The position numbers were made by a program, and so were the translations under genes. This document shows, in pieces, positions 1 to 64,000 of a stretch of 64,000 nucleotides of DNA (positions within the stretch are counted from its first letter, which is position 1; every line of letters starts with the position of its first letter). This DNA comes from an uncultured Acidobacteriota bacterium (GTDB lineage: Bacteria; Acidobacteriota; Terriglobia; Terriglobales; Acidobacteriaceae), in contig CAIQPK010000090.1 in NCBI GenBank assembly GCA_903873705.1, positions 124,001 to 188,000 of the forward strand, in the 5' to 3' direction. The notes beneath the pieces were generated by a model. That model saw only the letters and a list, made by a program, of their open reading frames with translations, searched no databases and had not been told where the DNA came from.

Positions 1-107
1 TGAAGTCGTTATCAGCTGTGAGTTCTAGCCCGAGCTGAGAGAGCTTGCCTAGGAGACGGGAGCCAGCCTATCTTCAAGAAGCCCACGTGTATGAGGTAAG
101 AGCAGGT

Positions 108-1430
108 ATGACGTTCCAGGATTTCGGGAGCTCGGCACTGGAAAAACAGGTGATACGCCGCGTCACCTGGCGGATTGTGCCCTTCCTTACGCTGCTTTAC
201 ATGGTTGCCTTTCTGGACCGCATCAATGTTGGGTTTGCCGCACTCACCATGAATCGCGACATCGGCCTCACGTCGCAGATGTTCGGCTTTGGCGCGGGTG
301 TTTTCTTCTTCGGTTACTTTCTATTCGAGGTACCGTCGACCATCATCCTGCATCACGTGGGAGCGCGCTACTGGATCGGCCGGGTGCTTATCACGTGGGG
401 CATCACCTCGCTGGGCATGGCATTTACTCGCGGGCCGCTCAGTTTTTACGTTCTGCGCTTTTTGCTGGGACTGGCGGAGGCCGGTTTTTTTCCGGGGATC
501 ATCCTCTACCTCGGCTACTGGTTCCCCGCGCGATACCGTTCCGGGGTTATTGCGCTGTTCATGGCGGCTGCTCCCATCGCCGGGGTAGTCGGCTCGCCCA
601 TTTCAGCTGCGCTGCTTAGCATGCATGGTGTGCTGGGTTTGAAGGGATGGCAGTGGCTCTTCCTCATGGAGGGTGCCCCCGCCGTTCTGCTTGGCTTTGT
701 GACCATGGTGTTTCTGCCTGATAAGCCGGAGAAAGCGGCGTGGCTGGCAGGCGAGGAGCGCACATGGCTGGTGAATACCATGCAGTCCGAGGAAAAGAGC
801 AGCGTGATTGCGGAGCACAGTGCGTGGAAAGCGCTCATCGACTGGCGTGTACTTACGCTGGCGCTCGCTTATTTCGGAACCTCGGCAGGGCTGTACACCG
901 TCGGCATCTGGGCTCCGCTGCTGGTGAAGAACCTTGGCTTCTCCACCGTCATGGTTGGATTCCTGGTTGCCATTCCGAATCTGGTTGCGGTGGTTGGTAT
1001 GCTGCTGTGGTCGCGGAGTTCGGACCGCAGTGGAGAGCGCTACTATCACGCCGCCATCGCATGCCTGGTTGCAGCAGCTGGCATGGCGATAGCGGCGAAG
1101 AGCAGCTCGTCAGCGGTAATGGCGATTGCAGGGCTGTCTCTGACAGCCTTTGGGGTAAGCGCGGCCAAGCCGCCGTTGTGGACCTTGCCCACAAAGTTTT
1201 TTGCAGGCACGGGTGCGGCTGCGTCTATCGGTCTGATCAACTCACTCGGTACGCTAGGCGGGTTTGCCGGGCCGTATATGATCGGCTCGACCGTAAAAGC
1301 CAACACGGACTTTAGTGCGGGCTTGTATTGGGTAGGCGGATCGCTTGTGGTGAGCGCGATAACGATCATCGTCTTGCGTTTTGTTGTGAACCGGCCGGTA
1401 ACCGTGCCGCTGACTGAAGCCATGGAGTAA
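108..1430 (+). CDS. MFS permease, anion:cation symporter (tartrate/phthalate-type)
   Basis: Inner-membrane major facilitator protein of about 440 residues with roughly 12 hydrophobic segments. The N-terminus carries the loop typical of the ACS family (FLDRINVGFA) after the first membrane segment, followed by the conserved glycine/phenylalanine-rich second helix (FFFGYFLFEVPS). It probably imports a small organic anion by proton symport. The next gene encodes a tartrate/D-malate dehydrogenase 12 bp downstream on the same strand, so a dicarboxylate such as tartrate or malate is the best substrate guess, by context only. I chose the ATG at 108 because the family normally starts just before the first helix. 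The frame stays open upstream to an ATG at 45, which would add 21 poorly conserved-looking residues. Confidence 0.85.
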   Translation: MTFQDFGSSALEKQVIRRVTWRIVPFLTLLYMVAFLDRINVGFAALTMNRDIGLTSQMFGFGAGVFFFGYFLFEVPSTIILHHVGARYWIGRVLITWGITSLGMAFTRGPLSFYVLRFLLGLAEAGFFPGIILYLGYWFPARYRSGVIALFMAAAPIAGVVGSPISAALLSMHGVLGLKGWQWLFLMEGAPAVLLGFVTMVFLPDKPEKAAWLAGEERTWLVNTMQSEEKSSVIAEHSAWKALIDWRVLTLALAYFGTSAGLYTVGIWAPLLVKNLGFSTVMVGFLVAIPNLVAVVGMLLWSRSSDRSGERYYHAAIACLVAAAGMAIAAKSSSSAVMAIAGLSLTAFGVSAAKPPLWTLPTKFFAGTGAAASIGLINSLGTLGGFAGPYMIGSTVKANTDFSAGLYWVGGSLVVSAITIIVLRFVVNRPVTVPLTEAME

Positions 1431-1442
1431 AGAGCGACCAGT

Positions 1443-2534
1443 ATGTCCCATTCCGCACAGAAAACCTACCGCATTGCAGTAATTCCCGGCGACGGCATTG
1501 GCACAGAAGTAGTTCCAGAGGGCGTGCGCGTGCTGCATGCGGCAGCGAAGCGCTTTGGCTTTACCTTGGAACTGGACGAGTTTGACTTTGCATCGTGCGA
1601 CTACTACCTGGAGCACGGCCGCATGATGCCGGAAGATTGGAAGGAGAAGATTGGCAGCCATGACGCCATCTTCTTCGGCGCGGTAGGGTGGCCGGATAAG
1701 GTGCCGGATCACATTTCACTGTGGGGTTCACTCATTGCCATGCGGCGTGAGTTTGATCAGTACGCGAATCTTCGGCCTGTGCGCCTGATGCCTGGTGTTC
1801 CCTCTCCGTTAGCGAACCGCAAGCCGGGTGACATCGACTTCTTAGTGGTTCGCGAGAACACCGAAGGCGAATACTCGTCCATCGGCGGCACAATCTTTCC
1901 CGGCACGGAGCGCGAGGTAGTGGTTCAGGAGACGGTAATGACGCGGGTGGGCGTCGACCGCATTCTTCTATTTGCGTTTGAATTGGCAAATCGCCGGGAA
2001 AAGAAACACCTGACGTCAGCGACGAAGTCCAACGGCATCTCGATCACCATGCCGTATTGGGACGAACGCGTGATCGCCATGGCCAAAAACTATCCCGGCG
2101 TGCGCTGGGACAAATACCACATCGACATTTTGACCGCCCACTTCGTCCTCAATCCGGATCGCTTTGACGTGGTAGTAGCTTCAAACCTGTTCGGTGACAT
2201 CCTGTCAGACCTCGGACCGGCATGCACCGGAACGATTGGCATAGCTCCGTCTGGCAACATCAATCCCGAGCGGAAGTTTCCCTCGTTGTTCGAACCCGTC
2301 CATGGTTCCGCACCGGACATCGCTGGAAAAGGTATCGCCAACCCTGTGGGACAAATCTGGTCTGCTGCAATGATGCTTGACCATCTCGGCGAGCCCGAAG
2401 CCGCATCAGCAATTCTCTCCGCGATCGAAACCGTTCTGCAGAACAAAATGCTCTGCACCGTCGACGTGGGCGGCTCCGCGAGCACGGTCGTCATGGGACA
2501 AGCCATCGCGGAGGTGCTCGCGGAGACGCCGTGA
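1443..2534 (+). CDS. tartrate/D-malate dehydrogenase (isopropylmalate dehydrogenase family)
   Basis: A 363-residue NAD-dependent beta-hydroxyacid oxidative decarboxylase. The N-terminal nucleotide-fold motif IAVIPGDGIGTEVV, the substrate-region segment DHISLWGSLIAMRR, the NLRPVRLMPG segment and VVRENTEGEYSSIGG are characteristic of the TtuC/DmlA branch and not of LeuB or Icd. The metal-site region is SNLFGDILSDLGP and the nucleotide loop is EPVHGSAPDIAGKG. Predicted reactions are oxidation of tartrate to oxaloglycolate and/or D-malate to pyruvate; sequence cannot separate these. It follows the MFS permease closely and probably shares its transcript. Confidence 0.9.
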   Translation: MSHSAQKTYRIAVIPGDGIGTEVVPEGVRVLHAAAKRFGFTLELDEFDFASCDYYLEHGRMMPEDWKEKIGSHDAIFFGAVGWPDKVPDHISLWGSLIAMRREFDQYANLRPVRLMPGVPSPLANRKPGDIDFLVVRENTEGEYSSIGGTIFPGTEREVVVQETVMTRVGVDRILLFAFELANRREKKHLTSATKSNGISITMPYWDERVIAMAKNYPGVRWDKYHIDILTAHFVLNPDRFDVVVASNLFGDILSDLGPACTGTIGIAPSGNINPERKFPSLFEPVHGSAPDIAGKGIANPVGQIWSAAMMLDHLGEPEAASAILSAIETVLQNKMLCTVDVGGSASTVVMGQAIAEVLAETP

Positions 2535-2552
2535 TGATATCCCGTTCCGAAG

Positions 2553-2681
2553 AACGTCACCGTGGCCACCAAGGTGCAAGTCTACTTCTGTGATCCGCAA
2601 CTTCCCTGGCAGCGCGGCACCAACGAAAACACCAACGGTCTGCTGCGACAGTACTTCCCAAGCCCAAGGCTGAGGCGCTAG
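2553..2681 (+). pseudogene. IS30-family transposase remnant (C-terminal tail)
   Basis: Reading from 2553 gives [26 protein letters not shown] and [10 protein letters not shown] before the frame runs into unrelated residues and a stop at 2679. The segment with [14 protein letters not shown] and QYFP is the highly conserved C-terminal catalytic region, including the last acidic DDE residue, of IS30-family transposases. Only about 40 codons remain, an in-frame stop lies just upstream at 2535, and there is no start codon or inverted repeat, so this is a decayed fragment. It lies between the dehydrogenase stop and the end of the convergent gene, overlapping the latter by 4 bp. Confidence 0.8.
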
Positions 2682-3244
2682 CGTCCCGGCGGGGCGGGGA
2701 CCATGACGGCATCGGGGTCTACTTTGGGGATGCCGAAGTGGCCGCTGAGGTGGACGAGGTCGAGGGGGCGGAGGAGGCCGGAGACCTCGATGACGTTCAT
2801 GTTTTTGGGGCCGCGGACGAGGACCGTGACGTCGTCGATCTCGGCGCCGCGGAAGTGGAGCCAGAGGTCGGTCATGGGCTTGCGGGGCATGGTGGCGTCG
2901 CGGGGGGAGGCGGCGTTCTGGTTGACGAGGTGCTTCCAGCCGGCGCGGTTGTAGGCGGCTATCAGCGAGGCCATGCTCTCCGGAATGTAGAACGCGGGCT
3001 CGTGGTAGCGGAAGCTTTCGACCGTGATGCTGTTGAGGGCGGCGGTGACGTTGTGGACCTCGGGGCTGCCGTCGTCGATGAAGCCGGCGGCGCTTTGCAG
3101 CATGTCCTTATCGAAGGTGAACGCGGTGTGGGAGGCTGGCTGGGAGGCCATGCTGGCGAGGGCCTCCTGTGCGCCGCGGGGTTGCTGGGCGGAGGCGGTG
3201 AGCGACAAAGCGAGGAGGGGGGTGATGAGACGCAGATTGGTCAT
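2678..3244 (-). CDS. exported hypothetical protein
   Basis: A 188-residue protein not assigned to a named family. The first 19 residues form a signal peptide ([19 protein letters not shown] followed by QQ), so the mature protein is probably periplasmic or secreted. The body is soluble, with segments such as [24 protein letters not shown] and [19 protein letters not shown], and the tail ends in a Pro-rich stretch. It is a single gene on the reverse strand, convergent with the dehydrogenase; its last codons overlap the IS30 remnant. The C-terminus may therefore have been altered by the old insertion. Confidence 0.7.
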
Positions 3245-3358
3245 GGGGCCGATGCTCCTGGTTGGTTAGACACGCGGTGCGGGGGAATGTTGCCTTGAGC
3301 CCAGGGATTGGGGATTAGGGAAGATACGGAACGTGGTGGTGTTCGCTTCGGTGGAGAA

Positions 3359-3390
3359 CCATGTCCGAGATTCCGGACATGGGGCACCCG
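3359..3390. repeat. REP-like palindrome, copy A
   Basis: Perfect 9-bp arms ccatgtccg / cggacatgg separated by a 6-nt spacer (agattc), followed directly by ggcacccg. Very similar palindromes followed by gggcacccg occur at 7073-7105 and, more diverged, at 7904-7937. This copy lies in the intergenic region upstream of the chromate transporter gene. It looks like a dispersed acidobacterial intergenic repeat. Confidence 0.7.
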
Positions 3391-3471
3391 ATCGCACCGT
3401 TCGCGAGTCCCAACAGGGGTACCCCTCGTCATCGCCGGAATGGCTAGTTGGGCTCTGGTAAGTTGGTTTCT

Positions 3472-4020
3472 ATGGTTCGTCCAAGTTTGCGCGAGATTGG
3501 TGCTCTTTTCTTTCGCCATGCGAACTGGGTTTTCGGCGGCGGCAATGCGACCGTGGCCGTGCTGCAGACCGAGCTGCTCGAAAACAAGAAATGGATAGAC
3601 GAGGAGACATTTGCGTTCTCGTTCGCACTGTCGCGGCTGGTGCCGGGGACGAATGTGCTGGCCTTTGCAGCCGGGGTGGGATGGCAGCTGCGCGGTGCAG
3701 CGGGGGCCATTGTGGCGCTGCTGGCGAGCACGATTCCCTGCTCGCTGCTGACGGCGCTGGTGACCGTGCTGTATGCGTATTGGGCCCATAATCGCTTTGT
3801 GAGTGTGGGACTTACGGGCGCGATGGCGGCTGCTACCGGGGTGATGATCGCTTCCGGCTGGGTGCTGGTGCGGCCTTACTGGAAGCGGGCGACCCTGGTG
3901 CGGGTGTTCCTGTTTGCGGGTGGGACTTTGGCGTTGGGTCTGAAAGGCGTTTCGCCGATCAAGATGATGGTTGCGTTCGCGGTGATCGGGTACCTTTGGC
4001 CGGAGCGGGCGACCGTATGA
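3472..4020 (+). CDS. chromate transporter, N-terminal-type half (CHR family)
   Basis: A 182-residue single-domain CHR protein with the diagnostic N-terminal pattern FRHANWVFGGGNATVAVL followed by LVPGTNVLAFAAGVGWQLRG, which corresponds to the P-G-P region of ChrA. About six hydrophobic segments follow. In short-chain CHR systems two half-size proteins from adjacent genes work together, and here the next gene is the matching partner, overlapping by ATGA. Predicted role is chromate (or sulfate-like oxyanion) transport across the inner membrane. The ATG at 3472 is chosen because the conserved start MVRPSLREIG aligns with family starts; an in-frame ATG at 3448 lies in non-conserved sequence. Confidence 0.85.
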   Translation: MVRPSLREIGALFFRHANWVFGGGNATVAVLQTELLENKKWIDEETFAFSFALSRLVPGTNVLAFAAGVGWQLRGAAGAIVALLASTIPCSLLTALVTVLYAYWAHNRFVSVGLTGAMAAATGVMIASGWVLVRPYWKRATLVRVFLFAGGTLALGLKGVSPIKMMVAFAVIGYLWPERATV

Positions 4021-4550
4021 ACATCTTTGTGCTGTTCCTGTTCCTGCTGAAGGCCGTGGCGACGAGCTTCAGCGGGTTCGCGTCGATCCCGATACTGCGG
4101 GCGGACCTGGTGCTGCATCATCATGTGTTGACGGATCAGCAGCTGAATACGGCGATCGTGGTGAGCCGGGCTACGCCGGGGCCGGTGGCGCTGTACGTGG
4201 TGAGTGTGGGGTACATGGTGGCGGGGACGCCGGGGGCTATTGCGGGGTGGCTGGCGATGACGCTGCCGGCGTTGATTATTATCCCGCTGCTACTGTTTGC
4301 AGGGCGGTTTGTGACGCATCCGCGGGTGCGGTCGATGCTGCAGGCGATCATTCTTTCCAGCGGCGGACTGATGTGGGTGGCCGCGATGGAGCTGGCGCAT
4401 GGCACGGTGAACGATGCTGTGACGGTGGCGATCTGCGTGGTGACCGTTTTGCTGCTGTGTACGCGGAAGGTCGACAGTATATGGGTGATTTTGGGGGCCG
4501 CAGCGGCGGAGCTGGGGGCGGCTTCGGTGCACCTGGTGGCGGGGCTGTGA
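4017..4550 (+). CDS. chromate transporter, second half (CHR family)
   Basis: A 177-residue partner of the preceding CHR protein. The N-terminus MNIFVLFLFLLKAVATSFSG, then ASIPILRADLV, VLTDQQLNTAIVV and RATPGPVALYVVSVGYMVAG follows the CHR domain pattern, with the TPGP motif retained. About five to six membrane segments. Its ATG overlaps the stop of the first half (ATGA), indicating translational coupling and a 1:1 heteromeric transporter. An upstream in-frame ATG at 3996 would add seven residues but lies inside the preceding gene. Confidence 0.85.
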   Translation: MNIFVLFLFLLKAVATSFSGFASIPILRADLVLHHHVLTDQQLNTAIVVSRATPGPVALYVVSVGYMVAGTPGAIAGWLAMTLPALIIIPLLLFAGRFVTHPRVRSMLQAIILSSGGLMWVAAMELAHGTVNDAVTVAICVVTVLLLCTRKVDSIWVILGAAAAELGAASVHLVAGL

Positions 4551-4643
4551 CTGATGATTGTCTGGGGAGAACAACGGCAACGGCTTTGACGCAAAGTTCG
4601 CTTAGTTTCAACGCCACGTTTCGCTAAGTAGAACAGGCCACGG

Positions 4644-5666
4644 TTAGCGGCCGGCGCGGGGGGCGAAGTAGCCCTTTTTGGCGCGGACGGCGTAGCGGGG
4701 GTCGAGGGCGTGGAGGTAGATGGTGCGGAAGGAGCCGTCCTGCTTGAAGTCGGCGGGGACGTAGATCAGCAGGTACTGGCTACGGAGCTCTTCTTCGATG
4801 TTCTGGAAGCCGATGGCCACGTCTTCAATGCGCTTGGGGAAGAAGGCCTGGCCGCCGGTAGCGTCAGCGATCTGGCGGAGGATGTCGTCGCCGGCGTCCT
4901 TGCTGGGTCCGACGTTGGTGCTGATGGTGTAGACGATGGTCTCAGCGCGCTGGCACATCTTAATGGCGTCGGACTCGAGGGCGCGGCTGTAGTCGTCGTC
5001 ACCGTCGGAGACGAGAACGAGCGCCTTGCGGACGGAGTTCTTTTCCTTGAGCGTCAGCATCTGGTCGCGGCAGGTTTTGTAAAGGGCGTCAAAGAGCGCG
5101 GTGCCGCCGCCGGGGCGGAGGCGGCTGATGCCGGTGTTGAGCAGGTCGATGCGGTTGGTGAAGTCCTGCGAGAGGTCGGTCTGGACGTCGAAGCCTTCGA
5201 CGAAGGCGCGGTCTGCGGGGTGCATGACCTGGAGGAAGAAGTCGATGGCGGCCTGCTGCTCGAACTGGAAGCGCTGGCGGATGGAGTTGGAGGTATCGAG
5301 CAGAATGCCGACGCGGAGGGGCAGGTTGGTCTGCTGGGTGAAGCTGCGGACGCGGACGGGAGGCTTGCCGTCGTCGAGCAGGCCGAATGCCTGCTGCTGG
5401 AGGCCGGTGACGAAGTGGCCGTTCTTGCCGGCCACGGTGAAGATGAGATCGACTTCGTTGGTGAAGACGGTGATGGTGCTGGTCTGGTCTTCAGGCGGCG
5501 GCGGGGCGTCTTCGCGGGGCGTGAGCACGGGCGTTTGCGCGGAGGGCGGCTGGACGGCCGGCTGTTGCGGCGCGGGGGCCTGGGCGACGAGCGGCGCGGC
5601 TGCAGAAACGAAAAGAGCGGCGGCGAGGATGCGCGCCAGGGTAGAGCTGCTTGCAGGGTTGTTCAC
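4644..5666 (-). CDS. exported VWA-domain protein (VWFA-related, acidobacterial type)
   Basis: A 340-residue protein with a signal peptide (hydrophobic core about residues 13-29), a Pro/Gln-rich linker to about residue 62, and then a VWFA-related domain. The MIDAS metal-binding motif is ILLDTSNSI (DxSxS at about 124-128) and a second acidic cluster is VLVSDGDDDYS. The segment FTVAGKNGHFVTGLQ before the VWA core is typical of the large paralogous VWFA-related family of Acidobacteriota. Probable role is extracytoplasmic protein-protein or adhesive interaction; substrate unknown. It is the last gene of a reverse-strand run after the Lgt-like and RluD-like genes, with a 56-bp gap. Confidence 0.85.
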   Translation of the reverse strand: MNNPASSSTLARILAAALFVSAAAPLVAQAPAPQQPAVQPPSAQTPVLTPREDAPPPPEDQTSTITVFTNEVDLIFTVAGKNGHFVTGLQQQAFGLLDDGKPPVRVRSFTQQTNLPLRVGILLDTSNSIRQRFQFEQQAAIDFFLQVMHPADRAFVEGFDVQTDLSQDFTNRIDLLNTGISRLRPGGGTALFDALYKTCRDQMLTLKEKNSVRKALVLVSDGDDDYSRALESDAIKMCQRAETIVYTISTNVGPSKDAGDDILRQIADATGGQAFFPKRIEDVAIGFQNIEEELRSQYLLIYVPADFKQDGSFRTIYLHALDPRYAVRAKKGYFAPRAGR

Positions 5667-5722
5667 GGTGTCATCTTATCAACTTACGGGCTAGACGGGC
5701 GTTTTGTTCGTCACACGACAGG

Positions 5723-7027
5723 CTAAGCGCCGCGAAGTTGTTGCAGGGTGGTGGCTAATTCGGGGGGCAGGTCGGAGTCGAGTTCGAGGCGTTGTTTGGT
5801 GCGGGGGTGGAGGAATTCGAGCTGGGCGGCGTGGAGGAAGTTGCGTTCGAGCTCGACGGGGTCGCTGAATTTATCGACGGCGGGAATTTTGTGCGGGGCG
5901 CCGTAGAGGGTGTCGCCGACGACGGGGTGGCCCAGGGACTGCATGTGGACGCGGATCTGGTGGGTGCGGCCGGTTTCGATGCGGACTTCGACAAGGGTGA
6001 ACTTGCCGAAGGGACCGTCTATGCGTTCGAGGACGGTGTAGTGCGAGACGGCGGTGCGGCCGCCCATGCGGCGGGTGGTCATGCGGGTGCGGCGGATGAC
6101 ATCGCGGCTGATGGGAAGGGTGATGGTGCCCTGGTCGTCTTCGATGTGCCCGTGGACGAGGGCGAGGTAGATTTTGCGGAGGCGGCGCTCGGCGAACATG
6201 TCCGATAGCTTGCGGTGGGTGCTGTCGTTTTTGGCGACGACGATGAGGCCGCTGGTCTGCTTGTCGAGGCGGTGGACGATGCCGGGGCGGAGATCGCCGG
6301 AGACCTGCGAGAGGTTTTTGCCGAGGTGGAAGAGGAGCGCGTTGACGAGGGTGCCGCGGTTGCGCTCTTCGTCGCCAGCGCCGGCGTGGACCATCATGCC
6401 GGCGGCCTTGTTGACGACGGCGAGGTCGTCGTCTTCGTAGACGATGTCCAGAGGGACGTCCTCGGGGGTGGCGCGGAGGGGCTCGGGCTGGGGGTCGCCT
6501 TCGATTTCGATGAGCTCGCCGCCCTTGAGTTTCTGCTTGCCCTTGGCGGGCTCGGCATTGACGGTGACCTGGCCGTTGTCGATGAGGAGGGTGACGCGGG
6601 CGCGGCTGATGTCGGGGATGGCCTTGGCGAGGTAGGCGTCGAGGCGCATGTTGGCGGCCTCGGGCGGCGCGGTGATGGAGCGGATGCCGTCTTCGGGTTC
6701 GAGGTCTTCGATGGCGTGGATTTCGGGCTTTTCGGCGACGGGGATGCGCGGCGCGGCGTAGCGCGGCTTGGACATCGTCGCTTCTTCCTGGGGATGCTTG
6801 CCGCCATTTGGGCCGCTGGTGACGAGGCCGGGCACGTTGGCGTAGGGGGAGGTGTGGAGCGGGATGAAGTCGGCGGTGTCGTAGAACTGCTCAACGGCGT
6901 CTTCGACGGGCTCGCCGGCGGCGCGGGCGGCGGCTTCGCGCTCCTGCACGAGGGTGCGCATGGCGCGGTACTCCTGCTTGACGGACTGGCGGCGATTGCC
7001 CTTGGGGAGCATGTTCTTGGATGGCAT
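5723..7027 (-). CDS. rluD: RluA/RluD-family 23S rRNA pseudouridine synthase
   Basis: Cytoplasmic enzyme converting uridines in rRNA to pseudouridine. From the ATG at 7027 it is 434 residues: a charged N-terminal extension of about 120 residues unusual for RluD, an S4 RNA-binding domain (MRLDAYLAKAIPDISRARVT), and the catalytic domain with GIVHRLDKQTSGLIVVAK, whose aspartate (HRLD) is the nucleophile, plus RTHQIRVHMQSLGHPVVGD. The ATG overlaps the upstream stop as TAATG, supporting coupling. An internal ATG at 6775 would give a family-typical length and cannot be excluded. Assignment to RluD among RluA paralogues is likely but not proven. Confidence 0.85.
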   Translation of the reverse strand: MPSKNMLPKGNRRQSVKQEYRAMRTLVQEREAAARAAGEPVEDAVEQFYDTADFIPLHTSPYANVPGLVTSGPNGGKHPQEEATMSKPRYAAPRIPVAEKPEIHAIEDLEPEDGIRSITAPPEAANMRLDAYLAKAIPDISRARVTLLIDNGQVTVNAEPAKGKQKLKGGELIEIEGDPQPEPLRATPEDVPLDIVYEDDDLAVVNKAAGMMVHAGAGDEERNRGTLVNALLFHLGKNLSQVSGDLRPGIVHRLDKQTSGLIVVAKNDSTHRKLSDMFAERRLRKIYLALVHGHIEDDQGTITLPISRDVIRRTRMTTRRMGGRTAVSHYTVLERIDGPFGKFTLVEVRIETGRTHQIRVHMQSLGHPVVGDTLYGAPHKIPAVDKFSDPVELERNFLHAAQLEFLHPRTKQRLELDSDLPPELATTLQQLRGA

Positions 7028-7866
7028 TACTGGACCTCTTCCAGGGTGGCGGCGCGGCCAGGGTTGGTGGAACCCACGTCCGAAAATCCGGACGTGGGGC
7101 ACCCGTTGTACCGGGGTGCCTGGGCGTAGAGGATGGCGCCGGCGAGCATGGAGGCGAGCGCGATGATCTGGCCGGGGTCGAGGGGGAGGGTGTCGACCAC
7201 GTCGATGGGCTGCTGGAGCATGCCGAGCAGGAAAGCGAGGGTGCCGCCGATGATGAGGGCGAGGGAGGCTGGTTCGCCGGAGAAGCGGCGGCGGGGGAGT
7301 CGATACATGAGAGCGGCGCCGAGGGCGAGGGCGGCCGCGGCGGCGTAGAGCTGCACGGGATGGACGCGGCCGAGGACGGAGTCGCCGGGAGTGAGGACGC
7401 CCCAGGGGAGGCGGGTGGGCATACCGGCGTCAGTGCCTTCGACGAAGTGGGCGACGCTGAGGACTGCGGAGAGCAGCGCGGCGCAGGGGGCCCAGGCGTC
7501 GAGGGTGTCGAGTATGGGGAGGCGCTTGCGCGTGAGCCAGCCCCAGACGAGCAGGCCGGTGAGGATCATGCCGCCGTAGGTGAGCGATGGGAGCGCGAGT
7601 ACGAGGAGCGGGTAGGCGAGGAAGGCCTTGAGGTCGAAGACGACCAGCAGCAGGCGCGAGACGATGAAGGCGGCGATGACGGCGAAGACGCCCGCGTCCC
7701 AGAGCTTTTCGGGGTCGAGACCCACCATGGGGGCGGTGCGCTGCGAGAGCCAGAGTGCAGCGATGAGGCCGAGTGCGGCGAAGATGCCGTAGACGGGCAG
7801 GTGCACGTTGCCCATACGGATGAATCCGGGGACGGATGCGGCTACGGCTTCGAGAGAGACTGGCAC
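7027..7866 (-). CDS. prolipoprotein diacylglyceryl transferase-like membrane protein, atypical
   Basis: About 279 residues, around seven membrane segments, with the Lgt fold pattern: N-terminal LPVYGIFAALGLIAALWLSQR, central LTYGGMILTGLL, then VAHFVEGTDAGMPTRLPWGV and RVHPVQLYAA. In true Lgt the central motif carries an essential histidine (F-H-G-G) and the next signature an arginine (R-I-G-N-F); here these positions read Tyr and Val. It may be an inactive or repurposed paralogue. The GTG at 7866 is chosen because the frame upstream runs into a repeat; ATG at about 7815 is possible. The last about 17 codons are encoded by a dispersed palindromic repeat. First gene of a run with rluD and the VWA gene. 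Confidence 0.7.
   Translation of the reverse strand: MPVSLEAVAASVPGFIRMGNVHLPVYGIFAALGLIAALWLSQRTAPMVGLDPEKLWDAGVFAVIAAFIVSRLLLVVFDLKAFLAYPLLVLALPSLTYGGMILTGLLVWGWLTRKRLPILDTLDAWAPCAALLSAVLSVAHFVEGTDAGMPTRLPWGVLTPGDSVLGRVHPVQLYAAAAALALGAALMYRLPRRRFSGEPASLALIIGGTLAFLLGMLQQPIDVVDTLPLDPGQIIALASMLAGAILYAQAPRYNGCPTSGFSDVGSTNPGRAATLEEVQ
7073..7105. repeat. REP-like palindrome, copy B (inside the Lgt-like 3' end)
   Basis: Perfect 10-bp arms cccacgtccg / cggacgtggg around a 6-nt spacer (aaaatc), followed by gcacccg. It matches the intergenic copy at 3359-3390. It lies inside the open reading frame of the Lgt-like gene, just before its stop, and so supplies the C-terminal residues. Confidence 0.75.
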
Positions 7867-7903
7867 AGCTTCTAGGATACGCGGGAAGGCTTGCCTGCCC
7901 ACC

Positions 7904-7937
7904 CGTGACGAGGGGACTGTCACGAAGGGGCACCCGG
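7904..7937. repeat. REP-like palindrome, copy C (diverged)
   Basis: Arms cgtgac / gtcacg with a 9-nt spacer followed by ggggcacccgg, the same 3' tail as copies A and B. Located in the intergenic region between the Lgt-like gene and the toxin gene. Confidence 0.5.
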
Positions 7938-7954
7938 CTTATTAGCCGCAGGGG

Positions 7955-8526
7955 CTAGCCGCGCTCATAGAAGAGCACGTTGCCGCGGGGGTCCAGTTGA
8001 AGCAGCAGATCGAAGTCGGTGAGATTGCGTGTCAGCACCGCGCAGCCGTACTTGACCGCCGTCAGAAAAATGAGCGCGTCGTTGAGCGCCTGACGCCGTT
8101 CATTCCGACCATACCCCTGTAAACGCGCGAGCAGGCCAGCCAGAATGCCGGCTTCTCGCCAGATCTCGCGGTCAGGGTTCAGAATGCGATGTGCTGGGCG
8201 CATGGCGATGAGCGAGGCCACCTGTCCGATGACTTTCTGCGTCTCGGCACGCCGCGGATCGAGCAGACCGGAAAGCGACGCCAGCTCAGCTTCGGTGACC
8301 GTGGAATGAAAGAGCTTGCCTGATCGCAGAGCGAGGTCGACTTCCTGAGGCTGCACACCCTGCAGCGTGTCGATATAGACGGTGGTATCCAACAGGAGCG
8401 CGGGAAAGGGCGGACGGGAGGCAGAAAGGAAGGGCAGAGCGGATGCGGCGCGCCGGGAGAGCCGGGTGCCGTGCTTTTCCGGTTTGAGACGACGAAGCGA
8501 CTGCTCCAGCGCCGATCTAGAACTCA
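7955..8526 (-). CDS. PIN-domain toxin (VapC-like ribonuclease)
   Basis: About 190 residues. After a basic N-terminal stretch of about 45 residues comes a PIN domain beginning LLLDTTVYIDTLQG, where the first Asp is the leading metal ligand. Conserved acids follow in TVTEAELASL and in NDALIFLTAVKYGCAVLTRN with NLTDFDLLLQL at the end. PIN toxins cleave RNA, often tRNA or rRNA, using Mg2+. The upstream antitoxin gene ends at 8517, so a TTG at 8526 (overlap of 10 bp) is the most natural start; no ATG is present near the domain. The frame stays open further upstream but only as antisense of the antitoxin frame. Confidence 0.75.
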
Positions 8527-8831
8527 AGATCGAGGTCCTTGTTGACCGTGCCGCTCTCTGACAGGAGCCACTCTCCATAATCGTCCGCAACGGCGAGGCT
8601 GGCCAGGGCTGCCTCCAGGAGCTTGGAATCGGATTGAATGCCGGTTTTTTTCTTGGCCCGTTCAACCAGAAGAGACGGCATGCGTCCGCGGACGACCAAA
8701 GTTCGGCCTCCGCTGAGAAGGCCCTGTTGCTCAGCAATGGACAAGGCATCGCCGACGCGATGGACGCCCGTGATCGCCGGCGCTTTGGTACGCCGGGCAG
8801 AACGCGGAGGTGGGGGGGCAGCCTGCGCCAT
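8517..8831 (-). CDS. antitoxin of the PIN toxin
   Basis: A 104-residue protein with a basic, Pro-rich N-terminus and the segment MPSLLVERAKKKTGIQSDSKLLEAALASLAV, which resembles a ribbon-helix-helix or similar antitoxin core, followed by an acidic tail DDYGEWLL...DLDLEF that probably covers the toxin active site. The ATG at 8831 is preceded by a GAGG-type ribosome binding site (gaggtctctccc). The toxin start overlaps its end. Such antitoxins usually bind their own promoter; an inverted repeat over a candidate -10 lies at 8858-8880. Confidence 0.7.
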   Translation of the reverse strand: MAQAAPPPPRSARRTKAPAITGVHRVGDALSIAEQQGLLSGGRTLVVRGRMPSLLVERAKKKTGIQSDSKLLEAALASLAVADDYGEWLLSESGTVNKDLDLEF

Positions 8832-8857
8832 GGGAGAGACCTCTACCGGCCAATGTA

Positions 8858-8880
8858 GCACAAAATTTATAAAACTGTGC
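8858..8880. promoter_or_regulatory. candidate operator/promoter of the toxin-antitoxin operon
   Basis: Inverted repeat gcaca (8858-8862) and tgtgc (8876-8880) with an AT-rich centre. On the reverse strand the centre reads as a -10-like TATAAA upstream of the antitoxin start. Position and symmetry fit autoregulation by the antitoxin. No clear -35 was identified. Confidence 0.4.
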
Positions 8881-9174
8881 CACGCTCCTGATGCGGCGAG
8901 GAGCAAGCGTTTAAAAGCAAAGACCGACCCGCTTGGCCGTGTGTACGAGGCGCAGGTGAACCCGCGTAAAAGCGGTGGGACTCAGCCGTGGCTCTTTAGG
9001 CTTTCCGAACTGGCGGACATAGCACACCGAGCCATATATACGAACCGAATCCCTGTTCATTAAGTATTGGTTCAACCTGCGGTATTCGACACACCTGCTT
9101 TGCAGGCCAGTCTCTGGGTTGGATGCTAATTGCGAATGGCGAATTGCGCAAATGGCCGCTGTTAAAATTGGAGC
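8881..9174. other. non-coding stretch between antitoxin and GNAT genes
   Basis: Together with the operator region this makes about 340 bases without a recognised gene. Short open frames are present but none has a ribosome binding site or familiar motif. The end of the stretch must carry the promoter of the acetyltransferase gene. Confidence 0.5.
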
Positions 9175-9690
9175 ATGATCATCCGCCGCGCCACGCTGTT
9201 CGACATTCCTGCCGTCATGACGCTGGTGCGCGTGGTGGTGCCGCTGATGCGCGCCGAAGGCAACCTGCAGTGGGACGATGCTTACCCGAATCCCGACGTA
9301 TTTACGCGCGACGTGACGTTGAAGCAGTTGTGGGTGGCGGACTTCGACGGCATCATCGGCGGCATCGCGGCCATCACCGAAGACCAGTCGGAGGAGTATG
9401 CCGACGTGGGCTGGGACCTGAACGAGCGCTCGCTGGTGATTCATCGGCTCGCGGTCGATCCCGAGTTCCGCGGCTACGGCATTGCCACGGCGCTGCTGGA
9501 AGAGGCGGAAGCGCTGGCGGAGGAAGCAGGCATCAGCGTTCTGAGAGTGGACACGAATACGAAGAACGCGGCGACGCAAAAGCTGTTTCCGAAGCTGGGG
9601 TATAGCTTTTCGGGCGAGATCGATCTTGGGCATCGACCGGGGCTGCGATTTTTTTGCTATGAAAAGCGGCTGCCGGCGATGCCTGCCTAA
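9175..9690 (+). CDS. GNAT-family N-acetyltransferase
   Basis: A 171-residue acetyl-CoA-dependent acetyltransferase. The GNAT core is visible: N-terminal IIRRATLFDIPAVMTLV, central strands LWVADFDGIIGGIA, acetyl-CoA loop LAVDPEFRGYGIATALLEEA (the R/Q-x-x-G-x-G/A loop) and C-terminal VDTNTKNAATQKLFPKLGYSFSG. The acceptor substrate cannot be predicted. It is transcribed convergently with zapA, the two stop codons overlapping by 4 bp. Confidence 0.85.
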   Translation: MIIRRATLFDIPAVMTLVRVVVPLMRAEGNLQWDDAYPNPDVFTRDVTLKQLWVADFDGIIGGIAAITEDQSEEYADVGWDLNERSLVIHRLAVDPEFRGYGIATALLEEAEALAEEAGISVLRVDTNTKNAATQKLFPKLGYSFSGEIDLGHRPGLRFFCYEKRLPAMPA

Positions 9691-10073
9691 CCTGCGCGGC
9701 GCTCTTCGAGGATTTCGTCCAACATGCCGGCTAGTGAGCCGGCGCGGGAGCGGACCGAGGTGTGGTCTTCCGATGTGCTGCTGGCGAGCAGGTCGTAGCG
9801 GGAGCGGAGGGTGACGAGCTCGTCGGCGATGTTGAGGGCGGCGAGGACGGCTACGCGGAGGGAGTCTACCGTGGCACCGTGGGAGGAGACGGCACGCATC
9901 TTGTCGTCGACCATGTTGGCTAGGCGCTGGATGTAGGCGGGGTTGGTACCGCTGAGCTGGTAAACCTGGTCATAAATTTCTACCACTACGGCGCCGGTTT
10001 CCTGCGCGGCCAGTTGTGCACGCGACAGCTCGGCGGCTGACATTTGTTTCGCTTCTGCCAAAACTTCTCCCAT
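9687..10073 (-). CDS. zapA: cell division protein ZapA
   Basis: A 128-residue ZapA-family protein that stabilises FtsZ protofilament bundles at the division site. The conserved N-terminal beta element is VVVEIYDQVYQLSGTNPAYI, followed by VDDKMRAVS, VDSLRVAVLAALNIADELVTLR and a C-terminal coiled coil, matching ZapA order. It follows a small coiled-coil gene and pheST on the same strand, a frequent arrangement in bacteria. An alternative ATG at 10043 gives 118 residues and keeps the whole domain; neither start has a strong ribosome binding site. Confidence 0.85.
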   Translation of the reverse strand: MGEVLAEAKQMSAAELSRAQLAAQETGAVVVEIYDQVYQLSGTNPAYIQRLANMVDDKMRAVSSHGATVDSLRVAVLAALNIADELVTLRSRYDLLASSTSEDHTSVRSRAGSLAGMLDEILEERRAG

Positions 10074-10095
10074 GGTCTGTTCGATGCGGAAAAGC

Positions 10096-10158
10096 GAATA
10101 GTGAATAGTGCTTGTCAGGAGGCTACCCAGGCACCCGGACGAGACCTATTCACTATTC
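10096..10158 (-). other. long hairpin between the coiled-coil gene and zapA
   Basis: Perfect 13-bp inverted repeat gaatagtgaatag (10096-10108) and ctattcactattc (10146-10158). Pairing extends inward with few mismatches to about 18 of 21 positions plus one G-U, closing a loop of about 21 nt. It lies within the reverse-strand operon, so it would form in the mRNA. There is no T-run after it, so it is not a typical terminator; it may be an mRNA stability element or a mobile miniature repeat. Confidence 0.55.
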
Positions 10159-10187
10159 CCTTCACCACACGTGCGGCCTTGCAACTA

Positions 10188-10469
10188 CTACAGCAACTCG
10201 TCCATCTGGGCGAGCATCTTTTCGACCCTCTGGCGCACGGCTTCCCGCTCGCGGGTGAGGGTGTCGACTTCGGTCTGCGCGGCTCCGGCGGAGGCCAGCT
10301 TGGCGTGCAGCTCGTTGATTTCGTTTTTGGCGTTGGCGAGCTCAGCCTCAACCGCAGCGCGGGCTTCGCGCTCCTGGCGGATCATGGTAACGGCGCGGAG
10401 GACCTTCTGCTCGAGAGCGAGGAACTCGTCTGCCGTGATGGTTCCCGATGGTGTGGCTACTGCGTCCAT
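10188..10469 (-). CDS. small coiled-coil protein (ZapB-like)
   Basis: A 93-residue, almost entirely heptad-patterned protein: LALEQKVLRAVTMIRQEREA, then VEAELANAKNEINELHAKLA and VDTLTREREAVRQRVEKMLA. Composition and placement next to zapA and pheT suggest a division-associated coiled coil akin to ZapB, which bridges ZapA to the chromosome terminus. The name rests on length, coiled coil and context, not on residue-level similarity. The ATG at 10469 has an upstream AAGG-type site. Confidence 0.65.
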   Translation of the reverse strand: MDAVATPSGTITADEFLALEQKVLRAVTMIRQEREARAAVEAELANAKNEINELHAKLASAGAAQTEVDTLTREREAVRQRVEKMLAQMDELL

Positions 10470-10570
10470 TGCCTTATTGCCCCTTCAACAAGTCGAAGTA
10501 TAGCGACTGGGTGAGTGGATAAAAGGGTGCGATCGTTGGGAGTACCTTGCGAGGTTCGCGCGGAGGAGAA

Positions 10571-12655
10571 CTAGGCGCGCTGGGTTCCGCCGAGCGTGGT
10601 GAGCGCGGTAACGATGCGCTCATGCCAAGTGGCGATTTCTTCCTCGGTGAGGGTGCGGTCGATGGACTGGAAGACGACGCGAGTGAGCAGCGAGTAGCTG
10701 CCAGCGGCGACGGCTTTGCCCTTGGGGTCGCGGAAGATTTCTACGGGGGCGATGCGTTGGAGCTCAGGGATGTTGAGGCCGTTGAGAGCAGAGGCGATCT
10801 GTTGCCAGTGGACGGTGTCGGCGAAGACGAAGGAGAAGTCGCGCTGCACGGCCTGGAAGCGCGAGAGATCGCGCGAGACGGGCTGGCGGAGCTTTGCGGT
10901 GAGCAGGATTGCCGCTTTGACCTCGGCGAGGACGCAGGTCTGGCGCAGCTTGCGGCGCTGGGCTTCGGCGGAGGCGAGTTCGCCGAACCAGGCGATGGGT
11001 GCGCCGTCGAGCAGAGCACGTGCGCCGCGACCGGGCTCGATCCATGTGGGGAGGTCCGCTGCGTCGAAGGTGACGGTGCCGGAGAATTTTGCGAGCAGGG
11101 TTTCGATGGCGCCCTTCATTTCGTAGAAGAGCACGTCGTTTGCGCTGTGCAGCGATGTGGCGGCGGATGCGCCGGTGATGCCAATGGCGAGGCCGGTGGC
11201 TTCTTGTACTTGCGTGGTGGAGCCGGTGAAGACGGTGCCGAGTTCGAAGAGGCGGACGTCGGCGACGTCGCGATGCAGGTTGTGGGCGAGCATGGTGGCC
11301 ATGCCGGGAGTGAGCGCGGGGCGCAACATGCCGGCTTCTTCGCTGAGCGGATTGCCCATGGCGACAACGCCTGATTGCGCATCGCCGAAGGCGGTGGCTT
11401 CGTGCTCGGCTACGAAGGTGCTGGAAATGGCTTCAGAGAAGCCGATGCCGCGGAGAGTTTCGCGGATGATGCTTTCCTGCGAGCTATGCGGGAGTTCGAT
11501 GACGGTGCCGGTGAAGGTGGGCAGGGTGTCTGCGAATTTGTTGTAGCCGTAGACGCGGGCGACCTCTTCGACTAGGTCGATTTCGCGCTCGAGGTCGAGA
11601 CGCCAGCTGGGGAGGGTGACGTTCCAGGTGTTGGCGGCGGCGTCGCGGGAAAGGACGCAGCCGAGGGCGCTGAGGAAGCGCTCGATGATTTCGGCGGAGA
11701 TGCCTTCGCCATCGAGCGTGGTGCCGAGGTGGCGCTGGACTTCGGTGACGCTGAGCTTGATGGGGAGGCGCGCGGCGGTCTTCGCGGCGAGTGCCGGGAT
11801 GATGACGTCGACGAGCGGGCCGGTGACGTCGCCGCCGCACTGCTCGATGATGAGGCGGGTGACGAGGTTGTTGGCGGCGGGGGCGATGGCGAAGTCGGCG
11901 CCGCGCTCGAAGCGATGCGAGGCGTCGGTGTGCAGCAGGTGGCGGCGGGAGCTGGCGCGGATGGTGGCGGGGTCAAACCAGGCGGCTTCGACGAGGATGT
12001 TGCGGGTTTCGTCGGTGACGCGGGAGTCCCAGCCGCCCATGACGCCGGCCAGGCCGAGGGCTTTCTTTTCGTCGGCGATGACGAGGTCGTCGGCGACGAG
12101 GGTGCGCTCGGTGCCGTCGAGGAGTTGAAGCTTTTCACCGGCGCGGGCGCGGCGGACGACGATGCCGCCTTCGATTTTGTCGAGGTCGAAGGCGTGGGTC
12201 GGTTGGCCCATGGCGAGCCAGCCGAAGTTGGTGGCGTCGACGGGAGCGGAGATGGGCTTCTGGCTGAGGGCGGTGAAGTACTCGGCGATTAGGCCGGTGG
12301 AGGGACGGACGGTGACGCCGCGGATGATGCGGGCGGTGAAGCGGCCGCACAGGTCGTCGGCCTCGATTCGGACGGGGAAGCCGGCGCCGGGCTGGGTTTC
12401 GGCGATGGGATCTGCGGCTGCCAGCGGCTTGAGAGGCACGCCGTAGATGGCTGCTGCTTCGCGCGCAACGCCGTAGTGGTTCATGGCGTCGACGCGATTG
12501 GTGGTGATGTCCATTTCGTAGAGCTTGCCGCCGCAGGAGGCTTCGAACTCACCTTCGACGGCGATGCCGCGGAGGGTGAGGTCTTCGGCGAGCTGGCGGT
12601 CGTCGACGGGGAGTTCAGGCAGATAGGAGCGGAGCCACTTGGTCAGAATGTTCAT
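10571..12655 (-). CDS. pheT: phenylalanyl-tRNA synthetase beta subunit, lacking the tRNA-binding OB domain
   Basis: A 694-residue beta chain that charges tRNA-Phe with phenylalanine together with PheS. The N-terminus MNILTKWLRSYLPELPVDD is the normal PheT start, but after GIAVEGEFEASCG it goes straight to YEMDITTNRVDAMNHYGVAR, which in E. coli PheT lies about 100 residues further on. The EMAP/OB-type tRNA-binding domain is therefore missing. The B3/B4 editing region (GQPTHAFDLDKIEGGIVVR, LLHTDASHRFERG), B5 domain (PSWRLDLEREIDLVEEVARVYGYN in two adjoining parts) and the C-terminal anticodon-binding domain are present. The ATG overlaps the pheS stop (ATGA). Confidence 0.93.
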   Translation of the reverse strand: MNILTKWLRSYLPELPVDDRQLAEDLTLRGIAVEGEFEASCGGKLYEMDITTNRVDAMNHYGVAREAAAIYGVPLKPLAAADPIAETQPGAGFPVRIEADDLCGRFTARIIRGVTVRPSTGLIAEYFTALSQKPISAPVDATNFGWLAMGQPTHAFDLDKIEGGIVVRRARAGEKLQLLDGTERTLVADDLVIADEKKALGLAGVMGGWDSRVTDETRNILVEAAWFDPATIRASSRRHLLHTDASHRFERGADFAIAPAANNLVTRLIIEQCGGDVTGPLVDVIIPALAAKTAARLPIKLSVTEVQRHLGTTLDGEGISAEIIERFLSALGCVLSRDAAANTWNVTLPSWRLDLEREIDLVEEVARVYGYNKFADTLPTFTGTVIELPHSSQESIIRETLRGIGFSEAISSTFVAEHEATAFGDAQSGVVAMGNPLSEEAGMLRPALTPGMATMLAHNLHRDVADVRLFELGTVFTGSTTQVQEATGLAIGITGASAATSLHSANDVLFYEMKGAIETLLAKFSGTVTFDAADLPTWIEPGRGARALLDGAPIAWFGELASAEAQRRKLRQTCVLAEVKAAILLTAKLRQPVSRDLSRFQAVQRDFSFVFADTVHWQQIASALNGLNIPELQRIAPVEIFRDPKGKAVAAGSYSLLTRVVFQSIDRTLTEEEIATWHERIVTALTTLGGTQRA

Positions 12656-13761
12656 GCGAACTGCTCCAGGAAGCGCATGTCGCCGCTGTAGAGCAGGCCT
12701 ATGTCGCTGATGCCGTACTTCATCATGGTGATGCGGTCGACGCCCATACCGAAGGCGAAGCCGCTGATTTTTTTGGTGTCGTAGACGGGGTCGCGGCCCA
12801 GCTCGATGCGGCGCTGGTTGACGGCTTCGAAGACGGCGGGGTCGACCATGCCGCAGCCCAGCAGCTCGATCCAGCCGGAGTGCTTGCACTTGCGGCAGCC
12901 TTTGCCACCGCAGAAGATGCAGCTGATCTGGACGTCGGCGGAGGGCTCGGTGAAGGGGAAGAAGCTGGGAAAGAAGCGGGTTTTGACGGCCGAGCCGAAG
13001 AAGGCTTTCATGGCGTGGTCGAGGGTGCCTTTGAGGTCGGAGAAGGTGATGTCGGTGCCGACGCAGAGGCCTTCGACCTGGTGGAACACGGGGGAGTGGG
13101 TGGCGTCGGCGGCGTCGTTGCGGTGGACCTTGCCGGGAATGACGATGCGGAGCGGCGGCGCCTGCTCGAGCATGGTGCGAATCTGCACGGGTGACGTGTG
13201 CGTGCGCATCAGCAGGCGGTCGCGGAGGGGCTTGGCGTCCTGGCCGGCGACGACGAGGGTGTCCTGGGTGTCGCGGGCGGGGTGGTTGGGGGGGAAGTTG
13301 AGGCTTTCGAAGTTGTAGAAGTCGGTTTCGACCTCCGGGCCGAGGCCGACGGAGTAGCCCATGCGCTGGAAGACGCTGACGATTTCGGCCATCGTGCTGA
13401 TGAGCGGGTGCTCGACGCCGATGCGGTGGGCGGTGCCGGGGAGGGTGACGTCGAGGGTGCTCGCGGTGCGCGCATCGGCGTCTCCGGTGGCGGCGCGCTG
13501 CTCTTCGACCAGGGCCTTGAGGGCGTTGAAGCGGATGCCGAGGGACTTCTTGGCCTCAACGGGCGCTGATTTGAGCCAGGCGGCGCTGATCTGGCCGAGA
13601 CGGCCCTGCTTGCGGCCGAGCCAGTTGAGGCGGAAGGCCTCGATGGCTTCGTCGCTGCGGAGCGATTTGGCCTGCTCGCGGACTTCGGCGGTGAGAGCGG
13701 CGAAGGCGCGGTCGAGGTCCTGCTCGTCAAAGGTGGAAAGTTCGGGGATAGCTGTGCTCAT
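12652..13761 (-). CDS. pheS: phenylalanyl-tRNA synthetase alpha subunit
   Basis: A 369-residue class II synthetase alpha chain carrying the active site. An N-terminal coiled-coil arm (about residues 1-95) precedes the catalytic core with motif 2 region MRTHTSPVQIRTML and VHRNDAADATHSPVFHQVEG, and motif 3 GFAFGMGVDRITMMKYGI. A C-x2-C...C-x2-C knuckle (CIFCGGKGCRKCKHSGW) sits in the FPFTEPSADVQ region, as in several non-proteobacterial PheS proteins, and could bind zinc. It overlaps pheT by 4 bp and lies 42 bp downstream of the HAD-UbiA gene. Confidence 0.95.
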   Translation of the reverse strand: MSTAIPELSTFDEQDLDRAFAALTAEVREQAKSLRSDEAIEAFRLNWLGRKQGRLGQISAAWLKSAPVEAKKSLGIRFNALKALVEEQRAATGDADARTASTLDVTLPGTAHRIGVEHPLISTMAEIVSVFQRMGYSVGLGPEVETDFYNFESLNFPPNHPARDTQDTLVVAGQDAKPLRDRLLMRTHTSPVQIRTMLEQAPPLRIVIPGKVHRNDAADATHSPVFHQVEGLCVGTDITFSDLKGTLDHAMKAFFGSAVKTRFFPSFFPFTEPSADVQISCIFCGGKGCRKCKHSGWIELLGCGMVDPAVFEAVNQRRIELGRDPVYDTKKISGFAFGMGVDRITMMKYGISDIGLLYSGDMRFLEQFA

Positions 13762-13803
13762 GAGGGTTGAACATTCAGGATAAATGACGGCGATGCTTCA
13801 GCC

Positions 13804-15309
13804 CTAGAGCGCGGTCCAAATCACCACGGCCATCAGCAGGCCAAGCAGGAGGCTGCGCTTGTCGGTGATGGCGAAGACGACGGGGTCGTCGTGCATTTCG
13901 CCGCGGCTGGTGAGCATCCAGACCTGGCTTAGCCAGAGGAGAAGGACCGGGACGACGAGCCAGAGGCGGATGGGGTGGTGGTAGAGGGTGTTGGTTTTGG
14001 GGTCGTTGATGTACAGCGTCATGACGACGACGGCGGCGTAGGCGGCGCCGGTGCCGAGGGCGCGAAGCTGCTCGAGGTCGCCGACGAAGTAACCGCGGCC
14101 GTTAGAGACGGTGGCGCCGCGCTCGCGCAGGCCTTCGAGCTCGCTGAAGCGCTTGACGAAGGCGAGTGAGAGGAAGAAGAAGACGCTGAAACCCGCCAGC
14201 CACGCGGTGACGGGAACGCCGGTGGCGGCGCTGCCGGCGAGGATGCGCAGGGTGTACAGGCCGCTGAGGACGAAGACGTCGAGCAGGAGCTGGCGCTTGA
14301 GGTAGAGCGAGTAGCTGAGGGTGGTGACGGTGTAGAGGCCTAGCCACATCAGGAATTTGTAGGGCGCGGCCAGCCCCGGAGCGCCCAGCAGCAGCAGCAG
14401 GTGGGGCAGCGCGAAGGCGAGGGCGAAGGCTGCAGCGAGCATGAGGACGACGACGATGACGCCGGTGATGGCCGAGAGGTCTCCTGCGGCGAAGGGGCGG
14501 CGGCGCTTGCGGAGGTGGCGGCGGTCGGTTTCGATGTCGAGCAGGTCGTTGATGATGTAGGTGGCCGAGGCGCACATGCCGAAGCTGAGGAAGGCGATGA
14601 GCGCGGCGGCGACGGTGCCGAGGCGCCAGGCGTGGGCGAGGAGCAGGGGCACGAAGATCAGCGTATTTTTAGCCCACTGGTGCAGGCGGATGGCGCGGAG
14701 CCAGCTTTTGATGTTCGGCGTGCGGTCCTCGAAGGTTTCTACCGGTACGGTTCCGGCCTTGCGCAGCATGGAGGTGAGGCCCAGGAATGGGTTGGCGACC
14801 ATGGGGTTGCGGCAGGCGGCGAGCAGAACGGCGTCCGGCGGCGCGTTCCCGATGTAGCAGAAGTCGTCGCCAAAGCGCTGCTGGAAGGCGGCGAGCTTGT
14901 TTTTGCCGGCGAGGTTGGTGGCGCCGTCGGAGGCCAACACGCCGTCGAAGATGCCAAGGTGGTGGGCGACGCGCTCGGCGAGGACGGTGTCGGCGGCGGT
15001 GGCGAGATAGAGCGAACGGCCTGCTCCCCGTTGAATCCGCAGCCAGTCCAAAAGAGGACGGTTGTAGGGCAGGTGCTCGACATCGAGGGCGACCGAGGAG
15101 GTGACGTGGCGCTTGAAGGCGGCCTTGCCCTGGGCGATCCAGCCGGGAATGCGGAGCAGGTCGCGGGGATGCTGGCGGGCGAGTACCAGCACGCTGTCAA
15201 TGAGGGTGTCGGACTTGACCAGCGTGCCGTCGAGATCGACGCAGATGACAGCAGCCGGCAGCGCCGACTGAGGCGTTGGGCTGCTCACCGGTTCCCTGCC
15301 TTCGATCAT
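13804..15309 (-). CDS. HAD-like hydrolase fused to UbiA-family prenyltransferase
   Basis: A 501-residue fusion. Residues about 20-200 form a HAD phosphatase-like domain with the nucleophile motif VDLDGTLVKSDTL and a later GNAPPDAVLLAA in the motif IV position. Residues about 210-501 form a UbiA-type integral membrane prenyltransferase with RLHQWAKNTLIFVPLLL, the prenyl-diphosphate Mg2+ motif NDLLDIETDR, and about eight membrane segments. Similar membrane domains transfer phosphoribosyl or aromatic groups to polyprenyl phosphate (decaprenylphosphoryl-ribose pathway). The HAD part could dephosphorylate the product, giving two steps in one chain; this is inference. Confidence 0.85.
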   Translation of the reverse strand: MIEGREPVSSPTPQSALPAAVICVDLDGTLVKSDTLIDSVLVLARQHPRDLLRIPGWIAQGKAAFKRHVTSSVALDVEHLPYNRPLLDWLRIQRGAGRSLYLATAADTVLAERVAHHLGIFDGVLASDGATNLAGKNKLAAFQQRFGDDFCYIGNAPPDAVLLAACRNPMVANPFLGLTSMLRKAGTVPVETFEDRTPNIKSWLRAIRLHQWAKNTLIFVPLLLAHAWRLGTVAAALIAFLSFGMCASATYIINDLLDIETDRRHLRKRRRPFAAGDLSAITGVIVVVLMLAAAFALAFALPHLLLLLGAPGLAAPYKFLMWLGLYTVTTLSYSLYLKRQLLLDVFVLSGLYTLRILAGSAATGVPVTAWLAGFSVFFFLSLAFVKRFSELEGLRERGATVSNGRGYFVGDLEQLRALGTGAAYAAVVVMTLYINDPKTNTLYHHPIRLWLVVPVLLLWLSQVWMLTSRGEMHDDPVVFAITDKRSLLLGLLMAVVIWTAL

Positions 15310-15555
15310 GCGCTCTCCCCTTTTTGTTGAATCTGTCCAGATGGTCAGATTCGGTCTGATACCGTAAAACGCTTTACTGACCCTAGAGTCACTATATCTT
15401 CATAGGGAAGGTCTTCCGGCGACGAGCGGGATTCACCCGGGGTCGAAAATCGCCGGAGCAGTGGGCACGCGCTGAGACTCAGCGGACGTGTTCTGCGTAT
15501 CTCAACTGAAGACATTTTTTTACAAGTTCCGCATCCTAGGAGTAGATCGAGCACC

Positions 15556-17355
15556 ATGCCTCTGCCTCTTACACACGAATCCGAGCCTGCGTCTGAAGCC
15601 GGGCACGATTCCTACAAAGCTTTGCCGACACCTTCGGGGAGAACCTCTGTGACCGATTCATCCCATCTTCTGCCTGCTGAGACCGGTGATCCGGGTTCGA
15701 AAGGCAGCCCGTGGAAAAAGATCCTTTTCCTGGTGATCTTTCTTGCCCTGATCGGCGTGGTGGTGTGGCGCATTCACTCCAATAACGTGGCCACCACGGC
15801 CACCAACACGCGCACTGCCCGCGATAATGCCGGCCGTGCCACGCCGGTAATGGTAACGCCGGTGGTGCAGACCACGGTTCCGGTTTACTTGACCGCGCTG
15901 GGCACGGTGACGGCTTACAACACCGTGACGCTGCACAGCCGGGTCGACGGCCAGTTGCTGAAGGTGAACTTCCAGGAAGGTCAGGCGGTTAAGCAGGGCC
16001 AGCTGCTGATCCAGATCGATCCGCGGCCCTACCAGGCGACGGTGGACCAGGCCAGCGGCACGCTCGCCAAGGACGAAGCCACCCTCGCCAACACCCAGGC
16101 TGAAGCGCAGCGCTACACCGCGCTGTACCAGGCGGGCGTAGTCAGCAAGGAATCGCAGCAGACGCAGCTTACCAATGCCGGGCAGGCTTCGGGCGTGATC
16201 AAGGCCGACCAGGCCGCGATTGAAGCGGCGAAGGTGAACCTGGGTTACACGCGCATTTATTCGCCGATCGACGGCGTGGTGGGTCTGCGCGGCGTGGACC
16301 CGGGCAACATCGTCCACGCATCGGATGCGACGGGGCTGGTGGTCATTACCCAGGTTCATCCCATCGCGGTCATCTTCACGCTGCCGGAAGACCAGCTGCC
16401 GCAGGTGCAGCAGGCGATGCGCGGCGGCAGCAAGCTGGTGGCGGAAGCGTTCGACCGCGGCAGCGCCAACAAGCTGGGCACCGGAACGCTGCTGACCATC
16501 GACAACCAGATCGATACCACAACCGGCACGGCCAAGCTTAAGGCAGTCTTTCCGAATACGGACAACGCCCTTTTTCCGAACCAGTTTGTGAATATCCGGC
16601 TGGTCCTGGCGCAGCGGCAAAACGCGATCGTGATTCCGACGGCAGCGATCCAGAGCGGCACCCAGGGCACGTTCGTATTTGTGGCACGCGGCGGTGCGGG
16701 TCTCCCGGGCGGACGACGCGGCGGGGGCGGTGCTGGCGGCGGCGGTGGTGGTCGTCGTAACGGCGGTGCTGGTGCTGGAGCGAATGGCGGCGGCGGCAAT
16801 CCCTCCGGGTCGACGGCACCTGGCGGCAGTCCTGCGGGCGGAGGTGCTCCAGCCGGAACGCCGGGCGCACCGGCGGGTGCCAATGGCGGAGCACCGCGGC
16901 CTACGTCGCACGTGAACGCCGTCAATGTGCACGTTGATTTTGTGCAGGGCGCGAACTCCATTCTTTCGCCAGGACAGCTGAAGGCCGGCGACCTGGTGGT
17001 GGTGGATGGGCAGGAGCGGCTGACCGATGGCTCCAACGTGACGCCCCAGATTGCTCCGGCAGGCGGTAACGCGACGGTGACCGGCGGCGCGCCTTCCGAT
17101 ACGTCGACGGGCGCCCCCGCGGCGCCGAATGGACAGCCCAACGGACGCGGCGTGAGCCCGGCCAACGGCCAGCCGGTGGGCAGCAATGCGGCACCGGGAA
17201 CGGGAACGGACAAGGGCCAGCCTGGCGGCGGCAACGGCGGGCATCGCCGACAGGGCGGAGCCGACGGCCAGTCCGCGGGCGATGGCGGCGGAGAGCGTCC
17301 GCACCGGCAGCGTGGCGCCAACGGAGCGCCTAACGCCGGCGGCGGCAATCAATGA
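15556..17355 (+). CDS. RND efflux periplasmic adaptor (membrane fusion protein), with Gly-rich insertion
   Basis: A 599-residue MdtA/AcrA-like adaptor linking inner-membrane RND pumps to an outer-membrane channel. Membrane anchor at about 54-73, then the barrel-sandwich ([20 protein letters not shown]), a short alpha hairpin ([20 protein letters not shown] to [17 protein letters not shown]) and beta barrel ([20 protein letters not shown]). In the membrane-proximal domain the strand FVFVAR is followed by about 70 residues rich in Gly/Ala/Pro (about 378-450), after which the domain resumes ([14 protein letters not shown]). The last about 110 residues are also low complexity. Its stop overlaps the first pump gene (ATGA). 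Confidence 0.92.
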
Positions 17356-20300
17356 GTCCTTCACGGCCATTTATTCTGCGGCCGGTGGCCACCACGTTGT
17401 TAATGGTGGCCATTATGCTGGCCGGTGGCGTGGGCTACCTGCAGCTGCCGGTTTCGGCGCTGCCGCAGGTGGACTACCCGATCATCCAGGTGCAGACGTT
17501 CTATCCGGGCGCCTCGCCCGAGGTGATGGCGAGCGCGGTGACCGGGCCGCTGGAGCGGCAGTTCGGCCAGATTCCTGGCCTGACGCAGATGACCTCGTCG
17601 TCCTCAGGCGGCGGCTCCATCATCACGCTGCAGTTCAACCTGAACGAGTCGATCGACATTGCGCAGCAGGACGTGCAGGCCGCCATCAACGGCGGCTTCT
17701 CGTTCCTGCCGAAGGACCTGCCTAACCCGCCGATCTACTCCAAGGTGAACCCGGCCGATGCGCCGATCATGACGCTGGCGCTGACTTCGAACACGATGGA
17801 GCTGTCGAAGGTCGAGGATTTAGCTGACACGATCCTGGCGCAGAAAATTTCGCAGCTCTCGGGCGTTGGTCTCGTGTCGATTGCGGGCGGACAGAAGCCG
17901 GCGGTGCGCATCCAGGCTAATCCCACGGCGCTGGCCGGGTACGGCCTCTCGATGGAGGACATCCGCAGCGCACTGGGCACGGCCAACGTTGACCAGGCGA
18001 AGGGCAATTTGAACGGCTTCCGCCAGGCTTACACCATCGGCGACAACGATCAGCTGCTATCGAGCAAGGATTACGCGAACGTGATCATCGCGTATCGCAA
18101 CGGGTCGCCGGTCCGGCTTTCCGACGTGGCGAACGCGGTAGACTCCGCAGAAAATCTTTACCAGGCTGCGTGGATGGGCACGGCCAAGCAGCCGGCGCAG
18201 ACCGTGAACGGCGTGCAGCAGCCGGCACGCGATGCGGCGCTCAAGCCGGCGATCATCGTCAATATCCAACGCCAGCCGGGCGCCAACATCATTGGCGTGG
18301 TCGACGAAGTGCAGGCTCTGCTGCCAAAACTGAAGGAGTCGCTGCCGGCGGCTGTCGATCTGCAGGTGTTGACTGACCGCACCAATACCATTCGGGCTTC
18401 GGTGTCGGACGTGAAGTTCGAGCTGTTGTTGACCATCGCGCTGGTGGTGATGGTCATCTTCCTGTTCCTGCGCTCGTTTGCGGCGACGCTGATTCCCGCC
18501 GTGGCGGTGCCGCTGTCGATTGTGGGCACGTTCGGCGTGATGTACCTGCTGGGCTACTCGCTGAACAACCTGAGCCTGATGGCGCTCACCATCTCTACGG
18601 GCTTCGTGGTGGACGATGCGATCGTGATGGTCGAAAACATCGACCGCTACCTGGAGATGGGCGACTCGCCGCTGGACGCGGCGCTCAAGGGGTCGGAACA
18701 GATCGGGTTCACGATTCTGTCGCTGACGGTGTCGCTGATTGCTGTGCTGATTCCGCTGTTGTTCATGGGCGACATCGTCGGCCGGCTGTTCCGGGAATTT
18801 GCGGTGACGCTGGCCGTGACCATCCTGGTTTCGGCGTTTGTCTCGCTGACGCTGACGCCGATGCTGGCGGCCAAGCTGCTGAAGCACAAGCCGAAGTCGC
18901 AGCAGAATGCGTTCTATCGCAAGTCGGAAGAGTGGTTCGAGTACGTGATTGCGCAGTATGGCGTGGGCGTGAAGTGGGTGCTCGCACACCAGACGCTGAC
19001 GCTGCTGATCACGCTGGGCACGTTTGTCTTCACCGTGCTGCTGTACATCATCGTGCCCAAGGGCTTCTTCCCGGTGCAGGACACCGGCGTGCTGTTGGCG
19101 ATTACGCAGGCTGACCAGAGCGTGAGCTTTTCCGCGATGAGCGACCGCCAGCAGCAGCTTGCCCGGGTGATCCTGCAGGACCCCGATGTGGAGTCGGTGA
19201 GCTCGTTCATCGGCATCGATGCGCAGAACCAGACGCTGAACTCAGGTGAAATTCAGATCAACCTGAAGGACAAGGAAAATCGCTCCAAGTCTGCACTGGA
19301 GATCATTCAGCGCATCCAGCCCGAGGTGAACAAGGTCAACGGCATCCAGACCTACCTGCAGCCGCTGCAGGACCTGACGGTGGAAGACCGCGTGTCGCGG
19401 ACGCAGTACCAGTTCTCCGTGGAAGACGCGAGCGCGACCGAACTGGCGACGGCGACCGATCAGCTGGTGACCAAGTTCAAGACGATTCCCGTGATGACCG
19501 ATGTGGCCAGCGATCAGCAGCTGGGCGGGTTGCAGGTGGAGCTGGTGATTGACCGCGATACGGCGTCACGGCTCGGCATTACGCCGCAGAATATTGACGA
19601 CACGCTGGACGATGCGTTTGCGCAGCGCCAGGTCTCTACGATTTTCACGCAGCTGAACCAGTACCACGTGATTATGGAGGTCGCGCCGCAGTTCCAGCGG
19701 AATGTAACCGCGCTAAATAACATTTACGTGCGCAGCTCCAATGGCGTGCAGGTGCCGCTGAGCACGTTTACGCACGTTGTTCCGGGCACCACGTCGCTGG
19801 TGATCAACCACCAGGGTCAGTTTCCTTCGACCACGATCAGCTTCAACCTGGCGCCGGGCAAATCCATCGGCGATGCGGTGGAAGCGATCAACAAGGCGAC
19901 CAAGGAGCTGAACCTTCCGATCAGCGTGAACACGGCGTTCCAGGGATCAGCTGCTGCGTTTGAGGCTTCGCTTTCCAATGAGCCGCTGCTGATCCTGGCG
20001 GCGCTGATCACCGTTTACATCGTGCTGGGCGTGCTGTACGAGAGCTACATTCACCCGGTGACGATTCTTTCGACGCTGCCGTCCGCCGGTGTGGGCGCCA
20101 TCCTGGCGCTGATGCTGTTCCACATCGACCTCTCGGTGATTGCGTTGATCGGCATCATCCTGCTGATCGGCATCGTTAAGAAGAACGCGATCATGATGAT
20201 CGACTTTGCGCTGGAAGCCGAGCGCGAACAGGGCATGGACCCGGAGGAAGCGATTTACCAGGCTTGCCTGCTGCGTTTTCGGCCGATCATGATGACGACC

Positions 20301-20564
20301 ATGGCAGCACTTCTCGGCGGTGTCCCTCTGGCGCTGGGGCAGGGGACGGGGTCGGAGCTGCGGCGTCCGCTGGGTATCTCGATCATCGGCGGCCTGATTG
20401 TGTCGCAGGTACTGACGCTGTTTACGACGCCGGTGGTTTACCTGTTCTTCGACCGCATCGGCCGCAAGTATCTGAACACCGCGGAAGCCGATGAAGAGCT
20501 TTATGAACATACTCACGGCGGCGATCACAACCCGCACGAACCGCATGCGGCAGCGGGAGACTAA
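17352..20564 (+). CDS. RND multidrug efflux pump, inner-membrane subunit 1 (MdtB-like)
   Basis: A 1070-residue HAE1-type RND transporter, 12 membrane segments with two large periplasmic loops. The start [20 protein letters not shown] and [26 protein letters not shown] are typical of MdtB/MdtC. TM4 carries the proton-relay pair in [12 protein letters not shown], and the C-terminal half has [20 protein letters not shown] and [15 protein letters not shown]. It exports hydrophobic or amphipathic compounds using the proton gradient. The presence of two adjacent non-identical pumps fits an MdtABC-type heterotrimer. No outer-membrane TolC gene is in this operon. Confidence 0.93.
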
Positions 20565-20573
20565 TCGAGCGCG

Positions 20574-23500
20574 ATGAGTTTCGAAAATCCCCAACCCGGC
20601 GATCACACTCCGCACGATGCGGCCACTGCTGAAGACCAGCGGAAGCTGCGCGAAGGCGGCGGCTCGAACACGCGCGCGGGTGACCATGCGTCGCACGATC
20701 ATCCTCAGCCGGGCGACCAGAAGAAGAAGGACCAGCCGCTTTCGGCCAATGTGAATGCCGTGCACTTCTCCGCGCCGTTCATCAAGCGGCCGGTGGCGAC
20801 GTTCCTGCTTTCGGCGGCGATCATTCTGGGCGGGTCGGTGGCATACAAGCTGCTACCCGTGGCGTCGCTGCCGCAGGTGGAGTACCCGGTAATCAACGTG
20901 GGCGCGTCGCTGCCCGGCGGCGACCCGGAAACGATGGCGTCGGCGGTGGCCACGCCGCTGGAGCGGCAGTTCTCGCGCATTGCGGGCATCAACGAGATGA
21001 CGTCGTCGTCTAGCATCGGGTCATCGCGCATCACGATGCAGTTCGACCTGGACCGCGATGTGAACGGCGCTGCACGCGATGTGCAGGCGGCCATCAACGC
21101 CGCGCGCGCGCAGCTGCCGGCCAACCTGCCGTCGAATCCGACTTATCGGAAGTCGAACCCGGCCGACGCGCCCATCCTGATGCTGGGGCTGACATCCGAT
21201 ACGGTTTCGGTGGCGCAGATGTACGACGTTTCGGACTCGATTCTGGCGCAGAAGATTTCGCAGGTGGAAGGCGTCGGGCAGACCTTTACAGGCGGCTCGG
21301 CCAAGCCTGCCGTACGCATTGAGACGAATCCGAATCAGCTGGCGAATTCCGGCCTTGGCCTGGAAGCGGTGCGTGCGGCCATTGGCACCGTCAATGTGCT
21401 GCAGCCCACCGGCTACCTGAATGGCGATGGGCCCAACGGCCAGCACATCTCGATCGATACGACCGACCAGTTGTTTGGCGCGGCCGCTTATGCTCCGCTG
21501 ATTATTGCGACGAACAAGGGACCCGTCTCCAGTTCGCAGGCCAGCGCAAACGGCGCGATCGGCGCGGGCAGCGGCGCGCTGAATGCCACCAGCTCATCTT
21601 CCACGAGCGCAACGACGGGCGGCACGAGAACCTCGGCTACGAATTCGGCCGCGACGACCGCCGCATCGACGCCGGCGACGGTGAAGACCACCGTGAAGCC
21701 GACCAACGTCACGGGCATCGTTCGCCTGCAGGACGTGGCGCACGTGTTTGACGGCGTGGAAGACATTCACACCGGCGGCGTCGCCAACGGCGTTCCCGCG
21801 ATCATCATCCAGGTGTTCAAGTCTCCCGGCGCGAATGTGATTCAGACCGTCGATAACGTGCTGAAGATCCTGCCGCAGTTGCAGGCGTCGATTCCCCCGG
21901 CCATCAAGCTGCAGGTGCTGCTCGACCGCACGACGACGATCCGGGCATCGGTGAAAGACGTCACGCACATGCTGCTGCTGTCGGTTTCACTGGTGATCAT
22001 GGTGGTCTTCCTGTTCCTGCGCGAAGGCCGTTCCACGCTGATCCCATCCGTGTCGGTTCCCCTCTCGCTACTGGGCACCTGCGGGGCGATGTACCTGATG
22101 GGTTTCACCATCGACAACCTTTCGCTGATGGCGCTAACCATATCCACAGGCTTCGTCGTCGACGACGCCATTGTTGTGATCGAGAATATTTCGCGGCACC
22201 TTGAAAAAGGGATGACGCCGTTCCAGGCAGCGATGAAGGGCTCGGCGGAGATCGGCTTCACGGTGCTGTCGATGTCGATCTCGCTGATCGCAGTGTTCAT
22301 TCCGATCCTGCTGATGGGCGGCATCGTGGGGCGGTTGTTCCGCGAGTTTGCGCTGACGCTTTCGGCGGCGATCTTTATGTCGCTGATCGTCTCGCTCACC
22401 ACCACACCGATGCTGGCGGCAAAGTTCCTGCGCCCGGTCGACCACAGCACCAAGGGCTGGTTTTACAGGACGGGAGCACGGCACCTGCAGCGGCTTTCGG
22501 AGAATTACGGCAGCGGGCTCAGCTGGGTCCTACGCCATCAATTCATCATCGGCCTGGTGTTTCTCTGCACTTTCGGCCTGAACATCTATTTCTACTTCCT
22601 GGTACCCAAAGGCTTCTTTCCGCAGCAGGACACCGGCCGTATGAACGGGAACATCCGTGGCCAGCAGGACGTTTCCTTCGATGTGATGAAGCAGAAGATG
22701 CTGCAGTTGAATGCGATCGTCAGCAAGGACCCCGCCGTGCTCAACACGGTGTCTTTCGTGGGTGGTGGCGGCGGCGGGTCGTCCAACTCCGGGCAGATGT
22801 TTATCGTGCTCCAACCGGATGAACAGCGGCACCCTGGCCTGCTGACTAATATTCGCAACTATTTCAGCAAGAATCCGCCGCTGGATATGAGTTCGGAGGC
22901 GACGCTGAATCGCCTGCGGCCACTCACCGGTCGCATTCCCGGCGTGCAGCTGTTGCTGCAGAGTTCGCAGGAACTCAACATCGGCGGGCGCCAGTCGGCG
23001 ACGCAGTACCAGTACGCGCTCACGGCGGACTCGCTGACGTTGTTGAACGAGTGGTCAGTAAAGTTGATGGCGGCGATGCAGGACATCCCGTCGCTAAAAG
23101 ATGTGACCACCAACCAGCAGCAGGAGGGCCTGAAGGCCCAGCTGGTGATCGACCGCGATACGGCTTCGCGGCTGGGGATTTCTGCGCAGGTGATCGACGC
23201 GACGCTTTCCGATGCCTTCGGCCAGCGGCAGGTCGCTACCACGTATCGTCCACTGAACCAGTACCACGTGGTGATGCAGGTGCAGCAGCAGTACCAGAAC
23301 GATCCGCTGGACATGCAGAAGATTTTTCTGAAGGCGAACACCGGCGCGATGATTCCGCTTTCAGCTATTACGCATTACGAGACCAAGCGCGTTCCGCTGT
23401 CGATTCCGCACCAGGGGCAGACACCGGCGACGACGCTATCGTTCAACCTGACGCTGGGGTCGTCGCTTTCTGACGCGACGGTGGCTATCGACGAAGCGCG

Positions 23501-24161
23501 CGTGAAGATTGGCATGCCGTCCACGGTGCATGGCAGCTTCCAGGGCACCGCGGCAGCGTTCCAGGATTCGCTTTCCACCATGCCGCTGCTGGTGCTGCTC
23601 GCGCTGGTGACGGTGTATATCGTGCTCGGCATCCTGTACGAAAGCTTTGTGCATCCGCTGACCATTCTGTCGACGCTGCCTTCGGCCAGCGTGGGGGCGT
23701 TCCTGTTCCTGCTGCTGTTCAAGGTGGACCTGTCGGTGATGGCGATGATCGGCATCGTGCTGCTGATTGGCATCGTGAACAAGAACGCGATCATGATGGT
23801 GGACTTTGCGCTGGTGGCGGAGCGCGAGGAAGGCATGACGCCCGAACAGGCGATCTTCCACGCGGCGATGCTGCGCTTCCGGCCCATCATGATGACGACC
23901 ATGGCCGCGCTGCTGGGTGGGCTGCCGATGGCGCTGGGCTCGGGTACGGGGTCGGAGTTGCGGCGGCCGCTGGGCATCACCATCGTAGGCGGGCTGTGCG
24001 TGTCGCAGTGCCTAACGCTGTTCACGACGCCGGTGGTGTACCTGTTCTTTGACCGCGTCCGGGTGGCCCTGCCGGCCTTCCGCCGCCGCCTGCGCCGCTG
24101 GATGGGCTTTGCGGTGAAGCCGCAAGGTGGCAGTACACCGGCGCATGTCGCAGGGGATTAG
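20574..24161 (+). CDS. RND multidrug efflux pump, inner-membrane subunit 2 (MdtC-like), with low-complexity insertion
   Basis: A 1195-residue paralogue of the preceding pump, 9 bp downstream. It has a His/Asp/Gly-rich cytoplasmic N-terminal extension of about 60 residues before FIKRPVATFLLSAAIILGG. The TM4 relay region is [20 protein letters not shown]. Between NKGPVSSSQ and VTGIVRLQDVAHVF (about residues 313-378) lies a Ser/Thr/Ala-rich insertion inside the porter/docking region, absent from the partner pump. The C-terminal half is regular ([20 protein letters not shown]). It probably assembles with subunit 1 and the adaptor. Confidence 0.93.
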   Translation: MSFENPQPGDHTPHDAATAEDQRKLREGGGSNTRAGDHASHDHPQPGDQKKKDQPLSANVNAVHFSAPFIKRPVATFLLSAAIILGGSVAYKLLPVASLPQVEYPVINVGASLPGGDPETMASAVATPLERQFSRIAGINEMTSSSSIGSSRITMQFDLDRDVNGAARDVQAAINAARAQLPANLPSNPTYRKSNPADAPILMLGLTSDTVSVAQMYDVSDSILAQKISQVEGVGQTFTGGSAKPAVRIETNPNQLANSGLGLEAVRAAIGTVNVLQPTGYLNGDGPNGQHISIDTTDQLFGAAAYAPLIIATNKGPVSSSQASANGAIGAGSGALNATSSSSTSATTGGTRTSATNSAATTAASTPATVKTTVKPTNVTGIVRLQDVAHVFDGVEDIHTGGVANGVPAIIIQVFKSPGANVIQTVDNVLKILPQLQASIPPAIKLQVLLDRTTTIRASVKDVTHMLLLSVSLVIMVVFLFLREGRSTLIPSVSVPLSLLGTCGAMYLMGFTIDNLSLMALTISTGFVVDDAIVVIENISRHLEKGMTPFQAAMKGSAEIGFTVLSMSISLIAVFIPILLMGGIVGRLFREFALTLSAAIFMSLIVSLTTTPMLAAKFLRPVDHSTKGWFYRTGARHLQRLSENYGSGLSWVLRHQFIIGLVFLCTFGLNIYFYFLVPKGFFPQQDTGRMNGNIRGQQDVSFDVMKQKMLQLNAIVSKDPAVLNTVSFVGGGGGGSSNSGQMFIVLQPDEQRHPGLLTNIRNYFSKNPPLDMSSEATLNRLRPLTGRIPGVQLLLQSSQELNIGGRQSATQYQYALTADSLTLLNEWSVKLMAAMQDIPSLKDVTTNQQQEGLKAQLVIDRDTASRLGISAQVIDATLSDAFGQRQVATTYRPLNQYHVVMQVQQQYQNDPLDMQKIFLKANTGAMIPLSAITHYETKRVPLSIPHQGQTPATTLSFNLTLGSSLSDATVAIDEARVKIGMPSTVHGSFQGTAAAFQDSLSTMPLLVLLALVTVYIVLGILYESFVHPLTILSTLPSASVGAFLFLLLFKVDLSVMAMIGIVLLIGIVNKNAIMMVDFALVAEREEGMTPEQAIFHAAMLRFRPIMMTTMAALLGGLPMALGSGTGSELRRPLGITIVGGLCVSQCLTLFTTPVVYLFFDRVRVALPAFRRRLRRWMGFAVKPQGGSTPAHVAGD

Positions 24162-24185
24162 ACTTAGGGCCAGCTATTACTCGTG

Positions 24186-24223
24186 TTGCCGGCATCCGCT
24201 AAACCCGACTTGCCGGCATCCGC
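24186..24223 (+). repeat. short direct repeat (two 14-nt copies)
   Basis: The 14-mer ttgccggcatccgc occurs at 24186-24199 and again at 24210-24223 with a 24-nt period, just upstream of the exported protein's start codon at 24240. It could be a regulator half-site pair or a slippage product. Confidence 0.5.
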
Positions 24224-24239
24224 GTCTAATCTTTTAGCC

Positions 24240-25781
24240 ATGTTCACGCCCCGCCTAACCCGCTCTGCCTGCGCCGCTGCCTGTATGGCGCTTGCCTCTG
24301 CTGCGTTCGCGCAGACCCACCGTGTGGATGCACCTGAAAAAGTGACGCGCGCCGTGGGCGTGTACGAGTGGACGGGCGACCTGGCCAAGCCCAACGCGGC
24401 GCGGCTGGTGCCGGTAACCGTGTTCATCGAAGGCCAGATGCAGGACGGCGGAACGTATTACGCGCGACCGGTCCCGCTGGCGCTGGTGAATGGCAATATT
24501 TATTCGCTGGAGAAAGCGGGCGTGGCGCAGGGGAATTTGACGCTGGATTACGCGCGCCACCTGGTTCCCGCCGCCGGCCCAGCGGCGGACAACAACGATA
24601 TTGGCTGGTTTGGCTACGGCGACTACACGCCGCTGAGGCAGGAAAAGAAGGCGGCTCCGCTGCGGGCCTCGGCCGCGAACCCGGAGATCGTGGGCAGCAA
24701 GGACAAGGACGCCGACCGGCCCACTTTTTCCAAGCGCAGTGCGGATGACAAGAAGGGATCCAACAACCGGAAGACCGATGACCAGTCCTCGGTGACGCCG
24801 GCTACTTCGCCGACGGACGAAGATGACGAACGGCCGCACATGTCGAAGGCGCCGGCGAAGTCTTCTCCACCGCCTGACCCTTCCGATACGCCCGCGACGA
24901 CGACGGCTTCGAATACGCCACCGGTGAATCCGCGGCACCCGGACGCTGATCCGGAGGATGACAGCAATCGCCCGACGCTGCGGCGGCGCTCGCCCAAGCA
25001 GGCCGAGGAAGATCGCAAGAAGAAGGATGAGTCGGGGGTGAGGGCGATCAACGGCTCACTGAACGACGACCCGGATCGGCCCAGCATGAAGCGCGGCAAG
25101 ACGGGGGGTGTGGGTACGGCGGTGGCTCAGCTTTCCGGGGTTCCGGTTGATTTGCACCAGATGGTGGCCGTCTCCGATGCCGCGACGCGGGAGCCGCATC
25201 CGTTTGCACGCAGCTGGGAGTCGCCCTCCGAGCAGGCGGAGATGCTCGCGAAGATGCAGCAGATGGCGCAACAGCAGCTTGCCGATTATGACCGCACTAA
25301 TGCGGCGGCAGCACCTGCTCCAGCAGCTCCGGTAAAGACGCGCCCCGGCACGGCGGCGGCCCGGGCACGGCGCCCGGCGGCAAAGCCCGAAGCTGCTACG
25401 GCACCGGTTGCCGCGGTGATGAGCAGCGAAGAGATTCACGCTTACACGCTGAGCTATGGCGCCCTGCCGACGTTTGTGTACACGGCGATCAGCCCGTCCG
25501 TGCGGCAGACCGCTGGGCCCGCGCTACCGGAGCGGTACGTGACCGTGGTGGCGCAGCGGTTGCCGAGCGGCGAGATGCAGGTAGCTCTGGCTACGGTCAC
25601 CGACGCCGACCACCTGGACCGCACGCCGTGGTTCCGGCTGATTGACGCTGTGGACCCCGACTGGGAACATCGCGCGAGCCTGCTGTTTGAGCTGCGCGGG
25701 CACAGCGGGCGGCAGTTTGGTCTGTATCGCATCCTGACGGCGAAGGCGGAGCAGACGTTCATCACCAACCCCACGGAGTAG
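24240..25781 (+). CDS. exported hypothetical protein with repeated RP motif
   Basis: A 513-residue protein not assigned to a known family. A signal peptide (MFTPRLTRSACAAACMALAS, cleavage after AFA) is followed by an ordered segment of about 110 residues (VGVYEWTGDLAKP, YARPVPLALVNGNIYSLE), a disordered centre, and a C-terminal ordered region (YVTVVAQRLPSGEMQVALAT, WEHRASLLFELRGHSGRQFG). The centre holds four copies of an acidic-R-P motif: DADRPTFSKRS, DDERPHMSKAP, DDSNRPTLRRRS and DDPDRPSMKRG. The ATG at 24240 is chosen because it starts the signal peptide; the frame extends upstream. Located 78 bp after the RND operon, same strand. Confidence 0.75.
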   Translation: MFTPRLTRSACAAACMALASAAFAQTHRVDAPEKVTRAVGVYEWTGDLAKPNAARLVPVTVFIEGQMQDGGTYYARPVPLALVNGNIYSLEKAGVAQGNLTLDYARHLVPAAGPAADNNDIGWFGYGDYTPLRQEKKAAPLRASAANPEIVGSKDKDADRPTFSKRSADDKKGSNNRKTDDQSSVTPATSPTDEDDERPHMSKAPAKSSPPPDPSDTPATTTASNTPPVNPRHPDADPEDDSNRPTLRRRSPKQAEEDRKKKDESGVRAINGSLNDDPDRPSMKRGKTGGVGTAVAQLSGVPVDLHQMVAVSDAATREPHPFARSWESPSEQAEMLAKMQQMAQQQLADYDRTNAAAAPAPAAPVKTRPGTAAARARRPAAKPEAATAPVAAVMSSEEIHAYTLSYGALPTFVYTAISPSVRQTAGPALPERYVTVVAQRLPSGEMQVALATVTDADHLDRTPWFRLIDAVDPDWEHRASLLFELRGHSGRQFGLYRILTAKAEQTFITNPTE

Positions 25782-25793
25782 CCGGAGCAGATG

Positions 25794-25812
25794 TGTGCGC
25801 ACCGTGCGCACA
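25794..25812. promoter_or_regulatory. 19-bp perfect palindrome upstream of fabD
   Basis: tgtgcgcac-c-gtgcgcaca, perfect 9-bp arms with a 1-nt centre, ending 29 bp before the fabD start codon. No T-run follows, so it is more likely an operator for a dimeric regulator than a terminator. The regulator is unknown. Confidence 0.5.
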
Positions 25813-25841
25813 GGGCGACAAAGCTCCTACAATGGAGCTGT

Positions 25842-26936
<1,095 letters not shown>

Positions 26937-26945
26937 AGCAGAACT

Positions 26946-27037
26946 GCAGGTCTCTCCACTGCGCTGCGCTCCGGTCGAGATGACAGGGTTGGGGTGGTGC
27001 GGCGAGAAGCAGGTCCTTCGCTGCGCTCAGGATGACA
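26946..27037. repeat. two related dispersed-repeat units
   Basis: Two similar units, gcaggtctctccactgcgct... at 26946-26984 and gcaggtccttcgctgcgctc... at 27009-27037, each ending in gatgaca. They lie in the gap between fabD and rpsA. The sharing of the gcaggt...gctgcgctc...gatgaca pattern suggests an interspersed intergenic repeat. Confidence 0.5.
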
Positions 27038-27077
27038 ATGCCTGACAGATAGAGAAGTTCAACAGAGACAAACGCGA

Positions 27078-27101
27078 AGGCCGCCCGGTTGGGCGGCCTT
27101 T
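27078..27101. terminator. bidirectional terminator between fabD and rpsA
   Basis: Perfect 10-bp stem aaggccgccc / gggcggcctt with a ggtt loop, located between two convergent stop codons. The A and T ends of the stem give short U-tracts in both directions. Confidence 0.75.
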
Positions 27102-27124
27102 GCTGTTTCGTTTGAGGCGAAGAG

Positions 27125-29116
<1,992 letters not shown>

Positions 29117-29444
29117 GAATTTAGTGACTCCGAGTCCAGTGGGTGATTCATTCCCGACTTCATTTCTTGCATACGGTTGGAGGCGACACGTTGTCGCCGC
29201 CGATGAGGCGGTACCGTAAGCGATAATGTCAGCAGGAGTGGTGAAGCATTTAAAGAAGCGGCTGCGACTGGACCCCGCACAGTGGCTCTATACGAAAGTC
29301 TAACAGTGACGCGGGTCCGGGTCAACACGCGCGACCGTTGATCGCGGGCGAGAAATCCGCTTTTCGGACAGGTTCCTGCACTGATCGCACCGGTGTTGGT
29401 GCAGCTTTCCGGATTTCCTCCGCCGACCCGCTATAGTGCGTTGT
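29117..29444. other. 328-bp divergent intergenic region (rpsA leader / HIT promoter)
   Basis: No gene seen. On the rpsA side two overlapping hairpins can form: ggcgaca-cgt-tgtcgcc at 29182-29198 and ccgcc-gatga-ggcgg at 29196-29210. They share bases, so they could be alternative structures in the rpsA leader. Confidence 0.45.
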
Positions 29445-30023
29445 ATGGATCGCCTTTTTACGCCGTGGCGTTATGCCTACATCACGGGTCAGGACGCCTC
29501 GCTGGTGAAGAAGGGCGTGCCGGCCAAGCTGGCGGGATGGCCAGGCGACCTGCACTGCGTCTTCTGCAACATGCTGGCCGCCGTGGAGTACGCCATCGCA
29601 CAAGGCATGGATGCCGCCGAAGCTGAGGAGTCCATTGGACTGCTGGAGCGTGGCAAGACCGGGTTTCTGGTCTTGAACGCCTTCCCCTACAGCAACGGAC
29701 ACCTGATGGCGGTACCTTACCAGCACGAAGCCAGCCTGGCAGCGCTGCCGCTGGAGACGGCGAGTGAACTGATGCTGATGATGCGTCGTGCCGAGCGGGT
29801 GCTGCGCAAGGTTTACCACCCGGACGGCCTGAACATGGGGCTGAACCTGGGTGAGTCTGCCGGTGCCGGGGTGGCGCATCACCTTCACGTTCATGCACTT
29901 CCGCGCTGGAGCGGAGACACGAACTTTATGACCGTCGTGGGGGAAACCCGCGTTCTACCCGAGATGTTGCGCGAAAGCTGGACGCGCCTGCGGGCAGCGC
30001 TGGCGGCAGAGCCGTTGGAATAA
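29445..30023 (+). CDS. HIT-family hydrolase/phosphorylase (Ap4A-type)
   Basis: A 192-residue histidine-triad protein. An N-terminal cysteine pair (LHCVFCNML) is followed by LVLNAFPYSNGHLMAVPYQH and the active-site triad GVAHHLHVHALPRWSGDTNF, whose middle histidine forms the nucleotidyl intermediate. This arrangement is typical of the HIT branch acting on diadenosine polyphosphates (Ap4A phosphorylase/hydrolase). The ATG at 29445 (MDRLFTPWRYAYI) starts the conserved WRYAY region; an ATG three codons upstream is possible. Confidence 0.9.
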   Translation: MDRLFTPWRYAYITGQDASLVKKGVPAKLAGWPGDLHCVFCNMLAAVEYAIAQGMDAAEAEESIGLLERGKTGFLVLNAFPYSNGHLMAVPYQHEASLAALPLETASELMLMMRRAERVLRKVYHPDGLNMGLNLGESAGAGVAHHLHVHALPRWSGDTNFMTVVGETRVLPEMLRESWTRLRAALAAEPLE

Positions 30024-30124
30024 TTGCTGCTTCGAGACCCGCCGGACAACTCCTGTCACGCGTCATTCATCCAAAGGACTGTCGCGCACACTATGCCGTG
30101 TGCCCGGAACCCCAAGGACATGCC

Positions 30125-30487
30125 ATGTACCCCTCTTCCAGCGATTCGTCGAAGAGCCACTCCCACCGGATCGGAACGGCGCACGAGATGCCACGCCGGG
30201 TCGCCCATGGCGGGATGGCGTGGGCATCGGCAACACCTTCCCATTCCGACGAGAGGCTTTACCAACCGCAGGATGGCGCGAGCGATCCTCGCAGCCGGGT
30301 AGCGGATATTGCTGCCCGTCTTCTCCGCATTGCGGGCGAGCCCGAAGACGCTCGCCTGACCGGTGGAACCCGTTCGCTGATGCGTCGCGTAAGCGGCCTG
30401 AACATGGTGACCGTGCAACGCGCGCTCACCATCGCACCTCGCTCGGCTGTATCGCTATTGCCGCTGACTAACGCCAACGTAGCGTAG
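30125..30487 (+). CDS. hypothetical basic protein
   Basis: A 120-residue open frame starting MYPSSSDSSKSH, not recognised. The N-terminal half is Ser/His-rich and looks disordered; the C-terminal half is more regular (VADIAARLLRIAGEPEDARL, SLMRRVSGLNMVTVQRALTI). Support for a real gene: an AAGGA site before the ATG, a GC-rich third codon position as in neighbours, and a good terminator 33 bp after the stop. Against: no known family. The frame is also open upstream of the ATG. Confidence 0.45.
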   Translation: MYPSSSDSSKSHSHRIGTAHEMPRRVAHGGMAWASATPSHSDERLYQPQDGASDPRSRVADIAARLLRIAGEPEDARLTGGTRSLMRRVSGLNMVTVQRALTIAPRSAVSLLPLTNANVA

Positions 30488-30520
30488 TCCCATTGCGGAG
30501 ACGATGTTTTTCCGAGAATT

Positions 30521-30549
30521 GGCCCACCTTTGCGGGTGGGCCTATTTTT
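30521..30549 (+). terminator. rho-independent terminator
   Basis: Stem ggcccacc / ggtgggcc with a 6-nt loop (30521-30542), followed by tattttt. It ends the forward-strand unit containing the HIT gene and the small basic protein. Confidence 0.75.
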
Positions 30550-30574
30550 GCCTGGAATGGCAGCCGGCGATGGA

Positions 30575-31159
30575 TTATGCGTGGGGATCGGCGGCGGAGT
30601 CGGCGCGGCGCTTGGCCGGGCGATCGCCCCTGGGCTCGCCGTCGCCATTAATTTCGGGCCGCGCGCGCGTGGCTTCCGAGCTGGTCATCTTCCACTGGCC
30701 GCTGGCCAGCCGCTGGTAAACGCGCGTGTAGCGGAATAACCCCTGGATAGGATTGCCATTGTTCGTGCCCTTGACCTGCGCACGAGAGATCACGACGGCG
30801 ACAATCGGGCCAATCTGCTTGACCTTGACGTCGGAGAGCTCGATATCGGTGAGCATTGCCTTGCGGTCGCGGATGCGGGCCAGCTGCTGGGCCTTAGTGA
30901 GCACCTCGCCGGCCGCGGTGATGCCGACGTAATCGTCGGAGAGCAGGCGGTCCAGGGCATCGGCATCGCCATCCAGCGTGGCCTGCCGCCACTGTTCTTC
31001 CATGTTCTCCACCGTCTGGCGCGCCGCCCGCTTGGGCTTCATGTGCTTGGCCTTGGCCTGGAAAGCCAGCGCCGAAGGCACCGCTGCCAGCACCAGCAGC
31101 GCCGCTGCCAGCCAGACACCGCCACGCAGGCGCGAACGTGATGGAGAGTTGTAAACCAT
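30575..31159 (-). CDS. exported DUF4440 (SnoaL/NTF2-like) protein
   Basis: A 194-residue protein with a signal peptide or anchor (GGVWLAAALLVLAAVPSALA, about 13-32) and an NTF2-like fold domain: VENMEEQWRQATLDGDADAL, DRLLSDDYVGITAAGEVLTK, then IELSDVKVKQIGPIVAVVIS and FRYTRVYQRLASGQWKMTSS. Such DUF4440 domains form a cone-shaped pocket; ligands are usually unknown. The ATG at 31159 (MVYNSPSRSRLRGG) places the hydrophobic segment correctly. An ATG at 31234 would add 25 residues. Confidence 0.75.
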   Translation of the reverse strand: MVYNSPSRSRLRGGVWLAAALLVLAAVPSALAFQAKAKHMKPKRAARQTVENMEEQWRQATLDGDADALDRLLSDDYVGITAAGEVLTKAQQLARIRDRKAMLTDIELSDVKVKQIGPIVAVVISRAQVKGTNNGNPIQGLFRYTRVYQRLASGQWKMTSSEATRARPEINGDGEPRGDRPAKRRADSAADPHA

Positions 31160-31291
31160 GGGCGTACCGGATGTTAGACCCGATTCTGCTCCGCCGTCAA
31201 AATCCCATCGCAGCGCGATACCAGGCCCGCTCATATGAGTTGGACGCGGGACGAGCCAGAATAGTCGAATCCGCGCCGGATCATCACCCGA

Positions 31292-31579
31292 TCAGGCGAT
31301 CGCCTGCAGGTTTTCAACGACCCGGTCGAGCATCTTCTGATACAGGCCGCCGATAGCGAACTTAGCGAAGTGCGGGGAGGCACGATGGGCTTCCACGGCC
31401 GCTTCGTCCTTGTACTGCTCATAGATCAACACGGTGGAGGGATCGGACTCCACCCAATGCGACACGTAGGAAACGCAGCCCGGCTCCTGCCTGGAAGCGC
31501 GGGTCAGTTCGCGCAAAACCTGTGTCATCTCATCGCGCTCGTCGTCTGGAAAGCGCAGCCGTACCGTGAAGCTGATCAT
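31292..31579 (-). CDS. antibiotic biosynthesis monooxygenase (ABM) domain protein
   Basis: A 95-residue ferredoxin-like-fold dimer-forming protein of the YgiN/ABM type: MISFTVRLRFPDDERDEM, LRELTRASRQEPGCVSYVSH, STVLIYEQYKDEAAVEAHRA, SPHFAKFAIGGL. Related proteins oxidise quinols or other aromatics or act as stress-response accessory proteins; the substrate here is unknown. The ATG at 31579 fits the family start. Stand-alone on the reverse strand between the DUF4440 gene and purA. Confidence 0.85.
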   Translation of the reverse strand: MISFTVRLRFPDDERDEMTQVLRELTRASRQEPGCVSYVSHWVESDPSTVLIYEQYKDEAAVEAHRASPHFAKFAIGGLYQKMLDRVVENLQAIA

Positions 31580-31709
31580 TATTTCTCCAATGCTATGTTG
31601 ACGAGCCTATCGCAAAACCCGCGCAACGCACATGACGATTACGCCACGCTGCTGTTGAAATTGCAGGTCTTCGGTGCCGATTCCGCCAAGGCGGGGCCGG
31701 TAAAGAAGC

Positions 31710-31745
31710 GCGGCGCACCCCTCCGCATGGGAGTGAGTGCGCCGC
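31710..31745 (-). terminator. hairpin downstream of purA
   Basis: 9-bp stem gcggcgcac / gtgcgccgc with further pairing inside (ctcc/ggag), lying 29 bp after the purA stop. On the reverse strand it is followed by gcttcttt, a weak U-tract; on the forward strand by ttgttttt. Confidence 0.55.
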
Positions 31746-31773
31746 TTGTTTTTGTGTCGGGTTCTGTAACGCC

Positions 31774-33096
<1,323 letters not shown>

Positions 33097-33241
33097 GAGG
33101 GTGCTCCGGAAAGACTTCGGGTGGGAGTGCGCGGTCAGGCAGGAAAGCCCGCGCCCATGATTCATTTTATACCGCTTGACGGCTCCGGGTCGCCCGCTTT
33201 TGGCGGCTGAGAACTTATACTCCGCAAAGGAGACTCGACCG

Positions 33242-33493
33242 ATGCCCGTCAGTTTTGAACGCATGCGCGAAATGGAAGGCAAGCGCGTGAGGATGTGCTT
33301 CACCGACGGCAACCAGATCGTCGCCCGCCTGCTGAGCGCTACCGAGGACATCGAAGGCTTCCACCACCTGATTTACGACAGCGTGGAATGGGCCAACGAT
33401 CCTGATGAACTCGCCCGCAGCGCCGGCGCGACGAGCTACGCGGAAGGTGAAACGCTGGAGAGCATCGACGAGGCCGCCGCCGCGCATGCCTGA
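33242..33493 (+). CDS. small conserved-looking hypothetical protein
   Basis: An 83-residue soluble protein (MPVSFERMREMEGKRVRMCF, then DGNQIVARLLSATEDIEGFH and LIYDSVEWANDPDELA), acidic at the C-terminus. Not assigned to a named family; the beta-rich first half could be a small SH3/Sm-like barrel. The AAAGGAGA site 9 nt before the ATG is excellent. Its end overlaps the mutM start by 8 bp, so it is co-translated with a DNA repair enzyme. Confidence 0.75.
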   Translation: MPVSFERMREMEGKRVRMCFTDGNQIVARLLSATEDIEGFHHLIYDSVEWANDPDELARSAGATSYAEGETLESIDEAAAAHA

Positions 33494-34289
33494 GCTGCCT
33501 GAGGTCGAAACCATTGCCAACGGCGTGAACGAACGCGTGCGCGGAGCGCGCATTACGCGCGTGTGGACCAGCGGAAAGCCCCAGACGTTCAAATCGCCCG
33601 AGCAGGAGATCGCCGACACACTGACTGGCGCAACGATTGCCGCCGTGCGGCGCGTGGGCAAGACGGTGGTCATGGACGTGACGCGGAAAAAGATTGCGGC
33701 GCAGTTTCTGATCCACCTGGGCATGACGGGGCGGCTGCTGGTGTCGCAACCGGAGGTGGCATTGCCGGCGCATACGCACGCGATCCTCTCACTGGCCGAT
33801 GGGCGCGAGATTCGCTTTGTTGATCCGCGGCGGTTTGGGCGGCTCTCGGTGACGAGCGGATACACAGGGCCGGGCGCGGAGCCGACGACGATAAGCGCGG
33901 AGGCGTTTGCGCAGCTGTTCAAGGGCCGCAAACTGGCGATCAAGGCGGCGCTGCTGAACCAGTCAATCCTGCACGGCGTGGGCAACATTTATGCGGACGA
34001 GAGCCTGTTCCGCGCCGGCATACGACCGCGTCGTCAGGCCGGAAGACTGACGCGCGCGGAACTGGATCGTCTGCACCAGGCGCTGCAGGACGTGCTGGCG
34101 AGGGCTATTCATCTCGGCGGCTCGTCGGTTTCGGACTACGTGGACGCCGAAGGCCGGCGCGGCTACTTCCAGATTGAGCACAAGGTTTATGGCCACGCGG
34201 GCGAAGATTGCAGCGATTGCGGGACGGCGCTGAAGAAGCTGGTGGTGGGCGGACGAACCACGGTGTACTGCCCTAACTGCCAAAAGTAA
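33486..34289 (+). CDS. mutM: formamidopyrimidine-DNA glycosylase
   Basis: A 267-residue Fpg that removes 8-oxoguanine and formamidopyrimidines and nicks the abasic site. The N-terminal catalytic proline and glutamate are in MPELPEVETIANGV. The Lys loop is HLGMTGRLLV and the helix-two-turn-helix is LNQSILHGVGNIYADESLF. The C-terminal zinc finger has all four cysteines (C-x2-C in CSDCGTALKK and C-x2-C in YCPNCQK). The proline must be exposed after Met removal, which fixes the ATG at 33486. Confidence 0.95.
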   Translation: MPELPEVETIANGVNERVRGARITRVWTSGKPQTFKSPEQEIADTLTGATIAAVRRVGKTVVMDVTRKKIAAQFLIHLGMTGRLLVSQPEVALPAHTHAILSLADGREIRFVDPRRFGRLSVTSGYTGPGAEPTTISAEAFAQLFKGRKLAIKAALLNQSILHGVGNIYADESLFRAGIRPRRQAGRLTRAELDRLHQALQDVLARAIHLGGSSVSDYVDAEGRRGYFQIEHKVYGHAGEDCSDCGTALKKLVVGGRTTVYCPNCQK

Positions 34290-34326
34290 GACATACAGCA
34301 CGGCGCACAGCAGTGGCCGTAGTCGC

Positions 34327-35283
34327 CTACCGCGCCGCAGCCTGCTCCGCTGCAATCGCTGCGCCGATTACGCGGGTGGCGTGATCGTCTTCGACAATCT
34401 CAATCGAGTAGCTCTGGATGGGGCTCATCTTCACCATCTGGTGGAGGTAGTCCTTCAGCAGGTTCAGGTCAACGAAGCGGACGTTGAAGCCCGTCAGAAA
34501 GAATTTTCCGGGGCCGGCCTGGTGGATGGACGTCGCCGTGGCGGCGGCCAGCGCCTTGTGCCACAGATGTTTGAACTCCACGCAGCGGGGGTCGCCGTGA
34601 CGGGTGTTGGCGGCGGCGAACACTTCTTCGGGCTCGAGGTCCAGAAAGCGAAGCCGCATGGCGCGGTGGCCCATGATGCCTTCCAGGTGGCCGCGCCCGC
34701 CGCAGCCGCAGAAGCGCTCGCGGTCGTCCAGCGATACAACCGAGTGGCCGCCTTCCCACACGCCTTCCGCGAACGGATAGCGGCCGTAGCCGATGCCGGT
34801 GCCGAGAGTCCAGACGCGGATCATGTGGTCGAGCTTGCCGTGGCGTGAGGCCAGGCCAGCGGCTACGCCGTCGGCGTCGTTCAGGATGTTTACGGGAGCG
34901 CTGATGCCGTGCTTCGCGAGGTCTGCGGCGACGAGCTCCTGCATGTGCGCGCCCTTGAGCTGGGGGAGATTCGGAGCCTCTTCCACGACGCCGTTCTTCA
35001 GCAGGCCGGGGAGAGCGATGCCCACGGCGTCGAGCGTTCCCTCAACACCCTTCACAACGGACGCAACCAGCTTGCAGATTTCTTCGACGAGCGCACCTGT
35101 CGGCAACTCGACCAGTGCGTCGTCCTCGGTGGCATCCTTCGGCGCGGGGCCGGCGGGGTAAGTCTGAATTTCGCCTTGCAAGACATGATCGACAACCAGC
35201 CCGGCGTACACGCGTTCCGCCATCACCACGCCAATCGTCCGGGTGGTCTTCGCCGCTTCGTTCGGTGTTGCGTGGTCCGTCAT
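34327..35283 (-). CDS. ROK-family sugar kinase
   Basis: A 318-residue cytoplasmic kinase of the ROK family. N-terminal phosphate loop region TIGVVMAERVYAGLVVDHVL, catalytic aspartate in VNILNDADGVAAGL, second glycine motif WTLGTGIGYGRY and the zinc signature FCGCGGRGHLEGIMG. The usual signature is C-G-C-G-x2-G-C-x-E; here the third cysteine is His, which could still ligate zinc. Function is probably glucose or other hexose phosphorylation. It follows sthA by 26 bp on the same strand. ATG at 35283 starts MTDHATPNEA. Confidence 0.8.
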   Translation of the reverse strand: MTDHATPNEAAKTTRTIGVVMAERVYAGLVVDHVLQGEIQTYPAGPAPKDATEDDALVELPTGALVEEICKLVASVVKGVEGTLDAVGIALPGLLKNGVVEEAPNLPQLKGAHMQELVAADLAKHGISAPVNILNDADGVAAGLASRHGKLDHMIRVWTLGTGIGYGRYPFAEGVWEGGHSVVSLDDRERFCGCGGRGHLEGIMGHRAMRLRFLDLEPEEVFAAANTRHGDPRCVEFKHLWHKALAAATATSIHQAGPGKFFLTGFNVRFVDLNLLKDYLHQMVKMSPIQSYSIEIVEDDHATRVIGAAIAAEQAAAR

Positions 35284-35309
35284 GCTCTGCCTCTTTGCTT
35301 CGGCCGTTG

Positions 35310-36707
35310 CTAGTCGAACTTGCTGACGCGATTGAGCCCGTTGAATGCCGCCACTTTGTAGCACTCGGCCAGCGTCGGATAGTTGAACACCGTCTCGACA
35401 AAATAATCCAGCGTGCCGTTCAGCGCCATCACCGCCTGGCCAATGTGCAGCAGCTCGCTGGCGCCTTCGCCGATGATGTGCACGCCGAGGATCGCATGCG
35501 ATTCGCGATGGAAGATCAGCTTCAAGCGCCCGGTGGTATCGCCGCGAATTTGTCCGCGTGCAATTTCGCGGTAGTAGGCCACGCCCACTTCGTAGGGCAC
35601 GTCTTCCTCGGTGAGCTGCTCCTCGGTTTTGCCGATGAACGAAATCTCCGGGATGGTGTAGATGCCGTAGGGATAGAAGCTGGGGTTGGAAATAATCTCG
35701 TTGTCGCCGAAGGCGCGCGCTGCCGCGATGCGTCCCTGCTCCATCGACACCGATGCCAGCGAGGGAAAGCCGATCACGTCACCCGCTGCGAAAACGCAGG
35801 GCTGCTTGGTGCGGAAGTCCTTGTCGACGGGGATGCGGCCGCGCGCATCCGCTTCAATGCCGGCAGCGGCGAGGTTCAGCTCATCCACGTTACCCTGGCG
35901 GCCGACGGCGTAGAGCAGTGCATCGCCGGTCAGCTTCTTCTTCGATTCCAGCGTGGCAACGACGGTGCCGTCCGCGAGTTCTTCGACCGACTCCACTTCT
36001 TCATTCAAGCGCATGGTCACTCGCGCATCGCGCAGGTGATAGCTGAGGGCTTCGACGATTTCCTGGTCGGCAAATTCAAGCAGGCGCGGGCGACGCTCGA
36101 TCAGCGTGACGCGCACGCCGAGCGCGGCGAACATGCAGCAGTACTCCACGCCGATGACGCCGCCGCCGACGATGATCATGGTGCGCGGCAGCTCCTTCAG
36201 GTTCATGATCAGGTCGGAGTTCACGATCGTGGTGCCGTTGATCTTAACCTTGGGCGAGTTGGCCGGCTTGGTGCCGGTGGCGATCAGCACGTTCTTCGTC
36301 TCGTAGACGTTCGCTCCGCGCGAGTTGGTGACTTTGACGTGGGTGAGGTCTTCAAAGCTAGCGGTGCCGATCAACATCTCCACGTTGTTGCGCGAAAGCT
36401 GCGCCTCGGTGACGTCGACTTCGGTCTTGATGACGTGCTGAACGCGGAAGGCGAGGTCCGCCATCGTGATGCGTTCCTTCACGCGATAGTTCATGCCGTA
36501 GATGGATTTGTAGTTGTAGCCGGAGAGGTGCAGCACGGCCTCGCGCATGGTTTTGGAAGGGATGGTGCCGGTGTTGATGCACGCTCCGCCGACGACCTCG
36601 CGGCTCTCCACCACGGCAATTTTTTTGCCCATTTTGGCGCCATAAATGGCTGCGCGCTGGCCTGCGGGGCCCGAGCCGATGACGATAAGGTCGTAAACAG
36701 TGCCCAT
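35310..36707 (-). CDS. sthA: soluble NAD(P)+ transhydrogenase
   Basis: A 465-residue flavoprotein, matching the about 466 of E. coli SthA, that interconverts NADPH/NAD+ and NADP+/NADH. FAD motif YDLIVIGSGPAGQRAAIYGA and NAD(P) motif IIVGGGVIGVEYCCMFAALG are clear. The disulfide position reads GGACINTGTIPSKTMREA: only one cysteine of the CxxxxC of disulfide reductases, as in true transhydrogenases. Dimer-interface motifs FNYPTLAECYKVAAFNGLNR are present. The ATG at 36707 (MGTVYDLIVI) fits the family; the frame extends 45 codons further. Operon with the ROK kinase. Confidence 0.93.
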   Translation of the reverse strand: MGTVYDLIVIGSGPAGQRAAIYGAKMGKKIAVVESREVVGGACINTGTIPSKTMREAVLHLSGYNYKSIYGMNYRVKERITMADLAFRVQHVIKTEVDVTEAQLSRNNVEMLIGTASFEDLTHVKVTNSRGANVYETKNVLIATGTKPANSPKVKINGTTIVNSDLIMNLKELPRTMIIVGGGVIGVEYCCMFAALGVRVTLIERRPRLLEFADQEIVEALSYHLRDARVTMRLNEEVESVEELADGTVVATLESKKKLTGDALLYAVGRQGNVDELNLAAAGIEADARGRIPVDKDFRTKQPCVFAAGDVIGFPSLASVSMEQGRIAAARAFGDNEIISNPSFYPYGIYTIPEISFIGKTEEQLTEEDVPYEVGVAYYREIARGQIRGDTTGRLKLIFHRESHAILGVHIIGEGASELLHIGQAVMALNGTLDYFVETVFNYPTLAECYKVAAFNGLNRVSKFD

Positions 36708-36849
36708 AGGCGTCGCCAGTATCTCCTCTGCAGTTTCATTGGATGCACCGGCGGAGCTGTTCCGCTGGCAGGCTAAAGAGCGCGTCACTCCCATCATAGC
36801 GCCGCAAAGCATTTCATCCCGATGAACGGCTGACAGATACACTATCGGC

Positions 36850-37461
36850 GTGCTTCGCTATGCCATAACGGACCGTGCTTCGCTGCCGGGAACCGGCGCG
36901 GAGAAAAACGCGTCCCTGCTGCAACTGGCAGCGCTCTGGGCCGCGGAGGACATCGACTTTGTGCAGCTTCGCGAGAAGAACATGGACGCGGGAGCGCTGA
37001 CGGCACTCGCCCGCCAGCTAACAGCGGTGCTGGGTGCGAAGACGAAGCTGTTGATCAATGGTCGCGCCGATGTGGCGCTTGCGGCCCGTGCCGCGGGCGT
37101 TCACTTGACTGCGCGGCCCGGTGAGCTGACGCCGCAGGATGTGCGGCGACTGTGGGCGCTTTTGCCGGCGCCGAAGCCGTTCATCAGCGTGGCGTGCCAC
37201 AGCGTGGAGGAAGCCGCGCAGGCGAGCGCGGCGGGTGCGGACCTGATCCTGTTTGCCCCGGTGTTCGAAAAGCGCGTCGAGGGCAGGGTGGTAAGCGAAG
37301 GCTGCGGTCTGCAGATGCTGGCGCAAGCCTGCGAAGCAGCGCTGGGAACTCCTGTACTGGCGATGGGCGGAATCACCAGCGCTAACGCGCAGCAGTGCGT
37401 TGCGGCGGGCGCGGCCGGTGTGGCGGGCATTCGCCTGTTTATGGAAGGTGGCGAGCGATGA
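36850..37461 (+). CDS. thiamine phosphate synthase-like (ThiE/TenI) protein
   Basis: A 203-residue TIM-barrel protein. The diphosphate/thiazole region IDFVQLREKNMDAGALTALA, KLLINGRADVALAARAAGVH, and the C-terminal phosphate site VLAMGGITSANAQQCVAAGA with VAGIRLFM follow the ThiE/TenI pattern. The loop that reads G-P-[IV]-F-x-T in ThiE is FAPVFEKRVEGR here, so it could be a TenI-like or unusual ThiE. Translation starts at GTG 36850. The stop overlaps the next gene's ATG (ATGA). No TPP riboswitch was recognised. Confidence 0.75.
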   Translation: MLRYAITDRASLPGTGAEKNASLLQLAALWAAEDIDFVQLREKNMDAGALTALARQLTAVLGAKTKLLINGRADVALAARAAGVHLTARPGELTPQDVRRLWALLPAPKPFISVACHSVEEAAQASAAGADLILFAPVFEKRVEGRVVSEGCGLQMLAQACEAALGTPVLAMGGITSANAQQCVAAGAAGVAGIRLFMEGGER

Positions 37462-38639
37462 CCACGCGCGCTCTTCCGGCACGCCGGTTCCCTGCCTGGT
37501 TCGTGCTGTACCTGGGGTTCGTTTCCGCAGTTACGCTCATCGCGGGCGTTATGCACGTGCAGGCGCGCGGCAAGTGGACGATAGCTGACTGGCTGATCAA
37601 CTATCACGCCGGATTCGTGCGCCGCGGCCTTACGGGAGAGGTCGCGCTGCGACTGGGTAGCGTGCTGCATGTGTCGCCGTGGCTGCTGGTGCTGCTGCTG
37701 CAACTTACCTGCTATGCGGCGATGCTGTACGCCGTGGCGCGGCTGGTGGAGCGCACGGCATGGCCGCTATGGAAGCTCGCGCTGGTGCTTTCGCCGGCTA
37801 CTCTGGCTTTCCCGGTGCTCGGCCCGGAAGGCGGTTTTCGGAAAGAGATACTACTGCTTGCGGGGCTCGGGCTGCTGCTGGTGATGCCGCTGAAACAGGT
37901 GCGGCCCTTACTGCTCGCGGTGTTTACGGTGGTGCTGACCGTGGTCTGCGTGCTGAGCCACGAGTCGCTGCTGGTGTTCTCGATTTACGTCATAGCGGCG
38001 CTGCTGATCGGGCTTGAAGACCGTTGGCAGGGGTTGGGCCTGAGCGCGCTGGTGGCGATCACGGCGGCGGAGACGTTCTCGGTGGTACTGCATCATCCCG
38101 GCGGGCCGCGAGTCGCGCTTAGCGTCTGCGGTGCGCTCGGGTATGACATGAGCGGCGCGATGCCCGAGCCCTGTACTGGCGCCATCGCGTATCTCGGCCA
38201 CAGCCTGGCGTGGGCGGGCCGGGACGTGGCGCAGCAGGCTGCCACGTATCACTATGCCCGCCTCTACACCGTCGATGCGGCGCTCGCATCGATCCCCATC
38301 GTGATGGCGTTCATGGCGCTGTGGCGGATCCAGAGCGCTCGCCGGGCCCTGATCCTTGTGGGGAGCGCGGCCGGGCTGGGCATCGTCGCGTCGGTGCCGC
38401 TCTTTCTCTACGGTTCCGACTGGGGACGCTGGATTTATATCCACGTCTTTTCGATCGCGCTTCTTCTCTTCTTCATCCACCAGCGCTACGGGACCACCGA
38501 AGCTGCCCCGGCACGCACGCCGATACAGCGCGTTACGCTGCTGGCTTATGCCACGTGCTGGAGCCTGCCATTCGTCGGCAGCTACGGCCTGCACTTTGGT
38601 TATGTGCAGTATGTCTGGTTGCTGCTGCACAACCGCTAG
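37458..38639 (+). CDS. multi-pass membrane protein, polysaccharide-type
   Basis: A 393-residue integral membrane protein with about nine to ten hydrophobic segments. The N-terminal motif WTIADWLINYHAGFVRRGLT is typical of a family of membrane proteins often found in glycan biosynthesis clusters of many bacteria; their activity is not established. Other recognisable points are FPVLGPEGGFRKEIL and the C-terminal WGRWIYIHVFSIALLL. It overlaps the thiE-like gene by ATGA, so they are co-translated, although no functional link is obvious. Confidence 0.75.
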   Translation: MTTRALPARRFPAWFVLYLGFVSAVTLIAGVMHVQARGKWTIADWLINYHAGFVRRGLTGEVALRLGSVLHVSPWLLVLLLQLTCYAAMLYAVARLVERTAWPLWKLALVLSPATLAFPVLGPEGGFRKEILLLAGLGLLLVMPLKQVRPLLLAVFTVVLTVVCVLSHESLLVFSIYVIAALLIGLEDRWQGLGLSALVAITAAETFSVVLHHPGGPRVALSVCGALGYDMSGAMPEPCTGAIAYLGHSLAWAGRDVAQQAATYHYARLYTVDAALASIPIVMAFMALWRIQSARRALILVGSAAGLGIVASVPLFLYGSDWGRWIYIHVFSIALLLFFIHQRYGTTEAAPARTPIQRVTLLAYATCWSLPFVGSYGLHFGYVQYVWLLLHNR

Positions 38640-38641
38640 GC

Positions 38642-39844
38642 TCAGCTCTTGAAGACGGTGGTGGAAGGGTTATGGTGCATCCAGTCGAACCAGAACGTCT
38701 TGTGGGCCTCGATGGGCTCCATGCAGCGCCCGGAGTAGCTTCCCGAGATGGCGCAGCCATGGAAGTCCCACGCTGACCCGGTGCCCGTATCGGTCATGAG
38801 CCCGCTGCCTGCTGCGGTGACGAAGGTCAGCGACTCGGGTTGGCCTGGAAGCTGTGCCTTGAACGTCCGTATTGACGTATGGTCCGGACCCACGACAATC
38901 AGCACAGGTGTATCGCCCACCCGGTCTTCAACCAGACCGGCGCTGAGGATGGCCTTGATGGGATAGGCCTTGCTCTGGCCATCGACGGCAACGCCCCACA
39001 TGAGTTCATACGGAATGTATCCAGTGTGCGAAGTGTCGACTACGGTTGGATTCCGCGTAATCCCGGTGTCCCAGTTCTTGGACTCATAATCTCCGGCGTA
39101 CAGCGCGTTGGGCTTCAATACCATGCCCTTTGGCTGCTCATTGCGCCAGGTAGCAAAGGTCAGTTCGTCGCTGTGGAGCACGGTCAGGCGCTTGCCCTTC
39201 AACGGACCCCAGAGGGCTTCGCCGGTGCTCTGCTGCCAAACTGTCGACGTCTGCTCGTCGCGCAGCATGGCGTTGCCGTTGTTGATGCCGGTGAGCCGGA
39301 ATGTGAGCGTCTGGCCATCGAGAACGCGGCTGAAGATGAGCCCGGTATGGCATAGCGTGCAATAAGTGGCCGCAACCGGTGTTCCGCCGACGGTGTCGTT
39401 GACGATGTGGTGATAGCCCATGGTGCGTATGGGATAGGCGTGCGATTCGCCGCCGATGGTGACCGCGAGCACCTTGTCGTCGCCGTCGACCTGCGTCGTT
39501 GCGGGCGATTCAAAGGCTGGCGCCGGATACGGCTTGAACATCACCTCAAACACGTTCACATGGGTCAGCGTGGCTCCTGCCACGGACACCAGCAGCAGCA
39601 GCACGAGGACGATCTTCCCGATGACACGCGCTGACTTCCAGCCGGCGAAGAGCGCCCACACGGCAACCAGCGCGCATAAAGCCGATATCCACGGCGCCCA
39701 TGACCGCACTGTCAGCGCCATGGTCAGCTGCCCGGGATCCTGCGGAACGAAGGGCCGGATGACGTAAAGCGGCACGATCACCGACGCTGCGGCGATCAGG
39801 GCGCAGATAAATGCCAGCATTCCTGCGGTTCGACTACGTATCAT
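38642..39844 (-). CDS. DUF3179 membrane-anchored protein with CxxCH motif
   Basis: A 400-residue protein with three N-terminal membrane segments (about 10-30, 50-68, 76-96) and a large extracytoplasmic DUF3179 domain: AYPIRTMGYHHIVNDTVGGT, PVAATYCTLCHTG, STVWQQSTGEALWGPLKGKR, YIPYELMWGVAVDGQSKAYP. The cysteine pair reads C162-T-L-C165-H166, a CxxCH heme c attachment pattern, where many family members have CxLCG. Whether heme is attached is unknown. It is convergent with the membrane protein gene. Confidence 0.8.
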   Translation of the reverse strand: MIRSRTAGMLAFICALIAAASVIVPLYVIRPFVPQDPGQLTMALTVRSWAPWISALCALVAVWALFAGWKSARVIGKIVLVLLLLVSVAGATLTHVNVFEVMFKPYPAPAFESPATTQVDGDDKVLAVTIGGESHAYPIRTMGYHHIVNDTVGGTPVAATYCTLCHTGLIFSRVLDGQTLTFRLTGINNGNAMLRDEQTSTVWQQSTGEALWGPLKGKRLTVLHSDELTFATWRNEQPKGMVLKPNALYAGDYESKNWDTGITRNPTVVDTSHTGYIPYELMWGVAVDGQSKAYPIKAILSAGLVEDRVGDTPVLIVVGPDHTSIRTFKAQLPGQPESLTFVTAAGSGLMTDTGTGSAWDFHGCAISGSYSGRCMEPIEAHKTFWFDWMHHNPSTTVFKS

Positions 39845-39934
39845 GGGGCGAGTTTATCGCACGGACGCCCATGCACGAACCCATTTTGAGCACCGCCGTT
39901 TGACGTGCCCCCTCACGAGTTCTACCCTTAAACC

Positions 39935-40501
39935 ATGCTCATCACCACGGCCCAACTGCACAAAGAACCCATCGCCCTGGACGAAAACCTGCCTGAGGGC
40001 GCGATTGACTATACGGCTGATGTTCGCCAGGTGGGACCGCTTTCGGTAAAAGGGCGTGCGGAACTCATCGAAGAACACCGTGGACACGGGGACATTGTGG
40101 ACGACATCCGGCTCCGCGCGAAGTTCTCCGGCGAGTTTGAGCTGCTGTGCGCGCGCTGCCTGGAGCCGGTCAGCGAGACCCTGAAGGGCGAGTTTGACCT
40201 CATTTTCCGCCCCGAAGCGGCCGATGCCGAGGCCGGCGAGCGCGCCATTACGGAAGAAGAGACCGAAATCGGGTATTATGGAAAGAGCGGCCTGTTGCTG
40301 GAGGACGCCATCCGGGAACAGGTGCTTCTGGCCCTGCCCGGGCGGACGCTCTGCCGGGAGGACTGCCAGGGACTTTGCCCGCACTGCGGCGCGAATCGCA
40401 ACAGCACACCGTGCCGCTGCGAGGAAAGCCGAACCGATCCGCGCTGGAACGCGCTGGCCGGACTGGCGGACAAAGGGTTAGCCGTAAAGCCGACAGCCTG
40501 A
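39935..40501 (+). CDS. DUF177/YceD family protein
   Basis: A 188-residue YceD-type protein. Domain marks are VKGRAELIEEHRGHG, IRLRAKFSGEFELLCARCLE and a cysteine-rich C-terminal segment (LCREDCQGLCPHCGANRN). YceD is linked to 23S rRNA accumulation and its gene characteristically precedes rpmF and plsX, exactly as here. The cysteines could bind a metal ion. Confidence 0.88.
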   Translation: MLITTAQLHKEPIALDENLPEGAIDYTADVRQVGPLSVKGRAELIEEHRGHGDIVDDIRLRAKFSGEFELLCARCLEPVSETLKGEFDLIFRPEAADAEAGERAITEEETEIGYYGKSGLLLEDAIREQVLLALPGRTLCREDCQGLCPHCGANRNSTPCRCEESRTDPRWNALAGLADKGLAVKPTA

Positions 40502-40601
40502 GCATCCGCTGACGTTTTGATCTACCAATTTGCTTTTAGATTTATGGCTCATGCTCGCGCGGTTTGCGCACTATGACAGAGCCGTTGCGAGAGGAACTAC
40601 C

Positions 40602-40787
40602 ATGCCTAATCCGAAGCGCCGCCACTCCAAGCAGCGCACCGCCAAGCGCCGCAGCCACGACTTTCTGACCCCCACCGGCACCTCGCTCTGCCCGAACTGC
40701 GGCGAGCGCAAGCAGTCGCACCGCGCCTGCAAGAAGTGCGGCGAGTACAAGGGTCGCGCTGTCGTTGCCACCAAAGAAGCTGTCTAA
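40602..40787 (+). CDS. rpmF: 50S ribosomal protein L32
   Basis: A 61-residue L32 (MPNPKRRHSKQRTAKRRSHD) with the zinc-binding C-x2-C...C-x2-C pattern (SLCPNCGERKQSHRACKKCG). The ATG at 40602 has GAGAGGAAC upstream, and the MPNPKRRHSK start is invariant in the family. It sits between yceD and plsX, the conserved bacterial order coupling ribosome and phospholipid genes. Confidence 0.95.
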   Translation: MPNPKRRHSKQRTAKRRSHDFLTPTGTSLCPNCGERKQSHRACKKCGEYKGRAVVATKEAV

Positions 40788-40814
40788 AACTGCTCCGCTG
40801 GTCACTCATCCCTG

Positions 40815-41828
40815 ATGCCGATTGACATCGTTCTCGACGCGATGGGGTCCGACAAGGCTCCTGATCCTGAGATCCGGGGCGCGGTTCTTGCTGCGCGCAC
40901 GCTCGATGTACGGGTCCACCTGGTCGGTCCTGAAGAAATTCTGCGCCCAAAACTGCGCGCTGCGCTGAAAGCCTACGGCGGCAAAACCCGCCTGCCGGTC
41001 TTCATCGTGCAGGCCAGCGAGTGGATCAGCATGGACGATAAGGCCGCCCTGGCCGTCCGCTCCAAGCGCGACTCCTCCATGCGCGTCGGCCTCAAGATGG
41101 TGCGCGAAGGCCGCGCCGCCGGCTTCGTTACCGCCGGCAACACCGGCGCCGCCATGGCTACCGCCAAGATGGTACTCGGCTCGCTTGCGGGCATTGACCG
41201 CCCGGCGCTGGCGACCAGCCTGCCTACCGTTACCGGACACCCCTGCGTTCTGCTCGACTGCGGCGCCAACGTCGACTCCGACCCTGAAAACCTTCGCCAG
41301 TTCGCCATCATGGGCCATGTTTACGCTAAGAACGTGCTCCGGGCTGCGAGCCCCAGGGTGGGGCTTCTCTCCATCGGCGAAGAAGACGGCAAGGGCAACT
41401 CCCTCACCCGCGACACCCTGCCGCTGCTGCGCGACCTGCCCATCAACTTTATCGGCAACGTTGAAGGCCGCGACCTGTTCAATGGCCGCTGTGATGTGGC
41501 GGTATGCGACGGCTTTGTCGGCAACGTTGCGCTCAAGACTTGTGAAGGCACGGCCAAGCTGCTCAGCGTATCGCTGAAGGAAAGCTTGAAGGCAACGGTT
41601 ACGTCACAGGTAGGCGCGCTGCTTTCGCGCACGGCCTTTATGGCCTTCAAGAAGCGGCTTGATTACTCTGAATACGGCGGGGCGCAGCTGCTTGGCGTGC
41701 GCGGGCCGGTGATCGTTGGGCATGGCTCCTCCAACGAGCGCGCCGTAATGAACTGCATCCGCGTCGCCGCCGACTTCGCCGCTGCCGAAGTGAGCTCTGG
41801 CATTGAAGCGATGCTCACCAAGCCTTAG
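40815..41828 (+). CDS. plsX: phosphate acyltransferase PlsX
   Basis: A 337-residue peripheral enzyme that converts acyl-ACP to acyl-phosphate for phosphatidic acid synthesis. Conserved IVLDAMGSDKAPDPEIRGAV, AGFVTAGNTGAAMATAKMVL, FVGNVALKTCEGTAKLL and a C-terminal GAQLLGVRGPVIVGHGSSN are all present. It is 27 bp after rpmF in the yceD-rpmF-plsX unit. Confidence 0.95.
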   Translation: MPIDIVLDAMGSDKAPDPEIRGAVLAARTLDVRVHLVGPEEILRPKLRAALKAYGGKTRLPVFIVQASEWISMDDKAALAVRSKRDSSMRVGLKMVREGRAAGFVTAGNTGAAMATAKMVLGSLAGIDRPALATSLPTVTGHPCVLLDCGANVDSDPENLRQFAIMGHVYAKNVLRAASPRVGLLSIGEEDGKGNSLTRDTLPLLRDLPINFIGNVEGRDLFNGRCDVAVCDGFVGNVALKTCEGTAKLLSVSLKESLKATVTSQVGALLSRTAFMAFKKRLDYSEYGGAQLLGVRGPVIVGHGSSNERAVMNCIRVAADFAAAEVSSGIEAMLTKP

Positions 41829-41873
41829 GGTATGACAGGTTGCGTATCGTCGAGCAACGATCAAGGAGCACCA

Positions 41874-42173
41874 ATGGCTTCCCAAAAATATCTCGACCCG
41901 CCACCCGCCGCCGTCCGTGACAAGGCCGCTTTTGAACTCCTCCGCGTCTGGGTAGCCGAGCAGGGCCAGCACGTCAGCCTGCGGTCCGGCGCCTGGGAAG
42001 ATCCCTTTGCCTGGGGTATCGTGCTCGCTGACCTCGCCCGTCACATCGTGAACGCGGAGTCCATGCAGCGCAAAGACTTCGACGAGGAAGCGTTCCTGGA
42101 CCGCATGCTCGAAGGTTTCCGCGCGGAGATCGAGTCGCCCACTGACGAGCCCGAAGGCGAAATCACGCAGTAG
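41874..42173 (+). CDS. DUF5076 small protein
   Basis: A 99-residue soluble protein with the segment FELLRVWVAEQGQHVSLRSG and AWEDPFAWGIVLADLARHIV, which resembles the DUF5076 family of short proteins of unknown function. The tail is acidic. AAGGAG lies 8 nt before the ATG at 41874. It follows plsX by 45 bp on the same strand. Confidence 0.75.
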   Translation: MASQKYLDPPPAAVRDKAAFELLRVWVAEQGQHVSLRSGAWEDPFAWGIVLADLARHIVNAESMQRKDFDEEAFLDRMLEGFRAEIESPTDEPEGEITQ

Positions 42174-42183
42174 TGCTTCGCAC

Positions 42184-42480
42184 TCAGGCGAAGTGCGCTA
42201 CCCGCTCCAGCTCTTTTTGTATGCTTTCAACCGTACAGCCGTAGCCTTCCAGGCTGGTGGCAATGCCGCGCGCCTCGGCGGTGGAGATGCCATACCCGCG
42301 GCCACTCAGGAACGAGGTCACCAGCTCCGCCGCCTGAAAAGAATCGACGCCGGACTGCAGTAAATCGGTACGCAACGCAGCCAGATCGGCCGCCGTAAAC
42401 TTCTCAATTCCGTGGGCGACGTCCGTGGAGTTGCCCTGTGCGGTGACGCTATTGGGCTGTCGATCGTTCATTTCGCTCAT
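42184..42480 (-). CDS. small hypothetical protein
   Basis: A 98-residue, probably helical, soluble protein (FTAADLAALRTDLLQSGVDS, QAAELVTSFLSGRGYGISTA, SIQKELERVAHFA). Not recognised. The helical repeats recall death-like or antiactivator helices, but this is only a composition impression. Convergent with the DUF5076 gene; 10-bp gap between stops. Confidence 0.6.
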   Translation of the reverse strand: MSEMNDRQPNSVTAQGNSTDVAHGIEKFTAADLAALRTDLLQSGVDSFQAAELVTSFLSGRGYGISTAEARGIATSLEGYGCTVESIQKELERVAHFA

Positions 42481-42660
42481 GTGGCGTCCTCTTCAGCGCA
42501 GAAGGCACTGGTCAACAGTTAGACAAGCATTCAGTATGCGGGGTTGTAGCCCAAAACGTGTCATTCGTTTGTCATGCGGTTGTATTACTGATGCCCGCCC
42601 GTCTTGCAGCGGCGTGCAACCTTCCCGATCCTCCACATCAACGCGCGATACCATTAGCTC

Positions 42661-43623
42661 ATGTCCTCTGCGCCACGCGTACTCAACGGCCTTGCCATCG
42701 CCAGCGACATCAAGGCCGAAGTCGCCGGCGAGGTCGCCACCGCGCGCTCCGCCGGCTACACGCCCGGCCTGGCCGTGGTGCTGGTCGGCGACGTTCCCGC
42801 CTCGCAGATCTACGTCCGCAGCAAGGTGAAGACCTGTGCCGAGCTGGGCATTTACTCCGAGATGATCACGCCCCCGGCGACCATCAGCACGGAAGAGCTC
42901 CTCGCCATTGTCGCCAGCCTGAATGCCCGCAACGACATCGACGGCATCCTGATCCAGCTGCCGCTGCCCGCGCACGTCGACACGCCGCTCCTGCTCGATG
43001 CCGTCGCTCCCGAAAAGGACGTTGACGGCTTCCACCCGGTGAACGTGGGGCGCCTGCTCTCCGGCACCGGCGGCGATGACCTGCTGGCCCCCTGTACGCC
43101 GGCGGGAATCATGCAGATTCTCAAGCGCAGTGCTATTCCTGTGGCCGGACAGAACGCGGTCGTCATCGGGCGCTCCAACATTGTGGGCAAGCCCGTAGCG
43201 GCGATGCTCATCAATGCTTCGGCCACCGTGACGGTGTGCCACTCCAAGACGCATAACCTGGCCGAAATCACGCGCCAGGCGGACATCGTCGTCGCCGCTA
43301 TCGGACGGCCGGGCTTTCTGACCGCCGAAATGGTGCGGCCCGGCGCGACGCTGATCGACGTCGGCATCAATCGCATTACCGGCGAGGCAGAACTTGCGGA
43401 ATTCTTTCCACCCACGCACCCGGAGCACGCCGACCGGCGTGCGCTTTGGGAGAAGCGGGGGTCAACCGTCGTCGGCGATATACACCCTGCGGCGTTCGCG
43501 GTGAGCGGAGCTTACACGCCGGTTCCGGGCGGCGTCGGCGCACTCACCATCGCGATGCTCATGAAGAACACCCTCACCGCTGCCCGTACGCGTCGCGAAA
43601 AAGCCAGCCGCGAAAGAAAGTAG
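42661..43623 (+). CDS. folD: bifunctional methylenetetrahydrofolate dehydrogenase/cyclohydrolase
   Basis: A 320-residue FolD interconverting methylene-, methenyl- and 10-formyl-tetrahydrofolate. Active-site lysine region is ASQIYVRSKVKTCAELGI, then DGILIQLPLPAHVD, PEKDVDGFHPVNVGRL, the NADP loop VVIGRSNIVGKPVAAMLI and the family end signature PVPGGVGALTIAMLM. Just 5 bp before coaE on the same strand. Confidence 0.95.
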   Translation: MSSAPRVLNGLAIASDIKAEVAGEVATARSAGYTPGLAVVLVGDVPASQIYVRSKVKTCAELGIYSEMITPPATISTEELLAIVASLNARNDIDGILIQLPLPAHVDTPLLLDAVAPEKDVDGFHPVNVGRLLSGTGGDDLLAPCTPAGIMQILKRSAIPVAGQNAVVIGRSNIVGKPVAAMLINASATVTVCHSKTHNLAEITRQADIVVAAIGRPGFLTAEMVRPGATLIDVGINRITGEAELAEFFPPTHPEHADRRALWEKRGSTVVGDIHPAAFAVSGAYTPVPGGVGALTIAMLMKNTLTAARTRREKASRERK

Positions 43624-43628
43624 CCTCT

Positions 43629-44297
43629 ATGCTTCGTGTTGGTTTGACCGGCGATCTCGGCAGTGGCAAGTCCACGGTGGCGGCGATGCTCGCCGCCCGG
43701 GGCGCCATTATTCTCTCTTCCGACGAAATGGGACGCGCCATGATGGAGCCAGGGCAGACGGTCTACGCCGCCATCGTCGCCACGTTTGGCGCGGGGGTGG
43801 TGCAGCCCGACGGCCAGCTTGACCGCCGGGAGCTCGCGCGGCTGGCCTTCGCGGAAAAGCGCGTGGAGGCGCTCAACGCTATCGTGCACCCCGCCGTCAT
43901 CGCCGAACAGGCCAGCCTGATCGCGGAGATTGCCGAGAGCAAACCGGACGCGATCGTCGTGGTCGAGTCCGCGCTCATCTTCTCGACGAAGCACGCTGCC
44001 GACGGCCAGCCGTGGCACAAGCGCTTCGACGAGGTGCTGATTGTGACGGCGCCGGAGAGCGTCAAGATCGCCCGCTTCATCGAGCGCGCCTCCGCAGGCA
44101 AGCAACTCACTGCCGAAGAGCGCACCACGCTGGAAACCGAAGCCCGGAGGCGCCTGCTCGCGCAGCGCTCCTCGACCACCCACGAAGACGACGGCATCAT
44201 CATCCGGAACAGCGGCGATAAGGCCGCCCTGGAAGTGCGTGTCAGCGACGTGTGGCGCGCCCTGCAGCGCATGGCCAGCCGCAACTCCGCTTCCTAA
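43629..44297 (+). CDS. coaE: dephospho-CoA kinase
   Basis: A 222-residue P-loop kinase for the last step of coenzyme A synthesis. Walker A region LRVGLTGDLGSGKSTVAAML, substrate region LSSDEMGRAMMEPGQTVYAA, AIVHPAVIAEQ and the lid region TAEERTTLETEARRRLLAQR are visible. The ATG at 43629 is the natural family start, 5 bp after folD; the frame remains open upstream inside folD. Confidence 0.92.
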   Translation: MLRVGLTGDLGSGKSTVAAMLAARGAIILSSDEMGRAMMEPGQTVYAAIVATFGAGVVQPDGQLDRRELARLAFAEKRVEALNAIVHPAVIAEQASLIAEIAESKPDAIVVVESALIFSTKHAADGQPWHKRFDEVLIVTAPESVKIARFIERASAGKQLTAEERTTLETEARRRLLAQRSSTTHEDDGIIIRNSGDKAALEVRVSDVWRALQRMASRNSAS

Positions 44298-44364
44298 AGA
44301 GCCAAGGGTCAGGGGAAAACGCTAAAATCTGGACAATGCGCTTCCAGCGCATCCAAGGTCTGTG

Positions 44365-45570
44365 ATGAAACTGCGTCCTGTTGTCCTCGTACTTTTGATT
44401 CTCGCCGGCTTCTACTACGTTTCCACGCGCTTCCTGCCCAGTGGCGCGCTAGCTGGACTGGTGCATCGCGGCGACCCTGCCGGGGCCACTACCGCCACTT
44501 CTACTGGCCCGCTCGGCAATTTTTCTCTGACCGAAGCCAGCGCCGCCCCGGCCTTTGACGCCGAAGAGCAGCAGAATATCGCCGTCTACAAAAAGGCCCT
44601 GCCGTCGGTGGTCAACATCACCAGCACGGCCATGGCGTACGACTTCTTCTACCGCCCCGTGCCGCAGCAGGGCCAGGGCTCGGGCTTCATCCTCGATAAA
44701 GAGGGCCACATCCTTACCAACAATCACGTCATCGACAACGCCCAGCTGGTCGAAGTCACGCTGGCCGACAAGAAGAAGTACAAGGCGACCGTCGTCGGCG
44801 TCGACCGCAACCATGACCTGGCGCTGTTGCAGATCAAGGACGCCGCCAACCTGACGCCGGCCGTGCTCGCCGAGTCCACCAACCTGGTGGTCGGACAGCG
44901 CGTCTACGCGATCGGCAATCCGTTTGGCTTCTCCGGCACCATGACGCGCGGCATCATCTCGGCTATCCGCTCGGTGGCGATGCCTTCCGGTAACAAGATT
45001 GAGGACGCCATCCAGACCGACGCGTCGGTCAACCCCGGCAACTCCGGCGGACCGCTGCTGAACTCGCGCGGCGAGGTCATCGGCATCACCACGCTGATTG
45101 CGTCGAACCCCAACGGCGGCGCCGACCAGTCCGCCGGCATCGGATTCGCTATCCCCATCGAGACCGCGAAGGCTGTCATTGCCGACTTCCAGAAGTACGG
45201 CCGCGCGCGCCGTCCTTCGCTGGACATTGTGACGCTGCCTATCGGCCCGGATATCGCCGAGCAGATCGGCCTGCCCGCCGACTACGGCATCCTGATCGAG
45301 CGCGTACTTCCGGGCGGCGCCGCTGAACGGGCGGGACTGCGCGGCGGCACGCAGCAGGCGTACATGGGCAACACCCCGGTGATGCTGGGCGGTGACCTGA
45401 TCGTGGCAGCAGATGGGCAGGAGATCACCACACCGCAGGACCTTTCCAACGCCATGAACTCGCACCACGCCGGCGACACGATTGTGCTGATGGTCTTCCG
45501 TGGACGCCAGCGGATGACGGTGAAGGTAACGCTATCGGATGCCAAGCAGGTGATTGGCGGCCAGGCCTAA
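44365..45570 (+). CDS. DegP/HtrA-type serine protease with PDZ domain
   Basis: About 401 residues, periplasmic quality-control protease. An N-terminal membrane anchor (VVLVLLILAGFYYVS) is followed by a trypsin-like domain with the full triad: His in ILTNNHVIDN, Asp in DRNHDLALLQIK and Ser in NPGNSGGPLLNSRG. A single PDZ domain (GILIERVLPGGAAERAGLRG to LMVFRGRQRMTVKV) completes it, resembling DegS or HtrA of S1C. The ATG at 44365 is used; a GTG one codon earlier is open. It is followed by a strong terminator. Confidence 0.92.
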   Translation: MKLRPVVLVLLILAGFYYVSTRFLPSGALAGLVHRGDPAGATTATSTGPLGNFSLTEASAAPAFDAEEQQNIAVYKKALPSVVNITSTAMAYDFFYRPVPQQGQGSGFILDKEGHILTNNHVIDNAQLVEVTLADKKKYKATVVGVDRNHDLALLQIKDAANLTPAVLAESTNLVVGQRVYAIGNPFGFSGTMTRGIISAIRSVAMPSGNKIEDAIQTDASVNPGNSGGPLLNSRGEVIGITTLIASNPNGGADQSAGIGFAIPIETAKAVIADFQKYGRARRPSLDIVTLPIGPDIAEQIGLPADYGILIERVLPGGAAERAGLRGGTQQAYMGNTPVMLGGDLIVAADGQEITTPQDLSNAMNSHHAGDTIVLMVFRGRQRMTVKVTLSDAKQVIGGQA

Positions 45571-45596
45571 GCCCCATCGAGCAGCCTGGAGCGCAA

Positions 45597-45640
45597 AGAG
45601 AACGGCCCGGACTGTAATAGTCCGGGCCGTTCTCTTGTTG
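45597..45640 (+). terminator. strong terminator after the HtrA gene
   Basis: Perfect 17-bp stem agagaacggcccggact / agtccgggccgttctct with gtaat loop (45597-45635) followed by tgttg. It lies between the stop of the protease gene and the stop of the convergent TonB receptor gene and may serve both. Confidence 0.85.
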
Positions 45641-45651
45641 CGGGTTAGGAG

Positions 45652-48600
45652 TTAGAAGAACAGCTTCGCGCTGAACTGCAGCTGGCGTGCCGTGTACAAA
45701 CCGTTGTTTGTACCGCTGGGAGCGCGGAACGCGTTCAGCTGTTGGCTGACAGTTCCGGTCGACAGGTTCGGGTTCGGAGCGATGCAGCCCTGGAATACCG
45801 ATCCGGTGGGTACCGAAACGGATGTGGAGATCGGGCAGGTAACCGTCACCGTACCAGCTGATGAAACCGCCGCACTCGAGCTCGCGCTCAGGTACGTCGA
45901 CTGCGATCCAACGACGCCGGTGATGATGGTGTGGTTTAGCAGGTTCAAGGCATCCGCTGAGAACTGCAGGTAGATCTTCTCGTAGATCGGGAAGTTACGC
46001 GCCAGCCGGAAGTCGAAGTCGTTGAAGCCAGGCCCGACGATGCTGTTGCGCCCAATCTGCGGCGGACGGCCGGTGGTAGCCAGACCGGAACCCGAACTGA
46101 TCGTGCCGCCGTAGATGTTGCCGTCATCACCGTAACTGCTGGAGCTGGTCGAACCCGCGAACACGGTGCCCGACATGCTCATGAAGACCGGCTGGCCGGC
46201 CGAGGCGATTTCGGCTCCTGAGAACGTCCACTCGTCGATCAGCTGCTTGGCGATTTTATTGCCGGTAAACAGCTGTGGCTTGTAGACAAAGCTCAGGGTG
46301 AAGCGGTTGCGGATGTCGGTGTCCGACGGTCCGTTTTCCGCCTTCTGATTGTTGGGGTCAAGCGGAGCATCGCCGCCGTAGAATGTGCCGTTCGCGCCGC
46401 CCACCTGGCCGGTATCGGTGCCATGAGCCCAGGTGTAGTTGGCGATGACTTCGAGGCCATTCCGGAACGGATGCTTGACCGTCGCCGCCAGCGAGTTGTA
46501 CCACGTGTTGGCCTTGGAGAAGCCGGTGTTGTACGTCGCAATGCTGGTGTTGATGCGATCGGTGGGCAGGTAGACCGGAACGGTCAGCTGCTTGATGAGG
46601 GTGTTGTTGATGTCCTGCACGTTGTAGGTGCGCAGGCCGTGGGGTGTCTGTCCGAGCAGGTTGGCGTCAATGAACACCGGCAGGCGCATGCCGCGCGTTG
46701 CCACCCAACCCAAAGAAAGGGTCATTTTGCCGGGCAGGGTCTGCTCAATCGCCAGGTCAGCTTCGTGCGCGTAAGGCGGAACGAAGTTCGGATCGAGGCC
46801 GTGGAAGCTCTGGGCCCCAGCGACGGCAGGACCATTGACTGACGGCACGGTGCCGCCGGTCGGGTGCAGTGCGCCGGAGATGGCCGGACCGGTGGGAAGG
46901 AAGGGTACGTTGGGGAAGGACAGCTTGGAGCCGGCAGCGGGTACCGTGGAGCAGGATACCGTCGCCGTTGCCGACGTGGTCGCACCGCAACCGGAGTAGT
47001 TGTAGTTGATTTGTACGATGCCGTTTTCTACGCGGCCGGCATAGTAGGTGGAACCCTGGTTGAGAGCGGAAAACAAGCCGTAACCGCCACGCAGTACCGT
47101 TCCGGTCCAGGGCGACCAGCTGAAGCCGATGCGAGGCTGGAAGCGGCTGGTGTTCTTGATGGTCGAGCTGTACTTGGAGAACGGCGCTGCATAAACAGCG
47201 GGGTTGATGAACGACGGCGGCGTGAGGAACTGCGGCGCCGGCGTGATCTGGATGTCGTAGCGAATGCCAGCGGTTAGCGTAAAGCTGGGAGATAGCTTCC
47301 ACGTGTCTTCGGCAAAGCCGTCGATCATGTTCATATGGAAGTCGTCCTTGCCTTGCTGTCCGGCCGCGGTATTGATGACGTCCACAGTCTGCACGAAGCT
47401 GGTGTAGTGATATCCGGCGTAGGGATCGGTATCGCCAGCCTGGCCGGCGAAGGCATCCTGCACGTAGGACTGGAAGTTTACGTTGTTGTTGGTGCCGCTA
47501 TAGCTGTAAATGCCGCCGCCCTGGAAGAGATTGATCATCACTTCGTGGACGTTGTTATAGTCGCCGCCAAACTTGAACGTGTGGTGGCCGTGCGTTGTCG
47601 AGAAGACATCGGTGAACTGGATGCGATGTTCATCTGGTTCCGCGACGCGTGGCAGGGCATTGGGCATGCCGAAGGTGGCAATGCCGGTAGCAATCGAGGG
47701 GCCAGGCGCGTTGGCGCCAGCTGTCTCGAGATCGCGGCCGAACTGGAAGTGGATCTGGTTGACGGAAGCCTTACCCAGCTGCGTGGTCAGGCCAGCAACC
47801 AGGAAGCGCTCGTGATAGCTGGTGGGCGCGTTGGTTGAGGGCGAGCTGTTGGAGAAGGTGTTGGCCGGGCTGTAACCGTAGGTGGAATCGAAGTCGACGA
47901 AGTTGTAGTCGACAAACGCATCGTTCTTGCTGTTCACGTGGTAGTCAAGGCGCGGGAAGAACAGGTTCTGCTTCTGGAAGCGGCCCGGTGCGGCCTGGGA
48001 AACGTTCTGCAGGAAGGTGACGGCATTCGAGCACTGCGTGGCAGTAATGCCAAACGTCTGGGTGTAGCCGGTGGTACCCACCACCGGGCACTGGGCGGGG
48101 GAAGCCGTGTTGTTGGTCGTATAGGTGCCCGTGGGGGTCGCTGAGAAGGTATTGGAGTCGGTGTAGAGCACCTTACCTACCTTGCGGAAACCGTCATAGG
48201 TGAAGAACAGGAAGAGCTTGTCCTTGATAATCGGGCCGCCCACCGAACCGCCGAACTGGTTCTGCTGGTGCACCGGCTGGGTCAGCAGGAAAGCCAGCCC
48301 GCCATTGTGCAGCACGGAGTACTTGCTGAACGGATCGAGCGCGTTCAGGTCCGGGTAGCGCAGCATGTAGAAAAGGTCGCCGTGAATGGCGTTGGTGCCG
48401 CTCTTGGTGATGGCGTTCACCTGTCCGCCAGCCGCCTGGCCGAACTCGACCGAGTAGTTCGAGGTTTCAGCCTGGAACTCCTTGATGGAGTCGATCGAGT
48501 AAACATAGGGCGCGCCGGAGGAACGGCCGCGGGCCTCGGAGAACAGCATCTGGTTGTTGTTCGATCCGTCGACGTAGTTCTGGTTGTACAGGCCACTGAT

Positions 48601-49137
48601 GCCATGGAAGCTGACCAGGCCGGTGCCGCCATCCTGCACCACGTTCGGCGTATTCAGAACGAAGGCGCTCCAGTTGCGCGTGGCTACGGGTAGATTTTCC
48701 AGCATCACGGGATCGAAGGTCTGTGAGACTTCCACCTTCTGCGTATCGAGAAGCGGCGTCTCACCGCTGACCGAGACCTCGGTGGTTACCGAACCCGCAT
48801 TGAGCTTGCCGTCCAGCGTCAAGAGCTGGCCGACGGTCAGCAGCAGGTCCTTCCGGTCGATCTTGCTGTAGGCGCCGCCGCCCAGCATAACCTCATAGTG
48901 GCCTGGGACCAGGAACGGAGCGATATACGAACCGGCTCCGTTTGTCTCCAGCGGACGGGAGACGCCGGTGTCGGTGTTAGTCACGACCACGGGCGCGCCA
49001 GCGATGGCAGCTCCGGTTGCATCCGTAACAGTACCGGTGATCGTAGCTGTGCCAGAGGTCTGTGCCAGCGCCGGAAGAGCCAAACAGAGCGCCAGGGCGT
49101 ACACGGCGACACGGAATCGATGAGCAGGAAATTTCAT
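45652..49137 (-). CDS. Oar-like TonB-dependent outer-membrane receptor with carboxypeptidase-regulatory-like domain
   Basis: A 1161-residue outer-membrane protein. Signal peptide ends ALPALAQ. Residues about 28-115 form a carboxypeptidase-regulatory-like beta-sandwich (ATITGTVTDATGAAIAGAPV, GSYIAPFLVPGHYEVML). The plug follows (VMLENLPVATRNWSAFVLNT, FGQAAGGQVNAITKSGTNAI) and then a 22-strand-type barrel, ending in the aromatic strand RQLQFSAKLFF expected by the BAM machinery. Such receptors are abundant in Acidobacteriota and presumably import large plant polymers or similar substrates; the ligand is unknown. The transposon insertion lies about 180 bp upstream of its start. Confidence 0.93.
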   Translation of the reverse strand: MKFPAHRFRVAVYALALCLALPALAQTSGTATITGTVTDATGAAIAGAPVVVTNTDTGVSRPLETNGAGSYIAPFLVPGHYEVMLGGGAYSKIDRKDLLLTVGQLLTLDGKLNAGSVTTEVSVSGETPLLDTQKVEVSQTFDPVMLENLPVATRNWSAFVLNTPNVVQDGGTGLVSFHGISGLYNQNYVDGSNNNQMLFSEARGRSSGAPYVYSIDSIKEFQAETSNYSVEFGQAAGGQVNAITKSGTNAIHGDLFYMLRYPDLNALDPFSKYSVLHNGGLAFLLTQPVHQQNQFGGSVGGPIIKDKLFLFFTYDGFRKVGKVLYTDSNTFSATPTGTYTTNNTASPAQCPVVGTTGYTQTFGITATQCSNAVTFLQNVSQAAPGRFQKQNLFFPRLDYHVNSKNDAFVDYNFVDFDSTYGYSPANTFSNSSPSTNAPTSYHERFLVAGLTTQLGKASVNQIHFQFGRDLETAGANAPGPSIATGIATFGMPNALPRVAEPDEHRIQFTDVFSTTHGHHTFKFGGDYNNVHEVMINLFQGGGIYSYSGTNNNVNFQSYVQDAFAGQAGDTDPYAGYHYTSFVQTVDVINTAAGQQGKDDFHMNMIDGFAEDTWKLSPSFTLTAGIRYDIQITPAPQFLTPPSFINPAVYAAPFSKYSSTIKNTSRFQPRIGFSWSPWTGTVLRGGYGLFSALNQGSTYYAGRVENGIVQINYNYSGCGATTSATATVSCSTVPAAGSKLSFPNVPFLPTGPAISGALHPTGGTVPSVNGPAVAGAQSFHGLDPNFVPPYAHEADLAIEQTLPGKMTLSLGWVATRGMRLPVFIDANLLGQTPHGLRTYNVQDINNTLIKQLTVPVYLPTDRINTSIATYNTGFSKANTWYNSLAATVKHPFRNGLEVIANYTWAHGTDTGQVGGANGTFYGGDAPLDPNNQKAENGPSDTDIRNRFTLSFVYKPQLFTGNKIAKQLIDEWTFSGAEIASAGQPVFMSMSGTVFAGSTSSSSYGDDGNIYGGTISSGSGLATTGRPPQIGRNSIVGPGFNDFDFRLARNFPIYEKIYLQFSADALNLLNHTIITGVVGSQSTYLSASSSAAVSSAGTVTVTCPISTSVSVPTGSVFQGCIAPNPNLSTGTVSQQLNAFRAPSGTNNGLYTARQLQFSAKLFF

Positions 49138-49299
49138 GCGGTAACTCCACTGAGATAGTGAGGTTCGGGCAGAAAAGCGGCTGCCGGATGGGACAACACG
49201 GGCGTTAATAGAAAAACGACGACGCCGGTCTGATTTTCACAGGGCCACAAAAGTTGATTTAGGTGTTCAAGATTCAAGCTTCACCCATGCCCTGCGCCT

Positions 49300-49305
49300 T
49301 GTCAA
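49300..49305 (-). promoter_or_regulatory. candidate -35 box for the TonB receptor
   Basis: On the reverse strand the sequence reads TTGACA 163 bp upstream of the receptor start, only about 15 bp inside the transposon junction. No convincing -10 was found at 17 nt. It suggests the insertion may have spared the core promoter but removed upstream sequences. Confidence 0.25.
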
Positions 49306-49312
49306 GGGTTTG

Positions 49313-49320
49313 TAACCTTC
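49313..49320 (+). repeat. left 8-bp target-site duplication
   Basis: taaccttc immediately left of the left inverted repeat; an identical copy lies immediately right of the right inverted repeat at 53441-53448. Confidence 0.95.
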
Positions 49321-49349
49321 GGTAGTGGGTCAGTTTGCTTTTCCACAGG
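49321..49349 (+). repeat. left terminal inverted repeat (29 bp)
   Basis: Begins ggtagtgggtcagtttgctt and ends ttccacagg. It is the exact reverse complement of 53412-53440. Beyond base 29 the two ends diverge. Confidence 0.95.
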
Positions 49350-49385
49350 CCGCCTTGGCATCCCCGCTTGTGGGATCATTGTTCC

Positions 49386-49640
49386 ATGAGTACCACCAGA
49401 GGAAAAAGACCGACCGACCCTAACCAACTCGCAAAGTGGGTCGTCGAACAGTCTACCTCTGAACCCGACTCCCCCAAAGTTGTGCCCGTCCCCAAAAGCC
49501 TTTCCTCGTATATGTCTGCTATTGGGCGGAAAGGCGGAGCCATCGGGGGCAAACGGCGGCTGCTCACCATGACGCCAGAGAAGCGCCGCGAGGCCGCCAT
49601 CAAGGCTGCTCAGGCTCGCTGGAAGAAACCCCCGGCCTAA
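49386..49640 (+). CDS. small basic passenger protein (KGG-like)
   Basis: An 84-residue protein (MSTTRGKRPTDPNQLAKWVV) with the C-terminal pattern GRKGGAIGGKRRLLTMTPEK followed by REAAIKAAQARWKKP. Short GG-K-G-G / K-A-A-x-A-R-W proteins like this are common in bacteria and resemble KGG stress-type or nucleic-acid-binding tails; function unknown. First gene at the left end of the transposon, 36 bp from the inverted repeat. It overlaps the convergent XRE gene by 4 bp. Confidence 0.75.
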   Translation: MSTTRGKRPTDPNQLAKWVVEQSTSEPDSPKVVPVPKSLSSYMSAIGRKGGAIGGKRRLLTMTPEKRREAAIKAAQARWKKPPA

Positions 49641-49852
49641 ACACCCTTCAGGAACTCAGCCACGGTCATGCCGAAGCTGGTTGCCAGCATTTCAACCAAG
49701 CTCACATGGATGTCCCGCTTTCCATTCTCGATCTCTGAGATGTGGCAGCGGTTTATGCCTGAGATTTCAGCAAGATAGTGCTGGTTCCAGCCGCGCTTTC
49801 CCCTCAACAGCCGCAGACGCCTCCCCAGCCGCACGTTGACGTCATTTGCCAC
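49637..49852 (-). CDS. XRE-family helix-turn-helix regulator
   Basis: A 71-residue single-domain DNA-binding protein: VRLGRRLRLLRGKRGWNQHY, LAEISGINRCHISEIENGKR, DIHVSLVEMLATSFGMTVAE. The Cro/CI-type HTH has the usual Q, G-x-x and S-x-I-E-x-G-K-R residues. It lacks any extra sensing domain. A 20-bp palindrome lies 31 bp upstream of its start, between it and the divergent membrane-protein gene, the expected position of an operator. Probably represses itself and the cargo. Confidence 0.88.
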   Translation of the reverse strand: MANDVNVRLGRRLRLLRGKRGWNQHYLAEISGINRCHISEIENGKRDIHVSLVEMLATSFGMTVAEFLKGV

Positions 49853-49882
49853 ACCTCCAGAATCGCGTTACCGTTGCACCTA

Positions 49883-49902
49883 ATGTTGGATGTCTCCAAC
49901 AT
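49883..49902. promoter_or_regulatory. 20-bp palindromic operator candidate of the XRE regulator
   Basis: atgttgga-tgtc-tccaacat: perfect 8-bp arms separated by 4 nt. It sits in the divergent gap between the XRE gene (start 49852) and the membrane-protein gene (start 49969). Size and symmetry suit a dimeric XRE repressor. Confidence 0.7.
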
Positions 49903-49968
49903 ACCTGCGCGGCCAATCCGAGCCCCTCGGCCATTCCAAAATTTGGACTGACTCAACGGGGAGAGTCT

Positions 49969-50574
49969 ATGGATATCGGCGCCATCTTTAGCAAATTGCG
50001 AAGCAGATACTTTTGGTTGGTACTAGCGAGTTTCCTCTTCGTTATTGCCATGACGTTTTTACCCTCAGTTCCTATGAGACAAGGTGATCGCGATGACCCT
50101 AATGATGACGCGCCAGTGGAACACGTTTCCCCATTCTTCGCTGGGTTCATCGCAGCTTGCGCTCTGGGAGGATTCTGGACATTTGACTACAGGCGGCAGC
50201 ACCCAAAGAGATCACCCAACCTACGCGGTCCAGTGATGGATTACTACAGTGGGCAACGTTTCTTCCCTGATTTCTACGTGGCCGAAGGAGAGAAGTGGGC
50301 TTGGATGGCATGTATTCGCGAAACCGAGAGCGGCGAGATGCACGCATTTGAGTTGGAACCTGTCATCCACGAAAACGATCTGGGTTACGGGGACGACATC
50401 CACATCCTGCCACGAAGATTCAATGAGAGCGACAGCCTAGAAGGACATGACCTTGCGAGATCCTGTTGCTGTATCCCGGTCATCATGGAACAGGTTCGCG
50501 GAAGAACGCTCGTGATCCATCTGGAGAAAGATCACCGGAGCTCACCTGCGTCTGAATTCGATAAATCCTCATGA
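49969..50574 (+). CDS. transposon-borne membrane protein
   Basis: A 201-residue protein with two membrane segments (FWLVLASFLFVIAMTFLP, about 15-32, and PFFAGFIAACALGGFWTFDY, about 55-74) and a soluble C-terminal domain of about 125 residues (FFPDFYVAEGEKWAWMACIR, MHAFELEPVIHEND, RSCCCIPVIMEQVRGRTLVI). Not recognised. The three consecutive cysteines are unusual. The ATG at 49969 follows a GGGGAGAG site. Its promoter probably overlaps the XRE operator candidate. Confidence 0.7.
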   Translation: MDIGAIFSKLRSRYFWLVLASFLFVIAMTFLPSVPMRQGDRDDPNDDAPVEHVSPFFAGFIAACALGGFWTFDYRRQHPKRSPNLRGPVMDYYSGQRFFPDFYVAEGEKWAWMACIRETESGEMHAFELEPVIHENDLGYGDDIHILPRRFNESDSLEGHDLARSCCCIPVIMEQVRGRTLVIHLEKDHRSSPASEFDKSS

Positions 50575-50638
50575 AGTCGTTCGATTCTTGCTGTATTTTC
50601 TACGAACCTTAGAGATGCTTATGTTGAGGAGAATTGAT

Positions 50639-50992
50639 ATGCCGGATGGTAAAGCAAAGGGTGCGCTTCGGGAGTATGTTGATGACGTGACCGGCACAAG
50701 TGCCGCGAGAACGGTTCGCAAAGCTGCACGATCGATAGCGGATCACGTCAGGAAAGCTGTTATTACGACTGACCCTCCAAGGAAGAAGGGGCCGGCCAGG
50801 GGTGGACAAAGCGATGGCGGGGGCGCGGGTGGCTCATGGGAAACGGGCGGAAAGATTCGCAAGACCGGGCCCGCGAACCTACACGCTGGAGAGCGCGTGA
50901 TTCCACGGAGCAAGGTCAAGAAGGTTGAGCGGTTGATGCGGAAGTCAAAAATGAGAATGACGAATAAGCGGCGGGGATCAAGCGGGCGATGA
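50639..50992 (+). CDS. transposon-borne small protein with phage-like HAGERVIP motif
   Basis: A 117-residue, strongly basic protein (MPDGKAKGALREYVDDVTGT) with a Gly-rich middle and the segment LHAGERVIPRSKVKKVERLM. Short H-[AR]-G-E-R-V-[IV]-P segments recur in phage-derived structural or tape-measure-like proteins, which hints at a phage origin but no function. The ATG at 50639 is backed by GAGGAG 7 nt upstream. Its stop overlaps the next start (ATGA). Confidence 0.65.
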   Translation: MPDGKAKGALREYVDDVTGTSAARTVRKAARSIADHVRKAVITTDPPRKKGPARGGQSDGGGAGGSWETGGKIRKTGPANLHAGERVIPRSKVKKVERLMRKSKMRMTNKRRGSSGR

Positions 50993-51171
50993 CTGTGGCT
51001 TTCCGCACCTGTTGCCTTCTTTTGGCAGCAATCATAATGTGGGTAGTCTTCGGCCATCCATTTCAGAGGCCCACGGCTGTTTGCAGGGATGGGCACATTA
51101 GCTACTCCAAGCATCGGTCTGGAACGTGCTCTTGGCATGGCGGAGTTGCCAAGTGGGAGCCGAAGCACTAA
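50989..51171 (+). CDS. transposon-borne DUF3761-like small exported protein
   Basis: A 60-residue protein with a signal-like N-terminus (FRTCCLLLAAIIMWVVFGHP) and the DUF3761-type core CRDGHISYSKHRSGTCSWHG followed by GVAKWEPKH. That core, C-x-D-G-x-x-S-x-S-x-H-x-x-G-T-C-S-x-H-G-G-V, is a short cysteine-rich domain of unknown function, often exported. Co-translated with the preceding gene (ATGA). Confidence 0.75.
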   Translation: MTVAFRTCCLLLAAIIMWVVFGHPFQRPTAVCRDGHISYSKHRSGTCSWHGGVAKWEPKH

Positions 51172-51485
51172 GCCCTCTTAAGCTTCCGCAGATTGAATAC
51201 GTCCTGACGTGCTCTCTTCATCTTCTCAATCATCGCGGAAACAGACGCAACAGTTTCAAAACTCGCGAACTCGTCGGGTGTCAGACGGTTTTCGATATCG
51301 CCTTCTGGGGTGAAATCAGAAGGACTCGGTTCCAGCAGCGCGTTGCGCCGGAGCCGGTCGGCGATCTGCTCCAAAGCCTTCGCCGCGCTAATTGCATTGC
51401 CGCGTATAAAGCCCAGACCATCCTCAGCATCCTCAATTTGAACCAGCAAAGTGCCTCGATGTAGCTTCCTGTCTTTATCGGTCAT
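51168..51485 (-). CDS. transposon-borne hypothetical protein
   Basis: A 105-residue soluble protein on the reverse strand (MTDKDRKLHRGTLLVQIEDA, FIRGNAISAAKALEQIADRL, SAMIEKMKRARQDVFNLRKL). Not recognised; mostly helical with a basic C-terminus. It is convergent with the DUF3761 gene, overlapping by 4 bp, and divergent from the transposase, sharing a 112-bp intergenic region. The frame extends upstream to 51551; the ATG at 51485 gives the more natural start. Confidence 0.6.
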   Translation of the reverse strand: MTDKDRKLHRGTLLVQIEDAEDGLGFIRGNAISAAKALEQIADRLRRNALLEPSPSDFTPEGDIENRLTPDEFASFETVASVSAMIEKMKRARQDVFNLRKLKRA

Positions 51486-51561
51486 GACAACACTGCTCCT
51501 GATCTCTATGCAATCACGGCTTTCCGATTCCCGCCACACGAAAATTCTCAATCTCTTCCTA

Positions 51562-51590
51562 TTGACATGCTAAAGCGGCTAAAGCATAAT
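51562..51590 (+). promoter_or_regulatory. consensus sigma70-type promoter of the transposase
   Basis: TTGACA at 51562-51567, a 17-nt spacer and CATAAT at 51585-51590. The expected start of transcription lies 6-8 nt downstream at about 51597, essentially at the transposase ATG (51598). The mRNA would be leaderless or nearly so. The spacer contains the near-direct repeat gctaaagc. Confidence 0.65.
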
Positions 51591-51597
51591 CGCAAGT

Positions 51598-52485
51598 ATG
51601 AACTGCCTCGATACCGACACGCGCGCCAAAGTCATCCGCTGCCTTATTGAAGGCTGCTCGATCCGCGCTACCGTCCGCATGACTGGCGTTGCCAAGAACA
51701 CCATTGCAAAGCTACTGGAAGATATCGGCTGCGCCTGTGCCCACTATCACAATCGGCATGTGAGGAACCTGCGAGTGCGACGGTTGCAGTGTGATGAGAT
51801 TTGGTGCTTCGTCGGAGCCAAAGCCAAGAACACTCACTACGACAAGAAGGCTGAAGGATGGGGCGACATATGGACCTGGGTGGGAATCGACGCCGATACA
51901 AAGCTAGTTGTCGGCTACCTCGTAGGAGGCCGTGACGCGGGCTGGGCGATGGAGTTCATGCAAGACTGTGCCGACCGCATCAAGGGCCGCGTACAGGTCA
52001 GCACAGACGGCCACAGAGCCTACTTTAGCGCCGTCGAAGGCGCGTTCGGTATGGATGTGGACTACGCCATGATTCAGAAGATTTACGGGGCATCCTCAGA
52101 GCACGAAACCCGCTACTCTCCGGCCACCTGCATCGGCTGTGACATCAAGGTTGTCAGCGGTAATCCAGACCCCAAGCACGTATCCACCAGCTTTGTAGAG
52201 CGTCAGAACCTCACCATGCGGATGGGGATGCGTCGCTTCACTCGGCTTACCAACGGATTCAGCAAGAAAGCAGACAATCACCGTCATGCGGTTGCGTTGC
52301 ACTACATGTATTACAACTTCTGCCGTGTGCATCAGACTTTGCGCGTCACTCCAGCTATGGAGGCGGGCATAGCAAGCCGCGTCTGGACGGTAGAAGAACT
52401 CTGCGAACTTCTCCCAAAGCCTACCGTCTCAGCGTCTACGATTGACCGCGACTTGCTACGGAAGGCTCTCGGGGAAACAGCCTAA
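51598..52485 (+). CDS. IS1-like DDE transposase
   Basis: A 295-residue transposase with an N-terminal HTH (SIRATVRMTGVAKNTIAKLL, about 21-40) and an RNase H-like core. Likely catalytic acids are D66 (LQCDEIWCFVG), D137 (VSTDGHRAYF) and E201 (SFVERQNLTMRMGMRRFTRL). The end reads HYMYYNFCRVHQTLRVTPAM. This is the family usually labelled IS1 or IS1-related in soil bacteria, with one uninterrupted frame instead of the frameshifted insA-insB of classical IS1. It presumably cuts and joins at the 29-bp inverted repeats and makes the observed 8-bp duplication. A consensus promoter lies directly upstream. Confidence 0.9.
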   Translation: MNCLDTDTRAKVIRCLIEGCSIRATVRMTGVAKNTIAKLLEDIGCACAHYHNRHVRNLRVRRLQCDEIWCFVGAKAKNTHYDKKAEGWGDIWTWVGIDADTKLVVGYLVGGRDAGWAMEFMQDCADRIKGRVQVSTDGHRAYFSAVEGAFGMDVDYAMIQKIYGASSEHETRYSPATCIGCDIKVVSGNPDPKHVSTSFVERQNLTMRMGMRRFTRLTNGFSKKADNHRHAVALHYMYYNFCRVHQTLRVTPAMEAGIASRVWTVEELCELLPKPTVSASTIDRDLLRKALGETA

Positions 52486-53270
52486 GTTTTCCCCACTCTA
52501 GCCCTTGCGCGTTCCATGCGGTCTTTGGCGTCCTGTCGGAGTTTGTGACATTGGCGGTCGAACTCTGCGAATGTTGCCTCGAAGTCCTCATCAGCAGTCG
52601 AAGCGTCCGAGAACGACATCAGCAGCGGTTTCAGAATCCCATTGAACTCCCGGCCGCGAAACTCAATATCCAAGAGTTGCGAGGGTGGGATTCGTCGCAA
52701 TCTCCCCTGTTCTGGGAGGATCGTCACCTCGCTAAACTTTCCACCGCATCCTGGTACGCTGCTCTTTACCTGCTCCAAAATTTGGACTGCCAAGAGAGCG
52801 GCCTTGTCGGCGGGTTCCCGCTCTGGGCTCAACCCTCTGGACAGATAGTGCCCAAGCGTCTCCCCCGCACCAAGAAACGCGCTTACGGTTACCGGACGGA
52901 TCGATGTTCCTGACGTTTGCAGCAGACGCAGGTCTCCCCCGTCCTTGATGCCGATAAGCAGACTAATGAACGGCTTCGGGTCTGACGGGTAATGCCGTAT
53001 GTGGTTGCGGTGAACCTTCATAACAACGTCTTCGATAATCTCTTCGATCTCGTCAGCGGTCTTCGCAAACTGACCTTGAATCTTGATCTTGCTGACCGTC
53101 ATTTTGATGAAGTCAGTCCATCCTGATCCGGCGAAAACAACGGTTGGACCAGTGACGGAGGCCATCGTGAATATCTTCGATTCCTCGTACTTATCCAAGT
53201 CGTTCGTTACTTCAGAATCGGCACAAATCACGATACCGTCGCGGCACACAAACCCAGCGGCTATGGTCAT
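52482..53270 (-). CDS. transposon-borne proteasome-beta/HslV-like Ntn-hydrolase
   Basis: 262 residues from the ATG at 53270. MTIAAGFVCRDGIVICADSE matches the start of proteasome beta/HslV chains: Thr directly after Met would be the N-terminal nucleophile, ADS corresponds to Asp17, and the Lys in EESKIFTM to Lys33. FAGSG fits the oxyanion/Gly47 loop and FLGAGETLGHYL the later glycine motif. No ATPase partner is encoded nearby. The frame extends 44 codons to a GTG at 53402 that has a perfect AGGAGG six nt upstream, partly within the inverted repeat, so a Pro/Arg-rich propeptide form of 306 residues is possible. Overlaps the transposase stop by 4 bp. Confidence 0.8.
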   Translation of the reverse strand: MTIAAGFVCRDGIVICADSEVTNDLDKYEESKIFTMASVTGPTVVFAGSGWTDFIKMTVSKIKIQGQFAKTADEIEEIIEDVVMKVHRNHIRHYPSDPKPFISLLIGIKDGGDLRLLQTSGTSIRPVTVSAFLGAGETLGHYLSRGLSPEREPADKAALLAVQILEQVKSSVPGCGGKFSEVTILPEQGRLRRIPPSQLLDIEFRGREFNGILKPLLMSFSDASTADEDFEATFAEFDRQCHKLRQDAKDRMERARARVGKT

Positions 53271-53411
53271 GGGAGGTTCTTTCTCCTCAAGCCGCTCAGG
53301 ATAGGGACGCGGGCGTCTCGGTATCGGCTTTGGCAGAATGATACCCGGTCTCGTATAGGGGTGCCGGACGGCCCACGGAATTTCGCTAATCAACGCCTTC
53401 ACTGTCCACCT

Positions 53412-53440
53412 CCTGTGGAAAAGCAAACTGACCCACTACC
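53412..53440 (-). repeat. right terminal inverted repeat (29 bp)
   Basis: Exact reverse complement of 49321-49349. Its inner edge provides part of the AGGAGG site upstream of the GTG at 53402. Confidence 0.95.
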
Positions 53441-53448
53441 TAACCTTC
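53441..53448 (+). repeat. right 8-bp target-site duplication
   Basis: taaccttc, identical to 49313-49320. Confidence 0.95.
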
Positions 53449-53564
53449 CTGTAACAAAAGAATGACAACTCCAGCTGCCGACACACTGCCAGCAATACAC
53501 CGACGGGCGCGCGAGATCGCCCGCCGCCAGTCGGGAGAATGTCAGTCTGAAAAGAACCGAAGGT

Positions 53565-53966
53565 TTATTGAAGCGTTTTGGGAATAACGGCGTATTGCAG
53601 CAGTATTTCAAACGGAATAATTTCCAGCGAGGCCTCGTGGGTGGCCTCCAGCACCACCGGACAGGCGGCTCCAGCGCGCTGCACCTGCAGCCAGCGGGCC
53701 GCGCACACACACCACCGGTCGCCCGGTTTCAGGCCGGGAAAGCCGAAGTGGGGCATCGGCGTCGATAAATCGTTGCCCATATGGGCTGACATGGCCAGGA
53801 ACTCCTCGGTCACGATGCAGCAAATGGTGTGCAACCCCAGGTCGTCGGGCCCGGTGTTGCAGCAGCCATCGCGGTAGAACCCGGTGAGCGGATCAAGGCC
53901 GCAGGCTTCAAGCGGCTGGCCAAGGACGTTTTTCTGGGCGGGAGGTTGCTGGCTGTCTGACGGCAT
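53565..53966 (-). CDS. DUF2237 protein
   Basis: A 133-residue soluble protein matching the DUF2237 pattern closely: NVLGQPLEACGLDPLTGFYR, DGCCNTGPDDLGLHTICCIV, GNDLSTPMPHFGFPGLKPGD, RWCVCAARWLQ and PVVLEATHEASLEIIPFEIL. The conserved cysteines and acids suggest a metal or ligand site, but the function is unknown. It lies just outside the right end of the transposon. Confidence 0.9.
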   Translation of the reverse strand: MPSDSQQPPAQKNVLGQPLEACGLDPLTGFYRDGCCNTGPDDLGLHTICCIVTEEFLAMSAHMGNDLSTPMPHFGFPGLKPGDRWCVCAARWLQVQRAGAACPVVLEATHEASLEIIPFEILLQYAVIPKTLQ

Positions 53967-54108
53967 AGGGGTATTCTAGTGCGCCGGATGGGTGATGTAC
54001 GCACCGGTTGGGAAGCAGATACCTTCAATGCAGATTGGGCAATATGTATCTTGTTGCGACGCTACCATAGCGTCCAGTAGATACACGGGACCTTGTGGAG
54101 GAACAAAA

Positions 54109-55959
54109 ATGATCAGCCGAGCTATTCCAGCATCGTTGTTACTGTTGAGCGCCGTCGCCGTCACCGGTTGCGGGGTAGGCCTGCAAGACACCACGGGCAG
54201 CACTGTTGCGGCCGCCTTCAAGGGCCACATCCAGGGTGGCCAGCAGCCGGTCGCGCACGCCTCGGTCCAGTTCTTTGCGGCCAGCACGGCGGGATACGCT
54301 CATGCCGTTACGGCGATCTCTCCCGTGGTCCCAACCGACGCCAACGGCCAGTTTTCACTCTCCAGTGCCGTCACCTGCCCTACCGGGACGTCGCAGGCCT
54401 ACGTGGTCTCTACGAGCGGCAACCCCGGGCTCAACGAGTCGGGCGGCACCATCAATAACAGCGCCATAGCGCTCGTCGCCGCGCTCGGCAACTGCAACAC
54501 GCTCAACTCCGCCACCTTCATTAACGTCAATGAAGTCACGACCGTTGCGGCCGCCTAGGCGCTTGCGCCGTTCGCGACCGACTACAACAAGATTGGCGCC
54601 AGCGCGACCAACGCCACCGGCCTCAGCAACGCCTTTGGCATGGCCGCCAACCTGGCCAGCTACGTGCGCGGCACGTCGCCCGGCGACGCCCCGACCGGCG
54701 CGCTGGTACCGTCGGATGAAGTCAACGAGATGGCCAACATCCTTGCCAGCTGCGTGAACACGCGCGGTTATACCGTCGGCGACAAGACCCCGTGCGACAA
54801 CCTCTTTTCGCTGGCCACGCCCCCTGGCGGCACCGCTCCCACCAACACCTTTGCGGCCGCGCTGGATATCGCCAAGCACCCCGGGAACAACGCCGCGCTG
54901 ATTGCCGTACTGCCCACGCCGCAAGCGCCGTTCCCGACCTCGGCTGGCTACGTTGCACCGCTGGATTGGACGCTGGCCATCACCTTCCCCATCGGCCCCA
55001 CGGTCGCCACCAACATTGCCATCGACGCCGGCGGCGATCTCTGGGCGGTCGCCCCGGACGGTCTCTACGAACTGAGCCCGACGGGTGTCAAGCAGACTTC
55101 CTACTCCAACCTGGCCGGCAACACGGTGGCATTTGACCCCTCCGGCAACATCTGGGTGGCGCTTTCGGGCAGCAGCCAGATTGCCAAGATGCCGGCAAAC
55201 CTGAGCACGCCGGCCTTCTTCAACGTCACTACCAGCGGAGGCGGCGTTGGCGTTGGCGCACTGGCCATCGATGGCAGCGGCAACGCCTGGTACACCTGCC
55301 CCGCCTGCACCACCGTCACGGAGATCGACACGGCCGGCACGGTGAAGGCAGCCAGCCCGTCCAACGGCGGCGGTTTGATCACCACCATCCTCTCCATCGA
55401 TCCCAGCGAGAACGTCTGGGTGGGCAACATAACCGACTCCAGCTTTTTCGTCCTGCAGCCCAACGCCACGCTCTTCCCCTCCGAGCCCTTCAGCTGCGGC
55501 TCGGGCTGCGGCCGGTCGGCGTTCATTGCCAACGATCATGCCGGGCAGGGCTGGTTCATCGGCAACAACCTGACCCTGGTCAGCGGCGTGGGTGGCACGG
55601 CCACCAGCATCAACTCGCCCAGCGGCGGCATCTTCAACCCCTCTGCGGTCGCCATCGACGGCGCCGGCTCGGCGTGGGTGGCCAACACCAACAGCATCAC
55701 CAGCCTTACCCCTGACGTGCCGACCACGGCGGGCAGCATCAGCCAGTTCGATACGACCGGCACGGCCATCAGCCCCGACACCGGCTACGCCAGCAACAAT
55801 CTCTCCACGCCGCAGAGCATCGCCATCGACGGCTCCGGCAACGTCTGGGTCCGCAATACGGGGACGGCTACTGTGACGGCGTTCGTCGGCGCCGCAACGC
55901 CCGTCGTGACGCCGTTCTCGGTTGGTCTCGCCAACGGCACTCTCGGACAGAAGCCCTAA
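54109..55959 (+). pseudogene. NHL-type beta-propeller lipoprotein gene with in-frame amber codon
   Basis: A lipoprotein signal (SAVAVTGC lipobox) follows the ATG at 54109, which has GGAGG upstream. After 149 codons the frame meets TAG at 54556-54558 (VNEVTTVAAA-stop-ALAPFATDYN) and then continues open in the same frame for 466 more codons to 55959. The downstream part holds repeated propeller blades, for example NIAIDAGGDLWAVA, VAFDPSGNIWVAL, LAIDGSGNAWYTC, VAIDGAGSAWVAN and IAIDGSGNVWVRN. The simplest explanation is a single TGG to TAG change in a lipoprotein of about 616 residues. Confidence 0.8.
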
Positions 55960-55980
55960 ACATCACCGCATACCAACAGA

Positions 55981-56010
55981 AAAGCCCACGCACAAAGCGT
56001 GGGCTTTTTC
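55981..56010. terminator. bidirectional terminator
   Basis: Stem aaagcccacgc / gcgtgggcttt (11 bp) with acaaa loop, followed by tttc. It lies between the convergent propeller pseudogene and the ABC-F gene; the stem's A/T ends serve both directions. Confidence 0.8.
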
Positions 56011-56031
56011 TTCTCCTGCTTCAGTTCAGAT

Positions 56032-57669
56032 TTACTTGGCGGTCATCGCCAGCTGCTGCTGGTACTCCTCATACGGCCCCTTGTGGTCCGTGATGTGGAA
56101 GTCCGTCGGTCCGCCTTCGAAGTGCCAGATCCGCGTTCCCGCTTCTTCGATCAGGTCCTGATCGTGGGTGACGAGGAACACCGTGCCTTCATACTTCTGG
56201 ATGGCCTGGTTCAGCGCATTGATGCTTTCGAGGTCGAGATGGTTCGTCGGCTCGTCGAAGACCAGCACGTTGGGTTTTTGCAGCATGATCTTGCAGAACA
56301 GCAGCCTCGCTGCCTCGCCTCCAGATAGCGCGTCGGTCTTCTTCAAACCTTCTTCGCCCTTGAAGAGCATCTGGCCCAGAATGCCGCGAATGTCTTCCTT
56401 CGCTGCCTTGGGGTCGTACTGGTGCAGCCAGTCCTGCGCGGTCATGCCGAGCTGGATCGATCCCTTGTGGTCCTGGGCGAAGTAGCCAATCTGCACCTCG
56501 TGCCCCCACTTCACTTCGCCCGAGTCGATGGACACATCTTTCTCTTCCACGGCCGGTCCGTTCGCGAGCAGCGCCTTCAGCATCGTGCTCTTTCCCTGGC
56601 CGTTACGGCCTACCAGCACCACCTTTTCTCCGCGCGAAACCGACGCCGAGAAGTTGTTGATGACGTGTTCGGTCTTGCCATCGGGCTGGGTGTAGGTCTT
56701 GTTGACGCCCTCGAACTCCAGAACGTTCTTGCCCGAAGGCCGCTCCATCTTGAACGCAATATAAGGACGCGCAATGTTCGACCGTGCCAGGTCGCTGGTC
56801 GCCAGCCGTTCGACTTCCTTCTTACGCGAGTTGACCTGCGACGATCGCGTGCCGGCCGAGAAGCGCGCAATAAAGTCATTCAACTGCGCAATTTTCTTTT
56901 CGCGCTGCTCGTTCTGGCTCTCAATCCGCGTGCGGATCGAGGTCTTCTGCAGCACCATGTCATCGTAGCCGCCGTTGTAGGTGATGATCGTCTCGTAATC
57001 GATGTCGGCGATGTGCGTGCACACGTTGTTGAGGAAGTGCCGGTCATGCGAGATCGTGATGACGGTGCCGTCGTAGCGATTCAGGAACTCCTCGAGCCAG
57101 TGGATCGATTCGAGATCGAGCGAGTTCGTCGGCTCGTCCAGCAGCAGGGCCTGCGGATTGCCGAAGAGCGCCTGCGCCAGCAGCACGCGCACCTTCTGGC
57201 CGCCCTGTAGCTCGCTCATCTTGCGCTCGTGCAGCTCGTCGGGGATATCGAGACCCTGCAGCAGGATGGCCGCATTCGCCTCAGCCTCGTAGCCGTCCTC
57301 GTCGCCGACGATGCCTTCGAGCTCGCCCAGCCGTGAGCCGTCCTCGTCGGTCATCTCGGCCTTGTTGTAGATGATCTCGCGCTCTTCCATCGCCGCCCAC
57401 AGCGACTTGTTGCCCATGATCACCGTGTCGACGACGCGAAAGGCGTCAAACGCATACTGGTCCTGGCTGAGCACGCCCATCTTTTTGGGGCGGACAACGG
57501 TACCCTTCTGGGCGTCAATCTCGCCCGTCAGTACCTTCATGAAGGTGGATTTGCCGGCGCCGTTCGGCCCTGTAAGGCCATAACGGCGTCCGGAGGTAAA
57601 CGTCACCGAGACGTCTTCGAAGAGCAGCTTCGCGCCATAGCGCATGGTCACATTAGAGACAGATATCAT
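56032..57669 (-). CDS. ABC-F family ATPase (YbiT-like)
   Basis: A 545-residue cytoplasmic protein with two ABC domains and no membrane segments: Walker A LTGPNGAGKSTFMKVL and VLVGRNGQGKSTMLKAL, signatures LQGGQKVRVLLAQAL and LSGGEAARLLFCKIM, Walker B ALLLDEPTNSLDLESI and VLVFDEPTNHLDLESI. The P-site-tRNA-interaction linker lies between domains (residues about 245-305, IESQNEQREKKIAQLNDFIA). ABC-F proteins act on the ribosome to relieve stalling or protect it from antibiotics. The YbiT-type linker and spacing are the best match. The ATG at 57669 starts MISVSNVTMRYGAKL. Confidence 0.92.
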   Translation of the reverse strand: MISVSNVTMRYGAKLLFEDVSVTFTSGRRYGLTGPNGAGKSTFMKVLTGEIDAQKGTVVRPKKMGVLSQDQYAFDAFRVVDTVIMGNKSLWAAMEEREIIYNKAEMTDEDGSRLGELEGIVGDEDGYEAEANAAILLQGLDIPDELHERKMSELQGGQKVRVLLAQALFGNPQALLLDEPTNSLDLESIHWLEEFLNRYDGTVITISHDRHFLNNVCTHIADIDYETIITYNGGYDDMVLQKTSIRTRIESQNEQREKKIAQLNDFIARFSAGTRSSQVNSRKKEVERLATSDLARSNIARPYIAFKMERPSGKNVLEFEGVNKTYTQPDGKTEHVINNFSASVSRGEKVVLVGRNGQGKSTMLKALLANGPAVEEKDVSIDSGEVKWGHEVQIGYFAQDHKGSIQLGMTAQDWLHQYDPKAAKEDIRGILGQMLFKGEEGLKKTDALSGGEAARLLFCKIMLQKPNVLVFDEPTNHLDLESINALNQAIQKYEGTVFLVTHDQDLIEEAGTRIWHFEGGPTDFHITDHKGPYEEYQQQLAMTAK

Positions 57670-57725
57670 TACTACTATTTTCGCATGACAGTCGCGAAAT
57701 GCCGCCAAACGCGGCCCCGACAGGC

Positions 57726-57824
57726 TTAAAACTGTTCGCCGGCGGAGGTTTGGTCGCGAAATCCGGCGCCGACGTAGGCCGCCGCAACCAGGAGAGTGGG
57801 GATAAAGAAAATGATCAGGTCCAT
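57726..57824 (-). CDS. 32-residue membrane peptide
   Basis: Short reading frame with a single membrane segment (MDLIIFFIPTLLVAAAYVGA) and a polar tail (GFRDQTSAGEQF). AAGGAG lies 7 nt before the ATG at 57824, near ideal. It sits downstream of arsR and upstream of the ABC-F gene, all on the reverse strand. Not recognised. Single-helix small proteins often modulate a larger membrane partner, but none is evident here. Confidence 0.6.
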   Translation of the reverse strand: MDLIIFFIPTLLVAAAYVGAGFRDQTSAGEQF

Positions 57825-57971
57825 CGTGATACTCCTTGGCCAGTAGATTCCGGCCGATGTGCTGTTGACGCAGTTAACTTGCTTACGTGCGCCCGTTTGT
57901 CTGGGATTCTTTTTGTGACGATTTTTTGCTTCGGCAAGATCGCTGCCCGTGAAGCAAAACGTTTCGACAAC

Positions 57972-58019
57972 TATCGAATAGATGAAACGCAGCAGGGTGG
58001 GATGCAGGATAATTCGATA
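57972..58019. promoter_or_regulatory. inverted repeat downstream of arsR, operator candidate
   Basis: tatcgaat (57972-57979) and attcgata (58012-58019) are perfect reverse complements 32 bp apart, in AT-rich sequence between arsR and the small membrane peptide gene. They could be sites of the neighbouring ArsR-type repressor or the promoter region of the small gene. Confidence 0.4.
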
Positions 58020-58066
58020 ACCATTGAACTAATTATCTTTCCTGGCTTTGGAGTACAGGCACGACG

Positions 58067-58357
58067 TCAGAGCTGGCCGAGCCGGTCAAGGTAGGCCTGC
58101 CACACATCGCGCCGGAAGCTGAGATTGGCGGTCCGGCCTTCGCGCGCGATGTCGATCAGGCCGGCTTCCTGCAACTCCTTCAGGTGATGGGAGATGGTCG
58201 CCGGGCTGATGCAATTGTGCTCGTTGAGCTTGCTGCACGGCGTGACGGCTCCGCTGCTGATCTGCTGCAGAATCGCAAAGCGCCGCGGGTCGGCCACGGC
58301 GCGCGCGATGGCGTCGATCTCATCCTGGGAGAGCCGTGATTTGCGTACAGCGCTCAT
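58067..58357 (-). CDS. ArsR-family winged-helix repressor
   Basis: A 96-residue regulator with the ArsR core: AVADPRRFAILQQIS, the wing helix-turn-helix SPATISHHLKELQEAGLIDI and AREGRTANLSFRRDVWQAYL. Two cysteines (TPCSKLNEHNCISP) lie before the recognition helix but not in the ELCVCDL pattern of metal sensors, so the inducer is unknown. It is divergent from the membrane-protein pair at 58452-59574 with 94 bp between. Confidence 0.88.
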   Translation of the reverse strand: MSAVRKSRLSQDEIDAIARAVADPRRFAILQQISSGAVTPCSKLNEHNCISPATISHHLKELQEAGLIDIAREGRTANLSFRRDVWQAYLDRLGQL

Positions 58358-58451
58358 ATTTCTACCTCTATGGTAGATGACGCTTCAGCCAGGAATGATT
58401 CAGTCCGCCACTCCTTCGATGAAGCAGGTCTGATAAGCTGACGAAACCCTC

Positions 58452-58961
58452 ATGACACCTGACTTTGAGCAAGCTGAGTACCTCCACGCTCCTCCTGTCG
58501 TTTCTGCGGAGTTCGATAATGGCGTCTTCCTTCGTTCGATTGCCTTCGGGCTTGTCGGTGCGCTGGTTGGAGCCCTGGTATACGGCGCGTTCGTGGGCAT
58601 CACCCACATTCAGATTGGCTACCTTTCCATTGGCGTGGCGTACCTGGTGGCCAAGGCCATGATGATGGGTTCGAATAATCGTGGCGGCCTTCCCTACCAG
58701 GTAACGGCGATCGTGCTGACCTGCACGGCCGTGGCGTTTGGCAATGCTTTGATGGTCTGGTGGGATGTGAAACCGATCCCCTTCACCGCCCATAACCTGC
58801 TGGCACTTGCCAAATACGGCTTCGCAGAACCGTTCCTCGAGTTCCAGACGTCTCCGGGCAGCGCGCTGCTTGGCCTCTTCATTCTTTTCGTTGGATTACG
58901 AGCGGCGTGGCGCATGGCTTCCGGCATTCCCGGCGCCGTGCGCCATCCCTTCAGCCGATAG
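58452..58961 (+). CDS. membrane protein, paralogue of the next gene
   Basis: A 169-residue protein with about four membrane segments: SIAFGLVGALVGALVYGAFV, then ITHIQIGYLSIGVAYLVAKA, YQVTAIVLTCTAVAFGN and LLGLFILFVGLRAAWRMA. It shares the core G-V-[AG]-Y-[LV]-x-[AG]-K-A and the G-G-[LR]-x-Y-Q-V segment with the gene that follows. Function unknown. It is divergent from arsR, so it could be under that regulator's control. Confidence 0.75.
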   Translation: MTPDFEQAEYLHAPPVVSAEFDNGVFLRSIAFGLVGALVGALVYGAFVGITHIQIGYLSIGVAYLVAKAMMMGSNNRGGLPYQVTAIVLTCTAVAFGNALMVWWDVKPIPFTAHNLLALAKYGFAEPFLEFQTSPGSALLGLFILFVGLRAAWRMASGIPGAVRHPFSR

Positions 58962-58965
58962 CCGC

Positions 58966-59574
58966 ATGGCAAAGACGATGAACGATCTTGACTTCACGCG
59001 TGCCGAGTTCGTTGAGAGCCCCGGGCAGCACTGCGCTTGGTGTACTCGCGGCCTTGCCGAAAACTACTTTCAGCTGCAATCGGTGAAGATTTGCGCGGTG
59101 TGCGCGGAGCGGGCGCGGCAGGTGATTCCTACACCGAGCGCCGAAACCTTCCGCAACGCCCTGCTGTTCGGAACGCTGGCCGCGGCCGTTGCGGGTGTGG
59201 CTTACTTCATGCTGTGCCGGCTGGCGGAGGGCGGGCTGATGATGTTCACGTCGATTGGCGTCGGCTACGTGATCGGCAAGGCGGTACGCTCGGCTTCCAA
59301 AGGCGTCGGCGGGCGGCGCTACCAGGTGCTGGCGGCGGTGCTGACGTATCTGGCCGTGGCGACTGGCTCCTCGGCTGCGCTGTTGACCGCCGCTGACGTG
59401 CCGGCATGGGCTTACCCGCTGCTGGCCTTCTCGCCCATCATTTACTTCTTCACCGGGCACACTGAACTCGCCGCCCTTCAGCTGCTGTTCGCGCTGGCCG
59501 GGATTCGGTGGGCGTGGATGCTGCTCGCCGGCAAGCCGCTGCAGGTGACCGGACCTCATCCCATCACCGAGTAG
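58966..59574 (+). CDS. zinc-ribbon membrane protein, paralogue of the preceding gene
   Basis: A 202-residue protein with an N-terminal C-x2-C...C-x2-C zinc-binding pattern (HCAWCTRGLAENYFQLQSVK then ICAVCAE), followed by about four membrane segments: NALLFGTLAAAVAGVAYFML, MFTSIGVGYVIGKAV, YQVLAAVLTYLAVATG and LQLLFALAGIRWAWMLLAG. The preceding gene has the same membrane core but no zinc pattern. The ATG at 58966 is 4 bp after the previous stop; ATG at 58978 is an alternative. Function unknown. Confidence 0.75.
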   Translation: MAKTMNDLDFTRAEFVESPGQHCAWCTRGLAENYFQLQSVKICAVCAERARQVIPTPSAETFRNALLFGTLAAAVAGVAYFMLCRLAEGGLMMFTSIGVGYVIGKAVRSASKGVGGRRYQVLAAVLTYLAVATGSSAALLTAADVPAWAYPLLAFSPIIYFFTGHTELAALQLLFALAGIRWAWMLLAGKPLQVTGPHPITE

Positions 59575-59594
59575 CGCTGCATCTTCCGCAAAAA

Positions 59595-59630
59595 GAAGGG
59601 CCAGCCATTGTGGCTGGCCCTTCGTGCAAA
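59595..59630. terminator. bidirectional terminator
   Basis: 13-bp stem gaagggccagcca / tggctggcccttc with a ttg loop (59595-59623) between convergent stop codons. On the reverse strand it is followed by tttttgc, a good U-tract for the DUF6600 gene. Confidence 0.85.
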
Positions 59631-59642
59631 CGTTCGTGCGAT

Positions 59643-62141
59643 TTACTTCTTGTCCTCCGGTGGCGGTTCCGGGTGAGGACGCGGCTGTACCTGCACGGGT
59701 TGCGGACGCTGCGCCGGCACCGGTGCCGGACGCGGCGCTTCGGTCACCGCGGGACGCTGCGGCTGCGGAGCGGGTTGGGCCTGGGGCGGCGGTGCAGCAC
59801 GCTCCGGAGCGGGCCGTGGCGGGACAGGAGGCGCCGGCGGAGCAGCAGGTTGCGCCGGAGCAGGAGCAGGCTGTCCCTGGCCGCGGCCAAAACCGTTGCC
59901 ATTACCGTTGTTGCCGCCACCATTGCCGCCGTTGTTGAAGCGGCCACCGTTGCCGCGGTCCGGTGCTGCGGGGGCCGTAGGGGCAGCCGGCGCAGGAGGC
60001 GGCGTCACCACGGCAGGAGGAGCAGGGCGCGGCACTGCGGGCGGAACTGGAGCAGGAGCAGGCTGATTAGGCTGTCCCTGGTCGCGACCGTTGCCGTTGT
60101 TGCCATTGAAGCGACCACCGTTACCATTGCCCCGCTCGGGTGCGATCGGCGCAGCCGGTGCTGCGGGAGCGGGCTGAGGTGCTGCAGGAACGGGAGCAGG
60201 CTGGTTGGGCTGGCCCTGGCCGCGGCCGTTGCCATTCCCGTTGCCACCATTGCCGTTGAAGCGGCCACCGTTACCACGGTCGGGCGGAGCCACAGGAGCA
60301 GCGGGCGCAGCGGGAGCAACGGGCGCGGGTTGGACAACGGGAGCCGGCTGATTAGGCTGGCGGTCGCCACGGCCGAAGCCGTTGCCGTTGTTGTTGAACC
60401 GGTCGCGGTTGTCGTTGCCACGATCGGGAGCAGCAGGCTGGGCCGGTGCCACCGGAGCCGCCGGCTGAACCGGCTGATTCGGCTGGCCCTGGCCGCGACC
60501 GAAGCCATTGCCGTTGTTATTGAAGCGGCCGCCATTGTCGTTGCTGTCGCGTGCCGGCTGGCCGGGAGCATTGTTGGGACGACCGCCATTGAAGCCGCCA
60601 CGGTCGCCGTCGTTGCGCGGACCGCGAGGGCTGTTGCGGGTGTCGAGCGTGGGCCGCTGCACGTTGGGCGGCATCACGCGTGCCGGTGGACGTCCGCCAC
60701 CCTGCTGCTGCGGCGCAGGAGCAGGAGGACGCTGCAGGATCGGCGCATTCTGGAACTGACGCTGATCGCCCTTCACCATCGACTCGCGTACCGGCCGGCC
60801 GCTGCCGAAGCTGCGCTGCGGAATCGCCACAGTCGCAATGTTGCGATTGGCGTAATTGCGTTGCGCGTCCGCGAAACGATCCCTGCGGTCGTTGTAGATG
60901 TTGCGAACCTCAACCGGGTTGCGGTTGTAGATGTTGGTGACGTTGACGCGGTTCACGTACACGGTGCTGGAGCGATACCACGGACGATAGACCTCGCGCG
61001 GACCGAGAGGGAACCACGCCGTCACACCGCCGCCGCCCAGCGTCAGGCTGAAGCCGCCGACCGAGAACGTAGGTCCGCCTACAAACACCACCAGCGCAGG
61101 CGAGTAGACCGGACGTATCTGCGGCGGTCCCGGGATCCATCCCCAGCGGTTGCCGAAGCGGTTCCAGCGGCCGTAGTGGTACGGCGCGAAACCCCACGGC
61201 TCAGCGCCGACCCACGTCCAGCCCCACGGCTCGATCGAAACCCAGTGACCATCGCTGTAGGGCGCCCAGTCGCCGGCTACGTTACGCGGATACCAGACCG
61301 GGCCGTAGTCGGGCGAGCTGTCCCAGCTGCCATAGGCCGACAGATCGGCATAGCCGATGGTGTCGGAGTCAATGTAGTTGCTCTGGCTCTGCGAGGCCTG
61401 CTGGAAGAGCGCATCGCGGCGGCCGGAGAAGCTGTCCAGTGCATCAGGCCGCGGCATGCGGTCAAACTGCGAGCGCGCCGGGCTGTCGCCGAAGATGCGC
61501 AGCACCTGGCCGTTGTTCAGCACCTGCTGCACACCCTGGGCATTCACCTGCGACTGGCCAAACATCTGGCGCACGGTCGTCATGTTGCTGTTGGGGTCGT
61601 AATCCACGCGTGTGCTGCCCGGCTGGACGACGGTGATCGACGCGTTCGGCGTATCCACCTCGGTGGGTGTATCGAGCGCGTAAGTGCGCAGCACCAGGCT
61701 GCCCTGCCCCAGGCCGAATTGGGCGTACTGGTCATCGAGCTCGCTAACGGTGAAGTCGGTCTGCTGGCCAAGGCGCACGGCCAGCTGGCCGGATTCGACC
61801 TCGGTAAGCGCTCCCGTGTCGGTGTAGAGGCGGTCGCCGCTGGTGAGCGGATAGTTCATCTCGGCGGCACTGAAATCGCTGGCATTGGCGGGCTGAAAGG
61901 AGACGTTGCCCTGCATGGTGCTCAGGCGGCCGACGCGCGACGGCGGGTCACCCTGCTGCGGATCGCCATAGCCCTGCTGGGGCGCGCCGTAACCGGGCTG
62001 CGCTCCGTACTGCGGCGGATAAGCCCCCTGGGCGGAAATGGCCGGCACAACAGCCAGCAGCGCTGCGCCTGCGACCAACGTCAGCAACCGCGCGGAAGAT
62101 AAATCTCGGAAAGAAAATTTCATTGTCAATGTCGTTCTCAT
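59643..62141 (-). CDS. exported FecR/DUF6600-like protein with Pro/Gly/Asn-rich repeats
   Basis: An 832-residue protein. Signal peptide (LLTLVAGAALLAVVPAISAQ), a FecR-like beta region (VGRLSTMQGNVSFQPANASD, VDTPNASITVVQPGSTRVDY), then a Trp/Tyr-rich block (WAPYSDGHWVSIEPWGWTWV, YHYGRWNRFGNRWGWIPGPP) typical of DUF6600 proteins. The last about 330 residues contain about five tandem copies of a unit such as GNGFGRGQGQPNQPAP alternating with Ala/Pro-rich linkers. It is presumably cell-surface or periplasmic and may have structural or binding roles. GAGGAG upstream of the ATG at 62141 supports that start. Confidence 0.85.
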   Translation of the reverse strand: MRTTLTMKFSFRDLSSARLLTLVAGAALLAVVPAISAQGAYPPQYGAQPGYGAPQQGYGDPQQGDPPSRVGRLSTMQGNVSFQPANASDFSAAEMNYPLTSGDRLYTDTGALTEVESGQLAVRLGQQTDFTVSELDDQYAQFGLGQGSLVLRTYALDTPTEVDTPNASITVVQPGSTRVDYDPNSNMTTVRQMFGQSQVNAQGVQQVLNNGQVLRIFGDSPARSQFDRMPRPDALDSFSGRRDALFQQASQSQSNYIDSDTIGYADLSAYGSWDSSPDYGPVWYPRNVAGDWAPYSDGHWVSIEPWGWTWVGAEPWGFAPYHYGRWNRFGNRWGWIPGPPQIRPVYSPALVVFVGGPTFSVGGFSLTLGGGGVTAWFPLGPREVYRPWYRSSTVYVNRVNVTNIYNRNPVEVRNIYNDRRDRFADAQRNYANRNIATVAIPQRSFGSGRPVRESMVKGDQRQFQNAPILQRPPAPAPQQQGGGRPPARVMPPNVQRPTLDTRNSPRGPRNDGDRGGFNGGRPNNAPGQPARDSNDNGGRFNNNGNGFGRGQGQPNQPVQPAAPVAPAQPAAPDRGNDNRDRFNNNGNGFGRGDRQPNQPAPVVQPAPVAPAAPAAPVAPPDRGNGGRFNGNGGNGNGNGRGQGQPNQPAPVPAAPQPAPAAPAAPIAPERGNGNGGRFNGNNGNGRDQGQPNQPAPAPVPPAVPRPAPPAVVTPPPAPAAPTAPAAPDRGNGGRFNNGGNGGGNNGNGNGFGRGQGQPAPAPAQPAAPPAPPVPPRPAPERAAPPPQAQPAPQPQRPAVTEAPRPAPVPAQRPQPVQVQPRPHPEPPPEDKK

Positions 62142-62372
62142 GGATACAGCTCCTCGTACTGCGTGCAACTCATTTGGATGCAGTTCCCTGCTACCGGCGC
62201 GCACTCTTTATTTCAGTGCCCCAAAGTGTAACCCCCCTTTCTGGAGAAAGATGCGAGGATTCGTCGCAACATGATGGAACTAACCGCCTCGCGCCAGCGT
62301 ATGCTGTCTTCGCCGGGACAATTTGCGCCAACGCAAGCACCGGCGGTTGCCTTTTGCTGAAGGAGAACTTCA

Positions 62373-62993
62373 ATGCTGCGTCCCATATCTGCCCTGGCTC
62401 TCTCCTCGCTCCTGTTTACGACGGTGCTCGTCGGCTGCCGCGTCACCTCGCACAAAGACGGCAACAACGATAACGTTGACATCGGAACCCCGTTCGGCTC
62501 CATGCAGGTGAAGACTAACGACAACGTCGACACCGCCGGCCTGGGCATTACGCCCTACCCCGGCGCGCAGATGGTGAAGAAGGACAAGGACAACGGCGCC
62601 GCCGACGTCAACATGAGCTTCGGCAGCTTCCACCTCGGAGTAAAAGCCGTCGCCTACATGACCCCCGACAACGAAGACAAAGTTCTCGCTTTCTATAAAA
62701 AAGACCTTGGCCGCTACGGCGACGTGCTGCACTGCGAAGGCAAGCACACCATCGGCGAGCCCACCCGCACCGCCGAGGGCCTGACCTGCGATTTCGATGG
62801 CAAGAGCAACGGCCACGTCGTCTGGAGCACCGACGACGACAAGGACTCCGACAAGAACGAGCTCCGCGCCGGCAGCAAGCAGCATCAGCACATCGTCGCG
62901 GTAGAGACCAAAAGCAACGGCACCAAGATCGGCCTGGTTGCCCTGGACCTGCCCACAAACCTTTCCAGCGGCGACAAGAAGGACAGCGAATAA
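62373..62993 (+). CDS. lipoprotein of unknown function
   Basis: A 206-residue protein with a lipoprotein signal (SALALSSLLFTTVLVGC, cysteine at about 22) and a soluble domain (DTAGLGITPYPGAQMVKKD, AYMTPDNEDKVLAFYKKDLG, GEPTRTAEGLTCDFDGKSN). Not recognised beyond being exported; the GITPYPGA...V-A-F-Y-K-K-D pattern recurs in bacterial lipoproteins. GAAGGAG lies upstream of the ATG at 62373. Confidence 0.75.
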   Translation: MLRPISALALSSLLFTTVLVGCRVTSHKDGNNDNVDIGTPFGSMQVKTNDNVDTAGLGITPYPGAQMVKKDKDNGAADVNMSFGSFHLGVKAVAYMTPDNEDKVLAFYKKDLGRYGDVLHCEGKHTIGEPTRTAEGLTCDFDGKSNGHVVWSTDDDKDSDKNELRAGSKQHQHIVAVETKSNGTKIGLVALDLPTNLSSGDKKDSE

Positions 62994-63065
62994 GCGACTT
63001 ACGCCGGGCATCCGGGCGGGTCCCGGTTGCCCGCGCCCCTGCACTCAGGTAGCTTCAAAGGTGTA

Positions 63066-63767
63066 ATGTTTCGTTTCTGCCACCGCTGTCAGTCAGAGCT
63101 TCCTCCGCACGAAGAAGGAACGCTGTTTTTCTGCTCGCACTGCGGTGCGGCGCAACTGCTGCTTTCTGAAGAGCTGCAGACCCAGGTAGAAACCCTCACC
63201 GCAGCCGAAGACGCCTCCGCACACGCCGCACCGCAGCTTGACCTGCGCGCGACCATCTGGATCGGCGCCATCCGGTGTGCGGCGCTGGCCGGTGCGGTCG
63301 CCGCAGGCCTTTCCCTTATCTCGACAGCGGTGCCGGTCGTGGTCCTGTTCGCCATGCTGTGGGCGGTGATCAGCCCGGTGGTGGTGATCGGACTCTTCCA
63401 GTCGCGCTTTCCGCTGTTGCCCATCACAGCGAGCTTCGGTGCGCGGCTGGGCCTCGTCACCGGGCTCATGGTCGCCACCGCCATGGCCACAGTGAATACG
63501 GCCACGCTGCTGGTGCTGCGCTATCGCCTGCATGCGATGAGCGATACCGACCAGGCGATGACAGCCAACATTGCCCAGATGCGCGCCCAGATTGCCGCGC
63601 AACCGGACGCTCGCCTGGTCAGCCTGTTCAACAGCATTTCGTCTACGCCGGAGTTCCGCGCCGGTCTGCTGCTGGTCAGCCTGGCCATGCTCACGGCGAT
63701 CCTGCTGGCCCTCACGACGGCCGGGGGCGCGTTCGCCGGCTTTATCCGCTCGCGCGCCCGGGCCTGA
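63066..63767 (+). CDS. zinc-ribbon membrane protein
   Basis: A 233-residue protein with an N-terminal zinc ribbon (MFRFCHRCQSELPPHEEGTL then FFCSHCGAAQLLL, C-x2-C...C-x2-C) and four predicted membrane segments (GAIRCAALAGAVAAGLSLIS, VVVLFAMLWAVISPVVVIGL, GLVTGLMVATAMATVNTATL, LLLVSLAMLTAILLALTTAG). Function unknown. The architecture resembles the protein at 58966, though sequence similarity is weak. The ATG at 63066 is the start of the zinc ribbon. Confidence 0.7.
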   Translation: MFRFCHRCQSELPPHEEGTLFFCSHCGAAQLLLSEELQTQVETLTAAEDASAHAAPQLDLRATIWIGAIRCAALAGAVAAGLSLISTAVPVVVLFAMLWAVISPVVVIGLFQSRFPLLPITASFGARLGLVTGLMVATAMATVNTATLLVLRYRLHAMSDTDQAMTANIAQMRAQIAAQPDARLVSLFNSISSTPEFRAGLLLVSLAMLTAILLALTTAGGAFAGFIRSRARA

Positions 63768-63825
63768 TTTTCCACGCCCGCGAGCACTGCTTCCGCATGC
63801 CTGGCGCTGCTATCATCCAAGCATC

Positions 63826-64000
63826 ATGAGTGAGAACAGCAGCGACACCACCACGCCTTCCGCCTCGTCCTCCGCCAAGCGCATGCCGAACATCCGCGAA
63901 AAGGGCCGCCTCATGTCGGCGTCCGAGATCGAGCGCACGCTCGTCCGCCTGGCGCACGAGATCGTGGAGCGCAATAACGGCGCGAAAAACGTCGGCCTGG
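63826..64000 (+). CDS. pyrR: PyrR bifunctional regulator/uracil phosphoribosyltransferase, cut by the window end
   Basis: The first 58 codons are visible: a Ser/Thr-rich lead of about 29 residues, then GRLMSASEIERTLVRLAHEI and VERNNGAKNVGL, the start of the PyrR family. PyrR attenuates the pyr operon in many bacteria and has weak uracil phosphoribosyltransferase activity. The gene continues beyond base 64000, so catalytic loops are not seen. Confidence 0.8.
   Translation, partial: MSENSSDTTTPSASSSAKRMPNIREKGRLMSASEIERTLVRLAHEIVERNNGAKNVGL

Follow-up and report, generated by a model that had tools for sequence, protein, structure and literature searches.

Small insertion sequences are commonly regarded as bare. 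A typical IS1 is short (about 0.8–1.2 kb), carries insA and insB′, encodes a transposase with an N-terminal zinc ribbon, and belongs to a family with target duplications of 8–9 bp; one IS1 subgroup, ISMhu11, has passenger genes. On passenger-bearing elements in general, named transporter IS (tIS), the work cited is reportedly that of Siguier et al. 2009. Passages of PMC3129680, PMC9330008 and PMC7986276 describe tIS as insertion sequences with passenger genes, and the abstract of PMC8649781 describes Tn7-like transposons whose cargo is rich in anti-phage and toxin–antitoxin genes. Cargo-bearing insertion sequences are known already, and the family analyzed here is a variant of them. The element in our window, the whole 64,000-nucleotide stretch of DNA that was analyzed, shares with tIS its inverted repeats, one transposase gene, passengers unrelated to transposition and a target duplication, and its IS-type ends enclose both the transposase and the passengers. 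Unlike in tIS, cargo is the rule across the lineage, a small gene (ORF1) is conserved, and restriction, toxin–antitoxin-like and protease genes swap between copies. A cargo rich in anti-phage and toxin–antitoxin genes is shared with Tn7-like transposons, but the window unit is far smaller and has a single transposase gene.

The element is 4120 bp long, and its terminal inverted repeats agree at all 29 positions and no further (29/29; left, 49321–49349, + strand; right, 53412–53440, − strand). The octamer TAACCTTC flanks it on both sides as an exact match (49313–49320 and 53441–53448), and the bases just outside the two copies differ (G versus C); therefore, the target duplication is 8 bp. A first-pass annotation had claimed both the perfect repeats and the duplication, and they hold with exact coordinates. 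Its count of one transposase gene and seven passengers also agrees with ours, as we find seven plausible passenger ORFs when ORF1 is included. TTG start codons within the inverted repeats are not upheld; relatives indicate that ORF1 probably starts at ATG 49386 and that the gene for a proteasome-like Ntn hydrolase probably starts at ATG 53270. The pair of repeats occurs once in the genome, in a search allowing up to 3 mismatches. A composite transposon is ruled out by the single transposase gene, the single repeat pair and the absence of long flanking repeats in 47500–55500, and chance repeats are ruled out by controls of the end and duplication search, which returned 0/69 elements with the true ends masked and 0/69 after shuffling.

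The transposase is a single ORF of 295 aa (51598–52485, + strand) that matches the IS1-type DDE domain (PF03400, 27 bits, cutoff 24.1), and its putative catalytic residues D66, D137 and E201 are invariant in 59/59 aligned family members. Its score against the NCBIfam IS1 transposase equivalog, NF033558, is 54.9 bits, under the cutoff of 100, and because that match begins at model position 42, the N-terminal zinc ribbon seems to be absent. The family thus resembles IS1 in its DDE domain and in its 8-bp, rarely 9-bp, duplications, and differs from it by the single 295-aa ORF, a length of 2–5 kb and the presence of cargo. It also resembles the IS1595 family, which has 8-bp duplications and passenger genes and, in the same bacteria, carries the same family of Ntn genes. 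However, the window transposase matches neither the PF12762 transposase domain nor the PF12760 zinc ribbon, both of which are present in an IS1595-family comparison protein, and the ends of the two families differ. A promoter-like site (TTGACA-17-CATAAT, 51562–51590, + strand, 11/12 matches) ends 7 nt before the transposase ATG; the count of such sites in the region is not above chance.

Across genomes, 114 loci have a transposase match, and 69 of them yielded a delimited element. At the other 45, no clean element could be delimited; 12 of them have a full-length or nearly full-length match and at least 6 kb on either side, and the others are contig-limited or fragments. In a search that covered lengths of 8 or 9 bp, the duplication measured 8 bp in 67/69 elements and 9 bp in 2/69, and all 67 of the 8-bp duplications are distinct, so that the copies with other duplications anticipated by the first-pass annotation do exist. 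L003, the nearest of the relatives recovered, keeps both ends but shows no matching duplication. Transposases 76–79% identical to that of the window occur in other genera, and those from the same genus reach 70%. Hosts include Acidobacteriota, drafts labelled Chloroflexi, Planctomycetes, Verrucomicrobia and Syntrophaceae, and alphaproteobacterial plasmids. Six relatives lie on viral contigs, one of them (L210) as a delimited element. A bare IS1 size, under 1.5 kb, is found neither in the 4.1-kb window element nor in any of the 58 elements with an intact transposase; most of the family measures 2–5 kb and none of the 58 is below 1.85 kb, and therefore cargo is the rule. The first-pass annotation had called such cargo unusual for this kind of element, a view that these sizes, and the passenger-bearing IS in passages of PMC3129680 and PMC9330008, do not support. 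From these sequence comparisons, the window element is very probably a member of a mobile, cargo-bearing family of the IS1 superfamily. A search of mostly open papers, by listings and passages, gave no account of this family with its ORF1.

Empty sites lacking the element had likewise been anticipated, and they are found at the level of genes. The two flanking genes adjoin without the element in 5/20 congener loci; in three of these five neighborhoods the receptor genes are 56–81% identical, and in the other two they are only 39–43% identical and may be paralogues. When the joined flanks were compared with relatives, the intergenic region had diverged so far that it does not align and that one unbroken copy of TAACCTTC cannot be read from it; the empty site is therefore claimed at the level of gene order. 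The first-pass annotation had also proposed recent transposition on the strength of its mismatch-free repeats. Such repeats do not by themselves show recency, because the outermost 16/16 bases match between the ends in 54/69 elements, the window element included. Recency is instead suggested by the absence from congeners and by a foreign base composition (54.7% G+C, versus 62–63% in the flanks), and the element probably inserted after its host species split from its congeners.

The best overall explanation, to which we give a probability of roughly 0.8, is an intact cargo transposon of the IS1 superfamily with a swapping payload. Its DDE transposase would recognize the paired ends, which begin GGTAGTG, move the whole unit to new sites and leave 8-bp duplications. 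This chemistry is modelled on that of the IS1 superfamily, and the mobility of the unit appears well supported by the distinct duplications and the gene-level empty sites. The room beyond ORF1 and the transposase would act as a slot into which one to a few genes are swapped. These genes may pay for the element's keep through restriction–modification, toxin–antitoxin-like and protease functions. In the window copy, the Ntn hydrolase would make up the payload together with a membrane protein, a helix-turn-helix regulator and small ORFs.

The payload genes between ORF1 and the transposase are diverse. A small regulator of 71 aa (49637–49852, − strand) matches the helix-turn-helix families PF13560 (40.3 bits, cutoff 27) and PF01381 (39.2 bits, cutoff 23). 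It is followed by a probable membrane protein (49969–50574, + strand), whose start was set at an ATG inside a longer ORF (49846–50574); it has hydrophobic stretches by inspection, nothing above a Pfam cutoff and no PHROGs match. Next come a basic ORF of 134 aa (50588–50992, + strand) and one of 127 aa (51168–51551, − strand), neither with a Pfam family, and between them a DUF3761-like ORF of 60 aa (50989–51171, + strand; PF12587, 48.3 bits, cutoff 29). Compared between copies, cargo mostly differs: only 24/115 close element pairs have any cargo in common, which suggests that cargo apart from ORF1 turns over quickly. Since domain scans of the pooled cargo give tallies only, the sequences themselves were read to place cargo genes in individual elements. 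Among the matches listed are GmrSD, MmeI, a DNA methylase with an Mrr domain, Fic, SocA-Panacea, PemK, HicA, IrrE-type peptidases and an OLD-like ATPase, and many cargo proteins have no Pfam family match.

Rapid turnover, many small ORFs without an assigned family and the existence of other passenger-bearing IS are what one would expect of an ordinary transporter IS that picks up random host genes by accident and soon loses them, to the benefit of neither side. Against this account, three sets of cargo proteins (38, 44 and 44) matched 264, 175 and 118 PADLOC families, versus 26 for 44 flanking-gene controls, a rough comparison in which redundant models inflate the counts and the controls are not length-matched. 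The flanking genes also match defence models (AbiU, DRT and type IV restriction). Accidental pick-up is further opposed by the lack of intact elements under 1.85 kb and by an Ntn gene that recurs in two transposase families and keeps its catalytic residues in 12/12 IS1-borne copies, and we consider it unlikely. The first-pass annotation had suggested a cargo for defence, stress or addiction. The restriction, toxin–antitoxin and protease domains of the family fit that suggestion, but none of the window's passengers is clearly a defence gene; judged from sequence, the odds are even that most members carry cargo for defence or addiction.

ORF1 (49386–49640, + strand) encodes a small basic protein of about 84 aa next to the left end, and was recognized by a family profile. 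The profile matches 58/69 elements at E ≤ 1e-3, 54 of them at E < 1e-12, and ORF1 is present in 54/61 of the closer elements; of the 11/69 elements that lack a match, eight lie in a more distant branch. Among the 54 strong matches, 42 lie on the + strand and start at most 110 nt from the left end. Three elements delimited on named plasmids have an ORF1 as well. Its predicted structure has three helices, with no PDB match at E ≤ 0.001. Transposase and ORF1 divergence are correlated (Mantel r 0.28, p 0.0005), and so are transposase and end divergence (Mantel r 0.23, p 0.003; p 0.007 with ORF1 accounted for); after correction for the transposase, ends and ORF1 do not covary (p 0.28). Eleven loci (L145–L155) have an ORF1 without a full transposase nearby. 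Ten were read upstream, L155 being left out, and a left-end-like sequence was present in six (L145, L146, L149, L151, L153 and L154) and absent from four (L147, L148, L150 and L152). As a core accessory gene of the family, ORF1 most likely encodes a regulator of transposition that binds DNA or the transposase.

The Ntn hydrolase gene (52482–53270, − strand) is convergent with the transposase gene and overlaps its 3′ end. Its protein scores 20.9 bits against PF00227, under the cutoff of 22.4. The structure model (pLDDT 90.4, pTM 0.82) has an Ntn-hydrolase fold, with 1j2q_H as best PDB match (E 4e-12) and Anbu chains next, and T1, D17 and K31 are invariant in 12/12 IS1-borne copies. By modelled fold and by Thr1, Asp17 and Lys, the window protein is a proteasome-type Ntn hydrolase and a predicted peptidase. 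It shares this fold and catalytic pattern with Anbu, HslV and proteasome beta subunits, and differs from them in being transposon-borne and very divergent, in a modelled C-terminal helical extension, and in the lack of an ATPase partner within the element. The search of mostly open papers, by listings and passages, gave no description of a transposon-borne Ntn hydrolase.

Both ORF1 and the Ntn hydrolase could instead serve transposition, ORF1 building a complex of transposase and ends and the protease clearing the transposase or a host blocker. The position of ORF1 and its divergence agree with this, as do elements with little beyond a transposase and an Ntn gene, namely L133, L056 and the roughly 2.0-kb elements of the IS1595 family. 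However, genes of the window's Ntn cluster occur in just 12/70 elements, and the Ntn proteins average 23% identity where transposases are 65–85% identical, their divergence not tracking that of the transposase (rho 0.05), unlike what is expected of a transposase partner. A joint role in transposition is thus improbable. A dead relic, intact in looks only, would fit the single copy in the genome, but is highly implausible given an open transposase with three acidic residues, perfect repeats and duplication, and the same place empty in congeners.

Under the preferred reading of a cargo transposon with a swapping payload, the Ntn hydrolase would probably cut intracellular proteins and thereby control either competing mobile elements or the response of the host, the weakest step of the proposal; that it serves defence or addiction is doubtful. 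A tentative idea is that the Ntn hydrolase is a protease specialized for transposons, exchanged between elements of the IS1-related and IS1595 families and diversifying at the pace of an immune or anti-immune gene, its IS1-related carrier being a two-gene chassis of ORF1 and transposase that serves as a general shuttle of small defence and addiction modules across several phyla.

A widespread lineage thus carries cargo by rule, and its clear ends allow that cargo to be listed element by element. In soil bacteria that have been little studied, the family offers a route to new genes for defence, toxin–antitoxin systems and proteases, and it raises the question of why two transposase families share one hypervariable proteasome-like enzyme.

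The window element is bounded by two 29-bp inverted repeats (IRs; 49321-49349 and 53412-53440) that match at 29 of 29 positions, with identical copies of TAACCTTC directly outside them (49313-49320 and 53441-53448), and the perfect ends and target duplication described in the first-pass annotation are therefore borne out. The duplication is 8 bp long, because the bases beyond it differ between the two sides. With up to three mismatches allowed, the 4.18-Mb genome has a single instance of these paired ends. The element's G+C content is 54.7%, compared with 62.1% and 62.7% in its 10-kb flanks. A near-perfect promoter-like site (51562-51590) ends 7 nt upstream of the transposase ATG and would give an almost leaderless transcript; the count of such sites is not above chance.

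The element's neighbours are a TonB-dependent-receptor-like gene, named by inspection, and a small gene, presumably DUF2237, that is present in all 28 genomes of the genus, this one included. We compared the neighbourhoods of the small gene in 20 of the 27 others. In five, receptor and small gene are adjacent in the window's order and orientation, separated by a short gap without the element (receptor identity to the window's: L163, 72%; L165, 39%; L167, 56%; L171, 43%; L174, 81%); the receptors at 39% and 43% may be paralogues. The other 15 neighbourhoods had no such receptor gene beside the small gene, though some stretches were short and two had weak matches elsewhere. The empty site that the annotation proposed to look for is thus found as a gene order, but an ancestral single TAACCTTC was not recovered, because the gap does not align at base level in the relatives.

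Relatives of the window transposase were found at 23 loci in public genome contigs and in 68 of 150 related genomes (E ≤ 0.001); of 399 genomes from the class, 93 had a match (E ≤ 1e-60). The last two counts include its own genome. We searched 123 sources for elements: the window, the 23 public loci and 99 fetched stretches, excluding L096, which lies on the same contig as L005. Nine sources without a transposase match were included for their ORF1, the small basic gene near the left end. To count as an element, a transposase match had to lie between matching IRs that start with GG and are flanked by an exact direct repeat of 8 or 9 bp. The 114 sources with such a match yielded 69 elements, none of which was recovered when the true ends were masked or the loci shuffled (0/69 each); 45 loci gave no element, including 12 with a full or nearly full-length match and 6 kb or more of sequence on each side.

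Left ends begin with GGTA in all 69 elements, and right ends with GGTA in 64, GGCA in three and GGTC in two; the outermost IR bases match at 16 of 16 positions in 54 elements and at 15 or more in 63. The duplication is 8 bp in 67 elements and different in every one, so copies with other duplications, which the annotation proposed to look for, do exist. A weak symmetric preference is visible: of the 67, 52 have a purine at position 2 and 57 have a pyrimidine at position 7. Because the search accepted exact duplications only, the sample is uninformative on how often they decay. Where the transposase is intact (58 elements; ORF of 260-345 aa), element length ranges from 1852 to 5278 bp, with a median of 2823 bp. 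One of 1984 bp (L073) has no other ORF of at least 85 aa besides transposase and ORF1, and a 1046-bp element (L021) holds only a transposase fragment. At locus L153 (G145:C565), roughly 400 nt into its contig, exactly 8 bp (GAAAATTC) separate one element's end from a second's start, as if one copy had inserted beside another. The closest relative found (L003, 8875-11917; 85% transposase identity) has both ends and differing flanking 8-mers, a pattern that recombination between copies could leave.

Elements with matching ends, an 8-bp duplication and ORF1 occur on plasmids of Mesorhizobium loti (3370 bp) and Hoeflea sp. (4224 bp), and an Acidiphilium multivorum plasmid carries one of 2634 bp with a 15/16 IR, an 8-bp duplication and ORF1; in Methylocapsa polymorpha the left end and ORF1 are present and no right end was found. 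These four cases come from the four records read out of 18 plasmid records. Drafts labelled Chloroflexi, Pirellulales, Verrucomicrobia and Syntrophaceae, labels subject to possible binning errors, also contain elements. In the related and class genomes surveyed, transposases 76-79% identical to the window's sit in other genera and same-genus matches reach 70%. The nearest loci from public contigs, L003 (85%) and L004 (82%), stand outside this genus comparison. Because the closer transposases lie outside the genus, these identities suggest that the window element arrived horizontally. An element with an 8-bp duplication (L210, 2113-6265) sits on a 103-kb contig whose database label is viral, and a phage is a possible vehicle for it.

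A profile grown from 12 copies of ORF1 (about 84 aa in the window element) matches 58 of the 69 elements at E ≤ 1e-3 and 54 at E < 1e-12. All 54 strong matches fall among the 61 elements whose transposase shares 52% identity or more with that of the window, and none among the eight more distant; a few are longer proteins with the same motif, such as a 410-aa P63C-like protein in L102. ORF1 runs in the transposase's direction in 47 of the 54, and in 42 of these its start is no more than 110 nt from the left end. P63C-like cargo proteins of L008, L102 and L142 carry its GGxARA...R..IA..AA.ARW motif near their N-terminal start, and the Mesorhizobium ORF1 (L176:3075-3284; CP050295.1, a plasmid record) is publicly annotated 'histone H1'. 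Across 47 elements, Mantel tests relate transposase distances to those of ORF1 (r = 0.28, p = 0.0005) and of the IRs (r = 0.23, p = 0.003), and ORF1 to IR distances with r = 0.10 (p = 0.07; p = 0.28 given the transposase). These weak correlations fit a model in which the transposase, rather than ORF1, recognises the ends.

The rest of the cargo turns over: when the annotation's proposed comparison between copies was made, 24 of 115 element pairs with transposases less than 35% different shared any detected cargo. We scanned 126 cargo proteins (sets of 38, 44 and 44), leaving out shorter or doubtful ORFs. Among the Pfam families listed, restriction-type matches (E ≤ 0.001) are a DNA methylase with an Mrr domain, MmeI, and GmrSD N and C; others are Fic, OLD/AbiEii-like ATPases, IrrE-type peptidases with HTH, SocA-Panacea, PemK, HicA, DUF4258, NYN, BRO-N and P63C, together with ClpP- and SDH-type, trypsin-like and aspartyl proteases and the proteasome. 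The three sets match 264, 175 and 118 PADLOC families, compared with 26 for 44 flanking genes (of 60 candidates, one per locus among the longest flanking ORFs). These controls also match AbiU, DRT and type IV restriction models, and their Pfam families are mainly metabolic in the best 25 of 95. Cargo leans toward PADLOC-matched families relative to the flanks, a tendency and not a measured enrichment, because the models are redundant and the controls were chosen without matching for length.

After ORF1, the commonest passenger cluster is the proteasome-like Ntn hydrolase, carried by 12 of 70 elements (the 69 and L003); in L015 and L112 the cargo includes a more distant proteasome-like protein, recognised by Pfam in one and by inspection in the other. 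T1, G5, G11, D17, K26 and K31 are invariant in all 12. The predicted structure of the window protein (pLDDT 90.4, pTM 0.82) best matches an Archaeoglobus proteasome beta subunit and Anbu in the PDB, and the Ntn profile detects proteasome beta chains by sequence; the window protein's own Pfam score of 20.9 is slightly below the cutoff of 22.4. The gene converges on the transposase 3' end in nine of 12 elements (eight with an intact transposase ORF, and L076 by transposase match), is divergent in L125 and L129 and codirectional in L133. Among the 24 pairs whose transposases share 65% identity or more, ORF1 averages 66% identity and Ntn 23% (highest 45%, L005 and L007), the latter from full-ORF alignments including doubtful N-terminal extensions. 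Ntn and transposase identities are uncorrelated (rho 0.05; 55 pairs of 11 elements). Divergence this rapid in a protein that keeps its catalytic residues points either to an arms race or to distant alleles having replaced one another repeatedly.

The Ntn gene also has a second carrier. Its profile finds 28 places in 25 of the 150 related genomes, own included: four are IS1-related elements already delimited, 18 were examined more widely, and six that were weak or at contig ends were left out. In eight of the 18 (L215, L217-L220, L223, L224, L226), Ntn converges on an IS1595-family transposase; that of L188/L218 matches PF12762 (114.8 bits, cutoff 27) and PF12760, and the transposases of the others are 54-61% identical to it. 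These eight elements are 1971-2562 bp long, with exact 8-bp duplications and ends of type CATGATTATTTACTTGACAAA in which 13 to 16 of 16 bases match; masking the ends or shuffling the loci left none to be recovered (0/8 each). Thr1 is retained in seven of the eight proteins and is Ser in L217, by inspection. In the rest of the 18, Ntn adjoins transposase fragments (L222, L230, L231) or a distant, 35% identical IS1595-like transposase (L225); no transposase was found beside it in L214, L216, L221 and L227, and L228 and L229 are weak matches of another type. Further IS1595-family loci, surveyed for convergent neighbours only, hold in the same slot more divergent Ntn-like proteins (L232, L233, L236, by inspection) or membrane proteins. 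In these bacteria, a single gene often converges on the transposase of IS1595-family elements about 1.9-4 kb long (L232-L248, L215-L226); it resembles the Ntn hydrolase in most of the closest elements and encodes a small membrane protein, by inspection, in others.

In a tree of 27 Ntn proteins, IS1595-borne L217 groups with IS1-borne L099 (95/85) and then with L003 (95/93). The carrier changes five times in the best tree, at least twice on well-supported branches, and the carrier label shows some clustering (22 and 32 of 500 shuffles gave an equally low value). Exchange of the gene between IS1-related and IS1595-family carriers is likely from these sequences; it falls short of proof because the label is still clustered and the branches are very long.

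IS1 probably includes a passenger-bearing subgroup. Insertion sequences with passengers are described as transporter IS (PMC3129680, PMC9330008, PMC7986276), and defence cargo is likewise known from Tn7-like elements (PMC8649781). Literature listings and some passages gave no account of a family with cargo as the rule, of ORF1 or of an Ntn gene in two families, and these three features appear to be new. The family's elements have defined ends and target duplications; their catalytic residues are conserved, ORF1 recurs, cargo is swapped and an Ntn fold is predicted. The transposase would move the element by cut- or copy-and-paste, ORF1 may regulate, and the payload may protect or addict the host.
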